Made by a program: the position numbers and the translations under genes. Below the pieces are notes generated by a model. That model did not search any database. It worked only from the letters and a program-made list of their open reading frames with translations, and was not told the origin of the DNA. DNA of 64,000 nucleotides from Polytrichum commune (Eukaryota; Streptophyta; Polytrichopsida; Polytrichales; Polytrichaceae): positions 36,223,554 to 36,287,553 of the forward strand of contig OX485803.1 of NCBI GenBank assembly GCA_950295325.1, in the 5' to 3' direction. Below are positions 1 to 64,000 of this stretch, piece after piece; positions within the stretch are counted from its first letter, which is position 1; each line of letters starts with the position of its first letter.

Positions 1-231
1 AAAAAATTCAACATTGTCTACTTTGTATGGGCATGTGTATCCACTTTGAATCACAAGAAAAGAAAAATAAAAAAGTAATGCCTATAGCTAGGTACTGGCG
101 TGAATGTGAGTCCATTGGCCTGATGTTGGTCACTGTAATTCGTAATGCAACATAAGGTGTTATGCCTCCTAGGAGGTGGGCTCTGGTGTAGTACATACCT
201 TTCCATTTTATTATATATATATATATATGTT

Positions 232-1200
232 TTTTTTATTTTTTTGGGGGGGGGGGATGGGTGTTTGTTTGTTTTCAAGTTTTCTTTTGTTTAGGGCCAA
301 ATATGAGAGATGTTTGCTGGCTTTTTGGTGGATATTTCTCGTGAGGGTTTTGATAATTGGTTGTGGGATCTTTAGATTGGTAAGCTTTTTGATGGAGTGT
401 TCGTGTATGGACCCTCTTACTCTGGCTGTGATGATAATTAGGGGGTTGGTCTTCCATCGCTTGTTTTCTACAATGTTAATGAGGGGGTTGTATTTAGTGT
501 GTTTGTGTGTGAGGGCTTGGTCAGGGTATTTGTCATGGCAATATGTGAACTCAATGAGTTGGGTTGTGAGTGTGTTATTGGTGTTTGTGTATGGTTTGGG
601 GCTCTGATTATGTAGGAAATTTATTTGGTTGTAGTATGGCTTGGCATTGACATGTTCTTTGTGGGCATGTACATTTAAGGAGCCAAGCTTGGATTGTTTG
701 TTCGGGGGGTTTGTTGTTAAGGCTACTTGCATTGGTCAATGTGAAGAATTTGTTGTTTTTGTTAGCTTGTAATGCCTAGGTAATGAGATGTACCGCTTTA
801 TTACGTCGTGCGATTCTTAGGCCTTTTAAGTATGGGGTTTTGCATGATGATAATAAGTGGGGCCATGTGCCTCTATCATTGAGGTGGCACAATGTACAGT
901 TGGGGTTTTGATGTGTGAGGGGCCAAAAAATATTCTTCATGTGGTTGCCCATGTATTGTGCGTATTTGAATTTTAATGTTTGGGTGATTAGGGCATCTTT
1001 TACATTTTCATTTTTCCAAAAGTGGTTAGAGAGTTTTTGGTTTATTTGAGTATTTGATAGCCATTTGTCCACATAGGGGAATTTGGCTTTGGTTGTGGTG
1101 GATTCTCGGTTTCTGTGTTCTTTTGTTATGAATGTGTGGAGGTTGCGGATGACACCGTCATCTATAGCCGTTGGGCAACTTGCTAGCCAATAGGGAGAAT
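232..1200 (-). mobile_element. LINE 3' fragment (non-LTR retrotransposon), copy 1
   Basis: The minus strand codes for a non-LTR RT-type C-terminus, broken by frameshifts. It includes RNLHTFITKEHRNRES, FAQYMG-like KYAQYMGNH, a CTLCHLNDRGTWPHLLSSC zinc-binding stretch (CX2C...H...C), GLRIARRNKAVH, and further on IEFTYCHDKYPD, KYNPLI, IITARVRGSIH and NKRKLENKQ. The element ends in a C-tract followed by an A-rich tail (plus strand T/G tract, 231-257). The 5' part, including the RT core, is missing. Bases 1-231 to its left show nothing. Confidence 0.75.
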
Positions 1201-4200
1201 TACAAATAAACCTTGACTCTCATATATCATTTCTAAATTGCATGATGTTACCACTCTATGGACTCAAGTGTGCCATTAGCCGCCATGTGAATTTGCAAGT
1301 TTTTTTTAACACTATGTGCAATGTTTCAAATATGTTAAGGGTCTCAAGGTGTATGCTATAGGTGTTTTTCTCTTATGTTCTAACGTTATAGAGATTCTTT
1401 CATAGGGCTTGAGATTGATATCTTACCCTCCTTTGTTTGCACACAAAAGCCATCCACTACGTGTGTGTTCATCACATCCCTCATGGAACCATATATTTAA
1501 GTGTTGTGCCCTTTATTTAAGTGGTCATAAGGCTTAGGTTTTGTTTACACTGCTGACCACGGACCGTGACCGTTGCTTTCTAAATTCCCTCATCAATTGA
1601 GAGTTGAGTGGCGGTCCCACCTCGCCTTACACAAAGTCACCATAAATAATATTGACCATGTCAAAAAATGATGAGAAAGTTATATGGAAATCCACATCTC
1701 TAGCAATGGATAATGTTTGGTGGTTACCTGAATTTATTGATGGAACAACCCGAATAAGGCATCTCAACAGAGAATAAAAGTGAACACATAAAAACATATT
1801 CTAGCATATTCTATTCCCAATAAACATTTGTTGTATTCCCCCCCCCATTATAAACATCTGCATTCCAAAGTAAACCCATGTACACTATGTTCCATGACCA
1901 GGGCTTTTAAGATGTGATGTGAATTTCTCTTGGTCATGGGTCATGGGTGTAAAACGAACCACGTGGTTGGTGTTGGATTCACTCTAATTAAGTTACCTTG
2001 ACATCAACCAACTTGGAATGAACACAAAATGCCAAATCCGTTGTCACGGTATTTTAGGGATCCCAATTCCTTGGTATGAGCATTGTACTTATAGTATGGG
2101 GTTCACCAACAATTTGTCAAGTGCAACGGTAGCCATTGACTTATTATAGGTCAACTATAACATTTGTCTTATTAGTGGTTTTCATTGAAATATCAATGAA
2201 CGAGGAGAAGAAGCCGGTACTTACAGATGAACCGGTTGAGTTTAAGAAATAAGCGGTTAAAGTTCAAGACTTCACGAAAATTACCCATCATTTTCGAGGA
2301 ATTTATGAAACATATCTCAAATTAATATAGAAAAAACCCAAAGATCACAACATGTAACTGGTTGGGAAGACTTGGAAATAACATGATTTTGATCAATCAT
2401 GATTGAAAATCTCCTTGGGTATATATAAGGTATGTGGTCTTATTGTGGGCACTTCTAACACTCCAAACACGTTTTAGCATTGGGTTGGAGTGAGAGTTGT
2501 TTCATCTTATTAGTATTTGTAAATCACAAAGATTGTTGTTCTAAATTGTCATTTTAGACTGTCATTTATAATCAAAATTTAGATATGGGAGGTCAAACTT
2601 ATAGGAAGTCAAACAGAAAACTATCATTCTTTTAAAAAGATCACGTACCTTGTTAATTGTGTTAACTAATGAGTCATACTGGTTAACATACAATGAGCAC
2701 ATAGTCCAATCTCATTGTAACATGTGTATTATTTGTGTTTGTTCTTAATAGAAGCCTTGTCATAATATATTGCATCAATATAGATGTTCAATCAAGAAGA
2801 GTGGCCCGTAAGATCCACATACCTCAACCCAAAAAAGGCCAATAGCATTAGCAAAAACCAAGAAGTGAGAAAGCAAATTGTGCTCCAAATTTTTGATTGT
2901 GTTGTGTCAATGTGGTGGTGAGGGAGTGCACATTGCATGCACATTGGATGCACATTGCAAAGTGTGTTCAATGAGAAGTGACTTATCTACTTGCTTATAC
3001 CCAAAATTAGTCACTACAACAGTTGCAGATCATTACTAGTGGTTTTCTTCCACTAGATGGGTTTAAAGTCTATGAATATGGATTGGATAACTATAAATGC
3101 AGTAAATCATAAAACCGTTCAATGAAAGGTACGAGTGGTAAGGAGCTGCAATTCTCATAGTAGGTGTTTAAGTTATAGTGATCACATTATCTATGTACAC
3201 AAGGATTGGTCTGGATAAATTACAAGAAGTTCCACATTCAATTTTTACATGAGATATTGTGGATATTTATTGATACTACACTACTAATAGAAAAAATAAT
3301 ATTTTTTATATTCCAATATTAGACATAAAAATATTTTCATTGTTTCTAGATGACAACACCCTCCCTATAAAGAAACTCCTCAACAACATGGCCATTCCTT
3401 TGGGACAACCATGACAACTATCCATTTTGGGATGACATGCTTTAACCCCTAAACAATTTTTGAACATGATTTGGACCTCACATACGTGCGGTACTTTTAA
3501 CTTGTAAGACATGGCATTATATTTTGATGTGACATTCTGGTAGATAATGAGACCATGTTGGTTGGGAAGAATCCACTTCTTGACATCCTTACAAACTAGC
3601 TTATCTTTTCAATCAAGTTTTGAGATCATCTAGGACAAAGAGAGAAAACACAAGTAATATATAATTGGTGCAAATGTTTAGAAGTTAAGCCTTGAATCGT
3701 CCACAAGCCCATTATGGATCTCAAGATGTTACTTATGACAGGTGTTTAACGTGACATAGTCTTATTCTTAGATGAATATGTCAAAATTGATCGCATCTAA
3801 AATCAAACCAACGATTAAAATGCATTCTTGCAATACATACATACATACATAAAACATGCTTACGAGATGCATACTTGTATGAATAACCTAGATTCAAATG
3901 CATTTGATGTAAAGCTTCTCACAATTGTAAACAATGATCATATTTTCACTTTCAATGTGTTGTGGGTTGTGTTTAATGTGGTCTTAGCCTCATAGACATA
4001 GTAAAGATTTGGTGCTTAAACTTATTTGGGGCTCATACAAACTCTCACATAGAGCATAGAAAGTACACCGATGCCTTTATGGGTCAATTCCAAAAGATTA
4101 ATTTTTTTTCTTCGGTAACTTAGCATATGAGCAACCATATGTGGAAATTTGTGCCATGTTATTTGAGCGAGATTGTAGCTTCCAAGGGTCACACCTACTA

Positions 4201-4429
4201 TTTAACAGTGGGAGAATATGTATTATGGAGTACTTTGTTAAGCTTTGACATAGTGACACAAGTCAACTAAGGTCCACTTCAAAAGTCAAAAAGCGGGTAT
4301 GGGCTTTCCATACCGTGTATGGACTAGCCTCTCGGTCACTTATAGAAATAAATTCAATGGGGCCATGATTCCCACCAAGTGATGCAATGCTATAAATGCT
4401 TCCAATTTGTACCATTTTGTGTACCCTTA
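1201..4429. other. Intergenic, no gene seen
   Basis: AT-rich DNA with many stops in all frames. Apart from the family A MITE at 2193-2421 I see nothing recognisable. A short local repeat of GTGCACATTGCATGCACATT type is near 2928-2958. Confidence 0.6.
2193..2421. mobile_element. ~228 bp MITE family A, copy 1
   Basis: Shares TTACAGATGAACCGGTTGAG, an AAATAA-CGGTT block, TCAAGACTTC, a TCAAATTAATATAGAAAAAA block and CTCC near the right end with four other copies. Terminal repeats are eroded here. Confidence 0.65.
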
Positions 4430-4790
4430 TTTGGTTACTCTTCTCAATTGCACATCTATAATTGAGTGGTGTGTGGAGTAGGTGTGGCTTCAAAAAAAGA
4501 TGCCAAAAAGTCATGTGTTTCAAGAGAGATTGCACTACGTGTTCAAAATATGGTGATTGTTCTATGTTCATTAGTCAACATAATCAGGGAACTTGTATGA
4601 CTGTTTAATGAGCACGAACCTCCACTTTTGACAATCAACAAGATATTTATGCGAGCCCCGAAAATTATGAGGAAAGTGGCTACTGTCCTAGTTTGGGAGT
4701 GCTAAGTATCTCATACGAATTGCATGTCTTCGAGAATGTCCTAGGAGAAGTGCGTTAGTCGTACAAAGTAACCCTTTGACACCCATATAT
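4430..4790. repeat. Dispersed repeat family B, copy 1
   Basis: Blocks around CACTACGTGTTCAAAATATG, AATGAGCACGAACC, a GAGGAAAGTGGCTACTG-like stretch and CCTAGGAGAAGTGCG recur in the same order at 16530-16860 and 24815-25395. Confidence 0.6.
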
Positions 4791-5224
4791 GGTAGAGGCA
4801 CCTATTCCAAATTAGAACCCCATCGGCAATCTATAGGGTCCTGGTATTTCGACCATGCTGGGATTAGATTTCAATTAGGCCGGAACCAATAGTCCCATGA
4901 CATGTGTCTGGGTTTTTGAGTGCTAAAGTGATGTTAAATTAAGCGACTATGGTAAACTCTAGACATTGGTAATATGTTTGGGCCAAGTTTTGGCTTCAAA
5001 CATTACAAAAATTTCAATTTAAGGACTACAACTACCAGATTTTCTACAATCCTCCCGGTTTCTATTTTGCTACAGGGGAAAAATTTGCACCGCCTTATAG
5101 TTCTCCAAATATGGTGCATAATCTCTCGAGTGATTGGTTATGGGCGCCTCTACTCTAGCTTAGGTCCCAATAATACACTAGACTTGTCACCGGTGTTGGA
5201 CTAATATTGTTTTTTTATGAAAAC

Positions 5225-5600
5225 ATTTGAGTACTCATAACGAGAATTCCACAAATTTTGATACCAATAGGGTATGAATTTTTGAGGATTTCTTTGTTTC
5301 CAATATCATATATATATAGATATAGATATAGATACATAGATATAGATATAGATGTATATAAAATCCAAAATCTTCATACTTAGATTAAATTGTCCTAGTA
5401 TCAATATGATTTAGAATGGCACTGATCCAAATAGTAACTTGGGTATCTATATGAAGATTCTCTCACCTTGAAATATCCGCCAATATCAATATTTGTCTGG
5501 TATTACAATATTGATACCAATTGGGTGTATTCTTGAGAATATTGTGATATTGATTATGGATACCACACATACACCTATATCCCGGTCAAACTTTGCTTTT
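5225..5600. repeat. Dispersed repeat family D, copy 1 (GATACC-rich)
   Basis: Recurrent TTGATACC/GGTATC words and a CTTCATACTTAG...CCTAGTATC stretch shared with 24140-24510 and 51775-52260. It contains a GATATA microsatellite at 5310-5360. Confidence 0.55.
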
Positions 5601-8600
5601 GACCTTTACTCTAGGTAATGTTCTTGTTTCTTAATACTTGAAGTATGGGAAAATCACATTTAGGGACACAATGTAACTCACATCCCTTGCAAAGGGGTTT
5701 TGCTTTTAAGGAAAAACCGTTTCACTCTTTGTGTAACTAAAAGCAAAATTCACACTGAACACTTGATAAGGTGTAGAATATGGTAATTGAAAAATGTTTT
5801 CTTTGGCTCACTTTAAGGTATGTGGGTGTTATTTGGTTGCATTGCTTAATTGGTCACCTATACATGATTGGTGTGTGATGCGGTGACGATCAAAGAACAA
5901 GCACCATGAAGACACATTTTTTAAAGAGATTAGACCATATCATCAATTTTATTATCTAATCCACACTCAATAGTGATCACAATTGGGAGGAAGTCCTATG
6001 TGATTAAGCTAAGAAATCATGAACATATAAACATGATAGTCATAACTAATCGCATGAGGTGGACTCTTCATACAACGTACAAACTAATGTGAGTGGTTTT
6101 GTTTGAGGCATTAACTTACATAATATTCATAAGGGAGAGGTATTAGTTTCTTCATTGTGTGCATTTAGAAAGGCTATTAAGAATTTTGAGGTAAAATTAA
6201 ATGTACAAAAGGGGGGCAAAAGATTTGGAGAAAAAGTTCACGGTGGGTGTGTTAGTTTCATCCAAATCATTCATTATTGTCATATGGTAATAGTCTGGGG
6301 TTGCTAGTATGTGAGCATGTGAGCCTGTGAGTCCGTGAGTCTATGCACATGTGAGCCTGTGAGCCTTTAATTTTTTCCCGGTTATAGTTTGTAAATCCAT
6401 TGGGGGCCTATGACCATGGAATTACAACTAAGGGTCTATAGTCCAAACAAACAACAAATGAAATGTTGCTATACCAATTTTGTACCAAAAATAGAACTAA
6501 TATACGTTTAAATGTTGAGATAATAATAATGTAATTGGATACAATGTGTAAGCAAACTCATGTTGAAAATAAATGTAGCATGTTAGGATGTCTCACTACA
6601 ATCCACATCAATGTAAAATTTGAATACATCATAACACCATCATAAGGGTGACATTTACGAAGTCCAAAACACGAAGAACAACGAATGTGGGTTGTAAACA
6701 TAAATCAGGTTATAGACATAAAGGTTGGATATAAATTGGCTTAGAGGCAAAGTCTGCAAGCATTCCAAGTACTAAAATATGAATTATGCCTTAGAATTAT
6801 TAAGCAATGAGTTTGAATGCCTTTGAATGATTAAGTAAATGAAAATTATGAATTTGAATGATAAAAATTATCCACCTATATTAGTATTCAAAAACTGTGT
6901 TTTAAAGTCTATAAATAAAATATTGTCCGTTGTTTTCCCATAGACTCAAATAAAACCTCAAATTCAAATATGTAAAAAATCAAGCGGTCAAACAATCTAA
7001 TTTGTTTTGAGGTGCTTACTTTCAATATGAATTACATGGCTACATTTCATCACAATTATAAAATAATTGTTGAAGATCTTGGAAATTAAATATCAAAAAT
7101 CAAATATCATATCATGAATACAAACTTAAATATCGTCAGATTCAAATGCACTGAGTTCAAAATAATCACATACTCTAGTATCGTAATATTTACGAGGTGA
7201 AGGATAAATTGAAGATGAACTGGATGAAGCATTAGCATAAGCTTCAGCTAAAGCCTCGGCATAAATAAGGAGGCTATGAGGACTAAGATAGGGACTTCTA
7301 AATAATTCACGGTGTCAATAAAATGACGAGGTTTGCATTGGTGATGGATTCATTCAACTGCAAACAATAAATCATGTATTAGAGTATGTAACAACAAATT
7401 AAAATACAAAATCTAAAATTTGCAATTGAAACTGTTGATGGAAAACATGGTAAAAACTTACTCACATAAGTTAAGTAATGCGGGGTCTTATATTAGAAAA
7501 TCATCATCAAAGTTCATACCATCGCACGTGGTAGTAGAATCAAGATTCTTGAAGTCAGTTGTAGGTGTTTGAGGAGGTTTAGTACCTTTTCAAAGATTTC
7601 AGCATTATTTTCTAATGCTAGAATATGATAATTAGATGAATGAGCCACTCTCATAGAAGAACACGGATGAAACATAATATTATAATTAGGAAAATATAAA
7701 CATTGAAGTATAAATTAAAAAATATATAAACTAATAATTGGATATTATAAAATACAATACATATAGAAGTAATCATGTATGCCACAGTACTACCTAAAGG
7801 GCCCAAACCATGAATAAATAGCTTTATTAGAACTTCAGACTTCTTGTTTGCACCCCTCTATGGCTTGCCATCTCTTTATCTACATGATTGATTTGTCCTA
7901 ATAATGGTGTTGAAGATGACATTATCTGTGGCTTAATCGACCTCTTGAATTGAATGATGAATGGTAATTACAACCTCTTAAGATTGCCTTGCAACGGGAA
8001 ATCAAAATGATCGAACCAATAACAAAGCCTTGACCTTCATACTCTAAAAATACAAATCATATTAAAATTAAAAAATACACACCATACAAAAGCAAATTCG
8101 TATATGAAGCAATTCAAATGAAAGGCCATAATTGCCACTTACAATTTTGGACGGCTTCATAGAATTTGCCCAATGCAAGCAATTAATGATAGTCCATTTA
8201 TGACATAAATTAAAAGGGTTGGTTTACACCTATCCTTAATTCAGAAATAATATATTTTAGATTCGGAAATGTTGTAAGTGAAAAAATTATAATCAGCCTT
8301 CCTAAACATCTATTTTGTCCAACAAAAGCTTAGTTGCTATAAAAATTGTCACTTAGACCCTTCTAATATAATTATCCACTAAAAATTAAAACAAAAAAAA
8401 ACGTAAAAACTAACATGTCATTTAAAGATCTCTAAATATTTGAAAAAAAAAGAAAAAAAAAGAGAAGATTTTTATGAGCCGCCTCACGGAAACGTTTATA
8501 ATTTTTAGCTTGATTTCCAGAATGGAACAAAACTAATAGACTAAACAAATAACTTCAATATCTGCATAGAATTATAAAAATCACAGAGAATGAATATTGT

Positions 8601-10107
8601 ATTTAGCCGGGTGAAGCTGCAAAATCAGCAGTGCCAAAATAAAAGTTATTTTACACAAATGTCTATAAATTCTAGACAAAAATATGAAATTTTGTAAACT
8701 TACTTTTGTTGAAAATACAACTCTAGAAACTATCCATGTATATAAATAACATTGAATTAGACTATGAATCAAGATTTGGTGAATTTTTAAGTCTACTGCA
8801 TCTTTAAAACCAAAATCACTAACTAAACTCTAAACCCTAAACCATGAACCCAAAATCCCTAAATTTTAATTATATTTTACCAATAAAAAAAGACGGATGA
8901 AAATATAACTTTGACACAAAGAACAATGACTTAATGAACTATAAGAAAACACGTTTATTAAATGATAAAAATACCTTGATCCATTTTAAAAAGTATTCAT
9001 ACGTATAATTATTAAAAAACTAACAACGAGTAATTCGATCAAGGTTAATATTGATCAAAGTCGGAAGTGGTTGGAATTGGAGAATAAAAATACTAGATTT
9101 GAAGGAGTTTAGACTTCTAAAGATCCGAGACCGAGAAAAAGTGTAAGAGTAAGAATAATGCCTCAATAAAATTTAGGTACCCTTTAAATAAGGTTGTCTT
9201 GTGCAGTAAAGTTGAATTTTTTTTGAAGTTTTGCTTCGTCACCTATCCCTTCATTGGATTCTCATAGCCACTATCGACCATTCTTATTTAAATTTCATTT
9301 ATTTTTCACTTACTAGTATCAAAAGATACTTGCCAAAATAAATCTCACATCGTCGAGGCAAATCACCTAAATCAAATGACATCTTTCAGAGTAAACTCGT
9401 TTGATTGTTTTTGCGCTTAATTACTTCAGAGCCTTAAAATATCCTAACCTTAGTATTATCAATTACTTACTTATTAATTTTAATTTAATCGATTCTAAAA
9501 TAATCATCTTATAATTCATTGTCACTTGTCTTTTTAGGATTTTATTTACTAAGCTAATTTCTAAATCTAAACTTATGAAACCAACCTATAATATCCCATC
9601 GAACCTCTACTTACCACAACTAATAGGTTAATTTGATAAAAAAATCATAACAATATTTCATACCATTTATCATTGATCTTGAACTTATCATTTTTGAAGA
9701 ACCTTGTTTTTTTTTTTACCGTAAAACTGTCAGGATAAAACAAAAAAATGTTTCATTATCATAAAAATAGGTAAAAATAAACGCCATCAATATGTGGAGA
9801 AACTTTACAATGATGACATTCAAACGGAAAATTTGAGATGTTGAATCCTAAACACCTAGAACCCGAAGACCATTTAAATTATCCACAATAATGAGGTCCA
9901 CATCAGGTTTCTTTTGTAATTGGCCATTGAAAAATAATTGTCTATCTTCATCAATCTACGGAGATGAAAATTCAAAGAAAAATAATATCATGAATTAAGA
10001 ATTAAATTTCATAAGACAAAAAAAACAAATATAAATTAAAATATATTCACATTTAATAAGAAAGTCATTATATTGTTGTATGGTGCACGAAATGTACATG
10101 TTTGCTT
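5601..10107. other. Intergenic, no gene seen
   Basis: Very AT-rich, especially 6.5-9.8 kb, with no frame over 63 codons. It holds the minisatellite at 6302 and an AACTCTAAACCCTAAACC telo-like word at about 8825. Some text around 7130-8080 looks less biased, perhaps an old gene relic, but no product can be named. Confidence 0.5.
6302..6368. repeat. ~10 bp minisatellite (GTGAGCCT units)
   Basis: Six or seven units of TGTGAGC(C/A)TG / GTGAGTC in tandem, with one interrupting TATGCACA. Confidence 0.7.
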
Positions 10108-10521
10108 CTAATCTTCGATAATCCTCACAAAAGAATCTTTTAAGATTAAATTTGAAGATGTATGATTTGCAAATAAAGAAACCAAAATATTCATCATACC
10201 TCTAAGCTTGGGAGGCATATCAAAGGTAGAAGAAGGGGTAGTGTTCTGCCGCTTTGAAGCAAAGAACATTGCCTGTAAATTCAAAGAAGGAGGTCCAATA
10301 ACTACAAGGTTGTTAATATTGTTTTGAACTGGTACAACGTCATTGCTATCATGAAATAGGAGAATTAGTTTCTTAAGCTTAGACTTTGTCTTTTTTGGTT
10401 TTTTATCTGTATATTCATCCATTATGATTGGAGCAACTATAATTGCATCCTTAAGGGCGGGTAGAATGAAATCTCGAAGGGCAATATGAAAAGCGGAAGG
10501 TATTTTAAAAGGGCAATCCAA
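10108..10521 (-). CDS. Hypothetical ORF, doubtful
   Basis: 137 codons, with a lysine-rich middle (DKKPKKTKSKLKK) and hydrophobic flanks. I do not recognise the family. No transit peptide, no clear splice partners and no conserved neighbours. It could be a relic exon of a decayed gene or chance in AT-rich DNA. Confidence 0.15.
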   Translation of the reverse strand: MDCPFKIPSAFHIALRDFILPALKDAIIVAPIIMDEYTDKKPKKTKSKLKKLILLFHDSNDVVPVQNNINNLVVIGPPSLNLQAMFFASKRQNTTPSSTFDMPPKLRGMMNILVSLFANHTSSNLILKDSFVRIIED

Positions 10522-10874
10522 ATATCAATTACATTTTTCAAAATACATAGGATTCTAAGATTTTATGATCCCTTCCATGAACATGCACTCTTCATTTTCT
10601 ATGCCAAACTAATTAGCAAAAGAAATGGGAGTTTGGATCTAGCTTTAGCAGAGAATAAGACATATTTGATGTTCTTATAAAGGACCTTTCGCATAGTTAG
10701 ATTGAAGTTGAATTTCTTGTCAATGTTATGGTTTTTATGAACTCCCTTATCTATAATAAATTCACGAAAAACATTTATGACCACCCTTATGGAAGACAAT
10801 TTTCTTGTATGAAAGTGAGTAATTATGTGTGGACCAAATCACATATGCAAAAAAAAACTGAAATGAAGAAAATA

Positions 10875-11053
10875 GTGGTTGTTAACGGCCACTCTCTTGG
10901 AAGAAAAGAAAATGATTTATATGTATGATTTTATTTTCAAATAAAAATGTTGCTAAATAGAGACAGAAACCCAAAAAAGGGTGGCCGTCAACGGCCACCA
11001 TAAACCAAAACATAAAAATTATAATCAAACAAAGGATGGCCGTTAATGGCTAC
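10875..11053. repeat. Three palindromic GTGGCCGTTAACGGCCAC hairpins
   Basis: GTGGTTGTTAACGGCCAC (10875-10892), GTGGCCGTCAACGGCCAC (10981-10998) and ATGGCCGTTAATGGCTAC (11036-11053). Each is an 18-base dyad; sequence between them is unrelated AT-rich DNA. Confidence 0.65.
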
Positions 11054-11747
11054 CCATTTGGAAGATATGAAAAAAAAAATGAAATGCACCTTGATATGCG
11101 TCGCTTTCTGGAATTGTAGCCCCCTGGTCGCCTTTGCTCACTGCATCTCTGTACCCACGTCATCGCCTGGATTAAGTAGCAGTATTTGCTTCCTCTATGT
11201 TGCTCATTCTTGCTTTGCATGTATGTTGTTGCCGCCACACTTGGAAAGAGGATATTTGAAGATGACACAAGGGTTAGGGCCTCAAGAAATTAGGATAAGC
11301 TGGACTCTAAAAAAGAAAAAAGAAATAAAACAAATCAAGTAAAATATCGGTAGATTTCACTTAATGGAATCTTTGTTATAAGTTTTTCAAATTTTGATAT
11401 GTATTTCCAAAAACAATTGCTTCTATATGTTAAATTCTTTACATTCACTCCAAAATGTTTCGCAATTTTTGAAAACAATGTCAATTTTATATAAATCATG
11501 AGACTATACTAAAATTAATATGGCTAGATTTCCTTAAAAAAATCTTCAAGTTTTGGAAATTTGAATATACTTCGATTCTAAGATGTTGCAAAAAAAATTT
11601 GGCTCTAAAATATACAAAACGTAATCATTTTTTTGAGCTATATACCGTTGGAATGTTATTTTCGGTGTGTAAAATATGATGTATATCATATACCTTCAAA
11701 TTTAGTTTCATTTCATAGATATTCTCTTACCATTTCGTTCGTACTTC

Positions 11748-12056
11748 CTACCTTCGTTTCCGACTCAGATGGTTGTTCCTCCTATGTGGTTCACCTTCAC
11801 ATGTATTGATTTCATGTTCAAAGACATCTTTTATGACTTCACATGCTACAATATCTTTGTACATCAAATTTCTTGTTGTGTCTAATAGGTCCACTCCTAT
11901 CATTTGAGGACTACGTCTCTTCACTCTAGCCTTTGACAATTGTCTCTTATTTGAAAAACGAAAGCTACTTATCTTCCTAATTTTTTTCTCCCCCTCCCCA
12001 TTGGAGTGATCACAGCTAACAATAGACAAATGATATTCTCTTGCATCAAAACACAT
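11748..12056 (-). CDS. Hypothetical ORF, doubtful
   Basis: 102 codons, basic (KKIRKISSFRFSNKRQ, RVKRRSPQ), no recognised domain. It lies between the two groups of short palindromes and might belong to the same unidentified element. Chance is a serious alternative. Confidence 0.12.
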   Translation of the reverse strand: MCFDAREYHLSIVSCDHSNGEGEKKIRKISSFRFSNKRQLSKARVKRRSPQMIGVDLLDTTRNLMYKDIVACEVIKDVFEHEINTCEGEPHRRNNHLSRKRR

Positions 12057-12198
12057 TCAACTTTCATCTCCGCTACATCGTTCATTTTCAAAAACATGTA
12101 TTTCTCTATATTGCTTTGCTTCCGTTTGTGAACTCTTACATTACATGATAGTCTTCATCACTAGCCCACCTCATTGTATGACTAATAACTGGAAAAGT

Positions 12199-12288
12199 GT
12201 AGCCGTTAATGGCTATACTTACTTTATTTGATTTTTTTTATATACATAATTGATAGGCACAAAAGTGTAGCCATTAAAGGCTACACTT
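12199..12288. repeat. Two palindromic GTAGCC(R)TTAA hairpins
   Basis: GTAGCCGTTAATGGCTAT (12199-12216) and AAGTGTAGCC/GGCTACACTT, a perfect 10-base pair of arms around six bases (12263-12288). They belong to the same motif group as those at 10875-11053. Confidence 0.6.
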
Positions 12289-12744
12289 AGTTCATTTAAT
12301 ATTCTTAAATTATATGCATATTTATATGCACATATTGGATGAACGTGCATCATAAATCGTTAGTGCCAGTTGTAATATTGGTAGTTGCCAGTTTAGATAA
12401 TGAAAACCTTAACAACTCAAGAGAGCTGCACTCAAGATTGTATTTGGTGTCACCAATTCAATTTGTCTTGCTCAAGACTAATTGTAAACTGCCCATGTAG
12501 TGTCACCAACACTAAATGTAACCCTACATTATTTGTCATTCCTTATAGAAAAATAAATTGGGAGTATAGATTTACAATGTTGCAGCTACTTTCACTTACT
12601 AAGTGATTCTCCATCCAAATTTAAATCACCCATGACAATATTTTATGACATAAATGTTAGGACGCATAATGTATCAAAGTTTGTAAGTATGTCATCGTAG
12701 AAAAGTAACTTGGAGTGACAATACTTGTGAACTTATTTGTAGGA

Positions 12745-13060
12745 ACTGTCATTTGGTGGCGGCTTGTGATTGATTACCCCCATAAGAGTTTTGACAACTG
12801 TCGTAACCAAAATGCTAGCATTTAGATGAGCGGTTATGGGTTAACCTATAAATCGACTATGTGTACCCTAACTTTACCCCTTCGAAAATTGTAGCAATTT
12901 CCATATTCATGAAAAAGAAAGTTGTATTTTGTATTCTCCTTAGAGTTTGTGTCTTTTCGCAAGAAAAAGAAGTCCCCGCTATCACTCCTCCTAAACAAAT
13001 GCAATCTCTCTTATTTTATCGGTTATGGATGCTTCAAGATTACTAAATGTGTTGCGTGCG
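12745..13060 (-). repeat. Dispersed repeat family C, inverted copy
   Basis: Reverse complement of the 15590-15955 and 52490-52850 sequences: shares AATTGTAGCAATTTCCATAT, the GATTGATTACCCCCATAAGA region and a GATAAAATAAGAG-type block. Together with the 15590 copy it forms an inverted pair around the second LINE fragment. Confidence 0.75.
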
Positions 13061-13465
13061 AGATTTGGTTCTTTTGTAATGGAAGCCTCCTTTAATTTGG
13101 TATCCGATGCGATGATGGCAAGTGGATCCAAGGGCCAAGGTACATTCATTTTCCTAGTGTTATTTTCCCCTCCTTTTTCTACCTTCCCTCCACATCCTCT
13201 TCCCCATTGGCCAAGCTCATTTGTGTGGCCAAACAAGGAACCCATAGCGAAGAACATGGTATTATTACTTCTATTGGTCATGTGCTAGGGCCCCACAAAG
13301 TCATGTGTGCATGACCAAGATGTGGGCAATTTGACATGAATTTGAGCATGTTGGTCCTACCTTGCTCAATCCATTGGTGCAGGGTGGGGTCAACTACCTA
13401 CCTTACGGAAGGTGGACTCTTGTTTGTAAAGGTTATATTATGTTAATATCCTTTACTATTTTTTT

Positions 13466-15580
13466 TGGGGGGGGGGGGGGGACGAAGGAATAGTTTATTG
13501 TCGAGTTTCTCTTATTAATTACGAGGTTGTCATATATTTGATATCAAGTTTCCTTTTAATTAGTGATTCAGGGATATGTAGGTTTTTAAAAAGTTTTATG
13601 CTTCTTGTGTGTATGGCTTCCTCTACTCATGAAGTGATAACTACGATGGGTCTGATTTTCTAGCCTTGTGCTCTCATTGCGTCTATTAATGACTTGTATT
13701 TTTATTCTTTCATTTGTATGGCTTGGCTAAGGAATCTATCACGTGTGAAGTTGAATTCAATGATTTCGATGGTTATGTCTTGAGTAGGTATTAGCAGACC
13801 ATTTTGTTCATATGAAGTGCCTTGTATGTATACAATATCCACTCTTAGTTTTGCGAGGCATTCACATCATGTAGTGTTGCATGTGCAACTTAGTATTCAT
13901 GGCAGGGTGGTGTTGTCTTGGTGGTTGCATATTGATTACCAGCCTCAATGAATGTGACCCATAACCTTATTCAGATCCATAACAATATTTTGTGGGTCTG
14001 ACAATTTTCCGTGGAATACTATCCGTCCCACATAACATGATTGTTATGGATCTGAATAATGTTATGGGTGTCTTTGTGTACACTTGAATTTAATAGGTTG
14101 GTGAGTTGGTGGGCATTGACATTGTGTCTTGTGATTCTAAGGCCTTTAAGGAATTCATTGTTGCATAGAGAGAAGGTGAGGACATACATCTCTATTGTTA
14201 TTTCAGCACAATGTGCAGTTGGGGTTGGTGTGTGTGCATGGCCATAATTTTTTTTTTTCAATGGTTTGCCCATGTATTGGGCAAATCGGAACTTGAGGAG
14301 TGATGTGATTTGTGCATCCATAATTTGCATGAAGTGATTAGAAAGTTTATGGTGAATTTCCTTGTTGGAGAGCCAGTTTCTTGCACATATGAATTTCTGT
14401 GGCTCTTTCTTTTGTGAGCCTATTGTGTTATGTTTTTATGAATGTTTGTAGGTCCCTTTTATGCATGTTAGGTTGGTGCTTAAGGGAGGTTTGGCTAATC
14501 AATATGGTATGGTGTGGGCTACATGTATGCGTGGTATGGGTGTAATCGTGTCTTTTGCGGTGCCATCAATTGCTAGTGAGTCAACCATGTTGTTTCCCTT
14601 AATTTATGTGGGAGTTTTAACTTTTTGGCTTGTTATCATGTGTCGGAACCATGTTACGTATTGAAGTATGGACGCTATTCGTAGTTTATCCATGTGGTTA
14701 TGTTGGGAGGATGTGTGTCTTACGTGGTTGTTGATGAGGTAGATGCTATGGAGGCTATCCATAAAGTTGTGTATATCATGATTGACTTCTTGTGTGTTGG
14801 CCAGTGCTAGCCGAATAGTGCATACTTCTACTCTAAGAATATTTTGAAATTATGGGAGTCTTTTTGCTATTTGTGTGTAGTTGTGTTGGCTATGAACTCC
14901 TGATCTTGTGAGGCTTCGTTTCCTTTCCCGTCTAGTGGGATAAAGGACCCATTTGTGTAAATGCTTTGGGATGGGTTGTATTTTGGTGGTTGGGGGGTAG
15001 AGAGCTCATTTGGCGTTTGGTGAGTTTGTGTTAGAGGTGGTGTGGGTAGTGGGTATGGTGTTTCGTGACAATTTGTTCATTGTTTGATATGTTGAGTTTG
15101 TATGGCGTCATGGTAAGTGTGGTTGTGTGTGGGTATGTGTAGGTTGTGAGCTTCTTGGATGATTTGTTGGAGTTGTGGGCAAAAGTATGGTGTGTGGGTG
15201 GGGAGTCCTAGCTATGTAAGCACATGATTGTTAGTGAGGCTTCTGGTTGATTATAGTAGGAGGGCCATCAGGGTGCGTGCAGGTATCGAGCGGCATTTGG
15301 AGGGATGGTGGCTATTATATGAATGTCTTGGTGTTTTGTTAGGTCTGATTGTTGGGGTTCCATTCTTTATGGTTAAGATCATAATAGTGATATTATGTGG
15401 GTTTCTTTGGTTTCCATTGTCATCCATTATATGGATTACGTTGTTTTACAGTGGTCTATTGGATGTGCATGGCCTGCACCATTCCATTTTGAGGATAGTG
15501 TGTTGCCTTGTGCACCAAAGATGATATCTCTAGTATGAGGTGAGTTGTATCTTTAGAGTAGAAGTGGGCATGTGAGGGAC
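13466..15580 (-). mobile_element. LINE 3' fragment, copy 2, same family
   Basis: The minus strand repeats the landmarks of the 232-1200 copy: FRFAQYMGKPLKKK (about 14240-14290), GLRITRHN, then IEIIEFNFTRDRF and KYKSLIDAM near 13700-13780, with stops and shifts throughout. It ends in the same C-tract plus A tail (plus strand 13461-13482). The upstream part to about 15.58 kb has the same strand bias but no intact frame. Open plus-strand frames here (e.g. 15228-15524) are antisense shadows. Confidence 0.7.
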
Positions 15581-15589
15581 AATGAGTAA

Positions 15590-15955
15590 GGTTCAGACAT
15601 CTATAACCAATAAAATAAGAGATTTTGCATATGTTTAGGAGTAATAGCAGGGAATTGTTTTTCTTGCGAAGAGGAACGAATTTTAAGGAGAATGCAATTT
15701 TATTTTATTTTCCATGAATATGGAAATTGCTACAAATTTCGAAGCGGTAAAGTTAGGGCAACACATATTCAATTTCTAGGTCAACCTAAAATTGCTCATC
15801 TAAATCCTAATGATTGGCTACGATAGTTGTCAAAACTCTGATGAGTGTAATCAATCACAAGCCACCACCACATAAAGCTTAATTCGGTTCATCTAAAAAG
15901 TGAATGTGTCATCCATATCAACATTACATAACCCTAGTGAATGGTTCAATGAACC
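15590..15955 (+). repeat. Dispersed repeat family C, direct copy
   Basis: Shares CCAATAAAATAAGAG, ATATGGAAATTGCTACAAAT, GTAATCAATCACAAGCC and CCACCACCACATAA with the 52490-52850 copy and, inverted, with 12745-13060. Confidence 0.75.
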
Positions 15956-15999
15956 TAGTCAACTATGAATCTCTCGACCTTAATATGAGTGGGTGAGTT

Positions 16000-17511
16000 G
16001 GAAAGTGTTGACTAGAAGGGTTGTGATTGAGGTGTGTATGCTTTGGTGTTGATTAATGGGTGGGATGCTTTTGAGTTTATTTCTTGGTAGTGTGATGATG
16101 ACTCTAGAGGAGCCATGCAATTCTTGTGGTGAAGTGTTGTGGTGAAGTGTTGTTGGAGGGTGACTAGGTTTGGTTGAAAGTTGATCATATGGGTTCCGAT
16201 TATGATTGGTCAAGAAGGTGAAACTTAAGTTCTCCAAATCATGGAGTTTCAGCAATGGTTCAAACTTTATAACTACTTCAATACTACTTGGGGTATCACA
16301 CTTGAAGATAAAATTCCATAGGGTCTATCTGGTTCAAAACATTAAAATAAAATACTTGGAAAAGGTCTAAACATGTTACATGCACATTGGTCAAGACTCC
16401 ATTGAATCCTACGTGGAAATTACCATTCAGCACTCAAAATTGTTAAACCAAACATCATTCTACAGTCAAATTCATCTCACTTTTAAAGCAAGGTGTGAGT
16501 GTGATGCCTACATGTTTGCACACCCCTGACTTTAAGGTAGCAACAGCAGCAGCAACACCTATATTTGAATGGTATGTGATTAGGTGTGGATCCAAGAATT
16601 GGCACCAAAAAGACCTGTCTTTACAAGGCATTGGAGTACTTGCTCAAAATATGCTAAACAATCTAGGTTGAATAGTCAACATGATTGGGGGGACCAATAT
16701 GACCACTTAGCAACCATGAGAATCTTCACTTTGATAATGAATAACATATTCATACGAGCTCTTAAACTTGTGAGGCAAATGACTACGGGTACGATTTCGA
16801 TCTGCTAATCATCTCGCATTAATTGTGTGTTTCATATCCTAGGAGAAGTGGGTGCAGAGAGAAAAGTATCCATCTAAGGAACGTCCACCTTAACTGTTTT
16901 GGGATGGATCACTATCACTTCATCATTCAAGTAATAATTTACAAAAGCTTCACCATAAGCTGCTATATCATCAGCATCCGAAGCTTCATTGGTAACCAAG
17001 CTGGTGAGAAATGTGCGAAAAAGGATGTAAAAAGATACCAAGCTTGTACAATTCCACCTCCAATTTCTTCACCCCACCATCTTGTGATTATGTCCTACCC
17101 AAAGAAAGAAAGATAGATAGATAGATATAAACGTCGGCACCCTAAGGAGGCAGGCATGAATGATGAACCTCTTTGCCCGCAGGCTCCTGCCACTGGTCGG
17201 TGGTCCCCCAAAGATTTATATATATATATCTATATATACTACCCACAAGAATGTGCACGAGAGTCTCATCTGTGTGGCCGTTGATTCAGGTTCACGTGAA
17301 GATCAATAAATAGATATAAACACTGGCTCCTGGCATAGCAACCATGAATGAAGAGCCTCTTTGCCTACAAGCTACTACCTTCTTCCGAGGGTGCGTTCAC
17401 ATGCATCAAGAGCTTGTGTCTGGCACACTTGCGTCCACCTGCATGAATGTCACCTCTCTACTTTCTAGAGGTCCCTCGACCTGCACACAACAATAGAGAG
17501 AGTCATTCGTA
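16000..17511. other. Intergenic, repeats only
   Basis: Outside the family B repeat, 17140-17390 has two similar ~70-base pieces (AGATATAAAC, CATGAATGA-GA-CCTCTTTGCC) about 185 bases apart. The 15980-16255 minus frame could be a 5' piece of the nearby LINE but has no recognised motif. Confidence 0.45.
16530..16860. repeat. Dispersed repeat family B, copy 2
   Basis: Shares CTTGCTCAAAATATG, GAATCTTCACTTTGAT, AATAACATATTCATACGAGC and CCTAGGAGAAGTGGG with the other copies. The plus-strand frame here has no recognisable product. Confidence 0.65.
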
Positions 17512-17665
17512 AAGTCTTGGTATCAAACTGCCGATGAGGTGACTAAAACATGAGTTTGAGAGCTTGAGCATAAAGTCACCCAAGTTTTCTTGAGGCTTGA
17601 AAGAGTGGTGTTGGGGTATTAAAAATATGTTTTCTAGGTTGTCATGCTAGAATGGGTGGGCCACT
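17512..17665. repeat. Repeat E, copy 1, downstream of UVR8
   Basis: About 155 bases shared with 18060-18235: GTCTTGGTATCAAACT, ATAAAGTCACCCAAGTTTTC and CATGCTAGAATGGGTGGGCC correspond block by block. It lies just past the UVR8 stop and may affect its 3' end. Confidence 0.65.
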
Positions 17666-17853
17666 CAAACTGGGTGAAGTATTTACTGGAGTCAGGACTG
17701 TCGAGACTTGGTGGGAAAGTAGTGCCATTCCGTTTTTTTCATACTTCAGACCCAGACCCTAGTGTAAACTCCTTGGGTCCAAGTTCTTGCTGTCGACCAA
17801 TATGGTTGCTTGATTGCTTCAGTCTTGGACCCTAGTGTAAACTATTCCTTAGC
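17640..17853. mobile_element. PIF/Harbinger-like MITE family F, partial copy
   Basis: Right half of the family: CAGACCCAGACCCTAGTGTA, CTTGGGTCCAAGTTC, CGACCAATATGG and the right end CCTAGTGTAAACTATTCC followed by TTA. Its left end merges with repeat E. Confidence 0.55.
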
Positions 17854-17882
17854 ATGTGGAAACTAAATAAGCATGCACAGTT

Positions 17883-20800
17883 TTAAACAAGATCGTCGGA
17901 ACTTACACTGGCATTTTGGTTTAGGCGGTTCGCAAGGATGCTGAGAGTTTCGTCTGGGACAACAGCATATCTCTCAGATGGTGAGACCCAATGAGAAGCT
18001 GCACACAACACACAAAATCCAATCACTAACATAAACATCATATTTTGCCTGACGTAGACGTATACGTAAGGTCTTGGGATCAAACTCCCGTTGAGTTGGC
18101 TAAAAACGTGAGTTTCAGAGTGTATCCATAAAGTTAGCCAGGTTTTCTTCAAGTTTAACTCAACATGCTCAATGAGAGGTGCTGGGCTATTTCAAATAAG
18201 ATTTCTAGCTTGTCATACTAGCATGGGTGGGCCAAGCTAGCCTTGCATAGGCCAATATGGGATTCAAGGCAGCATGTCCCAAGGGCAAACCCTACTTTAG
18301 ATCCTATAGTTCTCTCAAAGCTTTTGGGATGACTAGAGGAAGTCCAAGGAGTTTCACCCAACTTTCAAAATAGGCTCAGACACACAATGAGCTAACAAGT
18401 TACTTGATAGAAAATATTCTCAAAGAAGGATCGAACTCACGGTTTTGTCCCTCTTTGAGAGACTTTATGCATAACTCTATTAACCCGTAAACGCTTTTTC
18501 AACCCAATGTGGGCGTTTCATACATACAATATTCTGAATTTAAACTAAGTGAAATTAAAACAAATGTGATGTGATCTTTTGATAGATAGGACTCTAGCTT
18601 GTTGCCTTGCAAGGCTGATACTCCTTGACACCCACACAAAGTGACTTGGAAAGAGTTTGATAAAGGTATCATATCGTCCAATATAAAGAGAGAATACACA
18701 ATTACTATGAAACTGCTAAGAGTGTTACGGGGTTCACCAATCAGGAATGGATTTGAGAACCAGATCATCTGCACACTTCTGCCTGAGGACAGGATTTGTG
18801 TGTGGTTAAACGCACAAACCTGGTGAATTTGTTGATCGTGATGATTCGATTTGCTGGCAAGCGAGGCCATCAACACTCAGCAGCTCTAATCTCTTTGGCA
18901 TGCTCCTGCCAGAAGAAAGTTCCACTCACTTGTTTGAGCATCGCGGATTCAAAGAGTAGTCCAAGCTGAAACACCCCTGTACTATTTGCTCTACTACAAA
19001 CTTCTTGCTTCCATTTCGAAGAACAAAATTGGTATCCCATTTTATTTATTTGTCTCTTTCTTTCTTTCTTTCTTTCTTTGTGAGTATAGGTGCAGATACC
19101 ATAGTTCGAACAACTAGAACCAACTCTGCAATAGCAACGACGGGGTCTAATTTCTTCAGAGCCAAGGTGTCCATAAAGTGGCAAAAGGAGGGTTACAACT
19201 GTGAGTTTTAGGAGAGTCTCCTCATAATCTTGTTTAAAGTATCCTCTATTAAGTCTGAAAAAAACTTAGTGCAGATTGAGTTTTGGGTCAAAAAGAGGGG
19301 ATTTCATGAGTTTTCGGTCAAGAGAGGATTCATGATTTTAAACACAATGATGAGTTCCAAGTCAATGAACCAGCCCCGGAATAGACGTCACCCTCCTCCA
19401 TTAGGCCGACTTGATGTCAACCCCTCTTGTCATTCAAAGTCTAAAAGAGGATCCAGGATTTAAGTCTGCACGAGTTCCATTTTGAAGTTCCTGAAATGCT
19501 TTTACTTTCCAGTTCAACTCATTCTCACCCCTTAAACCCCCTGCGCAGGCCCAGAGTCCCTTGAAAAGCATGGTAGCTTTGAGGATAATTTTTGCAAATG
19601 TGTGTGAGAGAGGGAGATCACCTGTCCCGAATATCTCCATGACCGAGCTGGCCGCTAGTTCCTCGGCCCCAACTATATACATTTCCAGCCATTGTAATGA
19701 CCACCGTGTGGCGCCACCCACACGCCACCTGCGTCACTCGCTGTGTCCACCCCCCCAATAAAGTGCAAATCAACATCACAAACTTTCAAAGGGTGGTATA
19801 TAATGTTATTGTTACACCTCGTGGTGGATAATGTAATTTTCATGTAATATATGCATCACTCTTACGTAAAAATCTACTTTGTGATAGTATAATGTGGCAC
19901 ACAATATAGGACGATAAACTAAACAATGTAAGTATCACAACATTGATTGAGAATTCTGGTGTAATTTTAGAATTTCATTATTCTTACATAATAATTTAGC
20001 CTCTCGAAGATTGTGACAAACCCTCTTGCATAAGAACAATTTACCAGAGGGAGCCCGCCAGTTCCCAATAACCATATTCAAAAGCCACATCCGAGATGTG
20101 TGAATCCCAACCAAGTATGCAGATCACGCCTAGATCAAGGTTGTTGGTTTTTTCTTAAAACTCACTCTTGTTCTTCCAATTCTCATCAGAAGTTGAGCTT
20201 CAAAAGAAGCTCCAATACCCTCCACAACACTCCAACTGATGCCAATGACACGCCATTTACATGCTTCGAACATGGGTGACGGGTCTCTACCTTAATTTTT
20301 AATAAAGTAATTAATAATGGTAGGCGTGTGTGTAGATATAAGATACCTCATGGGTGAGACCTTGCACAAGTTGGGGGATGCATTGGTCTTGTGTGCTCCC
20401 GCATCCAACTTGCCCAAACTGCAGGTAAAGACGATATCAACATGGATTTCAAATTGATGCAATCAACTCACACTACAGCTTTAAATCAATGCCGACCAAG
20501 CATAGGGTTGCAATTTTGATCACTTCTCTCTATATTTAAGCATTGAAAGATCCAAAACATTGAGTTATGAGTTGAATCGAATGTTGGACGAATCGGTAGC
20601 TAGATGAAAGGGTGGCTTAAACCCAAGACCTTAATATGGATCCCATAGGAACTCCGAGGTTGAGCCACCTAAGGCCGGATTTAGTTAGTACTCAGATGGG
20701 TAACCTTCCTAGCACTTCATTTCCGGTGCACCCTACCATCTATGGTACACCCAATCAAAGTGGGAGTATCAGGGTGAACCGTGTATTTTCAACCAACCAT

Positions 20801-23800
20801 GTGGAAACCCAGTAGAGGGCTTTAAATTTAAAATTAGAGGGCTTAAAGGCCCTCTAATTTTTGTAATGCCTGTATCGGGATTACATATAGACTTAGACCA
20901 ACTCGAAAATGGAAGCATCAACACCATAGTTCAGGCTGGTGGCAATGTCAGAGTCGTCTTTCTTTGCTTTCTTTCTAGCACTGAAAAGATGTTTAATCCT
21001 GAAGGGTGTGTATCGACACTTACTCAACATCGAACGCAGGTCAATTGCATTATGAGATGTAGGTACTTATTTTGTGAGTACTCTGAGCTATGAATGAGCT
21101 GAACTTCATCATCACAAATGACAAATTTAATCCCACCGGGTTGGAAATTGAACCTTGTTCCAGCCCCAACCGTATACTTGTCCCTGCTCATCGAATGCCA
21201 TCGAATGTCGCCAGCCTCCAGCAATCTGTGTTTCAAAAGCGCAAGATTCTTCACATTCGCATCATCTCAAAATGCAGTCGACAAACATTTCATGTTAAGC
21301 TAGTGTTGATACAAGCCCTTCAGGCTTGAATATCTTTTCAGTGCCAACTCAACATTTGGCTAAAGTGTCATTCATCAACACTGATTCAACTGATAAATCA
21401 ACTTTTCAGGTCTTTGCAACTATAAACTATAGAACAAAAGATTGAATTCACAACCCCATGTTTGGTATGCATTGATTCAATGTTGTGGTTGATGTTGATT
21501 ATGTATGAATCTAGAGGTTTGTGTGGAGAATATGTTATTGGAATTGGTCTTTGACGATGGTGAAGAGTTTGATATATGTCTCATTTGGTTGGGGGTTAGG
21601 ATTTAGGGTTTAAATTGGGGGCATACACTTTCAATCTTCCGGTTACGCAGGGCTTGCACTTCTCGGGGTAAAAGCTGGTCCTGGAAGTCTCCATGTCCAA
21701 GCTGCCCATATTTACTCCATCCGAACGTGAAAATACTGCCCGAGTCTGAGACAACAATCGTGTGCCGCCACCCACAAGCCACCATCTTCATCTTCTCACT
21801 CTGAACAAATTAACACGTATTAGAAGAAAAAGAAAAAGAAAAGATCGACTCAATTTGTCATATAGTGAGCTCCAATCCATGCATTATGGAAAGTATCGGG
21901 TGGTAAGAAGTTCTCATCTTATCCCATTGATTATTCACCTTTGGATTCTGAGAAATTTCCGACCTACAGGGTACGTTGACTACAATTTTCAGATTTCAGA
22001 TCATCATCTCAAAATGCAAAATGACCAGCATTCAACGTTAAGTCAGTGTTGATATATACTAACCCTTCGAGAAATCCTCCACATAAATCCTGAAGGGCTT
22101 GTATGTATCCAAATTGAGAAATATGTTTTCAGTGCTAGGTAAACATCTAGGTAATAATTCATTCATCAACATTGCTTCAACTCATCAGGTCTTGCAATGA
22201 TAAACTATAGAAACAGAAGACCAAAATTGCAACCCTATATCTGGTAGGCATATTGATTCAATGCTGTGAATAGATGGAATTGTACCAATGTGAAATCAGT
22301 GCTGATGAGTCCAGAGCTTAGTGATGTCATAGCTATGACTTTGCATACAAAAAGTTTCTTAATACTGCTCCCAACTTCTTCGATAGAACGATACAACAGT
22401 ACCCTCTATGACTGGCAGGTATGCTTAAGCACACATCTCAAAATGCAAGTCAATGTTGGTATGATATCTTTTCAGCGCTAACTCAGAATTTAGCTCATGA
22501 CTCATTCACCAACATTGATTCCACTCACACTTCAATTTTTTCAAGTCTTCCAACTACAAAATATAGAATTAAAATGGCAACCCTATGTCAATGCTAGACA
22601 ATGATATAGTTTAATGTAGTCTGAAGCAATGCAAAACCAGCTTTGGTTATGTATGAAGTTGAAGGTTTGTAATGCACACATTCAAAGTGACGACTTCAAC
22701 AGGAACGGATCTATCATCACGGTCGCCGAGTCCCAAATTTCCGTAACGGCCCCAGCCCCACCCATAGAGTTTGCCACTCACGGTGATTGCCGCAGTGTGC
22801 TCGGCTCCAGCAGCCACCACCATCACCTCCGTCCCCTGTGGTGAGATCGCAAAAAAATAACAGATATTTTTTTGGCGATTAATACCTTCACAACCACACC
22901 ATAAACCTCTAAATTCATATATCATCAACATTAATTTCACATTGATGCAGATATATTGAACTACATTATTAGAGTCAACATGCCTTTTGGTTGGGAGTTG
23001 GTTGTTTCGCATACACCAACACCTTCCATGTTTGGCAAGTTTTCGGTGCATGCTTGAAGGTAGTGTGGAGGTTTGAACGAAGAATATTCTATATTGGGTC
23101 AAACTCCATTGGCATGCCAAAAAAGGTCCTAAAATGAGTTTTTAACCCTCAATGAAGTTCACGAAATAGGTTGCTCTTAATTCAAATTCAAACGCTACCT
23201 TCAAGCATGCACCACAAGTGGAAAGAAATTATTGATTTGCTATGCAAAACAACCAATGGGAGATCATAGGGGACCACCTTCTGACTAAAAGCCCCGTTGA
23301 GTTAAAGGATAAATCTATTGAGTCAATGCGTACCAAACATAATAGGGTTGCAATCGTAATGGTTTGTTTCTATAATCTATACTTGCAAGACCTGAAAGGT
23401 TGAATTATGAATTGAATCAATGTTGACAGAATCATCATCTATACGTTGAGTTCGAACAGTAAATATCTTAGATTATGTGCAGTATGTATCAACACTAAGT
23501 CAACATGAAACTTGTATGTCACTTGTATTACCTCAAAGGTTTGGACTCTTTGTGGGCGAAGCGAATCATTGTTGTGGCCTAGACCCAGTTGACCATTTTG
23601 GTTGCGGCCCCAGCTGCATCGCTCAAGAACAAAGTTTCAGTATGCCCATGCAAATAAATAAAAACCGGTCAGCAAATCACGCACTTGTCCAATTTCTTGT
23701 CAAATGCGTGAATGAACATGAACATCATCATGTGCATCTCGGATCGTGGGGTTCAAATCCTACAAAGCGTAATTCTTTTATGATTTTAAGAAAAAACATA

Positions 23801-26800
23801 ATAGTTGATAAAACATATTTGAAAAATAGCTCAAGTTGGAGTTCAGTGGGGCTTGTGTACCTGTAGACTTTGCCCTCGGTCGAGATGGCAAGGCAATGAC
23901 TGTCGCCGCAGGCAATTTGCCGGATCTCTAGCCCTTGGAGCACCTGAATTGGATGAGGGATGAATAAGTCACTCGAATCTCCGTGCCCCAACCGCCCAAA
24001 GTCTCCCCTACCAATCAAAATGAAATTTCCATCAACAATTGACCAATGCCAAACTCAAAATTATCAAAACCACATGGCCCAAGAAGTCGCACTTTCCAGT
24101 ACTTGCCCATCAGAAACATGATCAACAGAACTAGGAATCGAACCACACTGGTATCACCTTTTTTGATACCTCTCGGCTTTATATGACGAGAATTTTAAAT
24201 GTAGTTTGAATACTGGGTATTTAAGGATATTTTTGATTTTGATACCGACTTTATGTACCATCCTCAAACCTTCATACCTAGGCAAAACTACCCTAGTATT
24301 GACATAGAATTAGGATGGTATATTGACCCAACTAATGACTCAGGTCTGCAAAGGTTTTTGCATCTTGCCAAGACCCACCAAGTGTCAAGATCGGACTAGT
24401 ATTACACTTTTAATATTGGTCAGGTGAGTTCTTCAATACCATTATTAAAAATGTGTGCTAACACCATGCATTCACCTGTATACACTGGTACTACCTGCCA
24501 TCCATTCAACATTAAAAAATACTCGGACCCCTATAGTAGGTTTGTGGTCGATTCATCTCAAATGAAATGACTTCAACTAGACTGATCGGGGGTCTTTGAA
24601 GCTAATTCCAGGGTCAAATCAACTTTACAAAGTTGTCATTAAAAGTTCAATGAATATGAGGTATGTTCGTATGAGAGAATTTCATCGCGCCTCCACCTGC
24701 GGTCCCAACATGCCTTTGCCCACACACCGGGTAGCGCGAGACCATTCACTTCCTCATGGGCTTCTAATTCAAGGTTTGCAGGCCAAATTCAGTTACTTAT
24801 CTTCGAGTAGTGGATGAGTTGGGTGCAGATCTAAGAACGGACACCAGAGAGACGTATGTTTAAAAGAGGGATCAGACTATGTTCTCAAAACTTGTTGATC
24901 ATTCTAGTCTCAGTAGTCAACAACATAATCTCGGGGGGTTCTTATCAATGATCAGGGAGAACCGGCAGTTAGTTACAGATGAACCGGTTGAGGTTGAAAA
25001 ATAACTGGTTGAAATTCAAGACTTCAGGAGAATTACCGATCACTTTAGAGGAATTTATGGAATATACCTCAAATTAATATAGAAAAAACCGAAGGATGTC
25101 AACACGCAACTGATTGGACTTGCAAACACTAGGATCTCAACCAATTATGCCCAAAAATCTCCCCGATCACTGGTTCTTGTGGCTCACTGTCCCTGGACTT
25201 TGATAAATCATAACAATCCCATCTTAGGCTCAAAAGTCGACATGTTTGGGGAGGGGACCTATACAACCACTTAATGAGCACAAGAATCTTCACTTTTGAT
25301 GATGAATAATATATTCATATAAGCTCCAAATATTATGAGGCAAATGGCTATGAGTACGATTTAGATTTGCTAATCATCTCGCACTAATTATACTAATAAA
25401 AGTTTGTGATGATGTACTGACCAGCCCCAGCTGTAGACAGTCTGGGTGGCGGCTGAGAGTGCAGTTGTGTGATCTGCTCCGCATGTAATTGAAGAGATTT
25501 CACAGTCTTCCAAAGCACTCACAATTGTTGGTAAGTGACGCTCCTCCGCATTGCCATGGCCAAGTTGGCCATCTTCACCTCGCCCCCATGAGCACACCAC
25601 ATCACCGGCTGCCATCAATCCAAGCCAAGCCAAGCCAAGCCAAGCCAAGCTCAGATCATCACAATTTTGGAAGTTTTTGGAAGAGAGATCATAATAGGAG
25701 TTATTCATTGATTCAACCGGAGTTTTGGTCGGGAGTTGGTTGTGTTGCATACAAACACTTTCCATGTTCGGTAAGTTTTTGGTGCATGCTTGGAGTCGGT
25801 GTGGAGGTTTGAACGAAGAACTTTGTATCTCGGTTCATTGGGGGGCCAAATTCTAATGGCAAAATCAACCAACTCCCGACCAAAACTCCAGCTGAATTAA
25901 CAGGTAACTCTTATGTCTATAACCATTTTGACATCTGAGGTTGTATTCCAGGATTGAGGAAGAGGATGACTTCCCTAGAGCTTATTCCTTGCCAAGAGCC
26001 TCCCAGTGTACGAATGGGGAGATCCAATCACTAGTTACAGATGAGCTGGTTGAGTTTGAGAAATAACCAGTTCAAGTTTGAGACTTTAGGCGAATTGCTG
26101 ATCATTTTAAAGGAATCTATAGAATATCCCTTAAATTAATAATGACAAACCGAATGATATCAACATACAACCGGTTGAACTTGGAAACACTTGGATCTCG
26201 ACCAATTTAGCCCAAAATCTCCCCGGGCACTGCTCACGGCCCGAGGGGCTTGCCTAGGCCGTCCTTCGTTAGAACCAAATGACATTCCGGGATTGGGAAG
26301 AGAATGACTTCTCTAGAACACAACCCTTGTCCTCCTCAGCCCTCAATCTAGGCCATCGATCTCCATGTTTGGAGGGCCCAGAAGGGGAGGGCACCAAAAT
26401 GGTTTTGTCCAACAACAATTCACAAAAAGGCAAGTACCAAACTTTCAAACAATTTAGCTCCCCCATCTTGTCCCTTGGGCCATCAAACTGTGAATGGCAA
26501 TCCCACAAAAACTCTCCAGTATCTCCAAACATCTCTAAAGCTCAAGATGATACAAAATTGCTGCAAAATACATGACATCTTGAGCAAGAGATCCTATTTC
26601 ACCAGCAAGAACAAAAATTATACTGGTGGACTGAGGAAGAGATTTCCAGGTGTAGGTTTGGGCTTGAACTTGTAAGTCAAGCCAAAAGCCACAAAAAGCG
26701 GGGACTGACCGTGATACAATGCACATTTACGTTAAGGGCTCAAGCTTGAGCTCATGTTGTGAGTGACAACCATATTAAAAAAAACTCCAGCGAGTCAAAA

Positions 26801-27585
26801 CATCTCTGAAGCTCAAGGTCACTCAAAAATTGCTGCAAAATGCATGACATTTCGAGAAGTAGAACAAATGTCACCCAAAAACAAAATTACACTGGTGGAG
26901 TGAGGAAGAGGTTTTCAAGTTCAAGTTTGGGCTTGAACTTGGAAATCAATCCACAAATTCAGGGACCAACCTGGACACAAAGCTCCACCATCTTAGGCAG
27001 ATGTAGGTTCAAGCTCTCAAGTTATTAATGACACCCCATAAAAAATCTCTAAAGCTCAAGATGTCACAAAATTGCTCCAAAATGCATGACATTTTGAGCA
27101 CAGAGATCCGATGTCACCAACACCAACAAAATGTGTACCGGTGGATGAGGAACAGATCTCCAAGTTCAAGTTTGGGCTTAAACTTGTGAATCCATCCACA
27201 GAAAGCAGTGACCAACCTTAGTATAGACAATTTAACTCCATCATACGAGGCACATTGGCCCACCAAACTTGCAAGCTTGAGCTCAAGTTGGAAGTAGAAA
27301 CCGCATATAAAAACTCCAGTGTGACTCAAACACTTCGGAAGCTCAAGATGACACAAGATTGCTGCAAAATGCATGACATTTTGAGCACTAGAACCAATGC
27401 CACAACAAAAATAACAAAACGGGACTCGCTCGCTCGCTCACTCAATGAAGGGAAGAGCAATACTTACAAAGGAGGGCCACCGTGTGACTGGCGCCTGCGG
27501 AGATGGTCAAAACTCGGCAAACTTCCCCACTCCCAGCCCCTTGCCACCTCTTGCCTGCACCTCCTCCACTTCTTGCATCCTCCAT
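17883..27585 (-). CDS. UVR8: UV-B photoreceptor UVR8, 11 exons
   Basis: Seven-bladed RCC1-type propeller that senses UV-B through tryptophans, then monomerises and binds COP1 to start photomorphogenic transcription (family knowledge). Exons read from the minus strand: 27585-27468, 25608-25422, 24007-23861, 23613-23532, 22835-22680, 21800-21627, 21225-21154, 20418-20361 (or 20368), 19740-19622, 18905-18820, 17998-17883. Frames agree across all junctions but one. RCC1 signatures are plain, e.g. CSWGRGEDGQLGHG, CGADHT, YGWGWGRYGNLGLGDR. The three GWRH motifs that hold the UV-sensing tryptophans lie in exons 6 (ACGWRHT), 7 (AGGWRHS) and 9 (ACGWRHT). The last exon has WVSPSERYAVVPDET, the VP motif of the COP1-binding tail, and stops at 17885-17883. 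The length, 435-441 residues, matches Arabidopsis (440). The start ATG is 27585-27583. Uncertain: exon 8 to 9. A donor at 20360 needs a microexon (19876-19866, 11 nt, with a gtaag donor, would restore frame); a donor at 20367 keeps frame without one. Confidence 0.95.
18060..18235. repeat. Repeat E, copy 2, in UVR8 intron 10
   Basis: Second copy of the 17512-17665 sequence (GTCTTGGGATCAAACTC, CCAGGTTTTCTTCAAG, CATACTAGCATGGGTGGGCC). It adjoins a possible SINE, 18240-18495. Confidence 0.65.
18240..18495 (-). mobile_element. Possible tRNA-derived SINE in UVR8 intron 10
   Basis: On the minus strand GTGAGTTCGATCC (about 18445-18433) resembles a pol III B box, with GGGTTAATAGAGTTATGC about 45 bases before it as a weak A box. 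The repeat E sequence would form its tail. No poly-A tail or target duplication was found. Confidence 0.3.
20634..20720 (+). pseudogene. 5S rRNA-derived sequence (SINE3-like or pseudogene)
   Basis: Read on the plus strand, antisense to UVR8 intron 7, the text GGATCCCATAGGAACTCCGA, GGTTGAGCC, TTAGTTAGTAC and AGATGGGTAACC follows plant 5S rRNA in order, covering box A, the intermediate element and box C with several changes. The first ~35 bases of a normal 5S gene are not recognisable and the 3' end diverges after the box C region. It could be a 5S-headed SINE or a stray 5S pseudogene. No second copy is seen in the window. Confidence 0.6.
20829..20862. repeat. Perfect short inverted repeat
   Basis: AAATTAGAGGGC and GCCCTCTAATTT are perfect 12-base arms with a few bases between them, just downstream of the 5S-derived sequence. 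It could be the end of a small element or a hairpin in the intron RNA. Confidence 0.6.
24140..24510. repeat. Dispersed repeat family D, copy 2, in UVR8 intron 2
   Basis: CTTCATACCTAGGCAAAACT, CCTAGTATTGACATAGAATT, TTCTTCAATACCATTATT and AACACCATGCATTCA follow the 51775-52260 copy in blocks, although the block order differs, so the family may be rearranged. Confidence 0.6.
24815..25395. repeat. Dispersed repeat family B, copy 3, split by a MITE
   Basis: The family B text is interrupted at about 24945 by the family A element and resumes about 25200 (AATCTTCACTTTTGATGATG, ATATTCATATAAGCTCC, GCTAATCATCTCGCACTAAT). The nesting shows the MITE came later. A short related piece is at 43680-43760. 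Confidence 0.65.
24946..25173. mobile_element. MITE family A, copy 2, in UVR8 intron 2
   Basis: Inverted ends CAATGATCAGGGAGA (24946) and TCTCCCCGATCACTG (to 25172), flanked by near-identical 8-mers GTTCTTAT and GTTCTTGT, which fits an hAT-type target duplication. It interrupts a family B repeat. Central blocks are those of copy 1. Confidence 0.75.
25712..25896. mobile_element. Foldback MITE in UVR8 intron 1, 31-base TIRs
   Basis: Left arm starts TTCAACCGGAGTTTTGGTCG (25712-25742); the right arm (25866-25896) is its reverse complement with two mismatches. A related copy, lacking clean ends, spans about 22990-23310 in intron 4: GGGAGTTGGTTG, TTCCATGTTTGGCAAG and GTGGAGGTTTGAACGAAGAA are shared. 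Confidence 0.7.
26004..26232. mobile_element. MITE family A, copy 3, in UVR8 intron 1
   Basis: Ends CAGTGTACGAATGGGGAGAT and ATCTCCCCGGGCACTG are inverted. Central text (TTACAGATGAGCTGGTTGAG, AAATAACCAGTT, TTTAGCCCAAAATCTCCCC) matches the other copies. No clear target duplication. Confidence 0.7.
26505..27410. repeat. Four-copy ~265 bp tandem repeat in UVR8 intron 1
   Basis: Four diverged direct copies spaced about 272, 241 and 288 bases apart, each with CTCAAG, TTGCTGCAAAAT, a CATGACAT anchor and GTTTGGGCTTGAACTTG-like text. A degenerate partial copy seems to precede them near 26280-26500. No coding potential. Confidence 0.75.
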
Positions 27586-27760
27586 GGCTTAAAAATCAAC
27601 AAATAAATCCAAGTGCCACTATCTAGGTACCCTAAAAAAACCGAAATTCAACTCCTCCCTCCCTAGGTGAGGTAAAAAAGCGTCCACTCCCACATCAAAG
27701 GCACAACAAATCTGTCTCTCACACACACCCTCCTCATCCCCCAACCCTCCCTTATAAAGG
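27586..27760 (-). promoter_or_regulatory. Putative UVR8 core promoter and 5' leader
   Basis: On the minus strand a TATA-like TTTATAAG lies at 27758-27751, about 170 bases ahead of the UVR8 ATG, which would leave a leader of roughly 130 bases. The leader is polypurine-rich on the minus strand. I saw no CACGTG G-box nearby. The placement rests on motif and spacing only; a 5' UTR intron reaching further upstream is not excluded. Confidence 0.3.
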
Positions 27761-29804
27761 CTTCAGTTTTGGTAGGAATTTAGGAGCAATCTATCAACTC
27801 CAAGGTACAATTCCAACAACATCTACAAAGGCAACAGCTGCTGCTACGACTACGACTACTACTAAGGAAGATGGGTCCAGGGTCCTAGGGTAAGTCAGAG
27901 ACTAACTTTGGGGTGCACCCTCAGCCTTCCCGGGCCCCATTCATTAAAACAACAACAACAACAACAACAAAGATGGTGCACTATTGCAAGTCCTCAAGCT
28001 CTGAATTCAACCCCCAGTGACAATGAAAAGAATATTAAATTCATCTCTGGAGCTTTGGAGGTAATTCCACCTGGTGTTCGAGAATCTGCAACAACACAGG
28101 AACCGACGAACCAGTACAAAACTGGCACTAAAACCACCCACCCACACACACACACAGACAGATAGACAGACAGCACAAAAACTAAGTTCTAGTAGCTGCA
28201 ACCAGAAAGATCCCAACTCCTTACAGTAGTAGAGTTCTGGTGAGCCCACATTCTTCTAATTCTAAATGCTTGCCTTCCCAAGCTTGTGGGTCCAGAATTG
28301 CTTCCCGAGTTTGCGCAAAAATGAATTGGGTTAGGAGTGGAGATTGAGTGACTGGGGGACTCAAAACTCCAGAACTCTTCTAGATTGGGGGTTAGGGACT
28401 GAGTTAGTACTGAGGAGTGTGTGCAGCACCTCATTCTCCTGCCTCAGCCATGGCAGAGAGAGAAAGAGAAAGTATGTGAGAGAGAGTGAGAGAGAGATAC
28501 TGGCTTTTTGGCTTAAGAAATTTAGAGGATTTTTGTGAACCTGGATACAAAACAGTGGGAAGAAGGTGATGAGAACTGGTGGGTCCGAAGTGAGACTCAA
28601 AAGTGCAGGCCTAACTAAGCTTATTTTGGAGGAAGAGGAAGAGGAATAGGAAGGAAGGGGTACACTGATTATCCCAATTATTGCGTGTAGTACCAATTCC
28701 CAAAACACGCACTATTTTGTGAGGCCTGGAATTTTTTACTAAGTGATACTAAATTCATGAATACATGTTCATTTACCATACATCAGTGTGTGCTCTAAGG
28801 TGCTTGTAGAGCAATACAAATAAACTAAAAATATATATGCAAACACATGCTTGTCAATAAATAATGCTAGGATGAATAATAATATGTCCTGTGGATAATG
28901 CTGGGATGAATAGTGCTTCCGTGATCTTTTGGTGACACTAATTTCATAGCATAAAGAAATGTAATATCACCTTCACTCATTTCCCATACACACTATTAAC
29001 CATCCCTCATTAATTTAGATAATCAATTTAGTAGACTATAAAATTAAGTTGGAACATAACATTATTAAGTAGGGTGTGTTTGTTCATGTGGCCATGAGAA
29101 TATATAATCATAGGATGCCCCAATCTAGTGCAAAATAAGTCCAAATTTGCACTAAGTTGAGGCATCCCATGGTTAAGGCCCACATGAACGAATGCACGTT
29201 GCTTAATAATGTTATGAAAATAACCCGAATGATAAGTTAACTTAAGCTTCAAAAATGATGATCATGGTCATCAAGTCTTTGGGCTTTCTCTGCACTCACT
29301 ACCAAAACTCTCACCCTTTTGCTCCCCCCTAGAGCTTTCTCCTAGAGATGTATGTGTTTATGATCACATGTCTACACAAGGATTTCTTGAAATTGCGACG
29401 ATTTACTTAAGTAATAAGGTGGGTTCACATTAAAGGTATGTGGGTGTTCTTTGGTTAGTTTTCCTTGTTCTCCATCTTATATTGATGAATTTATGTATTA
29501 TAAAAATGTGTGGTGCATTAGCAAATGTAGTATGATGAAACATAAAAAATAAAAAAATAAAAACGCATTGAAAATCACATCTCCTCTTATTTAGGTATGG
29601 TTATTATAAGCGCACATGTTGTTGATTTTGGTATAGGTCATCCTGATCGTGTTTATGGTTAAGAATGGAGTGGTTATTAAGTTTTGCAAATGTAGTTTGA
29701 TCTCTTTTAAGCATGTGTTTTTATGATGTTTGTTCTTTCATCCTTGCCTAATCATACATTAATCAAATACTGATGTTCGAGTTTTTTAATTAATTGAATA
29801 ACAC
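27761..29804. other. Upstream of UVR8, no gene seen
   Basis: Contains AAC and CA microsatellites and a GAGAGA-rich stretch (28450-28500; CT-rich on the UVR8 strand), often found in plant promoters. The short frames here have no family resemblance. An inverted pair of ~55 bases sits at 29040-29220: CCAATCTAGTGCAAA... and its inverse GCACTAAGTTGAGGC. Confidence 0.45.
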
Positions 29805-30091
29805 CCGCATACCTTAAGATGGACCTTCCAATGGACCTTACTTTTAAACTCAAGATTGGACTCAAGCTTGAAGATTGACTTTCAAAATAGGAAGAGTATT
29901 TTTGATGGTTTAAGACTAACGAGATTTGGAGGGGAAGTGATGCCATATTAGTGCCACTTCATTTTGTTCCCATATCTTGGACCCGGACCCCACTATAACT
30001 TCCTTGGGACCATTTTTTTCTCTTGACCAATATGGCTTTCAAATTTGCAGCATTTTTTGGGATCTTGAACCCTAGTGTAAACCCACCCTAA
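29805..30091. mobile_element. PIF/Harbinger-like MITE family F, copy missing its left end
   Basis: GATTGGACTCAAGCTTGAAG, GAGATTTGGAGGGGAAGTGA, TTGGACCCGGACCCCACTAT and right end CCTAGTGTAAACCCACCC followed by TAA. Same orientation and order as the complete copy that follows at 30202. Confidence 0.65.
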
Positions 30092-30201
30092 GTAATTGGA
30101 CAAGTGAGTGGAATTCTACATAACTTTTAGGTTCACGCACATTAACGTTCATGGCATAGTAGTTATTGAAACTTCAATGGTTTTTAGGTCAAGTGACTTT
30201 A

Positions 30202-30640
30202 GAGTAGGTTTACATTATGGTCCAGGTCCAAGAAACTCGGGGCCTAAATGCACCTTGATGGACTCGTTGCGTTAAGGTGGACTCATTGGACTCAAGATTA
30301 GACCCAAACTTGAAGATCAAGTTTCAGAAACTAAGAAGAGTATTTTCTCAAATTGGGACCGCCAAGATTTGGTAGGAACATGATGCCACATTAACGCCAT
30401 GTTATTTTCTTGCACCCGAATAGAAACATCAGGTTCTAGAGGATGCAATCGTGAATAACGAGTCTCGTTGCATGTAGGCTATTGCCACCTTTCAAAGGCG
30501 GACTCTATTACCTTGGACCCGGACCCCATTGTAAAGTCCTTGGGTCCACAATTTGGCCATCAATTAGAAAAAATAAAAAAATAAAAAAAATGCTCAATTA
30601 TGGAGTTTCTTTGGTCTTGGATCCTAGTGCAAATGCACCC
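30202..30640. mobile_element. PIF/Harbinger-like MITE family F, complete copy
   Basis: 439 bases. Left end GAGTAGGTTTACATTATGG and right end CCTAGTGCAAATGCACCC are inverted repeats, and TTA flanks both sides (30199-30201, 30641-30643), the 3-base target duplication of PIF/Harbinger elements. It carries no transposase frame. Confidence 0.75.
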
Positions 30641-32809
30641 TTAAGGTGGCTACACTTACAATTTTCTTTTCTTTTCTTTTAAAAAATATCTAACCACATG
30701 AGCATGGTTATTATTCTTATTTGATTGACTTTAGTTTTCTTGAATCTATTTGATAAATGAAAGTGGGTCTTACATATCTTAGCATGTAGTTTTTTTACAC
30801 TATATGAATAAACTATGAATCTTCAAAGAGTTGCTTGTTGGTATGTCAAAAACCAACCCTAGGCTCTCATATTGAAGCTCATGTTCATTTCAAGCAAAAC
30901 AATACTAGGGTTAAGTACACCTACTATAGAAGGTTGTGATATAGCGCACATAATTTTTTAATGTGTATGTTCTATTTAGAGTGGTGTGACTAAAAGAAAC
31001 CCTTAATTATAAGCATATTTTCATCCACTTATGTTGATTATGGTATATGTTGTGAGCCACGCTATTGAACTTATTTCCCTAATTAAATCCACAGGGCTAG
31101 CATTGTGGGTGCACACTATTTTCCAACCCATCAGCTAGCATGTGAGGTCAATATTGTGAACTACTTGAATTGTCTAGCATTGCATAAAATCATGAGTTAT
31201 GATGTCTTATTTCAATCAGTGTAGATCCTTTATTGATGTGAGTTTGAAACTAGGGTGGGCAACATCAATTTAGGAATTGGTTGGAATCGATGTCAACCAA
31301 ATAACCATGGCATTTATCCCTAAGCATGGTTGTGTACACTATATTGTAATTAACACAAGAGACCCCATTTCAACTAGTGAGACCCACTTGCAATGAATGG
31401 GCCCTCAACCTATAGGAAATTTACTTCTACTAGAACCTCCTCATCCATGCATTTGGACAAAGGTAGTCCAAAGAATACAACACCAAAGGCGTATGTGAAT
31501 GTACATCCTTTGTACTATCCACATGCGAAGATAGAATGACAACATGGAAAAGGAATATCAAAATATCCAATCATCATCATTGCATTTGACCATGAGGTCA
31601 AAAAATGTGGACGCTATGGGAACGGCTAGATGGTGAGTGGTGTGTGGTGAATGATGGATTCAAATTCGGTGCCAATCTAACTCAAACTCTTGTTCGGGGT
31701 TTAGACCTAGATTTGACTATTTGATATCATGTATTGATCCATTACTAACATCAACATTTAAGCAATTAATATAATCTAGCCACTATAATAACATAAAAAA
31801 TAAAAAAATTGAGTGCATACTGACACACTATCAAATCTATGAGGATAAAATCTACATGTTTGTTGATAGTGTTTCTTATGTACACCATTAACTAAAGAAA
31901 ACAACAATTGATTGACACTTATGCTTCAAACTAGGCTCAAACTGAAGCCACCTCTTTGTCATATATTTTCTTATAAAAAAATTAATGAGAAAATGCTAAC
32001 TCGAGTTTAAGTAGACAATTTGTCATGGACAATCTTGAATATAGTTAATGTCTTTCCTAATTCAGTCTCAAGTTAGAACACTTCTTCAACTTGGAAAGAA
32101 GAACAAGAACTTTGCTTCAATCATGTGTCTTCAATTTTACAAAATTATTATTCCTATCACTTGCAAATTTATACTAATCTTGCAATGGGAAAACTCAATC
32201 TCAAGCTACAATTGCAAAGACACAATAGTAGTTGTGAAACTTCCTTTTGACCAAATTGTCTTCAATTGTCTTACGGAGACCATTGCACTCCATTACTCTA
32301 AAAAATTAGGCTTTTTGACACCATCTTAATATACTTCTAGTCCCATAAGTCTTTGGACTTCCTAGACTTTAATACCAATTTCATTTAATCTCATTATGAA
32401 ATGGACACTATCCTAATCGATTCCAATAAGTCCTTCGAAAATGGGCTATGGTAGAACTACTAGGTATTTTAAGCTAATCAAGCTTAGCTCCTTGCTAATC
32501 CTTCCATTAGTACTCAATAGTCACCATTGGGGTAATGAGGGATTCAATATAAGAAGGTTTACAATCATACCAATAATCAATCATGTCGGGAATAGATTAT
32601 GATTTTGGAAAACTTTGATTGCGAAGCTCTTGTGGAACATGTAACGAGGGCACATGTTTGGAGAAGATTAACCAAGTAGAGTACACACACCTATTTATGT
32701 TAACTTAAGCAAGTTCGCATAAGTGGAGTACAAGTGTGATATTAGGGTGACTTTACACACGCATGGAAATTGATATCTAAATGTTTAACAAAAAGATCAA
32801 AATTTATTT

Positions 32810-32895
32810 CCAAGTTTTGAAATTACTATAAATTTTCAAAGGCAATATTCTCTTGCAACCCATATTCACAACATAGGTTGACCTATTTCCAATAA
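32810..32895 (+). repeat. Dispersed repeat family C, diverged fragment
   Basis: GAAATTACTATAAATTTTCA, CAACCCATATTCA and AGGTTGACC follow the central part of the family C repeat in order and spacing. Confidence 0.5.
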
Positions 32896-33060
32896 ATGAG
32901 AGACGAAAACTTGAGTATAATTAGTGTTATTTAAACTTACTTTATCCATCACACCGAATGTGATGGGTACATGTGATTCTTCATGTCTTTTCTATCATGT
33001 TAGGAAATGACAGCTACATGTGTGGAAGTTCATGACTTTAGGGGACTGTATGTAGTAAGA

Positions 33061-33100
33061 TTTTTTTTTTAATTTTTTAATTTTTTTTGGGGGGGGGTAA
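33061..33100 (-). repeat. C-tract plus A-rich tail, possible third LINE end
   Basis: On the minus strand a run of C is followed by A-rich sequence, the same tail as the two LINE copies. The ~190 bases upstream do not clearly match the LINE, so this may be a strongly truncated copy or a chance mononucleotide run. Confidence 0.3.
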
Positions 33101-36100
33101 GTGGAAATGGGTATGCTTGCTCTAGATACACAAGTGAGCATGTGAGGCTTGAGTTGAGAATTTTATTGGCTCTGCCATGTGGAGAAAGAGGCATAGAGTT
33201 GGCCTCTAAAATGTGCCAACAATAATCAACCATACATGATGTTAGTGACTCAATTTCCAAGTGGAGTCCAGTTGCAAATGATCATTGATGTAAAGTGGTC
33301 TTTAGAATGAGCTAGAGTTTGGTCTTGGTTGGACAACCAACTAATAGTGACCCATTGCTTTCAAAGGGGATATTTGAGACTGAAGACGTCAGTAATTTAA
33401 AGATTGGATAAAAACACACAAAATACGTTAATATATATATATATAACGATTATATATCATATATATAATCATATTACATATATATAATGATGCGTTTAGG
33501 CACACTATGATTATATCTTATGTAGTTTTTTGAAATAGAAATGTGTTGATCTAGCAATAAAGGTGATTCTCACAAAATCTACATTTTACAATATTTTCCA
33601 TTGTTTGTTCTTTCTTGGCAATCCATAGCCTTCCCCACCATTGCAAGTTTGACTTCTCAGTTCTTAATTCTCTTACATAAATATGCAAAACAATGGTGAA
33701 AATCAAAAGCTCTATGAAGGATATGTGCATCAAGTTTATAAGTACTTTGTAAATGCATTGAAAATACTTTGAGAAAAAAAAAAATGAGAGAAAATTGAAT
33801 CATTTTTCCTCTTGTTTATATATGTTTACTAAACTCATGTATGAGCTTCTATGTGATACAATTTCCATACATAATTTGAGTACAAATACACATTCCTTGG
33901 TCTTATTATCAATGAAATGAAATCGATTTAAAATTATGTGCAACCAAAACGTTAATGGGACCCTAAACACATCAATATGGTTTCAAATCAACTAATTCTC
34001 TAGAGTGATAAATTGCGGTAGCCTTCATAAGATAGAGGCTAATGCCAACCTGCTAGTCCAATTGAAAGAAAGACTCGAAACTCCTTAATACAACAATTTC
34101 AAATAATGACAAAAAAATACATCTAATGGGGTTATACATGAAACTTTCCAACACAAAGTGTGCCTCATTTTCACTACATTATAAGAGAAGTTAAGTCCAT
34201 TGTCTATGTAGATTTAATTTGTAAAGATAGATAAATATTTTGAAAGTTAAAAAATTGAAAATTTGAGCCACACCCACCGCCGGGGTTGCTCTCTCGCTTG
34301 GCCAAATGACCCCACAATTTAATAATCTACTACATGGATGAGCTTTACAAAAAGCGGTGGAGGATGTGAAATGAGCCATGGGGAATGTAACTTCAAAGCC
34401 AAAGCACATGCAAGAGACAAAAATCTCAAGCTCCTTGACCACTTTTTACAAGCCTTTTTGGGAGGCCTCATGTAACATCGACTAAGTTATGCCACTTGTT
34501 CCCCATGCTTGGAGAGCCAAAGGGATTACCAAATTGTATTGCACATGCATGGTTTCGGTCGGTGATAATTTGACCCTTTTGGAGGATGCTTTGAGGCGAC
34601 AAAATTGAATGAAGCCCGCCGGGGGATGGCATAATAAATCGACGAAAGTTGTTTACGTAAGGTGGTTGAATACCATGTATCGAGATTGACTCAAAAGGCA
34701 AAGGCAATAATCCATTGTAATGTGATTTAGCCTCAAAACAATTTTAGAAATCCATAATGCAAAACATACACCCACAATATAGATATGCACTCAAGAACAA
34801 CATGAACTGCTTTTTATTGCAAAACCATTGACCAATGACATACGATTTATAGCATGATATCTTAGAGATAACATGAACTTGATTTCATGGAATTTGCAAC
34901 AACCTACATAATTTTGAACTCAAAGTCACATATTGTGTGGGGCTTTTATTTATTTTAAAACCGCTTTAATCTTTTTGATACCATCAATAAAATAAAAAAA
35001 GCCCTATCTTTGATTGCATGTAGCTTCTAATTCTTAGTGTGTGCTGACCCCATGGTCTTTACACATTGCATACACTCACGTTCAAGGTGAAAATCAATTC
35101 CCATTGAACATGTTGAGACACAACTCCAATATACAAACCATGTTCCAATTTTTCTGTGAATATTTGTAATCAAATCTTATGCATGGATTTTAGTCATATT
35201 GATATGTTAAATTGAACTCTCCACTACATAGATGCTTTTCTTTTCTTTTTTTCTTTTTTTTTGTTAGGTAATTTGTACCATCTCGTGTTTTAACGTAAAC
35301 AACATTTGAGCATTGAATGTCTTCCATCACAATTCATCTTGATTTTTTTTATTCCTTCCAAAAGCATCCTTAAACTTCAAGGGTAACATATGGTATCATT
35401 CGAGGACACATATAGAAACCACCTTCTATGCCTCACATGAATTCAACCTTTTATATCATTTTCTAAATGGCTGGTATGTTTGTAATGCATGTAATACAAA
35501 GTCCCTTTCTGGTACCATACGGACCAACTTGGTTATGATTGATTGATCCAAAGTCTAGGAGACTGGGAATTTTTTGAGGCCCAAGACTCAATAATTCTAT
35601 ACACGGTCCTCGACATTAAATAGTGGCCCTTCTTATCAATTGTACTAGCTTCCAAATTTGTTGTCACTTGTTGTTGTCCCCGTCCACAATGGTAATATTT
35701 GCTATCACATGTTGACATTTCATCCACTCATGAGAGAGATGACGCAACAAAAAACTTCATGTGAATGAGAGAGGTTTCACCCTTGGGCATAGGTTGAGCT
35801 CATGTATAAATATTATAAGGCTAGGTTATGATACAAATGCTATTACATTTTATTTTGGGTGGTCTCATATACCCTATGCATATTATGGGGGTCATCATCA
35901 AATTTAGTTTGATCATAAGTTGTCATGAGCATGTAAAGATACATTCAAAAAGATCCACCAATGTGTAGAGATATGAGAGAGAGGTGTTCAAAGACCACTT
36001 TGATTTGTCATCTTTTGCACTTCAAACCTGGTGTACCTGAACACATTGGTTCCAAGATTTTGTTGTAAACCAATAACAATGATCATTTTTGGGTTTCTTT

Positions 36101-36366
36101 GGCCTTGAATGCCATAAGTGTACCAAATCCATGACCAAAGAAACTTCCAAACTAATGATTATTCATTGTGAGAACAAACTTTTGGACATGATGTAATTAC
36201 ATATGGGTCCAAAGTACAAAGAAAAACAGAAGTGGTGCTAACTTATTATCATTTTCTCGCCAAATCTCAGTGTTTCCCCACTCAAGAAAATACTTGTAGT
36301 TTGAGAAACCAATCTTTGAGCTTCGGTCCAAAAGTAGGGTCCCCCGAGTCTCTCAAGATCCAAACC

Positions 36367-36480
36367 CTAAGGGCCACTTCACACACATGACCAAGAGCCC
36401 GTGACCATTACACTTCAACACTCTCGTTGGTGGAAAAGGCGGAGCTGGTCCAAGTTCGCTTCACACTACGCTTGAGGGAC
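36367..36480. mobile_element. MITE family F-like left end
   Basis: TAA followed by GGGCCACTTCACACACATGA, then TTCGCTTCACACTACGCTTG about 80 bases on, resembles the terminal repeat text of the 58626 element. The other end was not found. Confidence 0.35.
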
Positions 36481-36844
36481 CAAGGAGTATGTGAATGCAA
36501 GATGGATGTAAAGTCTACATGGATTCCCTACACGGCATCGAATGGATGATGTTTCGTGGTAACTTGGATTATTTTCCAAACCCACCTCTTGGAGATAGGC
36601 CTAGTACAAAACTAGTAGACCATGGCACTCCAAACACTCACAATAATTGATTTATTCTATTTTATCATATATGAGGACCCACATGAATAGAAATTCATTG
36701 AAATAGCATTTGGTTGAGGGCCCTCAAATTTACATACTTCATACTTCGGTTGCTGCGATTCAACATGCACAAATCTAAGAACTCGTATGAGCCTCCCCAG
36801 TAGCAATCACAATGCCATCACAAGGGCTTGGGGATAGGCTATTT

Positions 36845-37260
36845 AAAAAGCTTTCCATAGACATGTAGGACTCCTTGAAATGATTAAATCAACAGAAATT
36901 ATGAATGGATGAAGTATCAACATTCAATACTTAATCCATTCATAACTTTTTATATTTATGTCTAAATATTAAATCCAAGGACATTTAGGATAGCCCTCCA
37001 TAAGATCAAGATTGTATAACCAAAATATATTAAAATATATAAACTAAAATAATCCGATTCGTTCCAAGGTGACTTGGTATTTCATCCCGAACTTGGATTT
37101 AATCACTTTCACGTCCTAGTCCATTTAAAGAGATTTTCATAGACATGTAGCACACCTAGAAATGATTAAATCAATAAAAATTATGGATGGATGAAGTATC
37201 ATCATTCAGATTTTCATCCGCTCATAACTTCGTTGATTTACGTCCAAATATCAAATTCAA
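36845..37260. repeat. Two-copy ~278 bp tandem duplication
   Basis: CATAGACATGTAG, GAAATGATTAAATCAA, ATGGATGAAGTATCA and CATAACTT recur in order from 36850 and again from 37128. It adjoins the hAT element on its left. Confidence 0.7.
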
Positions 37261-37441
37261 AGTCATGTTGGATATCTATCTATATGATCTACAATGTGGA
37301 TGTTTAATATATTAATATTTACCAATCGGACAAGATATGAATAAGTTATGACGGATGAAGGTTGCAAATTTTCATCCATCTATGACTCATGCATACGAGG
37401 TCGTAGGACCAAGTGTCAAACCATTATAGAATGCCTATGAG

Positions 37442-38460
37442 CAGGGCTGTTTTTTCACAAAGTTTTTACCCGTCCACGTCCCAAAACCTCGAATTGAAAG
37501 GCAAAAAAAATTGCAACCCGTCCCAAAACCGGTAATTTCTAAACCAACCCGTCCATGAAAAGGTTAAAGGAAAAAAACAAATCGATAAAGATAACCCGAA
37601 AGATGTTGGCATGTGATTGGTGCACTTGCCACTTGGAAACAATAGTATCTTACTATCTTCGTTCATTTCTGTTTTTTACATTATAATTACCGATTTGCCA
37701 GCCTGCCACTGCCCCATTTTGTCTATTTGTCCACAAACTAGTTCAGAGAAACTGAACTAGACTCAATCACTCAAACTCAACCAGTTCATTTGAAACTAAC
37801 TCGAATTCAAGAAGTTGGAGAGTGCCGCTGGAACAATCTCCTCCTGCAATCTTGAACTTCAACAGGTGTTTTCTCAAACTCAACCAGTTCATTTGAAACT
37901 AACTCGAATTCAAGAAGTTGGAAACTTTGGATGCTTTGATGCGCATTTCATGTGCAAATATTCCAGTTGAAAACATCGATTGGAATGCAGTGATGCTTGT
38001 TTGGAGAAACATGAAGGATAGGAGAATTCATCCACTTCTTTGAAGGGTAAGTAGCTCTTTATTTTTAAACTTTTTAACATGTTTATATATACTAATTCTT
38101 ATTCAATTACTAAGTTTACCTTCAATTGTAATCTTTGACATTATGTTAAAAAGGTTCTAAATCTTGTGGTTGATGAATTAATGTATGCAGGTGAATCAAG
38201 CACTTCAAGATTGATAATTTGATTGGGTATTAGTGGTTTGATTGCATTATGCTTATATTCACATGTCATATATGACATAACGTAATTGATATTTGTAACA
38301 TTTTTTTAACTTAAAAAAATGTTATTTGTAGAACCCGTCCAAAGTGAATTTGACACGTCCCAAAACCAGTTCATTTTCTAAGAACCCGTCCACTGGAAAT
38401 GTTTTTTTTTTATGAACATGTCCCTAGATATGTTAGGGACCTTATGAAAAAACACCCCTG
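37442..38460 (+). mobile_element. Complete non-autonomous hAT element, 1019 bp
   Basis: Inverted ends CAGGGCTGTTTTTTCA (37442) and TGAAAAAACACCCCTG (to 38460). An 8-base target duplication with one mismatch flanks it: CCTATGAG (37434-37441) and CCTACGAG (38461-38468), both typical of hAT. Subterminal ACCCGTCC and CGTCCCAAAACC words occur at both sides. Inside is a remnant of a transposase C-terminus and a 102-base tandem duplication (37769 and 37871). Confidence 0.9.
37900..38043 (+). pseudogene. hAT transposase C-terminal remnant
   Basis: A short open stretch reads KLETLDALMRISCANIP, then NIDWNAVMLVWRNMKDRRI and stops at 38041-38043. The pattern of a DALMRIS helix followed by a W...WRNMKDRRI end resembles C-termini of plant hAT transposases. 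The rest of the gene is deleted, so the element depends on another for movement. Confidence 0.5.
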
Positions 38461-39197
38461 CCTACGAGTAGCCCTACTACGTATCCAAATCGAAATTCAA
38501 AAAAACGTCTATTTCAAAAAAATCAACTATGGAAGAACGAAAGTCAACAAGTCCTATAACTCCCAAATAGCAATAGTGTTAAGCTGGTTTTTTACTCCAT
38601 TGCGTTCACAACCCTCAATAATGGACGGGGGGGGGGGGGGGGTAGGTAACCTCGGATCTCTCAAATTCACTAACCTTGCAAAGATAGCCCATTTTAATTT
38701 TTGTTTTGAAATGCTAATAACTTTTATGCATTAACTTTATTGGGAAAACCAAGGGCACCATTATATTTATCATACTAGCAAATAGGGGGTTAGGTATTCA
38801 CCAAATTTCCAAATACCTTAAAATAAAAATGTCAACTTGCTCCCAAAAAGTCAAACTTGCTATATTTCACAAATGGCGATATTGTTAAGGTGGTTTTTTA
38901 CACCATTGGGTGGGCAATCCTTTATAAAGGAGGCCTAGGCCAAAAAAACTTTAAAAAAATATGGCCATTTTTTGGGAATACCCATGTAACCCTAAATTCT
39001 ATATGCCCATGTATGATCTGAATTTTGATTTGTTCTTGAGCGACTTGTCCTCGTTCCATGATTGTATCAGTTTCTATTCTAGCATGATTAAGATTCAATC
39101 CAAGTTAATAGTTTTTACAAAGCCCTATCAATACATAAACTAGCTTCTCAATTTCACCATAAACCCTTAAATTTGATTTATCTTCTTATTAGAACTT

Positions 39198-39768
39198 TCA
39201 TATTAATTGGTAATATGCAGCAAGTAGTAGAACTTATTCAAATGGATCCATTACCAAAGATCACACAAACCTTTTGTGGTATGATGTTAATGTTGATATA
39301 GATTTGCGTGTGTGACATTTGACACATTTGAAGTAATTATATGAACATGAGAATCATCTACATAACTCCAAAAAAAAATTCAGCTGCAACTTAAATTACA
39401 ATTAAAACTTCCGACTATCTACTGTTGAAAGACACAAAGTACAAACATGCATCAGCTGGCCATTTATTTGCTCCCAGGTCCCAGAGTTTAATAGGGGTAT
39501 AGCAAAGTTCAAGCTCATGAAATAAAACTTGGACCTAAATTATGTTATTGAAAATCACCTGCAATGGCTCACAACCACTTCAAATATACAATATTAACAA
39601 TAATTCTTGGATTATTTTTCACGTGAACAAATTATTTTCATGTAAAACATCATTATATCTAGATTTTTTTTATATTGGTCGGTCAATGCGTTCATAATCA
39701 ATTGGAACTTTCATATTAATTGGTAACATGCAGCAAGTTGAAAAACTTACTCGAATGGATGCACTAGT
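39198..39768. repeat. ~60 bp direct repeats 512 bp apart
   Basis: AACTTTCATATTAATTGGTA, ATGCAGCAAGT and AATGGAT(C/G)CA occur at 39198-39258 and 39710-39768. They could be ends of a small direct-repeat element or a segmental duplication. Confidence 0.6.
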
Positions 39769-39896
39769 TTAGGGGAAAATTTGGATAATTGGTTGATGTT
39801 CAAGAAAATTACAGATCATTTTAGGAAAACCCAGTGGAGTATACCTCATATTTGTGAAGAAAAAACTGATTATGCCCAAAGTCTCCCCGTATACTG
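39755..39896. mobile_element. MITE family A, copy 4, internally deleted
   Basis: AAATTACAGATCATTTTAGG, GGAGTATACCTCA and TATGCCCAAAGTCTCCCCGT keep the family order. The left ~60 bases are missing. Confidence 0.55.
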
Positions 39897-40156
39897 CATT
39901 TTTTTGCTTACGAGTCACCACCAGAAGAGTCATTTTTGTTTTTTGAAGTTTTATGTCCGTATTTAGATATGTGTGAAACTTGACATTAATGACTTTTGTT
40001 TGTGTATTATCACTTATAGATCCTTGCACTTAAATATATATCCATGGACGGGCCGTATTGGAGCAGTTAGGAGTACGCATAACATTTCTTTATCTATACT
40101 TCGATCATTGGTTACGTAATTTTTCAGTTTTTAAAGTTGTATTATCTATAAGATGA

Positions 40157-41055
40157 CAAATCCTACCCACATTCATAAAGGGAGCAAAGATTTAGATATG
40201 CCTCCTTTGGGGACATATTCAAATATGCTTCATTTGGAAATAAATTCAGACAGTGAGAAACTGGTATTGTTTAATGGACCAGCCATTATGGGGGTGAATA
40301 TGCCGATATACCTCCTGTAAAAACAGATTCGAATAGTACTCATGAAGGAGTCCTTATCAAAGTCTGGCTGGAAACTAGTTCAGATACTGAATACACATCA
40401 GTGAACAATTCTGACAATGTTATGTCTGAACCGAGTTCACCTACGGAATATACATACGTGAATACAACTAATAAAAAACTTATAAAGATGGATGATTTAT
40501 AGCTTCAAGATCGTCTCTATCCTGTGGGGAATGAAATTATGCCCTCTCTCTAAATGGTCCGAAGTCTACCAGAAGTTGGCGAAGCAGGGGCCCCTTTCAA
40601 TGACCCAAAGAAACTTGATTTGGATATAGTTTACATCAACATGTGTATTTTAGATTTGCCTCTTTTGTGAGGCAGTATAACTTGTCCGACCAATCGCCAA
40701 ATAATAATAAAAGACCACGATTCCTTCAACAATTGGATCTACGTAATTTCTGATTCAGTGGTAGTTAAAATTTATGGGGGAAATAACATGTAGCAGAGAA
40801 GACATACTAAAGTTTCTATCATTTTACACCAGCGACAGCACCACAATCTAACGTTCACAATCAACAGTGACCATATAGTTTTATCAAAAATAAAGTTAAT
40901 GTCCTTGTTCGGGCAATGGCCAAAGCGATTCATCAGTGTGGTACGAGAGTTTGTCAAATTCAATTATTCGGTATGAAGTGGATTCTACCAGAGGCTGAAC
41001 ACATAATCGATCATTTGGTACAACGCTACATAGACATGATGCGCATTGATGCAGT
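40157..41055 (+). other. Coding-like decayed stretch, unidentified
   Basis: Plus-strand frames read acidic, Ser/Thr-rich text (LETSSDTEYTSVNNSD, EPSSPTEYTYVN) and then KKLDLDIVYINMCILDLP and WIYVISDSVVVKIYGG, separated by stops and shifts. Composition is less AT-biased than the flanks. It looks like a dead gene or mobile-element protein; I cannot assign a family. Confidence 0.3.
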
Positions 41056-41059
41056 CCAT

Positions 41060-41800
41060 GCTATAAATTATACACAATGAACTAAAAATAAGAAAGATAC
41101 ATCAAATTAAAGTTTGTTGGGTTTAGGCCCAACAAGCTTCAAATACAAATTACTTTCACATATCAACTTCATAATTTTAAAAAAAAAAAAATGCAAAGGA
41201 GGACTTAAATGATGCGCTTCCAATGAGCCTAAAATTATACACATTAGATTATATATGAAGAAGATATCTCAAATTGAAGCTTGCTAAGTTTAGGTCCAGC
41301 AAATTTCAAACACGAATTACTTTCACATACCAACTTCATAATGTTTTTAAACATATACAAAGCAACGCCTTATTATTACGCTTCCAGTGAGCCAAAAATC
41401 ATACACAATAGACTAAGAATAAGAAAGATACATCAAATTAAAGCTTGTTGGGTTTAGGCCTAGCAAGCTTCAAACACAAATTACTTTCACATATAATCTT
41501 TATATATATATATATTTAAAGAAGCGCTTTAAAAATACGCTCCTAATGAGCCTAAAATCATATACAATGATCTCCATATGAGAAAGGCATCTCAATTTGA
41601 AGGTTGTTAAGCCTAAATCCAATAAGCTTCAAATATCAATAATTTTTTTATATGAAGTACTGACAAAATATTAAAGGGATCTCTAGGAGCGCCTTCAAAA
41701 TAATGAGACAAAAATCATAAAGAATAAAGAATATATAAGAGAAAAATCGCAATTTAAGCTTGTTGGGCCTAAACCCAACAAGTTTCAAACTTTTATAAGT
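41060..41800. repeat. Five-copy ~165 bp satellite-like array with a conserved palindrome
   Basis: Units contain GCTTCCAATGAGCCTAAAAT-like text, AGAAAGATACATCAAATTAA, and a dyad of the form TTGTTGGGTTTAGGCCCAAC (41115 region, 41447 region and, as the clearest hairpin, 41759-41782). Spacing is about 157-167 bases. Copies two and four have decayed dyads. Confidence 0.8.
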
Positions 41801-43813
41801 TTTTTTTTCCTAATATCAAAACAAATTGTCAAAGTAAGGACTTTAAAACTTACCTTAATCATTCAACATATTTTAAGAATAAATAACGCATTAGACCCTT
41901 ATTCATTATATACGCAAATTAAAGAATTTAACTATAGTTGGAGTGCAATTTAGGGTTTAGGGTTACAAGGCCATCATATAGATAATTTTGAAATTTTGCG
42001 TTTTTGGAAAAATAATTATTGCTCGTACCCCCATGTTTGTGGGTAAATGGATGCTTAGGCAGTTAAGAATTAAAAACAAGTCAAATTTGACAAAAAAAAA
42101 TACTAGTGAAAGGTTTGAGCATGATAAAATTAATGGAAAAGGGATTTTTTGATGTCCTTTTAATTTGTTTATGTATGAATCAGTATAGATATCATACTGA
42201 TAGAAAATGCAAAATGATGCATCTAAAAAATTGGCATTGAAGTCAATATCAACATTTGTATAATGAAGTTGGTGAAAAATGATGGAACTTTGTATGCCTT
42301 TTTTTCACATAAATGTTTAGAATTATGCAAAGTAGAGTAAAAATTCAACAAAAAATGTGTAAAACGAAGACAAGTATTAAAAAAAACGATTGTAGGGTTC
42401 AATGCGAAAAATACTTTAACATCAAATTTTTATATATTTATAATGTTAAGTAATAATAATTTTATTCAACAAAATTGATTGAATATATATTATTTTAATA
42501 AATATTGAAAATTTTCTTTTAAATGTTATGTGTAAAGTATCAAATTGATTTTAATGGTATTCAACCATTAAAATGAAAATTTATATTATTAAGTTCTAAA
42601 TTTTATGATATTCAGGGATAATACATTACATCTTTCATATTTTACAAACTTCAAAAAACACATATTATACACATTTAGTTTGTAGCAAAAAACCTTGGGA
42701 ACTTAAGGGTTAAAACGAATCAGATTGACATCTATGGAAATGTACTACTCAAACCCTTTTAAACATCCAAATCGAAAAAAATTCAATCCATTAGATTACA
42801 TTACATTAAAATTAAACTTGTAGAAAAATATAATTACAACACACTTATATTGCATTTACATCCCACTTCCTCTTTTTAACTCTAATTCTCCTAGTTTACA
42901 GAGGTGTCAATCAAAATTCACTTTACCAATCATGCTTGCACCCGAAAGGGGGTGTTACTTTTTGATATCCTTGAAAATTTTCTTCCCACCAAAAGTAATC
43001 TAATATCGAATATCTTGGATCAATTATAATATGATTTATCAAATGATTATGCACATCATTGACTTGCGATAAGCAATACGATAATAAGTCAATGAAAGGA
43101 TATTTCAGCCCTCCCACATTATAGCCTCTTCATCTCTTCCATACAAATTTCAATTTGAAATGATTACAAATTTAGCCTTTTTCAAAGTAAAATGCATCAA
43201 CAATTTTTATTTATTATTTACTGAAGATAATATAAAAAATTGGCATGTATAAAGTGAAAATTCATTATTATTCAATATTTCAATTTAGAACATGCCAATT
43301 TTGGTTTCATACTCTAAATAAAAACAATAGGAAGAAAGAAAAAATTATGAATTTTTTCCATTAGTATATTACCTTTGGACTCCTAGCTTAATAAACTATG
43401 GCTCTTACAAATCAACTTCAATTTGTTTTTTGCCACTTACTAACTTCTCTCAACATGAACAATAGAACCTCTATAATCATATTTCTACAAGTGGTTTTCA
43501 AATTTCAAATAACGAATATTCTTTTACATGTTTACAAAGAAAGTTTCCAAAGATATATTAAAAATAAAAACTTTTACATATCACTAATGTATCTCTACGT
43601 ATGGGCATGTATGAAAATACAACTCAATATAAAATTTACTCATTTGGTTGTATATCTCAATAACTACCACTAAATTAACATGTGTTTAAAAGAGATTAGA
43701 CTACATGTTCAAAATTTGTATACCATTCTAGACGCTTACTCAACATAATTGGAAGAACTTATGTGGCCTTCGCATGACTAGAGTGCCACATCATAAGAAT
43801 GAGCCTGAGTGTG
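41801..43813. other. Extremely AT-rich intergenic DNA
   Basis: Over 70% A+T by eye, no repeat or gene recognised. It contains one TTTAGGGTTTAGGGTT telomere-like word near 41950. It ends at the PUR3 upstream region. Confidence 0.5.
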
Positions 43814-43848
43814 AAACCCTAATTCCTAAACCCTAAACCCTAAACCCA
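43814..43848 (+). promoter_or_regulatory. Telo-box cluster upstream of PUR3
   Basis: Three to four AAACCCTAA-type units run in tandem about 370 bases before the PUR3 ATG. Telo-boxes are known in promoters of plant genes active in dividing cells, which would suit a purine-synthesis gene. A short interstitial telomere-like tract is the other reading. Confidence 0.5.
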
Positions 43849-44217
43849 GAGCTTCAAGCTTCCTCGGGAGCTGGGCTTGGGAGTTATCCACAACTCCCCT
43901 ATACAGAAACCTCACTCGATCGAGACTATCCACACCCCCGATCCCTGGCATTGTTCTCCTCCTCCCTCAAATTGCACTCATCCGGATCCATTACCAATCC
44001 ATCACTACTATTTGCATTGTTTAACCTTACCTCTCCAGCATCCTTTCACATGGGAGGTCATGGTAACTTCGCCATGTGCTTGCAGGAAACGAAGGCTTAT
44101 AGAGAAAGACTCGGAGACTCAGCCTCTTGTGGATTCAGTATTATGTTCGCACTTGAAATTGCATCCCTAACCACCTGAGACCTGCTTGCATTTCCGGATC
44201 GATTTGGCGCAGTATCG

Positions 44218-47200
44218 ATGGAGCTTTCCGTGCGTTCAAGTTGTTTTGCAAGGCAATTAGGAGCCTCTGTATCCCTTCGGGCTGCAATCGGTGGGCCAGC
44301 CTTTGGTGCCCAAATTAGGGGTTTCCAAGGAAAATGGAAGAAGAGCAGACTAGTTTCTACTTCTTTCGCTTCCCAAAAACATGCTCGGTGGCAGGTTTTG
44401 TGTGCAGTGTCACAGGATGCATCACAGGAAGTGGTGGGCGGGGATATGAATGTGAAGGGATTAGAAGAGAGGAGAGTGGACGATGATGGCTTTACCCGGT
44501 CGAAGATGGCAGTGTTTGTGTCTGGAGGGGGTTCCAATTTCCGAGCCATCCATGCTGGTTGTTTGAGCAATCAGATTTATGGTGACATTGCTATTGTGGT
44601 TTCAGATAAACCTGGTGAATTCCTCATCCTCTTTGTTTTTCTGTGGTGAAATGACGATTTCACAGATTTGTGGTCCTTGTAGATGTGTAGTAGTTCTTCA
44701 TTTCGCAGCGTCTGTTTCCACTTTCAATTAGATTTGCTTTCGTAAAACCTGAGATTATAGAATACATGTTGTGGATGTGACATTTACATGTTCCACTTAC
44801 ATCATTGTTGATGTAGGTGGACTTGTTGGTGTTATTGACCCTATGAATGTGTGGATGTCGTTATGGAGTTCGTGTTGTGTTGTAAGCAGTTTCTTTCGGA
44901 ACAGAGTTTCTTGCTCCAAAAGCTGATCGTTTTTCGTTGGGTAGGTTGCGATGGTCTCCATCATGCGTTGGATAAGGAGATTATGGAGTTCATGTTGTGT
45001 TTGAATTAGGAGTTTCTTGTCATAAAACACGATCGTTTTTCGTGGGGTAGGTTACAAAGGTTGTGCTCATGCGAGGGTTAATCATATTAGTGAGTACATG
45101 TTGTGTCGTAAGCAGTTTGTTGGAATTAGAGGTTCTTATCACAGAATGACTGCTTTGTGTGGGGTAGGTTGCAAGGGTTGCGTCTATGCAAGAGATAATG
45201 AGATGGTGTTGTGCTTGATTATGCAAGACATAATGAGATTTTGGAGTACATGTTGTGCTGTGAGCAGTTAGTATTGAATTAGAGTTTCTTGTGACAAAAT
45301 CTGATCGTGTTGTATTTGTGGGATAGGTTGCAAGGGTTGCGATTATGCAAGAGACAATAACATCGATGTTGTGGCTTATCCAAAGGGAAAGCATGCACCA
45401 GAGGGGGTTTCTCCAACTGAGCTAGTAGACTCTCTCAGGTGCATCATCTCTACCATCTGGTTTGCAAGCCTACTGATATCTTAACCTTGGCTGTAGTAAC
45501 TTACATGTGGACATGACAACTGTCATATCTTCTTATTGGCTTGCCAAAGTTTTGAAGTGTATTTCACAAAAAGTCATTGAAGTTGCTGACTGGTGATCAA
45601 GGAATGGAGGTTGAGTTACATTACTTATTGTAGACGTGCAGGTGTTGAGTATATCCTCTTGGCTGGCTATCTGAGACTCCTTCCAAGTGAGCTGGTCCAG
45701 GGCTATCCGCGTGCTATTCTCAACATTCATCCGGCCCTGCTTCCTGCCTTTGGGGGAAAAGGCTACTATGGTGCAAAAGTACATGAAGCTGTTATTCGCT
45801 CAGGTGCCCGGTAAGCAACTATATGCTCATGCTCTCTTGTATTACTGTACATTGATGTCTGGTTCAGGACTTTTGAGTGCTGAAAGGTGCTTTCCATGTA
45901 GGATTTAGTAGGTCTTTGTCAATGTGAGTACAACACATGTCAAAGTTCTAAAAAATGTATGTCTAATTATATAGCACCTTACAGTAATCAGATTATTGAG
46001 TTGCATGTGAAAGAGTACAGTTAAGGGACCTGTCTATTAGGCATGTTCACTACTTCAGTGCAAGTTCTCCTTCCTTGGATGGGCCATTGCTGGCTTTATG
46101 TACGAAGATGCACTGTCTACGATCTGAACAGTTTTGAAACCAGTTTCAGAACCTGGGTTCAAAATTGTTCAATTGGTAGTTCAAGCCCAGTTTCAGAATA
46201 TAGTGTTGAGGTTGAAGATGGTACAGTGTAGACTACCCATTTAAATCTACACCTGGAGTCATTTGTGTATTGGCAATGATACTCAAGATTATTACAGTTT
46301 TTTTGACCATGTTCTTGATGGCTAATTGTTGTGTGAGCCAATGACATCACACTCATCATTGGTATTGTTTACCTGTTGCTATTTTCAAAGGTGCAGTGAC
46401 CTTCCCACCATTTGTCCAAAAAGCTGGTCAAATCTAGTCTTGAAATGAGTCTTGTGGGTCTGAAGTACTTGGATTGGAACCAGTCTGTCTATCTGGAATT
46501 AAGAAATTTATTAATGCAACCAATCTTCCAGCTGCAATTTTCCTATTCTTTTGGTTGTAATTTTGGTCACTTACAAATCACCTAGCAAGGGTCTACTTCT
46601 AACAGTGGCTTATGTGGCGGTGATGGTTTATATCACAGTTTGTCTGAGCAAGACTTTGACGAAAACTATATATTTTCTGAGCCAATTTGAAACTTTCAGA
46701 CCTGTTTTCAAGTCTGCAGCTGTAGGTGTCTGTTTTGTGAGCAATTTTTCAATTTTTTTGTGGGTTGTAGTTTAGTTCAGCTGTAGGTGTTTAGTTTTGT
46801 GGGTCAAGTTTTGATAGTGGGCTATATGGCGCTGATGCTTTATATCACAGTTTGTCTGAGCAAGCTTTGACGAAAACTATATATTTTCTGAGCCAATTTA
46901 AAACTTTCAGACATGGTTTCAAGTCTGCAGCAATAGGTGTCTGTTTTTGTGAGCTTTTTATTTTAAAATCTTATTTTAGTTTTAATTTTAAATTTTTTGG
47001 TAGGTTGTAGTTTTTGTCACCTCAGTTCACCTAGCAAGGCTCAACGTCTGATAGTTCGCTTATGTGGCACTGATGCTTTATATCACAGTTTGTCTGAGCA
47101 AGCTTTGACGAAAACTATATATTTTCTGAGCCAATTCAAAACTTTCAAACATGGTTCCAAGTCTGCAGCAATGGGTGTCTGTTTTTGTGAGCAAATTATC

Positions 47201-48718
47201 TTTTTTTTTGTAGGTTGTAGTTTTTGTCATCTCAGTTCACCCAGCAAGGCTCAACTTCTGATAGTTCGCTTATGTGGCGCTGATGCTTTATATCACAGTT
47301 TGTCTGAGCAAGCTTTGACGAAAAACTATACTTTTTCTGAGCCAATTCAAAACTTTCAGACATGGTTTCAAGTCTGCAGCAATGGGTGTCTGTTTTTGTG
47401 AGCAAATTATCTTTTTTTTTGTAGGTTGTAGTTTTTGTCACCTCATTTCACCCAGCAAGGCTCAACTTCTGATAGTTCGCTTATGTGGCGCTGATGCTTT
47501 ATATCACAGTTTGTCTGAGCAAGCTTTGACGAAAAACTATACTCTTTCTGAGCCAATTCAAAACTTTCAGACATGGTTTCAAGTCTGCAGCAATGGGTGT
47601 CTGTTTTTGTGAGAAAATCTTCCTTCTTTTGTAGGGTGTAGTTTTTATCACCTCAGTTCAGCTAAGAAGGGTTAATTTTTCACGCTGGGTATATGGGGTG
47701 CTGATGCTTTATATTACAGTTTGTCTGGACGAGTCTTTGATGAAAACTATTATTATCTGAGCCATTTTAAAACTTTCAGGCATGGATTTGAGTCTGCAAC
47801 AGTGGGTATCTGTTTATTTTTTTGTTACTTTAGGGTGGTTCATCCAGCAGTGGGCATCTTTTGACGTTGGGTTTGTGCGGCACTGATGCTTGATATCACA
47901 GTTTGTGTGAGCGAAGTCTTTGATGACAACCGAATCTCTGAGCCGCTTACACCAATAATTGCCTCAAAAGAAACTGCTCTAGATTTTCCTGTTGTATGAC
48001 ACTTTTGCAGTCAAATTTTGTCTGTACTAATCCCCTCAATTGAGTTCAAAAATGTTGTATAGAAGTCAATTCGGCTGGCTGTGATGGTATACTCCATTTA
48101 CTTCACAGTTTGTCTGAAACATGGATTGGTTTTACAGTATATCTGAGCCATGTCAATATTATGGAGTGCACCACCTTAAAGGTCTGTGGTTCCAGATATT
48201 CATTAATTTTGGTGTAGACACTATAAACGAGTCTGCTGTTTGAAATGATAATATTGAACATATTATGCAGCTCACAATTTTGGGGTCAAAGAACAGAATT
48301 TGGAAGTGATGTAGTATCAAATATTTCTTGAGTTTCTAGAGACTGTGAATACAATTTTCTGGGGTGTTGGACAGATATTCTGGTGCAACTATTCACTTCG
48401 TAGATGAGAAGTACGACAGTGGTCCTATTCTCGCACAGAGAGTTGTTCCTGTGCGAGCTGATGATACTCCATCTGATTTGGCTGCCCGAGTGCTAAAAGA
48501 GGTGTGCTTTCTTCTCATTTCTTTCATTCAATTTAATTCAGTGCCGATCTTCAAGCAAATTAAAATTCGTATGTCATCAACTCATAGAATGTTGGTGTCC
48601 TCAGGAGCACAAAATGTACACGGAAGCAGTGTCAGCATTATGTGAGGATCGAATATTCTGGCGGGAGGATGGTGTGCCATTGATACGTAAGTCGTGGAAT
48701 GAAGCAGAGTACTTGTGA
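44218..48718 (+). CDS. PUR3: Phosphoribosylglycinamide formyltransferase (GART), 5 exons
   Basis: Transfers the formyl group of 10-formyl-THF to GAR, giving FGAR, the third step of de novo purine synthesis, in plants in the plastid. Exons: 44218-44614, 45327-45438, 45634-45810, 48375-48501, 48605-48718; all junctions are GT-AG and in frame, giving 308 residues. Residues 1-95 are Ser/Arg-rich and look like a transit peptide. The fold opens with KMAVFVSGGGSNF (GGGSN near 103-107). LNIHPALLPAFGGKG carries the catalytic pair N200 and H202. ATIHFVDEKYDSGPILAQ carries H236 and D243, equal to E. coli PurN H137 and D144. The C-terminus WREDGVPLI matches plant homologues. The start is the first ATG ahead of the transit-like segment. 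A gtaag inside the last exon (about 48687) looks like a donor but reading through fits the family end. Confidence 0.95.
44860..45326 (+). repeat. Tandem repeat in PUR3 intron 1 carrying splice-acceptor copies
   Basis: About four direct copies, spaced roughly 104-160 bases, each ending in a GGGTAGGTTGC-like 3' splice site followed by exon-2-like text. The acceptor copies are near 44944, 45050 and 45167; the real one is 45324-45326. The third copy shares TAGGTTGCAAGGGTTGCG with the real junction. Each unit also has a GAGTTC/GTACATGTTGTG block. Confidence 0.8.
46540..47960 (+). repeat. Seven-copy ~210 bp tandem array in PUR3 intron 3
   Basis: The anchor TGATGCTTTATATCACAG recurs near 46620, 46832, 47070, 47280, 47491, 47701 and 47883; the central spacing is 210-212 bases and those copies are nearly identical, while outer copies are diverged, as expected for array growth by unequal exchange. 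Open frames across 46997-47612 come from the repeat and are not genes. It accounts for over half of the 2.56 kb intron. Confidence 0.9.
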
Positions 48719-49500
48719 TGATGTCTGATGGAATTGCAGGGAATTCCTGCTTATGATTTTTGGGTATACAAATGGAGGCAGCACTCGAAGCAGGCTTTGC
48801 AACTCTCCCTCCTGGGTAGTTTAAACTGCCAGTTTAGAATACTGAAAGCACTTATCCTCCAGCTTTCACATGTAGGAGCGCTTGACTGGATTTTGGCAGG
48901 CTGAAACAACTGCCTTTTACAGCTGTCTCCATTTGAGAATTGAGTTTGAGACAGTGACCTTGGCTATGAATTTTGACAAAACGTCATGGTGTATACTATA
49001 GCTGAACCAGGGTACAATTGTCTGGTTCGCTTGAAATAACACTGCAAATAGTTAGATGATGTTGCCCAGATGTCATCTGACTGATGCAATTCACAACTGT
49101 ATTGTTATGCTCGTGGTTGAATGTGGATTTTGTTGACTTTTCTGCCCAAGAGTGGATTTGGGAACTTTTTCTGCCAAGAGTGTGGACTTTGGATAGGACT
49201 CTTGACACAATTGAACAGGGCCATGGTCCACTTTTAAACACAAAATTCAAGATTGAATCTTTTCCACAAAATGTTTATTTACACAAGGTCTTGCTTTGTT
49301 TTGCAGTTGCTCATAAGTCCCACTTGTCCTTTCTTCCAACCCATTTAAAATCCTCTATACATATATCCTCAATTATGGAGTCATTCTAATCTTTATGCGA
49401 TCTGCTCGGGATTGCAGTTGTGACATGATAGCTACACCCATGTTTACTTGTAGTCTACTTTAAAAGTTAAAGTGCAGTGGGGAATCAAGAAAATGCACTC

Positions 49501-50012
49501 ATGCCCCCTCCCCACTTGATATTAGCTAAGCCTAAAAGTGGGTTCTTAAAAATGAGCGTTCACACCATCAGCATTATTTAGTGCCGAGCCTAGTTGGCAA
49601 ATGATTTGCCATGGCTTAAAAGTGGAGGTTTTAAGCTAAAACTACCGACCCTCCCATTGGGACCTAGACATGAGGCAAGAATGTAGGACCTCTAAAAGTG
49701 TTGCCTCCCGCTCTTGGGATTGGTTGCTTTTAGTCTTAGCTATGAGGGCATGAGGAGCTCCATTAACAAAAACCGATGATAAGTATTAAGGCATTTGGGA
49801 TGGGACAAAAACTATCCAACATTCATTGGTTGGTAGATAAACCATGAACATGTGTGAAAGCTACTTAACTAAAAGCTACTTGGAAATCTCCGGAGCAAGT
49901 TCTTGTAGGTGCATTGGGATAGCCGGACGTGTCCACTATAACCGAGGGAGCTTTACCCGGGTTTTAGGGAAGTCTTTGGTTATTTGCTAATGTCAAGTGG
50001 GGAGGGGGCATC
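49501..50012. mobile_element. 512 bp inverted-repeat element downstream of PUR3
   Basis: ATGCCCCCTCCCCACTTGAT (49501) and TCAAGTGGGGAGGGGGCAT (to 50012) are inverted ends of about 26 bases with one mismatch. A second inverted word lies outside (AGTGGGGAATC at 49477, AAATCCCCACTT at 50015), so the element may be slightly larger. No frame inside; superfamily unknown. Confidence 0.65.
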
Positions 50013-50027
50013 AGAAATCCCCACTTA

Positions 50028-50360
50028 CAGTCCATCCTCTATAAATGTTACACCTATAAGTGTTAACCCTCTCTAAATGTTAACTTTCTTCTACTCCCCA
50101 CATATTGCACACTATAAATGTTAAACGTGTTAACTGTTAACAAAATGGTACTCCCTTCTTTGTAAATTTGACTCTATAAATGTTAACGAATGAAATGCAA
50201 CCATAATATGGATGATAAAACTACACATCCAGTTACATTATAAATGTTAAGATTTGTATATTGCTCAAAAAAGTAATTTTATAATTGTAAACTGTTAACA
50301 CCTCTATAAATGTTAACTTTGATCCACTCCCGAGGGTTAACATTTATAGAGGGTAGACTG
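50028..50360. mobile_element. Emigrant/pogo-like MITE, 333 bp
   Basis: Ends CAGTCCATCCTCTATAAATG and CATTTATAGAGGGTAGACTG are inverted, flanked by TA on each side (50026-50027, 50361-50362). The CAGT...CCTCTATAAAT ends resemble those known for Emigrant, a pogo-type (Tc1/mariner) MITE. The word CTATAAATGTTAA(C/A) recurs about seven times inside. Confidence 0.8.
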
Positions 50361-50864
50361 TATTCAACTTCAGTCATTGATTCTAAAAAGTTCACTACAA
50401 GCCAGGTTCCACTGTACAATGTCAAGGTGTGGTTGCCAAGAAACTTCCGTTGAGAGGGAGACTTTACCACTCTCATTAATACGTGTGTAAAGCAGTGACC
50501 ACGGAAATATAAGGGCCCTTGAAAATCATCCAAAGCCTGAACTATGAGAAACAAAAAAGCAATTTTGCAATAATTGGGCCCTTGGGCTTAGTGTAAAGAG
50601 AAAGTGGACTATGTTGAGGGACTGGAACATAGTTTATGGATAATTCAAATACTAGGTAGTTAAAGACACACCATGATAATATAATATATCTAGGAGTCAA
50701 TGGCGATTTTAATTGTTCGTTACAACTCCTAGTTTTGTGTGAGACCCACCTCTTTTTGATGGGCCCAACGTAATGTTTGGTAGACTATGAAACATTATCC
50801 ACTTAATGCCATGTAGGATACCATATATGTTTTTAATCCATTTGAATTTTTTTAGTCCCTCATG

Positions 50865-50975
50865 TCCTCAAGGTTTAGTATAAAGTGAACTTGAACAGTT
50901 TTTGGCTTCTCGACCAATCCCACACTTTGCATGTCATGGGCCAAGGGCCATCAAGCTCTAGTGTAAAGTGGCCCT
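50865..50975. mobile_element. MITE family F, right-end fragment
   Basis: GGTTTAGTATAAAGTGAAC, TCTCGACCAATC and CTCTAGTGTAAAGTGGCCC then TAA follow the right third of the family. A second such end may lie at 50575-50605. Confidence 0.5.
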
Positions 50976-51774
50976 AAAGTTGATACATAGTTCATTTTAT
51001 TCATTACTTGTAGTTGGTGCATAACCCCACATTTGCCATGTTAAACTATTGCTCCGTTGTAGATGCTCTCTTCCATGAAAACTCTAGAAATGTTGCACAA
51101 ACAACGCTCCCTCCCACTCTCAGATGGTGAGAGGAAATTATCGTACACGAGTGTACCTCTCATTCATTGAACATAAAAACATACCCCCTTTTGGTTTCTT
51201 GCCAATTCATCTCAAATGACCTTGGGTTAACTTATTTGGGGTCTTTAAAAGTAATTCCTCTATCAAACCAACTAGAAAAAACATACGTTTTGAACTACAT
51301 ACTAATTTGGGGCTTTTCGTTGTTGGATGGTGAGATGACACGCGTGTATGATAACTCCCTCTCTACCTCTCGGATGCAGCTTCGAATTCATGGCATTTAC
51401 GTAAACTCATCCATCGTGGATGAATGGGGCTCCAATTTAAAATGTACCCTATAAGATTGAGAGCTGATTCATTCCAATTCAACACCCCTAGACTAATTCG
51501 GGTCCCTCATTCTATTTCTGGAGTCATTTTCCCCCTTAAAATACACATTTACATATTATAGTACAATTCACTACGTTGTCACCTTTGTAATGGATGGGTT
51601 TACGTAGACAACACGAATCCCTAGCCCTTGGATGTTGTCATCATGGAATGCACCACCAAGCAAGACTTAGAATAACATATATATAATACACTAAATCCTT
51701 GATTTATGCAACAATTTCTATGCAACAATTCCCTCTCCCCCAAACAGTGATTTGAATGCACAAAGACAATTTTT
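50976..51774. other. Intergenic, partial repeat
   Basis: ATTCATCTCAAATGACCTTG, GGGGTCTTTAAAAGTAATTC and TCAAACCAACT (51200-51275) match 24555-24625 in UVR8 intron 2. Nothing else is recognised. Confidence 0.45.
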
Positions 51775-52260
51775 CTCATGATCTAGTGATGCCCACCGAG
51801 GACCAGAATCTGACTGATACTTTGACATCGGTCAAAAGTTCTTTGATACCATTACTGATAAAGTGTATTGATACCATGCATCCAACTATTATGATATGCT
51901 GCTCCAACATTGATAGTTACCCATAGTGGACTCGTATTGTCATTGTATAATAATAATAATAATTGGTTATCACAAAATGATTTCAATGAGGATTTCACAT
52001 TTTTTTTAATACCAACATGTGTGAGTATGTTTGTTTTTGATATCACACGGGTCTGTATACCATGATGCAAGGACCTTCACACCTAGGTAAAATCGCCCAG
52101 GTGTGGATGTGGTTTAGAATGGAATCGACTACTACAAATAGTAGTCGATTCCACTATTGAGATACCTACTGAATATCACTATTTGATTGGTGGTACAATT
52201 TCGACACCCATGGGTAGGTTCTTTGATAACAATTTTTAACGATGTTGATTATTGGTACCA
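51775..52260. repeat. Dispersed repeat family D, copy 3
   Basis: TTCTTTGATACCATTACTGA, ATACCATGCATCCA, CTTCACACCTAGGTAAAATC and GGTTTAGAATGG match copies 1 and 2. It contains an adjacent inverted word at 52115-52155 (GGAATCGACTACTA and TAGTAGTCGATTCC). Confidence 0.6.
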
Positions 52261-52474
52261 TACATTTTGGCTGCTAGTTACAGATGAACCGATTGAGTTT
52301 GAGAAATAACCAGTTGAAGTTCAAGACTTCGGGAAAATGACCGATCAATTTACATGAATTTGTAGAATATATCCCAGTTTGGTAGAGAAAACCGAAAGAT
52401 ATCACGTGTAATTGGTAAGAATTAGAAACACTAGGATATCAACCGATTATGCCCAAAATTCTACCTGGACATTG
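52245..52474. mobile_element. MITE family A, copy 5
   Basis: TAGTTACAGATGAACCGATT, GAAATAACCAGTTGAAGTT, GAAAACCGAAAGATATCA and TATGCCCAAAATTCTACCTG match the family. It sits at the right edge of a family D repeat and next to the 52490 family C repeat. Confidence 0.7.
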
Positions 52475-52489
52475 GTATGGATGTGTATG

Positions 52490-52850
52490 TGTTGACTTTA
52501 AGGTTGAGGCATCTACAACCGATAAAATAAGAGAGTTCGAATAGCGGGGAATTATTTTTGCTTGCGAAGCAAAATATCAAAGGAGAATACAATTTTTTTT
52601 AAAAAAATTCACGAATATGGAAATTGCTATAAATTTTGAAGCATACATTTTAGGGTTACACATAGTCGATCTTTAGATTAACCCATAATCATTCATCTCA
52701 ATCCTACTCTTTGGCTACAACAACTATCAAAATTCTCATGAGGGTAATCAATCATAAGCCGCCACCACATAAATTTTAACTTTGCTCGCCTAAAAAATAT
52801 AAATTTCATTTATGTTGGCACTACATGATCCTATTGTGCGGTTAGGGGCT
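52490..52850 (+). repeat. Dispersed repeat family C, third copy
   Basis: Same blocks as the 15590 copy: CGATAAAATAAGAGAG, ATATGGAAATTGCTATAAAT, GGTAATCAATCATAAGCC, GCCACCACATAA. Extends left by TGTGTTGACTTTAAGG-like text that also appears near 56690. Confidence 0.75.
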
Positions 52851-53599
52851 ATGTACACCATCCACCATGAAGTCATCTTGTAGTTAAGGTTTTTGCTAGG
52901 TTTCCAACTAACCCAAGGAAACAACCTAGGGACCAAGTCTCAAGGAAGACTGAGCTAGTGTCTCTAAGGGTTAATGTCACATTGGATTCATGACTCTAAT
53001 AACAATATAGGTCTTTTACTCGTTCATTACTTTCTATATTAAACCTCATCTCCACTCTCATGGTTCATTGTGCTTTCTTGATCGCGTGTGATTCAATCCA
53101 ATGTGTGGGACTCCTATCATTTCATCCTTCAAATTAGTTGTGAAGCTCAAAAGCTTGGCAAATAGTCCTATATCCTCCCTTCCGAGTGTAATAGTCTTGT
53201 AAATGTCATTTCTCTAATGCAATTAGTCTTTGTTATCTCATGTGTGTGTTGTTTAATTAGATCTTGCTTAAATGTGAATTTCCATAAAAAGAAGAAGAAG
53301 GGTATAGTTAAGTTTGCTCACGGTTCAGCAATTCAATTTCAAAAGACTATAGCCACCATTTTCATATGAAAGTAAAATTTGGTGTCTCAAGCCTGTAAAC
53401 ATCACTTTATAGTATGTAGATTTGTACATGCAATCACATTGTCTCTCAAAATGAATCTAGCAATAAGCAATTTCATATAGCCAAATGACAAGGTCAAGTT
53501 AAATAAATCTTACTTTGTTTGGCAATTAATCCTATACCTTTCTCTCATTCATTTATACTACTCACATTTACTTAAACTGCTCTCAGAGTAATTAAATCT

Positions 53600-53632
53600 C
53601 TCTCTCTCTCTCTCTCTCTCGCGTTATTGTTC
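53600..53632. repeat. (CT)n microsatellite
   Basis: About 14 consecutive CT units. Other simple repeats are (TA)n at 213-228, 17217-17237 and 33431-33480, (AAC)n at 27948-27970, (CA)n at 28140-28156 and poly-G at 38627-38642. Confidence 0.9.
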
Positions 53633-54366
53633 AATACCATGATTTTAAGTTTTATAAATATGAACCTTCAAAATATTCACTTAGCAAAAGTCATTTTTAC
53701 AAAAAGACGACTATAAGCACATGATATCCTTAATATACATGCATGGAAAGCGATCATGCTTACCATACTAAAAAGGTAATAAGGTTATGGAGGAATAGGG
53801 TAATGTAACCACAGTTAAAGATGTAACTCACATCTTTATCTCATGGTTAAAATAGGGTTTAGAAGAACTTAATTACCACAGGTAAGAACTCCAATATAAA
53901 CCCTTAACCCTAAAATGAGCCTCTCTTCTACCATTCATACAAACGCAAGGTGAGGTAACTCTTGGAGTACTCACCAAAGGGGTAGATACGTGAGGAAGGT
54001 GAAGGAAACTTGGGCTAATCACCAAGAGGAGTATTCTACTTGGGGTGACTCAATCATGGCTAAGGAACAAGTTTGAACACCCATTTGTCATTTTGCAATG
54101 AGTGTTACATTTTGAAAAATTGCTATGCATTTGATGAAACATAAAGGTGTGTGACATGGATAACAACTGGGTCCTGTTGTTATTTACCTCGTGTACGTAA
54201 CTAATCCTCAAATGTTTGTTGGTTGGTTGCATGGGCACAGGTGAGGCAGGCCCTTCACACTTACAATACGATGGTGTATTGGGATTATGACATTTTATGC
54301 ATATATTGTGGTTGATGTTACTAGGAATGTTTCCCTTGTAAGCACTCCATATATAGAGCAGATGGG

Positions 54367-54793
54367 GTATACATCACGGGGGGTGCACTTCATTGTCAAG
54401 TTGAACACCACGTGCGATAAAACAAAATCTACTTTTTACATAAAGCATCACCAAAATGGTTCAAAAGTTTATGATTTTTTTTTCATGAGTAGATATACAT
54501 AGTATCTATTACATAGTAAAAATTGGTAACCAAATTTGATGATTTGTTTTTTTTTATAAAACATACCGTTTCTAACTAGAATGACGCAACATTGAACTAA
54601 ACAAATTACTAAAAAAAATGAAGATGACTAAAAATTTCAAAAAAATATACAAAAGATATTATCAATGGTTATGTGTATGTAGAAAAAATATCATAATTTT
54701 AAAAATTATCTATGGCATGTAATATAGGGTAGCAAACTTTTATCGCACGTGGTTATGAAATGTAAGGGGGTGTGATCCCCCCGTGGTATACAT
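54367..54793. repeat. Inverted repeat pair, ~55-base arms
   Basis: GTATACATCACGGGGGG and CACGTGCGATAAAA (54367-54424) return inverted as TTTTATCGCACGTG and CCCCCCGTGGTATAC (54737-54790). The arms are separated by AT-rich DNA. Probably a decayed DNA element. Confidence 0.6.
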
Positions 54794-56139
54794 ACCCTAG
54801 GGTAAAAGCACGAGGATAGTAGGTTAAACTTGCAAGGTATGGGGTAGTCAAGAACAATGGTTTGGTATATGATACAATTAGATGATAGAAACCCTAAGTA
54901 TGGCATATATTCTTGCAAAGCAAAATAAGTTGTGGTACAACAAGTCTATACTATACAATATATTGTGTTAGACTTGAGAACAAACAACTTCATCATGCAA
55001 AAATGATACTGTGTAAATCAGTAAGAAAATGCATTAGTGGTAGAAAGAGTTATGTCAAAGTTCCCACCCACCCACCCACCCTTGTATGGCAATAAGGAAG
55101 ATTTTGAAGGATTTGGCCTCTGAAAAGAGGAAGTTCAAGCTTTGCAAAAAGTTTTGAAAAGTCAGCTCTCTCTCCTATTTCTTTGCTTATGGCCAATCTT
55201 TCTTTCTCACCTTACCAGTTTGTGAGAATATAGCATGTTTTTACTTTATGTTTTCATTGTAATCTTCATTGATTATCATCAACCTACATCTGAATTGGTA
55301 ATCTTACACCAACTATATTCTGATTCATTTGCAATATGCTTGTTATCATCCAATTTGTCATGATTGTTACTCCTATAGTCTGTTGAAGTTTCACTTAACT
55401 CTAGCTATAGCTAAAATAACATGAAGTAATGAAATTCATGCTCTCTCAAAAGTTAGGTCTTGTCCTAACATCTCAAGATCACTTGATCACTTGGTTGCGT
55501 GGCTAATTTTATCATGGCCATACTCTCCACGAATTCCAATGGTTATAGTCTAACTTCTTATTAATCAACACAATTGATTCAATACAATCTCAAATTCACT
55601 CACACTTTATCACTGTGACCACACTCTATGTGTCATCTCTTTCACTTAATATAATCACATTCCAATCACAAAAAAACTCACGATATGATTTTGATTACAA
55701 TTGATCAAGGTTTCAAAAGTGTTACCATGTTATATCATGGTTAACTTATTTTCTTTCTATAAAATACATCGTCTATAGCCTATGCTCTTGGCACATGATT
55801 CCATAGCTATAATCCTACGATTCATCTCTATCTCTTGCTCCAAGCCTATAGCTTGCGCTAGCTCTCACTAGCTCTCACACCTATAATCTGATTTTTCTAA
55901 TCCAAATGATACGTCTTTCTCGTAAGAGCGACCTTCCTTATCGCCAGACCTCTCCGGCAACCACCAATAGGCTGACAATCGTAGGCAACCAGATATAGCC
56001 TCTGATTCACACTACATTTAGCTTTAGGATGTCATTTCGAATCAATTTTCTAGTAATTCATTTTCTGCTGCTAGTAGGAACAACCTATAGCCAAAAAATT
56101 CATACTACACTTCCCAAGGCCATCTAAAATATGTGATTG

Positions 56140-56670
56140 GCTGTTGAACTCGTCTCGGGGCCACTTTGGTTTACAAGAAGGAAAAAAAATAAATGTGAGA
56201 GTGACCATGGAGTTCGAGGTCCCCCAAAAACATATTTTAAGGCCTACATTATCCCACTAACATGGTCCAACGGGTTTTGCGGTGGGAGAGGCAAAAGAGA
56301 TACTCTTATAGAAAAAAGCAAGGGGGTGGTAGAGAAACATTTTTGTATAATATTTTTTTAATGAATATTGTTTTTGGGAAAGAAGATGAAGACAAGAAAA
56401 TAGTCAAACTTGATATTCTTTTTCTTTCTTTCAAAACTATCATTCTGGAGCATATATCAAAAAAAAATTATATAAAAAAATCTGCACATTGACTTTTTGG
56501 TGCATTTTCATTCCTCTTGATCCACATTTGGTTTACACCTAGTGAAGAGCCCATAGACTTTGTAAATTGATTCGTTAAAAAGTCGGACCAAGAAAGTCGG
56601 ACCATGAAACAAGGCCATCTTCCATGGTCCGACTTCATGGTCCATGGTGTAAACCGTCCCTTAGATGGAC
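56140..56670. mobile_element. Possible MITE pair with TTTACACC-type ends
   Basis: GGGGCCACTTTGGTTTACA at 56157 and GGTGTAAACCGTCCC then TTA at 56645-56663 look like opposite ends. Between them are a CCACATTTGGTTTACACC word (56522) and an inverted TCGGACCATG/CATGGTCCGA pair (56598-56640). Boundaries are uncertain. Confidence 0.4.
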
Positions 56671-57239
56671 CCAGTCCGAGTATGGATGTGTTGACCTTAG
56701 TTGAGGCTGATGCATGGGTGACACCAAACCCCCCCAATTAAAGATGATCCGGAGAGCTCCAAAGATAGTAACTTAGTCCGAGAGACCCAAAAATGCTTTG
56801 GGGACCCCACTTTCCACACGGGCCAATTGCTGTCCCATGTGACACAAGCACACCCACTGACAATTTATATTTAATTACCTAGACACCACCTTGAAACATG
56901 AAGCTCTTGAACGTGCTATCTTATTACCTATGTTTGGGGAAAACCGACGGCTACTTCATTATCAGCCGATGGATTTCCCCTCATGGCCGGTCCAAATTTC
57001 CAACCATCGGATGGCAATCCGACTGTAATTTCAATCTTCCGGCAATGAGCCGATGGACCAGAAAATGTCCCGGAAATGTAGCCGATTCTTCTTGTGAGTT
57101 ATTGGATTTCAGCCAGAAGCATCCAGAGCGCTATTTGTCTGGGGCATCTGATGATGCACTTGCGGAAGTACCCTAAACCTTAAACTTTTTGAATTATGCA
57201 ACCTTTCCATGACCAAATCCAATTGCTTCTATGAAGAAT

Positions 57240-57305
57240 TGGGGGACCCTTGGCCTTCAAGCGGTGAAGACATTGCTAGGTTCAATTCCTGCCAAGGATA
57301 TTAAC
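57240..57305 (+). mobile_element. Possible tRNA-related SINE head
   Basis: GCTAGGTTCAATTCCTGCC at about 57281 fits a pol III B box (GGTTCAATTCC). TTGGCCTTCAAGCGGTGAAG, about 30 bases before, is a weak A box. No repeat partner in the window. Confidence 0.25.
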
Positions 57306-57582
57306 TCTTCAAATTTAAAGTTTTGAACATGCCTTTCTTTTCACTTATTCAAGATTTTGTACTAAGAAATGATTTCTAATAACTTTTCATACATTTTTAA
57401 AACAATTAGTGCCGATATGAATTCCATTTAATCGGATATTGGCCAATGAAAAATATGAAAATATAGGCAATTGGCTGATTGATTTTACAAAAGACCAGCT
57501 CTTGCCAATGTAAATTGGAAAAAATCCGACCCTTCGTAGCAACTACCGACAATTAGCCACTAAGGCTTCAAAAACTTCCTGA

Positions 57583-58521
57583 CGTACGTTAAGGGCAGCT
57601 TCGGCACAAAATAATTCTAAAAATAGACGCCCAAATTTTTGGAATATTATTGTCATTTTTTGACGAATATAAAATTAATTATTTTTCAAAATTGCCGAAA
57701 AGTAAGAAATTTTTACTTCTCACTAGAGTTTTACTTACAGTGGAAGCATATGTGAATTTTGAAAGAGAGAAGGTGCTCCTTTTGTAATCAAGCTCACTTA
57801 CATTAGTCCACAAAGAATATGGGTTAAGAAGTAGCAAGACTCTAGGTGAGGCTTTTCAAATGTGTTGTACACAAATTTTTGGAGTCCAATTGAGCATAGA
57901 AGATGAAGTTTTATAGGATTTTGTCCAACTAACAAAAGTTGAGAAATCAATCCTTCTTCCACCTCCAACAAGTTTTGTGTCAAAATAAGTCTTTATGCAA
58001 AAGATATGGACAAAACATTGCAGCCGTGTAAAGATCAAAAAATTAAAATGCGTTCATAACAGTTTTTCGGAGCTCATTTGTGCATAGAAGATCAACTTTT
58101 TTGGAATTTGTTGGTCTAAGAACAGTTTAGAAATCAAGTAATCTTTCACCTCCAACAAATTTTATGTCATTTGAAGACTCTATGCAAATGTTATGCGAGT
58201 TATAAAAATGAAGTCTAACTCGGTGCTTCACCTCAAAGTTTACATATCCCATATGCATTGTTGAACACAACTCCACTCTATTTGCATAAAGCACAGAGCA
58301 ATCTCTACTCTTCACTCATATCTTACTTGTCATTCAATGCAAGAGAGATGTACAAGATATAAGCTTAAATAGAAAATGAAAAATGAATTTAAGCTGAATT
58401 TTAAAAATTAAAAGAGAAAATTGCCAAAAATATGAATATACTATTTCTAGGTGCCGAACACTATTTTTTTACTTTTAATAATTATTCGGCAAGAGAGCGC
58501 CGAAGCTGCCCTTAACGTACG
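57583..58521. mobile_element. 939 bp foldback element with 23-base perfect TIRs
   Basis: The arm CGTACGTTAAGGGCAGC plus TTCGGC at 57583-57605 is perfectly repeated in reverse at 58499-58521. If the mobile unit starts at GGGCAGC, TTAA flanks both ends. Inside are two ~115-base direct copies, 57885-58000 and 58075-58190, sharing GCATAGAAGAT and CACCTCCAACAA. No transposase frame. Confidence 0.8.
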
Positions 58522-58625
58522 GTATTACCACCTTCAAACAATGCGCCTAATGCAAGGTCCAAGATGCCAATAGTAGTGCCCGTGAAGTTTTAGGGCATAG
58601 TTGGTCAAGATCCTAGTGTTTCTAA

Positions 58626-58775
58626 GGGCCACTTCACACTATGGCCGTCAAAGTCGAGAGGCCGTGGGATTGAGTGGCCAAGCTTTATTGAGAGCCCAAA
58701 GAAATGGGCTGAAAATACATAGCCAATAAAATAATAGGAATTCGGAGCCTTCGGCCAGGCATAGTGTGAAGCCTC
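58626..58775. mobile_element. ~150 bp MITE next to the retroelement
   Basis: Left end GGGCCACTTCACACTATGG after TAA and right end CCAGGCATAGTGTGAAGCC are inverted. Same terminal text family as 36367 and distantly the F family. No coding potential. Confidence 0.55.
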
Positions 58776-60487
58776 CAAAGTGTCACGTGAGGTGACATCG
58801 GGGGCTAAGTTACGTCAATTTAGGAGTAAATGGACTCCATTAGGAGTGCATGTGTGTTGGGATGAATAACGGACTCCATTGGGAGTCCTAGTTAGTTGTT
58901 CATCCACTCCATGGATGAACTCCACATAGGATTGGGGTTGTATGGAGAGGAAGGCCCCTTGACTTGCCATTGTTGTCAAGTCAAGTCTTGTGAGTATGTT
59001 TTGAGAGAGAGAGAGCTTGTTGTTGCTTTCTCATGGCTACGGTGTAGTAGATTATGAGTAAAACCTTTGCATTCTTTCTTCACCACTTGCACTCTTGGAT
59101 TCTCCCTTCGTGGAGTGAGAGATAGCTTGACTCTTGTGTGTGAATTTTAGAGTTTCTTAAGCTTTATAAGGAGACATTTTAGTTTCTTAAGCTTTGAGAG
59201 AGAAACCCTCATACTTGACAACAATGGCTCAAATTTTTCATTTTTTGGTTGTATTTCTGAGCTAGAATGGCCCAGTATTGAGAGCAAATGAGTGATACAA
59301 GTGTTTGAAAGCTTAGTTTGTCATTTCTTGCAGCCCTCAAGAAGATTTTGAGAGAAATCTTCCCATTTTTCTTTTGTTGTCTCTTTGTGTTTTCTTCAAG
59401 TGTTGATGGTTGAATCTTGAGATTCCATTTGGTCTTAAGATTCTCAAGTCACATTATTCTTGCTTGCAATTTGTAAAAGCAAAGTTTTTTTTAAAAAAAT
59501 TTTTTTACAAACAAACACAAACCAAACTTACAATCCGAATTTTTTATAATTTTTTTTGAGCTCCGGAGCTCCACGGACACTCTTGGAGCTCCAATTCTGC
59601 ACCCGGGGGCGGCAAAATCCCGGGCCGGGGGCGGGCGGGCGGCGCCAGCCGGGCCCCGCGGCGAGGTGGCAGCGGGCGGGCGACAGCCTGGCCGAGGTGG
59701 CAGGCGGCGCCAGCCTGGCCCCCCCTTAAATTGCGGCTCCATGGCGGCTTCAAGGTAAGCCTCCCTTAATTAGGCTAGTTAACTTAATTAACTTAATTAA
59801 CTTAGTTAATTAAATTAGGTTAGCTTAATTAGGTTAGGTTCATTAGTTTAAATTAATTAAGTTAGGTTGAGTTAAATTAAATTATTTAAGTTAATTCATT
59901 TAAGTTAATTAAGTTAATTAAGTTTATTTTTATTTTTATTTTTGTTTAATTAAAACAAATATTTTTATTTTATTTTATTTTATTTTCATATTTTTCCTTT
60001 CACCTTTCAAACTTGGCATCCAATTCTCACAAACTTTGAGGTTCAAATTTGGGGGCATACTAGCTCCGATTGGAGTGAAATTTGAGCCTATCTTGTGTGA
60101 AATTTGCCAAGGAATCCAATGGTGTAATTGGATTGTTGATTGGAATTCAAAATCATTGCTGAAATTATTAATTTCAACGCTGATTTTTGTTTTTGGGAGC
60201 AAATTAACTCCGAACGGAGTGAAATTTGAGCCTAATTTGTGTGAAATCTTCCTAGGAGTCCATTGGTGCACTTAGTTTGTTGATTGGAGTCCATAATCAC
60301 CTTGGAAATGAGCCTTTTCAACGCTGATTTTTCATTTTAATTACCAATCTCAAACCTTTGCACAATTTTGGAATTCTGGGGGCATAAACACTTGGCATTT
60401 GGCAAGGGATTGCCATTTAGATAGCCCACAACAGGTGCAGGTTGCCATTACCTTGTAGATAGTTGCAGGTACTCAAGTGATTATTTT
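58776..60487 (+). other. Retrotransposon leader or 5' LTR region
   Basis: No gene. From left: a possible LTR start at ~58780; a GTTCATCC/GGATGAAC hairpin (about 58898-58920); a stretch with GAGAGAGA tracts (about 59005, 59190); the perfect palindrome GAGCTCCGGAGCTC (59558-59571); a GC block of over 80% G+C to ~59730; ATG GCG at 59741 followed by a strong AAG|GTAAG donor (59754/59755); TTAATTA low-complexity; two copies of a ~146 base unit sharing GGAGTGAAATTTGAGCCTA (60073 and 60219); then a GCAG acceptor at 60467-60468. Confidence 0.6.
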
Positions 60488-61186
60488 ATGGTGCAAACTA
60501 GGAGCCGATATTATCGATCTCCATCACCAGATTACTTGGAGGACGTGCATACCACAAATCTTGAGCCAGAGGTAGATACCAACGAGGCTTTTGAGCCTAT
60601 TTCGGCGTTGGACACTACTAGTAGGCTTCAAATTTGGAGTGTCGGCACGTTCGACGAAATGGAGGACGATCGCCACAATTCAGTGCGTGATCGGTTTTCA
60701 GGTCGAGCTGGGGGCATTTCCTTGCCCGATTGGAAACTCCGGTTTCGTACCTGGATTAAGGAGAAACGCCAAAGGTCTTCCAATTTCAATGATTGGTATG
60801 CCTTTGAACTTCTGCCTCAACATTTGGAGTATGAGGCACTCCAAACTTATGAACGCTGGACAGAGGGTCATCAGCGACAACTTTGGGAGGTGGAGCAGTA
60901 TTGGGAGGCTCGGGTTGAGCTCATTTCAACCCTTAAGGATGGGGCGGTTGCTACCTTAGCTCCACCCACCTTAAAGGAGGAGGAATCGCCGGCGGAGTCT
61001 AAGGACACGGAACTGGCACTTGGGCCAATGGTGGCTAGCAGTAGCACGGCAACCCTTTCACGGGTGGCACGTGCTACACAGGCAACATTGATAGCTGTTG
61101 GTCCACCACCTCCGTTTGATCCCCTTACTGAATTTGTCGCACATTTGGAAGTGGAGTATGGTGGGTTTCGGCGAGACCAGATGTAG
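60488..61186 (+). CDS. Retrotransposon gag, N-terminal part, ended by in-frame TAG
   Basis: 232 codons from ATG 60488, beginning MVQTRSRYYRSP, typical of plant Ty3/gypsy gag starts, then acidic linkers and a helical core with aromatic residues (WKLRFRTWIKEK, AFELLPQHLEYEAL), as in retrotransposon gag domains. It ends in TAG at 61184-61186 in the middle of the gag fold, and the same frame continues open at 61187. A gag/pol boundary would not fall there, and a CAG to TAG transition is the simplest cause. It is preceded by a leader that may contain an intron, see the findings. Confidence 0.85.
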   Translation: MVQTRSRYYRSPSPDYLEDVHTTNLEPEVDTNEAFEPISALDTTSRLQIWSVGTFDEMEDDRHNSVRDRFSGRAGGISLPDWKLRFRTWIKEKRQRSSNFNDWYAFELLPQHLEYEALQTYERWTEGHQRQLWEVEQYWEARVELISTLKDGAVATLAPPTLKEEESPAESKDTELALGPMVASSSTATLSRVARATQATLIAVGPPPPFDPLTEFVAHLEVEYGGFRRDQM

Positions 61187-63427
61187 CGCATCCAGGATTT
61201 CCGCCGAGAGAAGGATGATAGTCCACGGACCATGTATACGCGACTCGCACGATTTGCTGTGGAGTCGGGAGGTGTTTTTGCTGAGAGTCAGCTTGTTAAA
61301 ATCTTTTTGTCTAAGATTGACAAGCGGCTACTTGAGTTGGCATCACCTCGGATTATCCTCGACTACGAGGGCCGAGCTACGCTTGCACAAGCATTTGCCG
61401 TGGTTGAGAGATGTGATCGGGCTCTTTGCCAACATGATGCCACGGATATGGTATCTTGGACGACAGAGAGTCCGAAATCAAGAAGAATTGTCACAGCTAC
61501 TAGTAGTTTAGCTGAGACTCAATCCGTCAAGGAGCAAAAGATTTTGCATTGTTGGGGTTGTGGAGAAGCTGGTCATTCGAAGAATGATCCCAATTGTCCT
61601 AAGAAGAAGAAAACTCAACCTTTGGGAAAATTAAAACAAAAGATGGAACCAGTAAAGGCAGGGGACAATTCTAAGAAGAGACAATTGAAATGTAACCATT
61701 GTGGTGGCACTAATCACGATGTGGATCATTGTTTCCAACTTCATCCTGAGATGCGGCCTGCCAGTTATGTCACTGGAAAGTCTCTAAGGGAGCAGAGTCT
61801 TGAGGCTAAGGTGGCAGAGCTTGAGCAAAAGCTCAAACCTTCTGCATCTTTTGCTCAAATTTCTGAGCCGCATGTGGGTGGTGGCACCTCGGGTTTGGAC
61901 ATGTATATGTTTGGAGCAGCTGGAGAGGTGGTGGCGGCGGCTTCTACTCGCTCACAAACATTGGCAGATGCGGTGGCTTCCACGAGTGGTGGTAGCAACG
62001 AGGTGCTACATCCTCGCCATGCCGGACCAGCTGATCAAATTGGTCAAGCATGTTTACCTCTTTCATTTGGATTGGTAGACACCACTGTTGTTGGGGCTAA
62101 AAACCCTGTACCTTTGAGAGATGGGGATTCCATCTCGAAGGATGTTACGCAGGCATTGGCATATAAAATTCTCCATATGCCAATTTTCTCGGGTTTGGAA
62201 TTTATGGCTTCGGATTTCAAGCCTGCTGCAGTTTTTCATTTAGCTGGGAGAATGTTAGAAGGTAAGGCGGATTTGCCATCCCTTCAAGTATCCCAAGCTG
62301 TGGTTGACGTACCTGTGGCTGAGGAGGTGGAGGACTTAGCCAATTTGCGAGCGAGTCTTGCGGATGCGGCGATCATTGCTTTTGGTAAGCAAACTGTTAT
62401 TCCTCCAGCATCAATTTCAGCAGTGGATACGTCATTTTCGAATTATGCGTCGGGAGCGGCATATCTTGCAGACATTTCTGCAAGGCCTGCTCGCGAACGG
62501 CATAATTTGCAACCTGGAGTTGTACGGCTGATGAACGACAAATCTTTGTTTGTCGTTTCACGCACGGATATGCCCACTATCCGTGCTACACCACTGAGAG
62601 TTATGATGGATTCCGGTGCTCAACCGGTTATGATTGGCAAAGGACTTGCTGACAGTCTTGGATTGACGCCAGTAAGCTTAGATCCTTGTCCATTCACTAT
62701 TGTGACTTCAGTAGGGGGCACTGAACGTGCAACAGGTTACACCAATGCACCTTTACGTTTGATTTTTCATGTGGGGGCAGGGCCTACTTACATTCATTTG
62801 TCAATGAAGTGTGTTGTTACTAATGCTACCAACTATGATATACTTGTTGGTCAGCAAGCTTTTTACCCACTTGGCTTTGGTTTGGATAATTGGATGGAAG
62901 AGGCATGGATTAGACCGGGATGGTCCACTAGAGATGGCAGGAAGGTATTTATTCCCGTCACATTTGCAGCCACTGCTATGACTATGGTTGCGGAGGCAAT
63001 GTTTGGTTGCAGCGGTTCAGTTGCAGATTTGCCTTGTGCTCCAGTTTTATTGGAGGAAACAATGGACTACACTTGTAATGCGGCAGAACAACAATTTTTA
63101 CCATCTTTTCAAATTCCTGCTCGACATTTCAAGGATCCACCTCCACCATGGCGAACTCCTAAGGAGTTATCCGACCATTGTCAACACATTGTAGCGGATT
63201 TGGAGCTTGGAGAGGCACCCCCAACTTCATCCTCATTTTCTTTTGCTCAACCCATTCGTTGGCAACCATCACCTGAAGGTATTGTCCTTGTGGAGATCTT
63301 TGGAGGCATTGGCACAGGTTTGGCGGCAGTGTTGGAAGCTGGAATTACAGTTGGCGATATATTAATGTGGACAATGGGTATGCAGCCAACAGAGCCGTCC
63401 GACACCACATCCAACAATTGTTGTTGA
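61187..63427 (+). CDS. Retrotransposon gag C-terminus, zinc knuckles, protease and start of MTase
   Basis: Open in the same frame after the TAG. The first ~80 codons finish the gag fold (FLSKIDKRLLEL, AFAVVERCDRAL). Two zinc knuckles follow: CWGCGEAGHSKNDPNC (a CX2CX4HX6C variant) and CNHCGGTNHDVDHC (canonical CX2CX4HX4C). A long low-conservation linker leads to a retropepsin with the catalytic MDSGAQPVMIGKG and, later, DILVGQQAFYPLGF. About 130 residues on, and still before any reverse transcriptase, comes VEIFGGIGTGLAAVLEAG, motif I of C5-cytosine methyltransferases. The frame then ends at TGA 63425-63427, because the reading frame shifts just after motif I. Confidence 0.9.
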   Translation, partial: RIQDFRREKDDSPRTMYTRLARFAVESGGVFAESQLVKIFLSKIDKRLLELASPRIILDYEGRATLAQAFAVVERCDRALCQHDATDMVSWTTESPKSRRIVTATSSLAETQSVKEQKILHCWGCGEAGHSKNDPNCPKKKKTQPLGKLKQKMEPVKAGDNSKKRQLKCNHCGGTNHDVDHCFQLHPEMRPASYVTGKSLREQSLEAKVAELEQKLKPSASFAQISEPHVGGGTSGLDMYMFGAAGEVVAAASTRSQTLADAVASTSGGSNEVLHPRHAGPADQIGQACLPLSFGLVDTTVVGAKNPVPLRDGDSISKDVTQALAYKILHMPIFSGLEFMASDFKPAAVFHLAGRMLEGKADLPSLQVSQAVVDVPVAEEVEDLANLRASLADAAIIAFGKQTVIPPASISAVDTSFSNYASGAAYLADISARPARERHNLQPGVVRLMNDKSLFVVSRTDMPTIRATPLRVMMDSGAQPVMIGKGLADSLGLTPVSLDPCPFTIVTSVGGTERATGYTNAPLRLIFHVGAGPTYIHLSMKCVVTNATNYDILVGQQAFYPLGFGLDNWMEEAWIRPGWSTRDGRKVFIPVTFAATAMTMVAEAMFGCSGSVADLPCAPVLLEETMDYTCNAAEQQFLPSFQIPARHFKDPPPPWRTPKELSDHCQHIVADLELGEAPPTSSSFSFAQPIRWQPSPEGIVLVEIFGGIGTGLAAVLEAGITVGDILMWTMGMQPTEPSDTTSNNCC

Positions 63428-64000
63428 GATACCCCGCACAATTGTCAGCCTCTGCCATTCATGGATGTTGTGGTCAACTTCCTCAAGATGTCACTATGAT
63501 TAGTGATGAGGATTTGAGAAGGTTGGGCCACGTGGATTTGATTATTGCAGGATGGCCTTGTCAAGGCCATTCGCGGGCAGGAATTGGCCAGGGATTGGAT
63601 GACCCTAGATCTAGTTTGTTTGCGGATTTGATGCGATTGACGCAATGGTGGTTTACCCACCAATCAACTCCGCCAGGGTATATTTTCGAAAATATACCAT
63701 TATTGGGTGATACACGGCACAAAGTGGTGAAGGATGGTGAGTACATTAACCAAATTCTGGGTACTCCAACATTTCTGGATGCTGCATCTTTGGGATCCTT
63801 TGCTCATCGGCCTCGTTGGTTTTGGACAAACTTGGTATCATCTCGGGTGCTTTCAACGGCGATTGCCCGCATTCCCCGCCTTATGGATCGCAAGGTGGAT
63901 GACATTTTAGATGATCATCGTGTTTCCTTGGCAGTTACCAAGGATGATACCTTGCCATTTGCATTAATTAACAAGGTGGGCATTCCGAGAGGTGCACTAC
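63277..64000 (+). CDS. C5-cytosine DNA methyltransferase domain, DNMT3-like, frame -1, runs off window
   Basis: Codons starting at 63277 stay open to the last base, overlapping the previous frame by about 150 bases. After the point matching motif I in the other frame come: IAGWPCQGHSRAG with the motif IV Pro-Cys-Gln (63556-63564, catalytic Cys codon 63559-63561), IFENIPLLG with the motif VI ENV-like Glu (about 63688), and LGSFAHRPRWFWTNL, motif VIII. The (S)AHR-x-R-(Y/W)FW signature is typical of DNMT3/DRM enzymes, and the motif order I, IV, VI, VIII is canonical, unlike the circularly permuted plant DRM. So DNMT3-like is the best call. The final motifs lie at or past the edge. Confidence 0.85.

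Follow-up and report, generated by a model that had tools for sequence, protein, structure and literature searches.

Decayed member of a high-copy retroelement family of a moss, carrying a DNMT3-like methyltransferase on the Gag side of a conserved UAG codon

Two retroelements carrying Dnmt3-type methyltransferases (MTases), KnitGypsy-Dnmt3 and SymbioDIRS-Dnmt3, have been described in a study which also reports, in the parts of it available to us, that retrotransposon MTases methylate CG sites de novo (PMC5890265). Symbiodinium enzymes were expressed in yeast in that work. Retrotransposon DNMT3 in streptophytes and dinoflagellates is likewise a subject of the accessible part of PMC12344493. 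By contrast, a paper of 2019 states, in the portion consulted, that land plants, such as tracheophytes, do not contain methylase transposons (PMC6338049). A literature search, covering mostly titles and the starts of abstracts, found no description of a bryophyte element of this kind or of readthrough in one.

We have analyzed a stretch of 64,000 nucleotides of Polytrichum commune DNA (the window), which holds the 5′ portion of a plus-strand retroelement, comprising repeat, leader, Gag, retropepsin and MTase. The closest known element, set beside it here by its description in the available text, is KnitGypsy-Dnmt3 of the charophyte Klebsormidium nitens (PMC5890265). In common with the moss element it is reported there to be of Gypsy type with a Dnmt3-type MTase, to exist in many copies without introns and to show purifying selection, and the legend to Figure 4 of that paper describes its repeats as those of DIRS, a layout that is also found in the moss. 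However, the algal MTase is reported to lie in the Pol polyprotein ORF, whereas that of the moss ends the Gag-PR frame, before a UAG codon; and while the words readthrough and PHD are absent from the main text as accessible to us, the moss element has both a UAG-CARYYA sequence and a PHD finger. SymbioDIRS-Dnmt3 of Symbiodinium, as described in the same source, resembles the moss element in having an MTase and repeats in the order A-coding-B-A-B. It differs in its tyrosine recombinase and in an MTase that shares an ORF with the reverse transcriptase (RT), where the moss element has an rve integrase and 4-bp target duplications.

The element in the window begins with a 5′ terminal repeat A of ~438 bp (58781–59218; all features are on the plus strand), which starts with TG and matches the 3′-end A repeat of three full copies. 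This is followed by an untranslated leader of 1.27 kb (59219–60487) that is similar in other copies, and that contains here a 144-bp tandem duplication (60048–60332). The first-pass annotation had taken 61187 as the start of the element's coding sequence; in fact Gag begins upstream at 60488, and its first part (60488–61183) is broken by an in-frame TAG at 61184–61186, where the relative P0054 has glutamine. The second part of Gag (61187–62587) includes both zinc knuckles, of which the first is a stretched variant CX2CX4HX6C (61550–61597) and the second has the form CX2CX4HX4C (61691–61732). Next comes a retropepsin with the core MDSGAQ (62588–62749), matching PF13650 with E = 3e-4 and 21.7 bits, below the curated Pfam cut-off of 24.3. 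The MTase is in two parts. The first (63232–63349) contains motif I, EIFGGIGTG, and the second (63367–64000) motif IV, GWPCQG (Cys codon at 63559–63561), motif VI, ENI (63688–63696), and motif VIII, AHRPRWFW (63802–63825). It matches the C5-MTase family PF00145 with 45 bits against a cut-off of 22 (E = 1e-11), and continues beyond the window, as seen in L009. Gag, the two zinc knuckles, the retropepsin and the MTase motifs are thus found where the annotation had placed them.

The motifs do not, however, lie in one frame as had been supposed. A frameshift at ~63350–63366 splits the MTase of the window copy, so that motif I is read in a different frame from motifs IV, VI and VIII. There are further lesions, comprising a TAA later in the MTase and stops within the RT and ahead of the PHD finger, and the junction between ORF1 and ORF2 is TAA in place of TAG. 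The annotation had suggested extending the sequence to find the remaining enzymes and a 3′ LTR. The RT, RNaseH and integrase were indeed found beyond the window, but the element, which starts at 58781, ends ~4.1 kb past the window boundary at a single B repeat. Its target duplication fits AAAG only if one A has been lost. The window copy is a dead, decayed member of a high-copy moss retroelement family. The 64-kb window contains no match to Rfam at gathering thresholds, and no tRNA was detected in it by ARAGORN. A chance origin for the reading of the window is excluded by the genome-wide matches to PF00145 together with the metagenome proteins P0001 and P0053, at 90–96% identity.

Full copies have the structure A (~438 bp)-leader-ORF1-TAG-ORF2-B (~105 bp)-GC-A-B. 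ORF1 encodes Gag-PR-MTase, and in family A, to which the window copy belongs, it has 1386 codons from stop to stop and 1366 residues from its methionine. ORF2 has 1047 codons, and by Pfam encodes RT, RNaseH, an integrase zinc domain, an rve integrase and a C-terminal PHD finger (PF00628, E = 2e-10). In full copies the MTase is therefore seen to lie between protease and RT in a land-plant retroelement, as had been proposed from the window. Judged by their Pfam domains the enzymes (RT, RNaseH and rve integrase) are Gypsy-type. The arrangement A-coding-B-A-B is present in three of the four non-window copies read end to end, and A-coding-B in the fourth (contig C6, 31.1 Mb) and in the window copy; the latter form arose most simply via recombination between two B repeats. 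A search for the B-GC-A junction, leaving the two middle bases free, found 124 places in the genome, and none with the control. The termini are TG...CA, and all four non-window copies are flanked by 4-bp target duplications (CATC, TAGC, TCTT and ACTT).

An ordinary pair of 438-bp LTRs is rejected: the 5′ end has A only and the 3′ end has B-A-B, and identical full LTRs were not found at the two ends. The ends are not those of an ordinary LTR retrotransposon, as the initial description had it, although TG...CA termini and short target duplications are present. The element combines Gypsy-type enzymes with DIRS-like split direct repeats. PAT/Ngaro-type elements have split direct repeats in the order A1-coding-B1-A2-B2, together with tyrosine recombinases; the moss element is alike in its repeat arrangement, but has an rve integrase, TG...CA ends and target duplications. 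Among solved PHD fingers, the best matches to the one closing ORF2 include those of CHD4, PHF12, KAT6A, PHF21A, KDM5 proteins, UHRF1 and ATXR5. Several PHD fingers of these types read histone H3 tails that are unmodified at K4.

The genome searched comprises 407.8 Mb in 64 contigs. Seven of these, C1 to C7, are large, at 42 to 78 Mb for those with a stated length, a number that would be in keeping with the seven chromosomes of Polytrichaceae, and the window lies in C1. A further contig, C8, has two full PsaA/PsaB-type frames and was taken for the plastid genome. Its PsaB frame has as best matches the PDB chains 8htu, 6l35 (also 7xqp) and 7ksq (also 7kux), at 1701–1705 bits, followed by chains at 1667 and 1630 bits; 6l35, 7xqp, 7ksq and 7kux are from Physcomitrium patens, in agreement with a moss as the host. 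An HMM search with PF00145, as the annotation had advised, put all 123 scored candidates above the cut-off (of 352 first-look candidates, so that the count is a lower bound), and all 150 candidates scored in a search with the PHD end matched (of 508, again a lower bound). The genome holds hundreds of copies of the element, present on every one of contigs C1 to C7, and a one-off insertion therefore does not hold. Some retain open frames. Of the 123 PF00145 loci, nine are open over exactly 1386 codons, both frames are open in three of the four non-window copies read end to end, and the MTase stretch is without stops or gaps in 16 of 36 distinct family-A copies. There are at least two families in the genome, A and B, with 64% identity in the MTase. 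The two A repeats of the same copy differ at 0 of 439, 0 of 422 and 2 of 438 aligned sites in three copies, ignoring gap columns (3, 15 and 25, respectively) and with the figure of 422 set by the end of the stretch used. Since the repeats are near-identical within them, those copies are recent.

In three diverged families, A, B and C, ORF2 continues in the register of ORF1 after a single UAG codon. We searched for the junction with patterns that left the stop codon and the next six bases free, and inspected the matches with the best-kept flanks. For family A there were 142 matches, with none for the reversed-pattern control; among the best 100 of these, 99 have TAG and one, the window copy, has TAA, and 99 fit the hexamer CARYYA. 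Family B gave 228 matches (control 19), and the best 100 include 98 with TAG and two with sense codons, CARYYA being present in 89 and misfitting in 11. Such counts are not independent, because the copies are kin and include near-identical ones. Family C is a single locus (L057) with TAG CAATCA and two open frames, both clipped by the ends of the stretch. CARYYA is the tobamovirus readthrough motif; in readthrough of the tobamovirus type, UAG and this hexamer precede the polymerase frame.

The sequence downstream can be folded, after a spacer of 11 nt, into a long stem closing ~100 nt in all three families. The folding z-scores are −2.1 for A, −4.7 for B (the B stretch being folded from 5 nt inside) and −4.4 for C, so that family A by itself reaches just −2.1. 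In an alignment of 11 sequences chosen from the three families out of 35 that were distinct, 96% of cells are paired, compared with 37–54% when the alignment is slid. Five pairs have changed on both sides, and two of these (20-111 and 21-108) split A from B cleanly or nearly so. Shuffled controls reached the observed paired cells, double-change cells and covariation score in 0 of 500 cases each; two other measures, the number of doubly changed pairs (reached in 19 of 500) and of pair types (353 of 500), are unimpressive. Constraint on the RNA might also show as low synonymous change near the stop. This was suggested at first, but finer windows were noisy, and it cannot stand alone. Taken together, the in-register UAG, CARYYA and a covarying fold in three families make a strong case for programmed readthrough, by far the simplest reading.

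The position of the UAG bears on the MTase directly. Because this codon closes the Gag-PR-MTase frame, the MTase would be made with Gag and not with Pol. The annotation had assigned it to the same polyprotein; it does share the Gag-PR frame, but there is no single uninterrupted polyprotein, since the MTase ends that frame at the conserved UAG. Murine leukaemia virus has a comparable in-register UAG between gag and pol, with a 3′ RNA structure, as described in the accessible part of PMC5009743. The moss element unites the CARYYA of tobamoviruses with the 3′ RNA structure of this virus, the fold here being a long stem, and unlike either system its UAG also places an MTase on the Gag side.

An alignment of the element MTase (METHYLTRANSFERASE) gives motifs I, IV, VI and VIII and a motif-X-like end in the unrearranged order. 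This is unlike DRM, and the host DRM (L062; E = 6e-52 to DRM2) has the rearranged order. The proteins of known structure closest to the element protein P0056 are DNMT3B, DNMT3C and DNMT3A (DNMT3B, E = 4e-8), followed by HaeIII (4e-5), HhaI (9e-4) and plant DRM (0.08–0.4); no DNMT1 or CMT chain appears among solved structures up to E = 1. For the MTase stretch of the window itself the gap is about sevenfold, with DNMT3C at 5e-6 and HaeIII at 3.5e-5, and the distant relative P0131 matches HhaI and DNMT3A about equally weakly. By Pfam there is no ADD or PWWP domain in ORF1, and the sole NCBIfam match, for all five proteins submitted, was to the general dcm model, below its cut-off. The element MTase is DNMT3-like on the evidence of its closest solved relatives and its motif order, in agreement with the first designation.

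In a tree of 24 rows, 16 element MTases lie on one side of a branch with support 86/95, and human and host DNMT3 group at another (92/89); the DNMT3 rows are 24–42% filled and carry a long-branch warning, and the tree is drawn without DRM, CMT or MET1 rows. The host has two DNMT3-like exons, L063 and L064 (L064, E = 7e-8 to DNMT3A). Capture of the MTase from the host's own DNMT3 is not supported, in that both exons group with human DNMT3, albeit as quarter-filled rows under the same warning. Phage MTases fall outside the element group in this weakly resolved tree, and are 26–34% identical among the matches listed, which in one search were 8 of 464 matching phage records.

The MTase is under purifying selection between families, with dN/dS ~0.08–0.12 (dN ~0.2–0.3, with dS near saturation, from one copy each). 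On the same basis of one copy each the ratio is 0.4–0.6 in the ORF1 tail and 0.04 in the RT. Variants within family A were counted in 34 MTase and 31 RT copies of 37, one duplicate and two badly decayed copies having been dropped, and three more from the RT set where the stretch was too short. Relative to expectation, MTase variants stand at 0.94 for singletons, 1.10 for those in 2–3 copies and 0.32 for those in at least 4 copies (10 N, 11 S); the corresponding values on the RT side are 0.86, 0.49 and 0.14. Rare MTase variants within the family thus look neutral, and only the commonest class is constrained, more weakly than on the RT side. Changes from C to T and G to A make up 59–62% of singleton changes. 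The frequency of change per site is much alike for CG, CHG and CHH (0.37, 0.26 and 0.30, respectively), so there is no clear footprint of methylation context.

We consider it likely that the window holds a decayed copy of a Gag-PR-MTase-UAG-Pol-PHD family that uses readthrough, carries its MTase in particles to act on new DNA, and has its insertion steered by the PHD finger. In the genomic RNA, Gag-PR-MTase would be followed by UAG and, without a change of frame, by RT-RNaseH-integrase-PHD. Translation would mostly terminate at the UAG, giving Gag-PR-MTase in bulk, while a minority of ribosomes, aided by CARYYA and the 3′ RNA fold, would read through to make Gag-PR-MTase-Pol. Both products would be packed into particles, and with the MTase on the Gag side of the UAG it would be built into them at Gag-like amounts. 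If active, as its sequence suggests, the MTase may methylate the new cDNA within the particle, or nearby DNA, before the integrase inserts it, presumably to the element's benefit. The PHD finger at the end of the integrase could perhaps steer insertion by reading a histone tail, its putative ligand.

The step at the UAG might be accounted for differently, if the codon were an ordinary stop and ORF2 depended for its expression on re-initiation, on splicing or on a transcript of its own. ORF2 of the family-A copy does have a methionine at codon 14. However, in the copies of families B and C examined (one each) there is none before codon 117, inside the RT, making a restart there unlikely, and the frame is kept across the UAG with conservation of CARYYA and the fold; an ordinary stop is accordingly improbable. 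The MTase might also be a non-catalytic passenger, retained only as a structural spacer, for which the near-neutral rare variants of family A could speak. Yet all 14 aligned relatives, with identities as low as 44%, retain the catalytic Cys, the motif VI Glu and the motif VIII Arg, and the dN/dS between families is ~0.1, so we give this equally little weight. Somewhat less unlikely, though still not what we expect, is that a working MTase has as its target the genome or chromatin of the host, for instance to silence rival elements, and not the element's own cDNA. Gag-PR-MTase, if soluble and plentiful, could reach host DNA, and a similar effect on the host is raised for Symbiodinium in the discussion of PMC5890265, as far as that text was available. 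The Gag frame of the MTase nevertheless points to particles.

Contamination, or the presence of a bacterial gene within the assembly, is scarcely credible as the source of the sequence, although relatives occur in records labelled as bacterial metagenome-assembled genomes (MAGs): P0068 is in such a record, and L057 (family C) is on a contig labelled as a cyanobacterial MAG. Among prokaryotic genomes, one of 36 pattern matches was a relative, and this is itself a retroelement with the same two ORFs; the relatives labelled as prokaryotic thus look like fragments of such elements that were assigned to the wrong bin. Against contamination, copies lie on C1 to C7, with target duplications and in more than one family, and are not confined to small contigs of bacterial type. 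The bacterial origin that the annotation had named as a possible refutation is therefore rejected. A first scan of viral contigs found no relative among four stretches, and a second, using alignment, found two among 19.

A wider database search for relatives gave 394 proteins, the best 120 of which were inspected, from 7998 candidates scored. By database name they come from Sphagnum troendelagicum, Calypogeia fissa and Marchantia polymorpha, with many metagenome records. The Sphagnum (P0101) and Calypogeia (P0150) proteins have a protease motif ahead of the MTase, which is their sole Pfam match, so that they too look like element proteins. Two more distant records, P0131 and P0154, have another architecture, with the MTase directly before an integrase. 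None of the matches listed in these searches is named as K. nitens; the placing of the lineage in green algae is based on the available part of the K. nitens paper (PMC5890265) and on records without an organism name.

Tentatively, bryophytes and green algae may share an old, self-contained epigenetic retroelement lineage, in which an MTase joined to the capsid is produced in structural-protein amounts by way of a readthrough switch and a PHD histone reader is attached to the integrase, such that new copies would be pre-methylated at chosen chromatin. Its MTase would then be a long-lived, separate DNMT3-like branch, with no recent capture from a host. The moss element belongs to a kind previously described in an alga and a dinoflagellate, and which land plants had been said to lack (PMC5890265 and PMC6338049, in the parts available). 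Retroelements of this kind test why a parasite should carry the very mark that is used to silence it, and the MTase on the Gag side together with the readthrough switch predict that MTase would be present in the particle in bulk. With high-copy, recently active families in the moss, and relatives in Sphagnum and two liverworts, the question may be put to the test in plants amenable to cultivation and, in the case of Marchantia, to transformation.

Copies of the element that consist only of A repeat, coding region and B repeat include the one carried by DNA stretches L012 with L011, and that running from window position 58781 to C1:36291699 on the genome contig that holds the window. These copies have target duplications, or near-duplications, on both sides. 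They are either products of B-B recombination or a second insertion form. Within its otherwise A+T-rich leader, the element has a short stretch very rich in G+C (window 59600-59740).

Elsewhere in the window, a minus-strand open frame (22647-23120) contains GKLYGWGWGRYGNLGLGD, which we take to resemble an RCC1 repeat; this frame is likely a host exon. Tandem Repeats Finder gives an array with a unit of ~211 bp at 46534-47930 (~90% matches), and self-comparison reveals imperfect tandem arrays at 41065-41805 and 26507-27419.

The contig of the family C locus L057 (CADCWO010000201.1) is labeled as a cyanobacterial MAG and contains a relative of the moss element, and the related protein P0068 lies on a contig labeled as an Obscuribacterales MAG. 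Both are apparently plant contamination within prokaryotic genome collections.

In the distant clade of the related proteins P0131 and P0154, the methyltransferase lies immediately upstream of the integrase domains. The domain order of the moss families is different.
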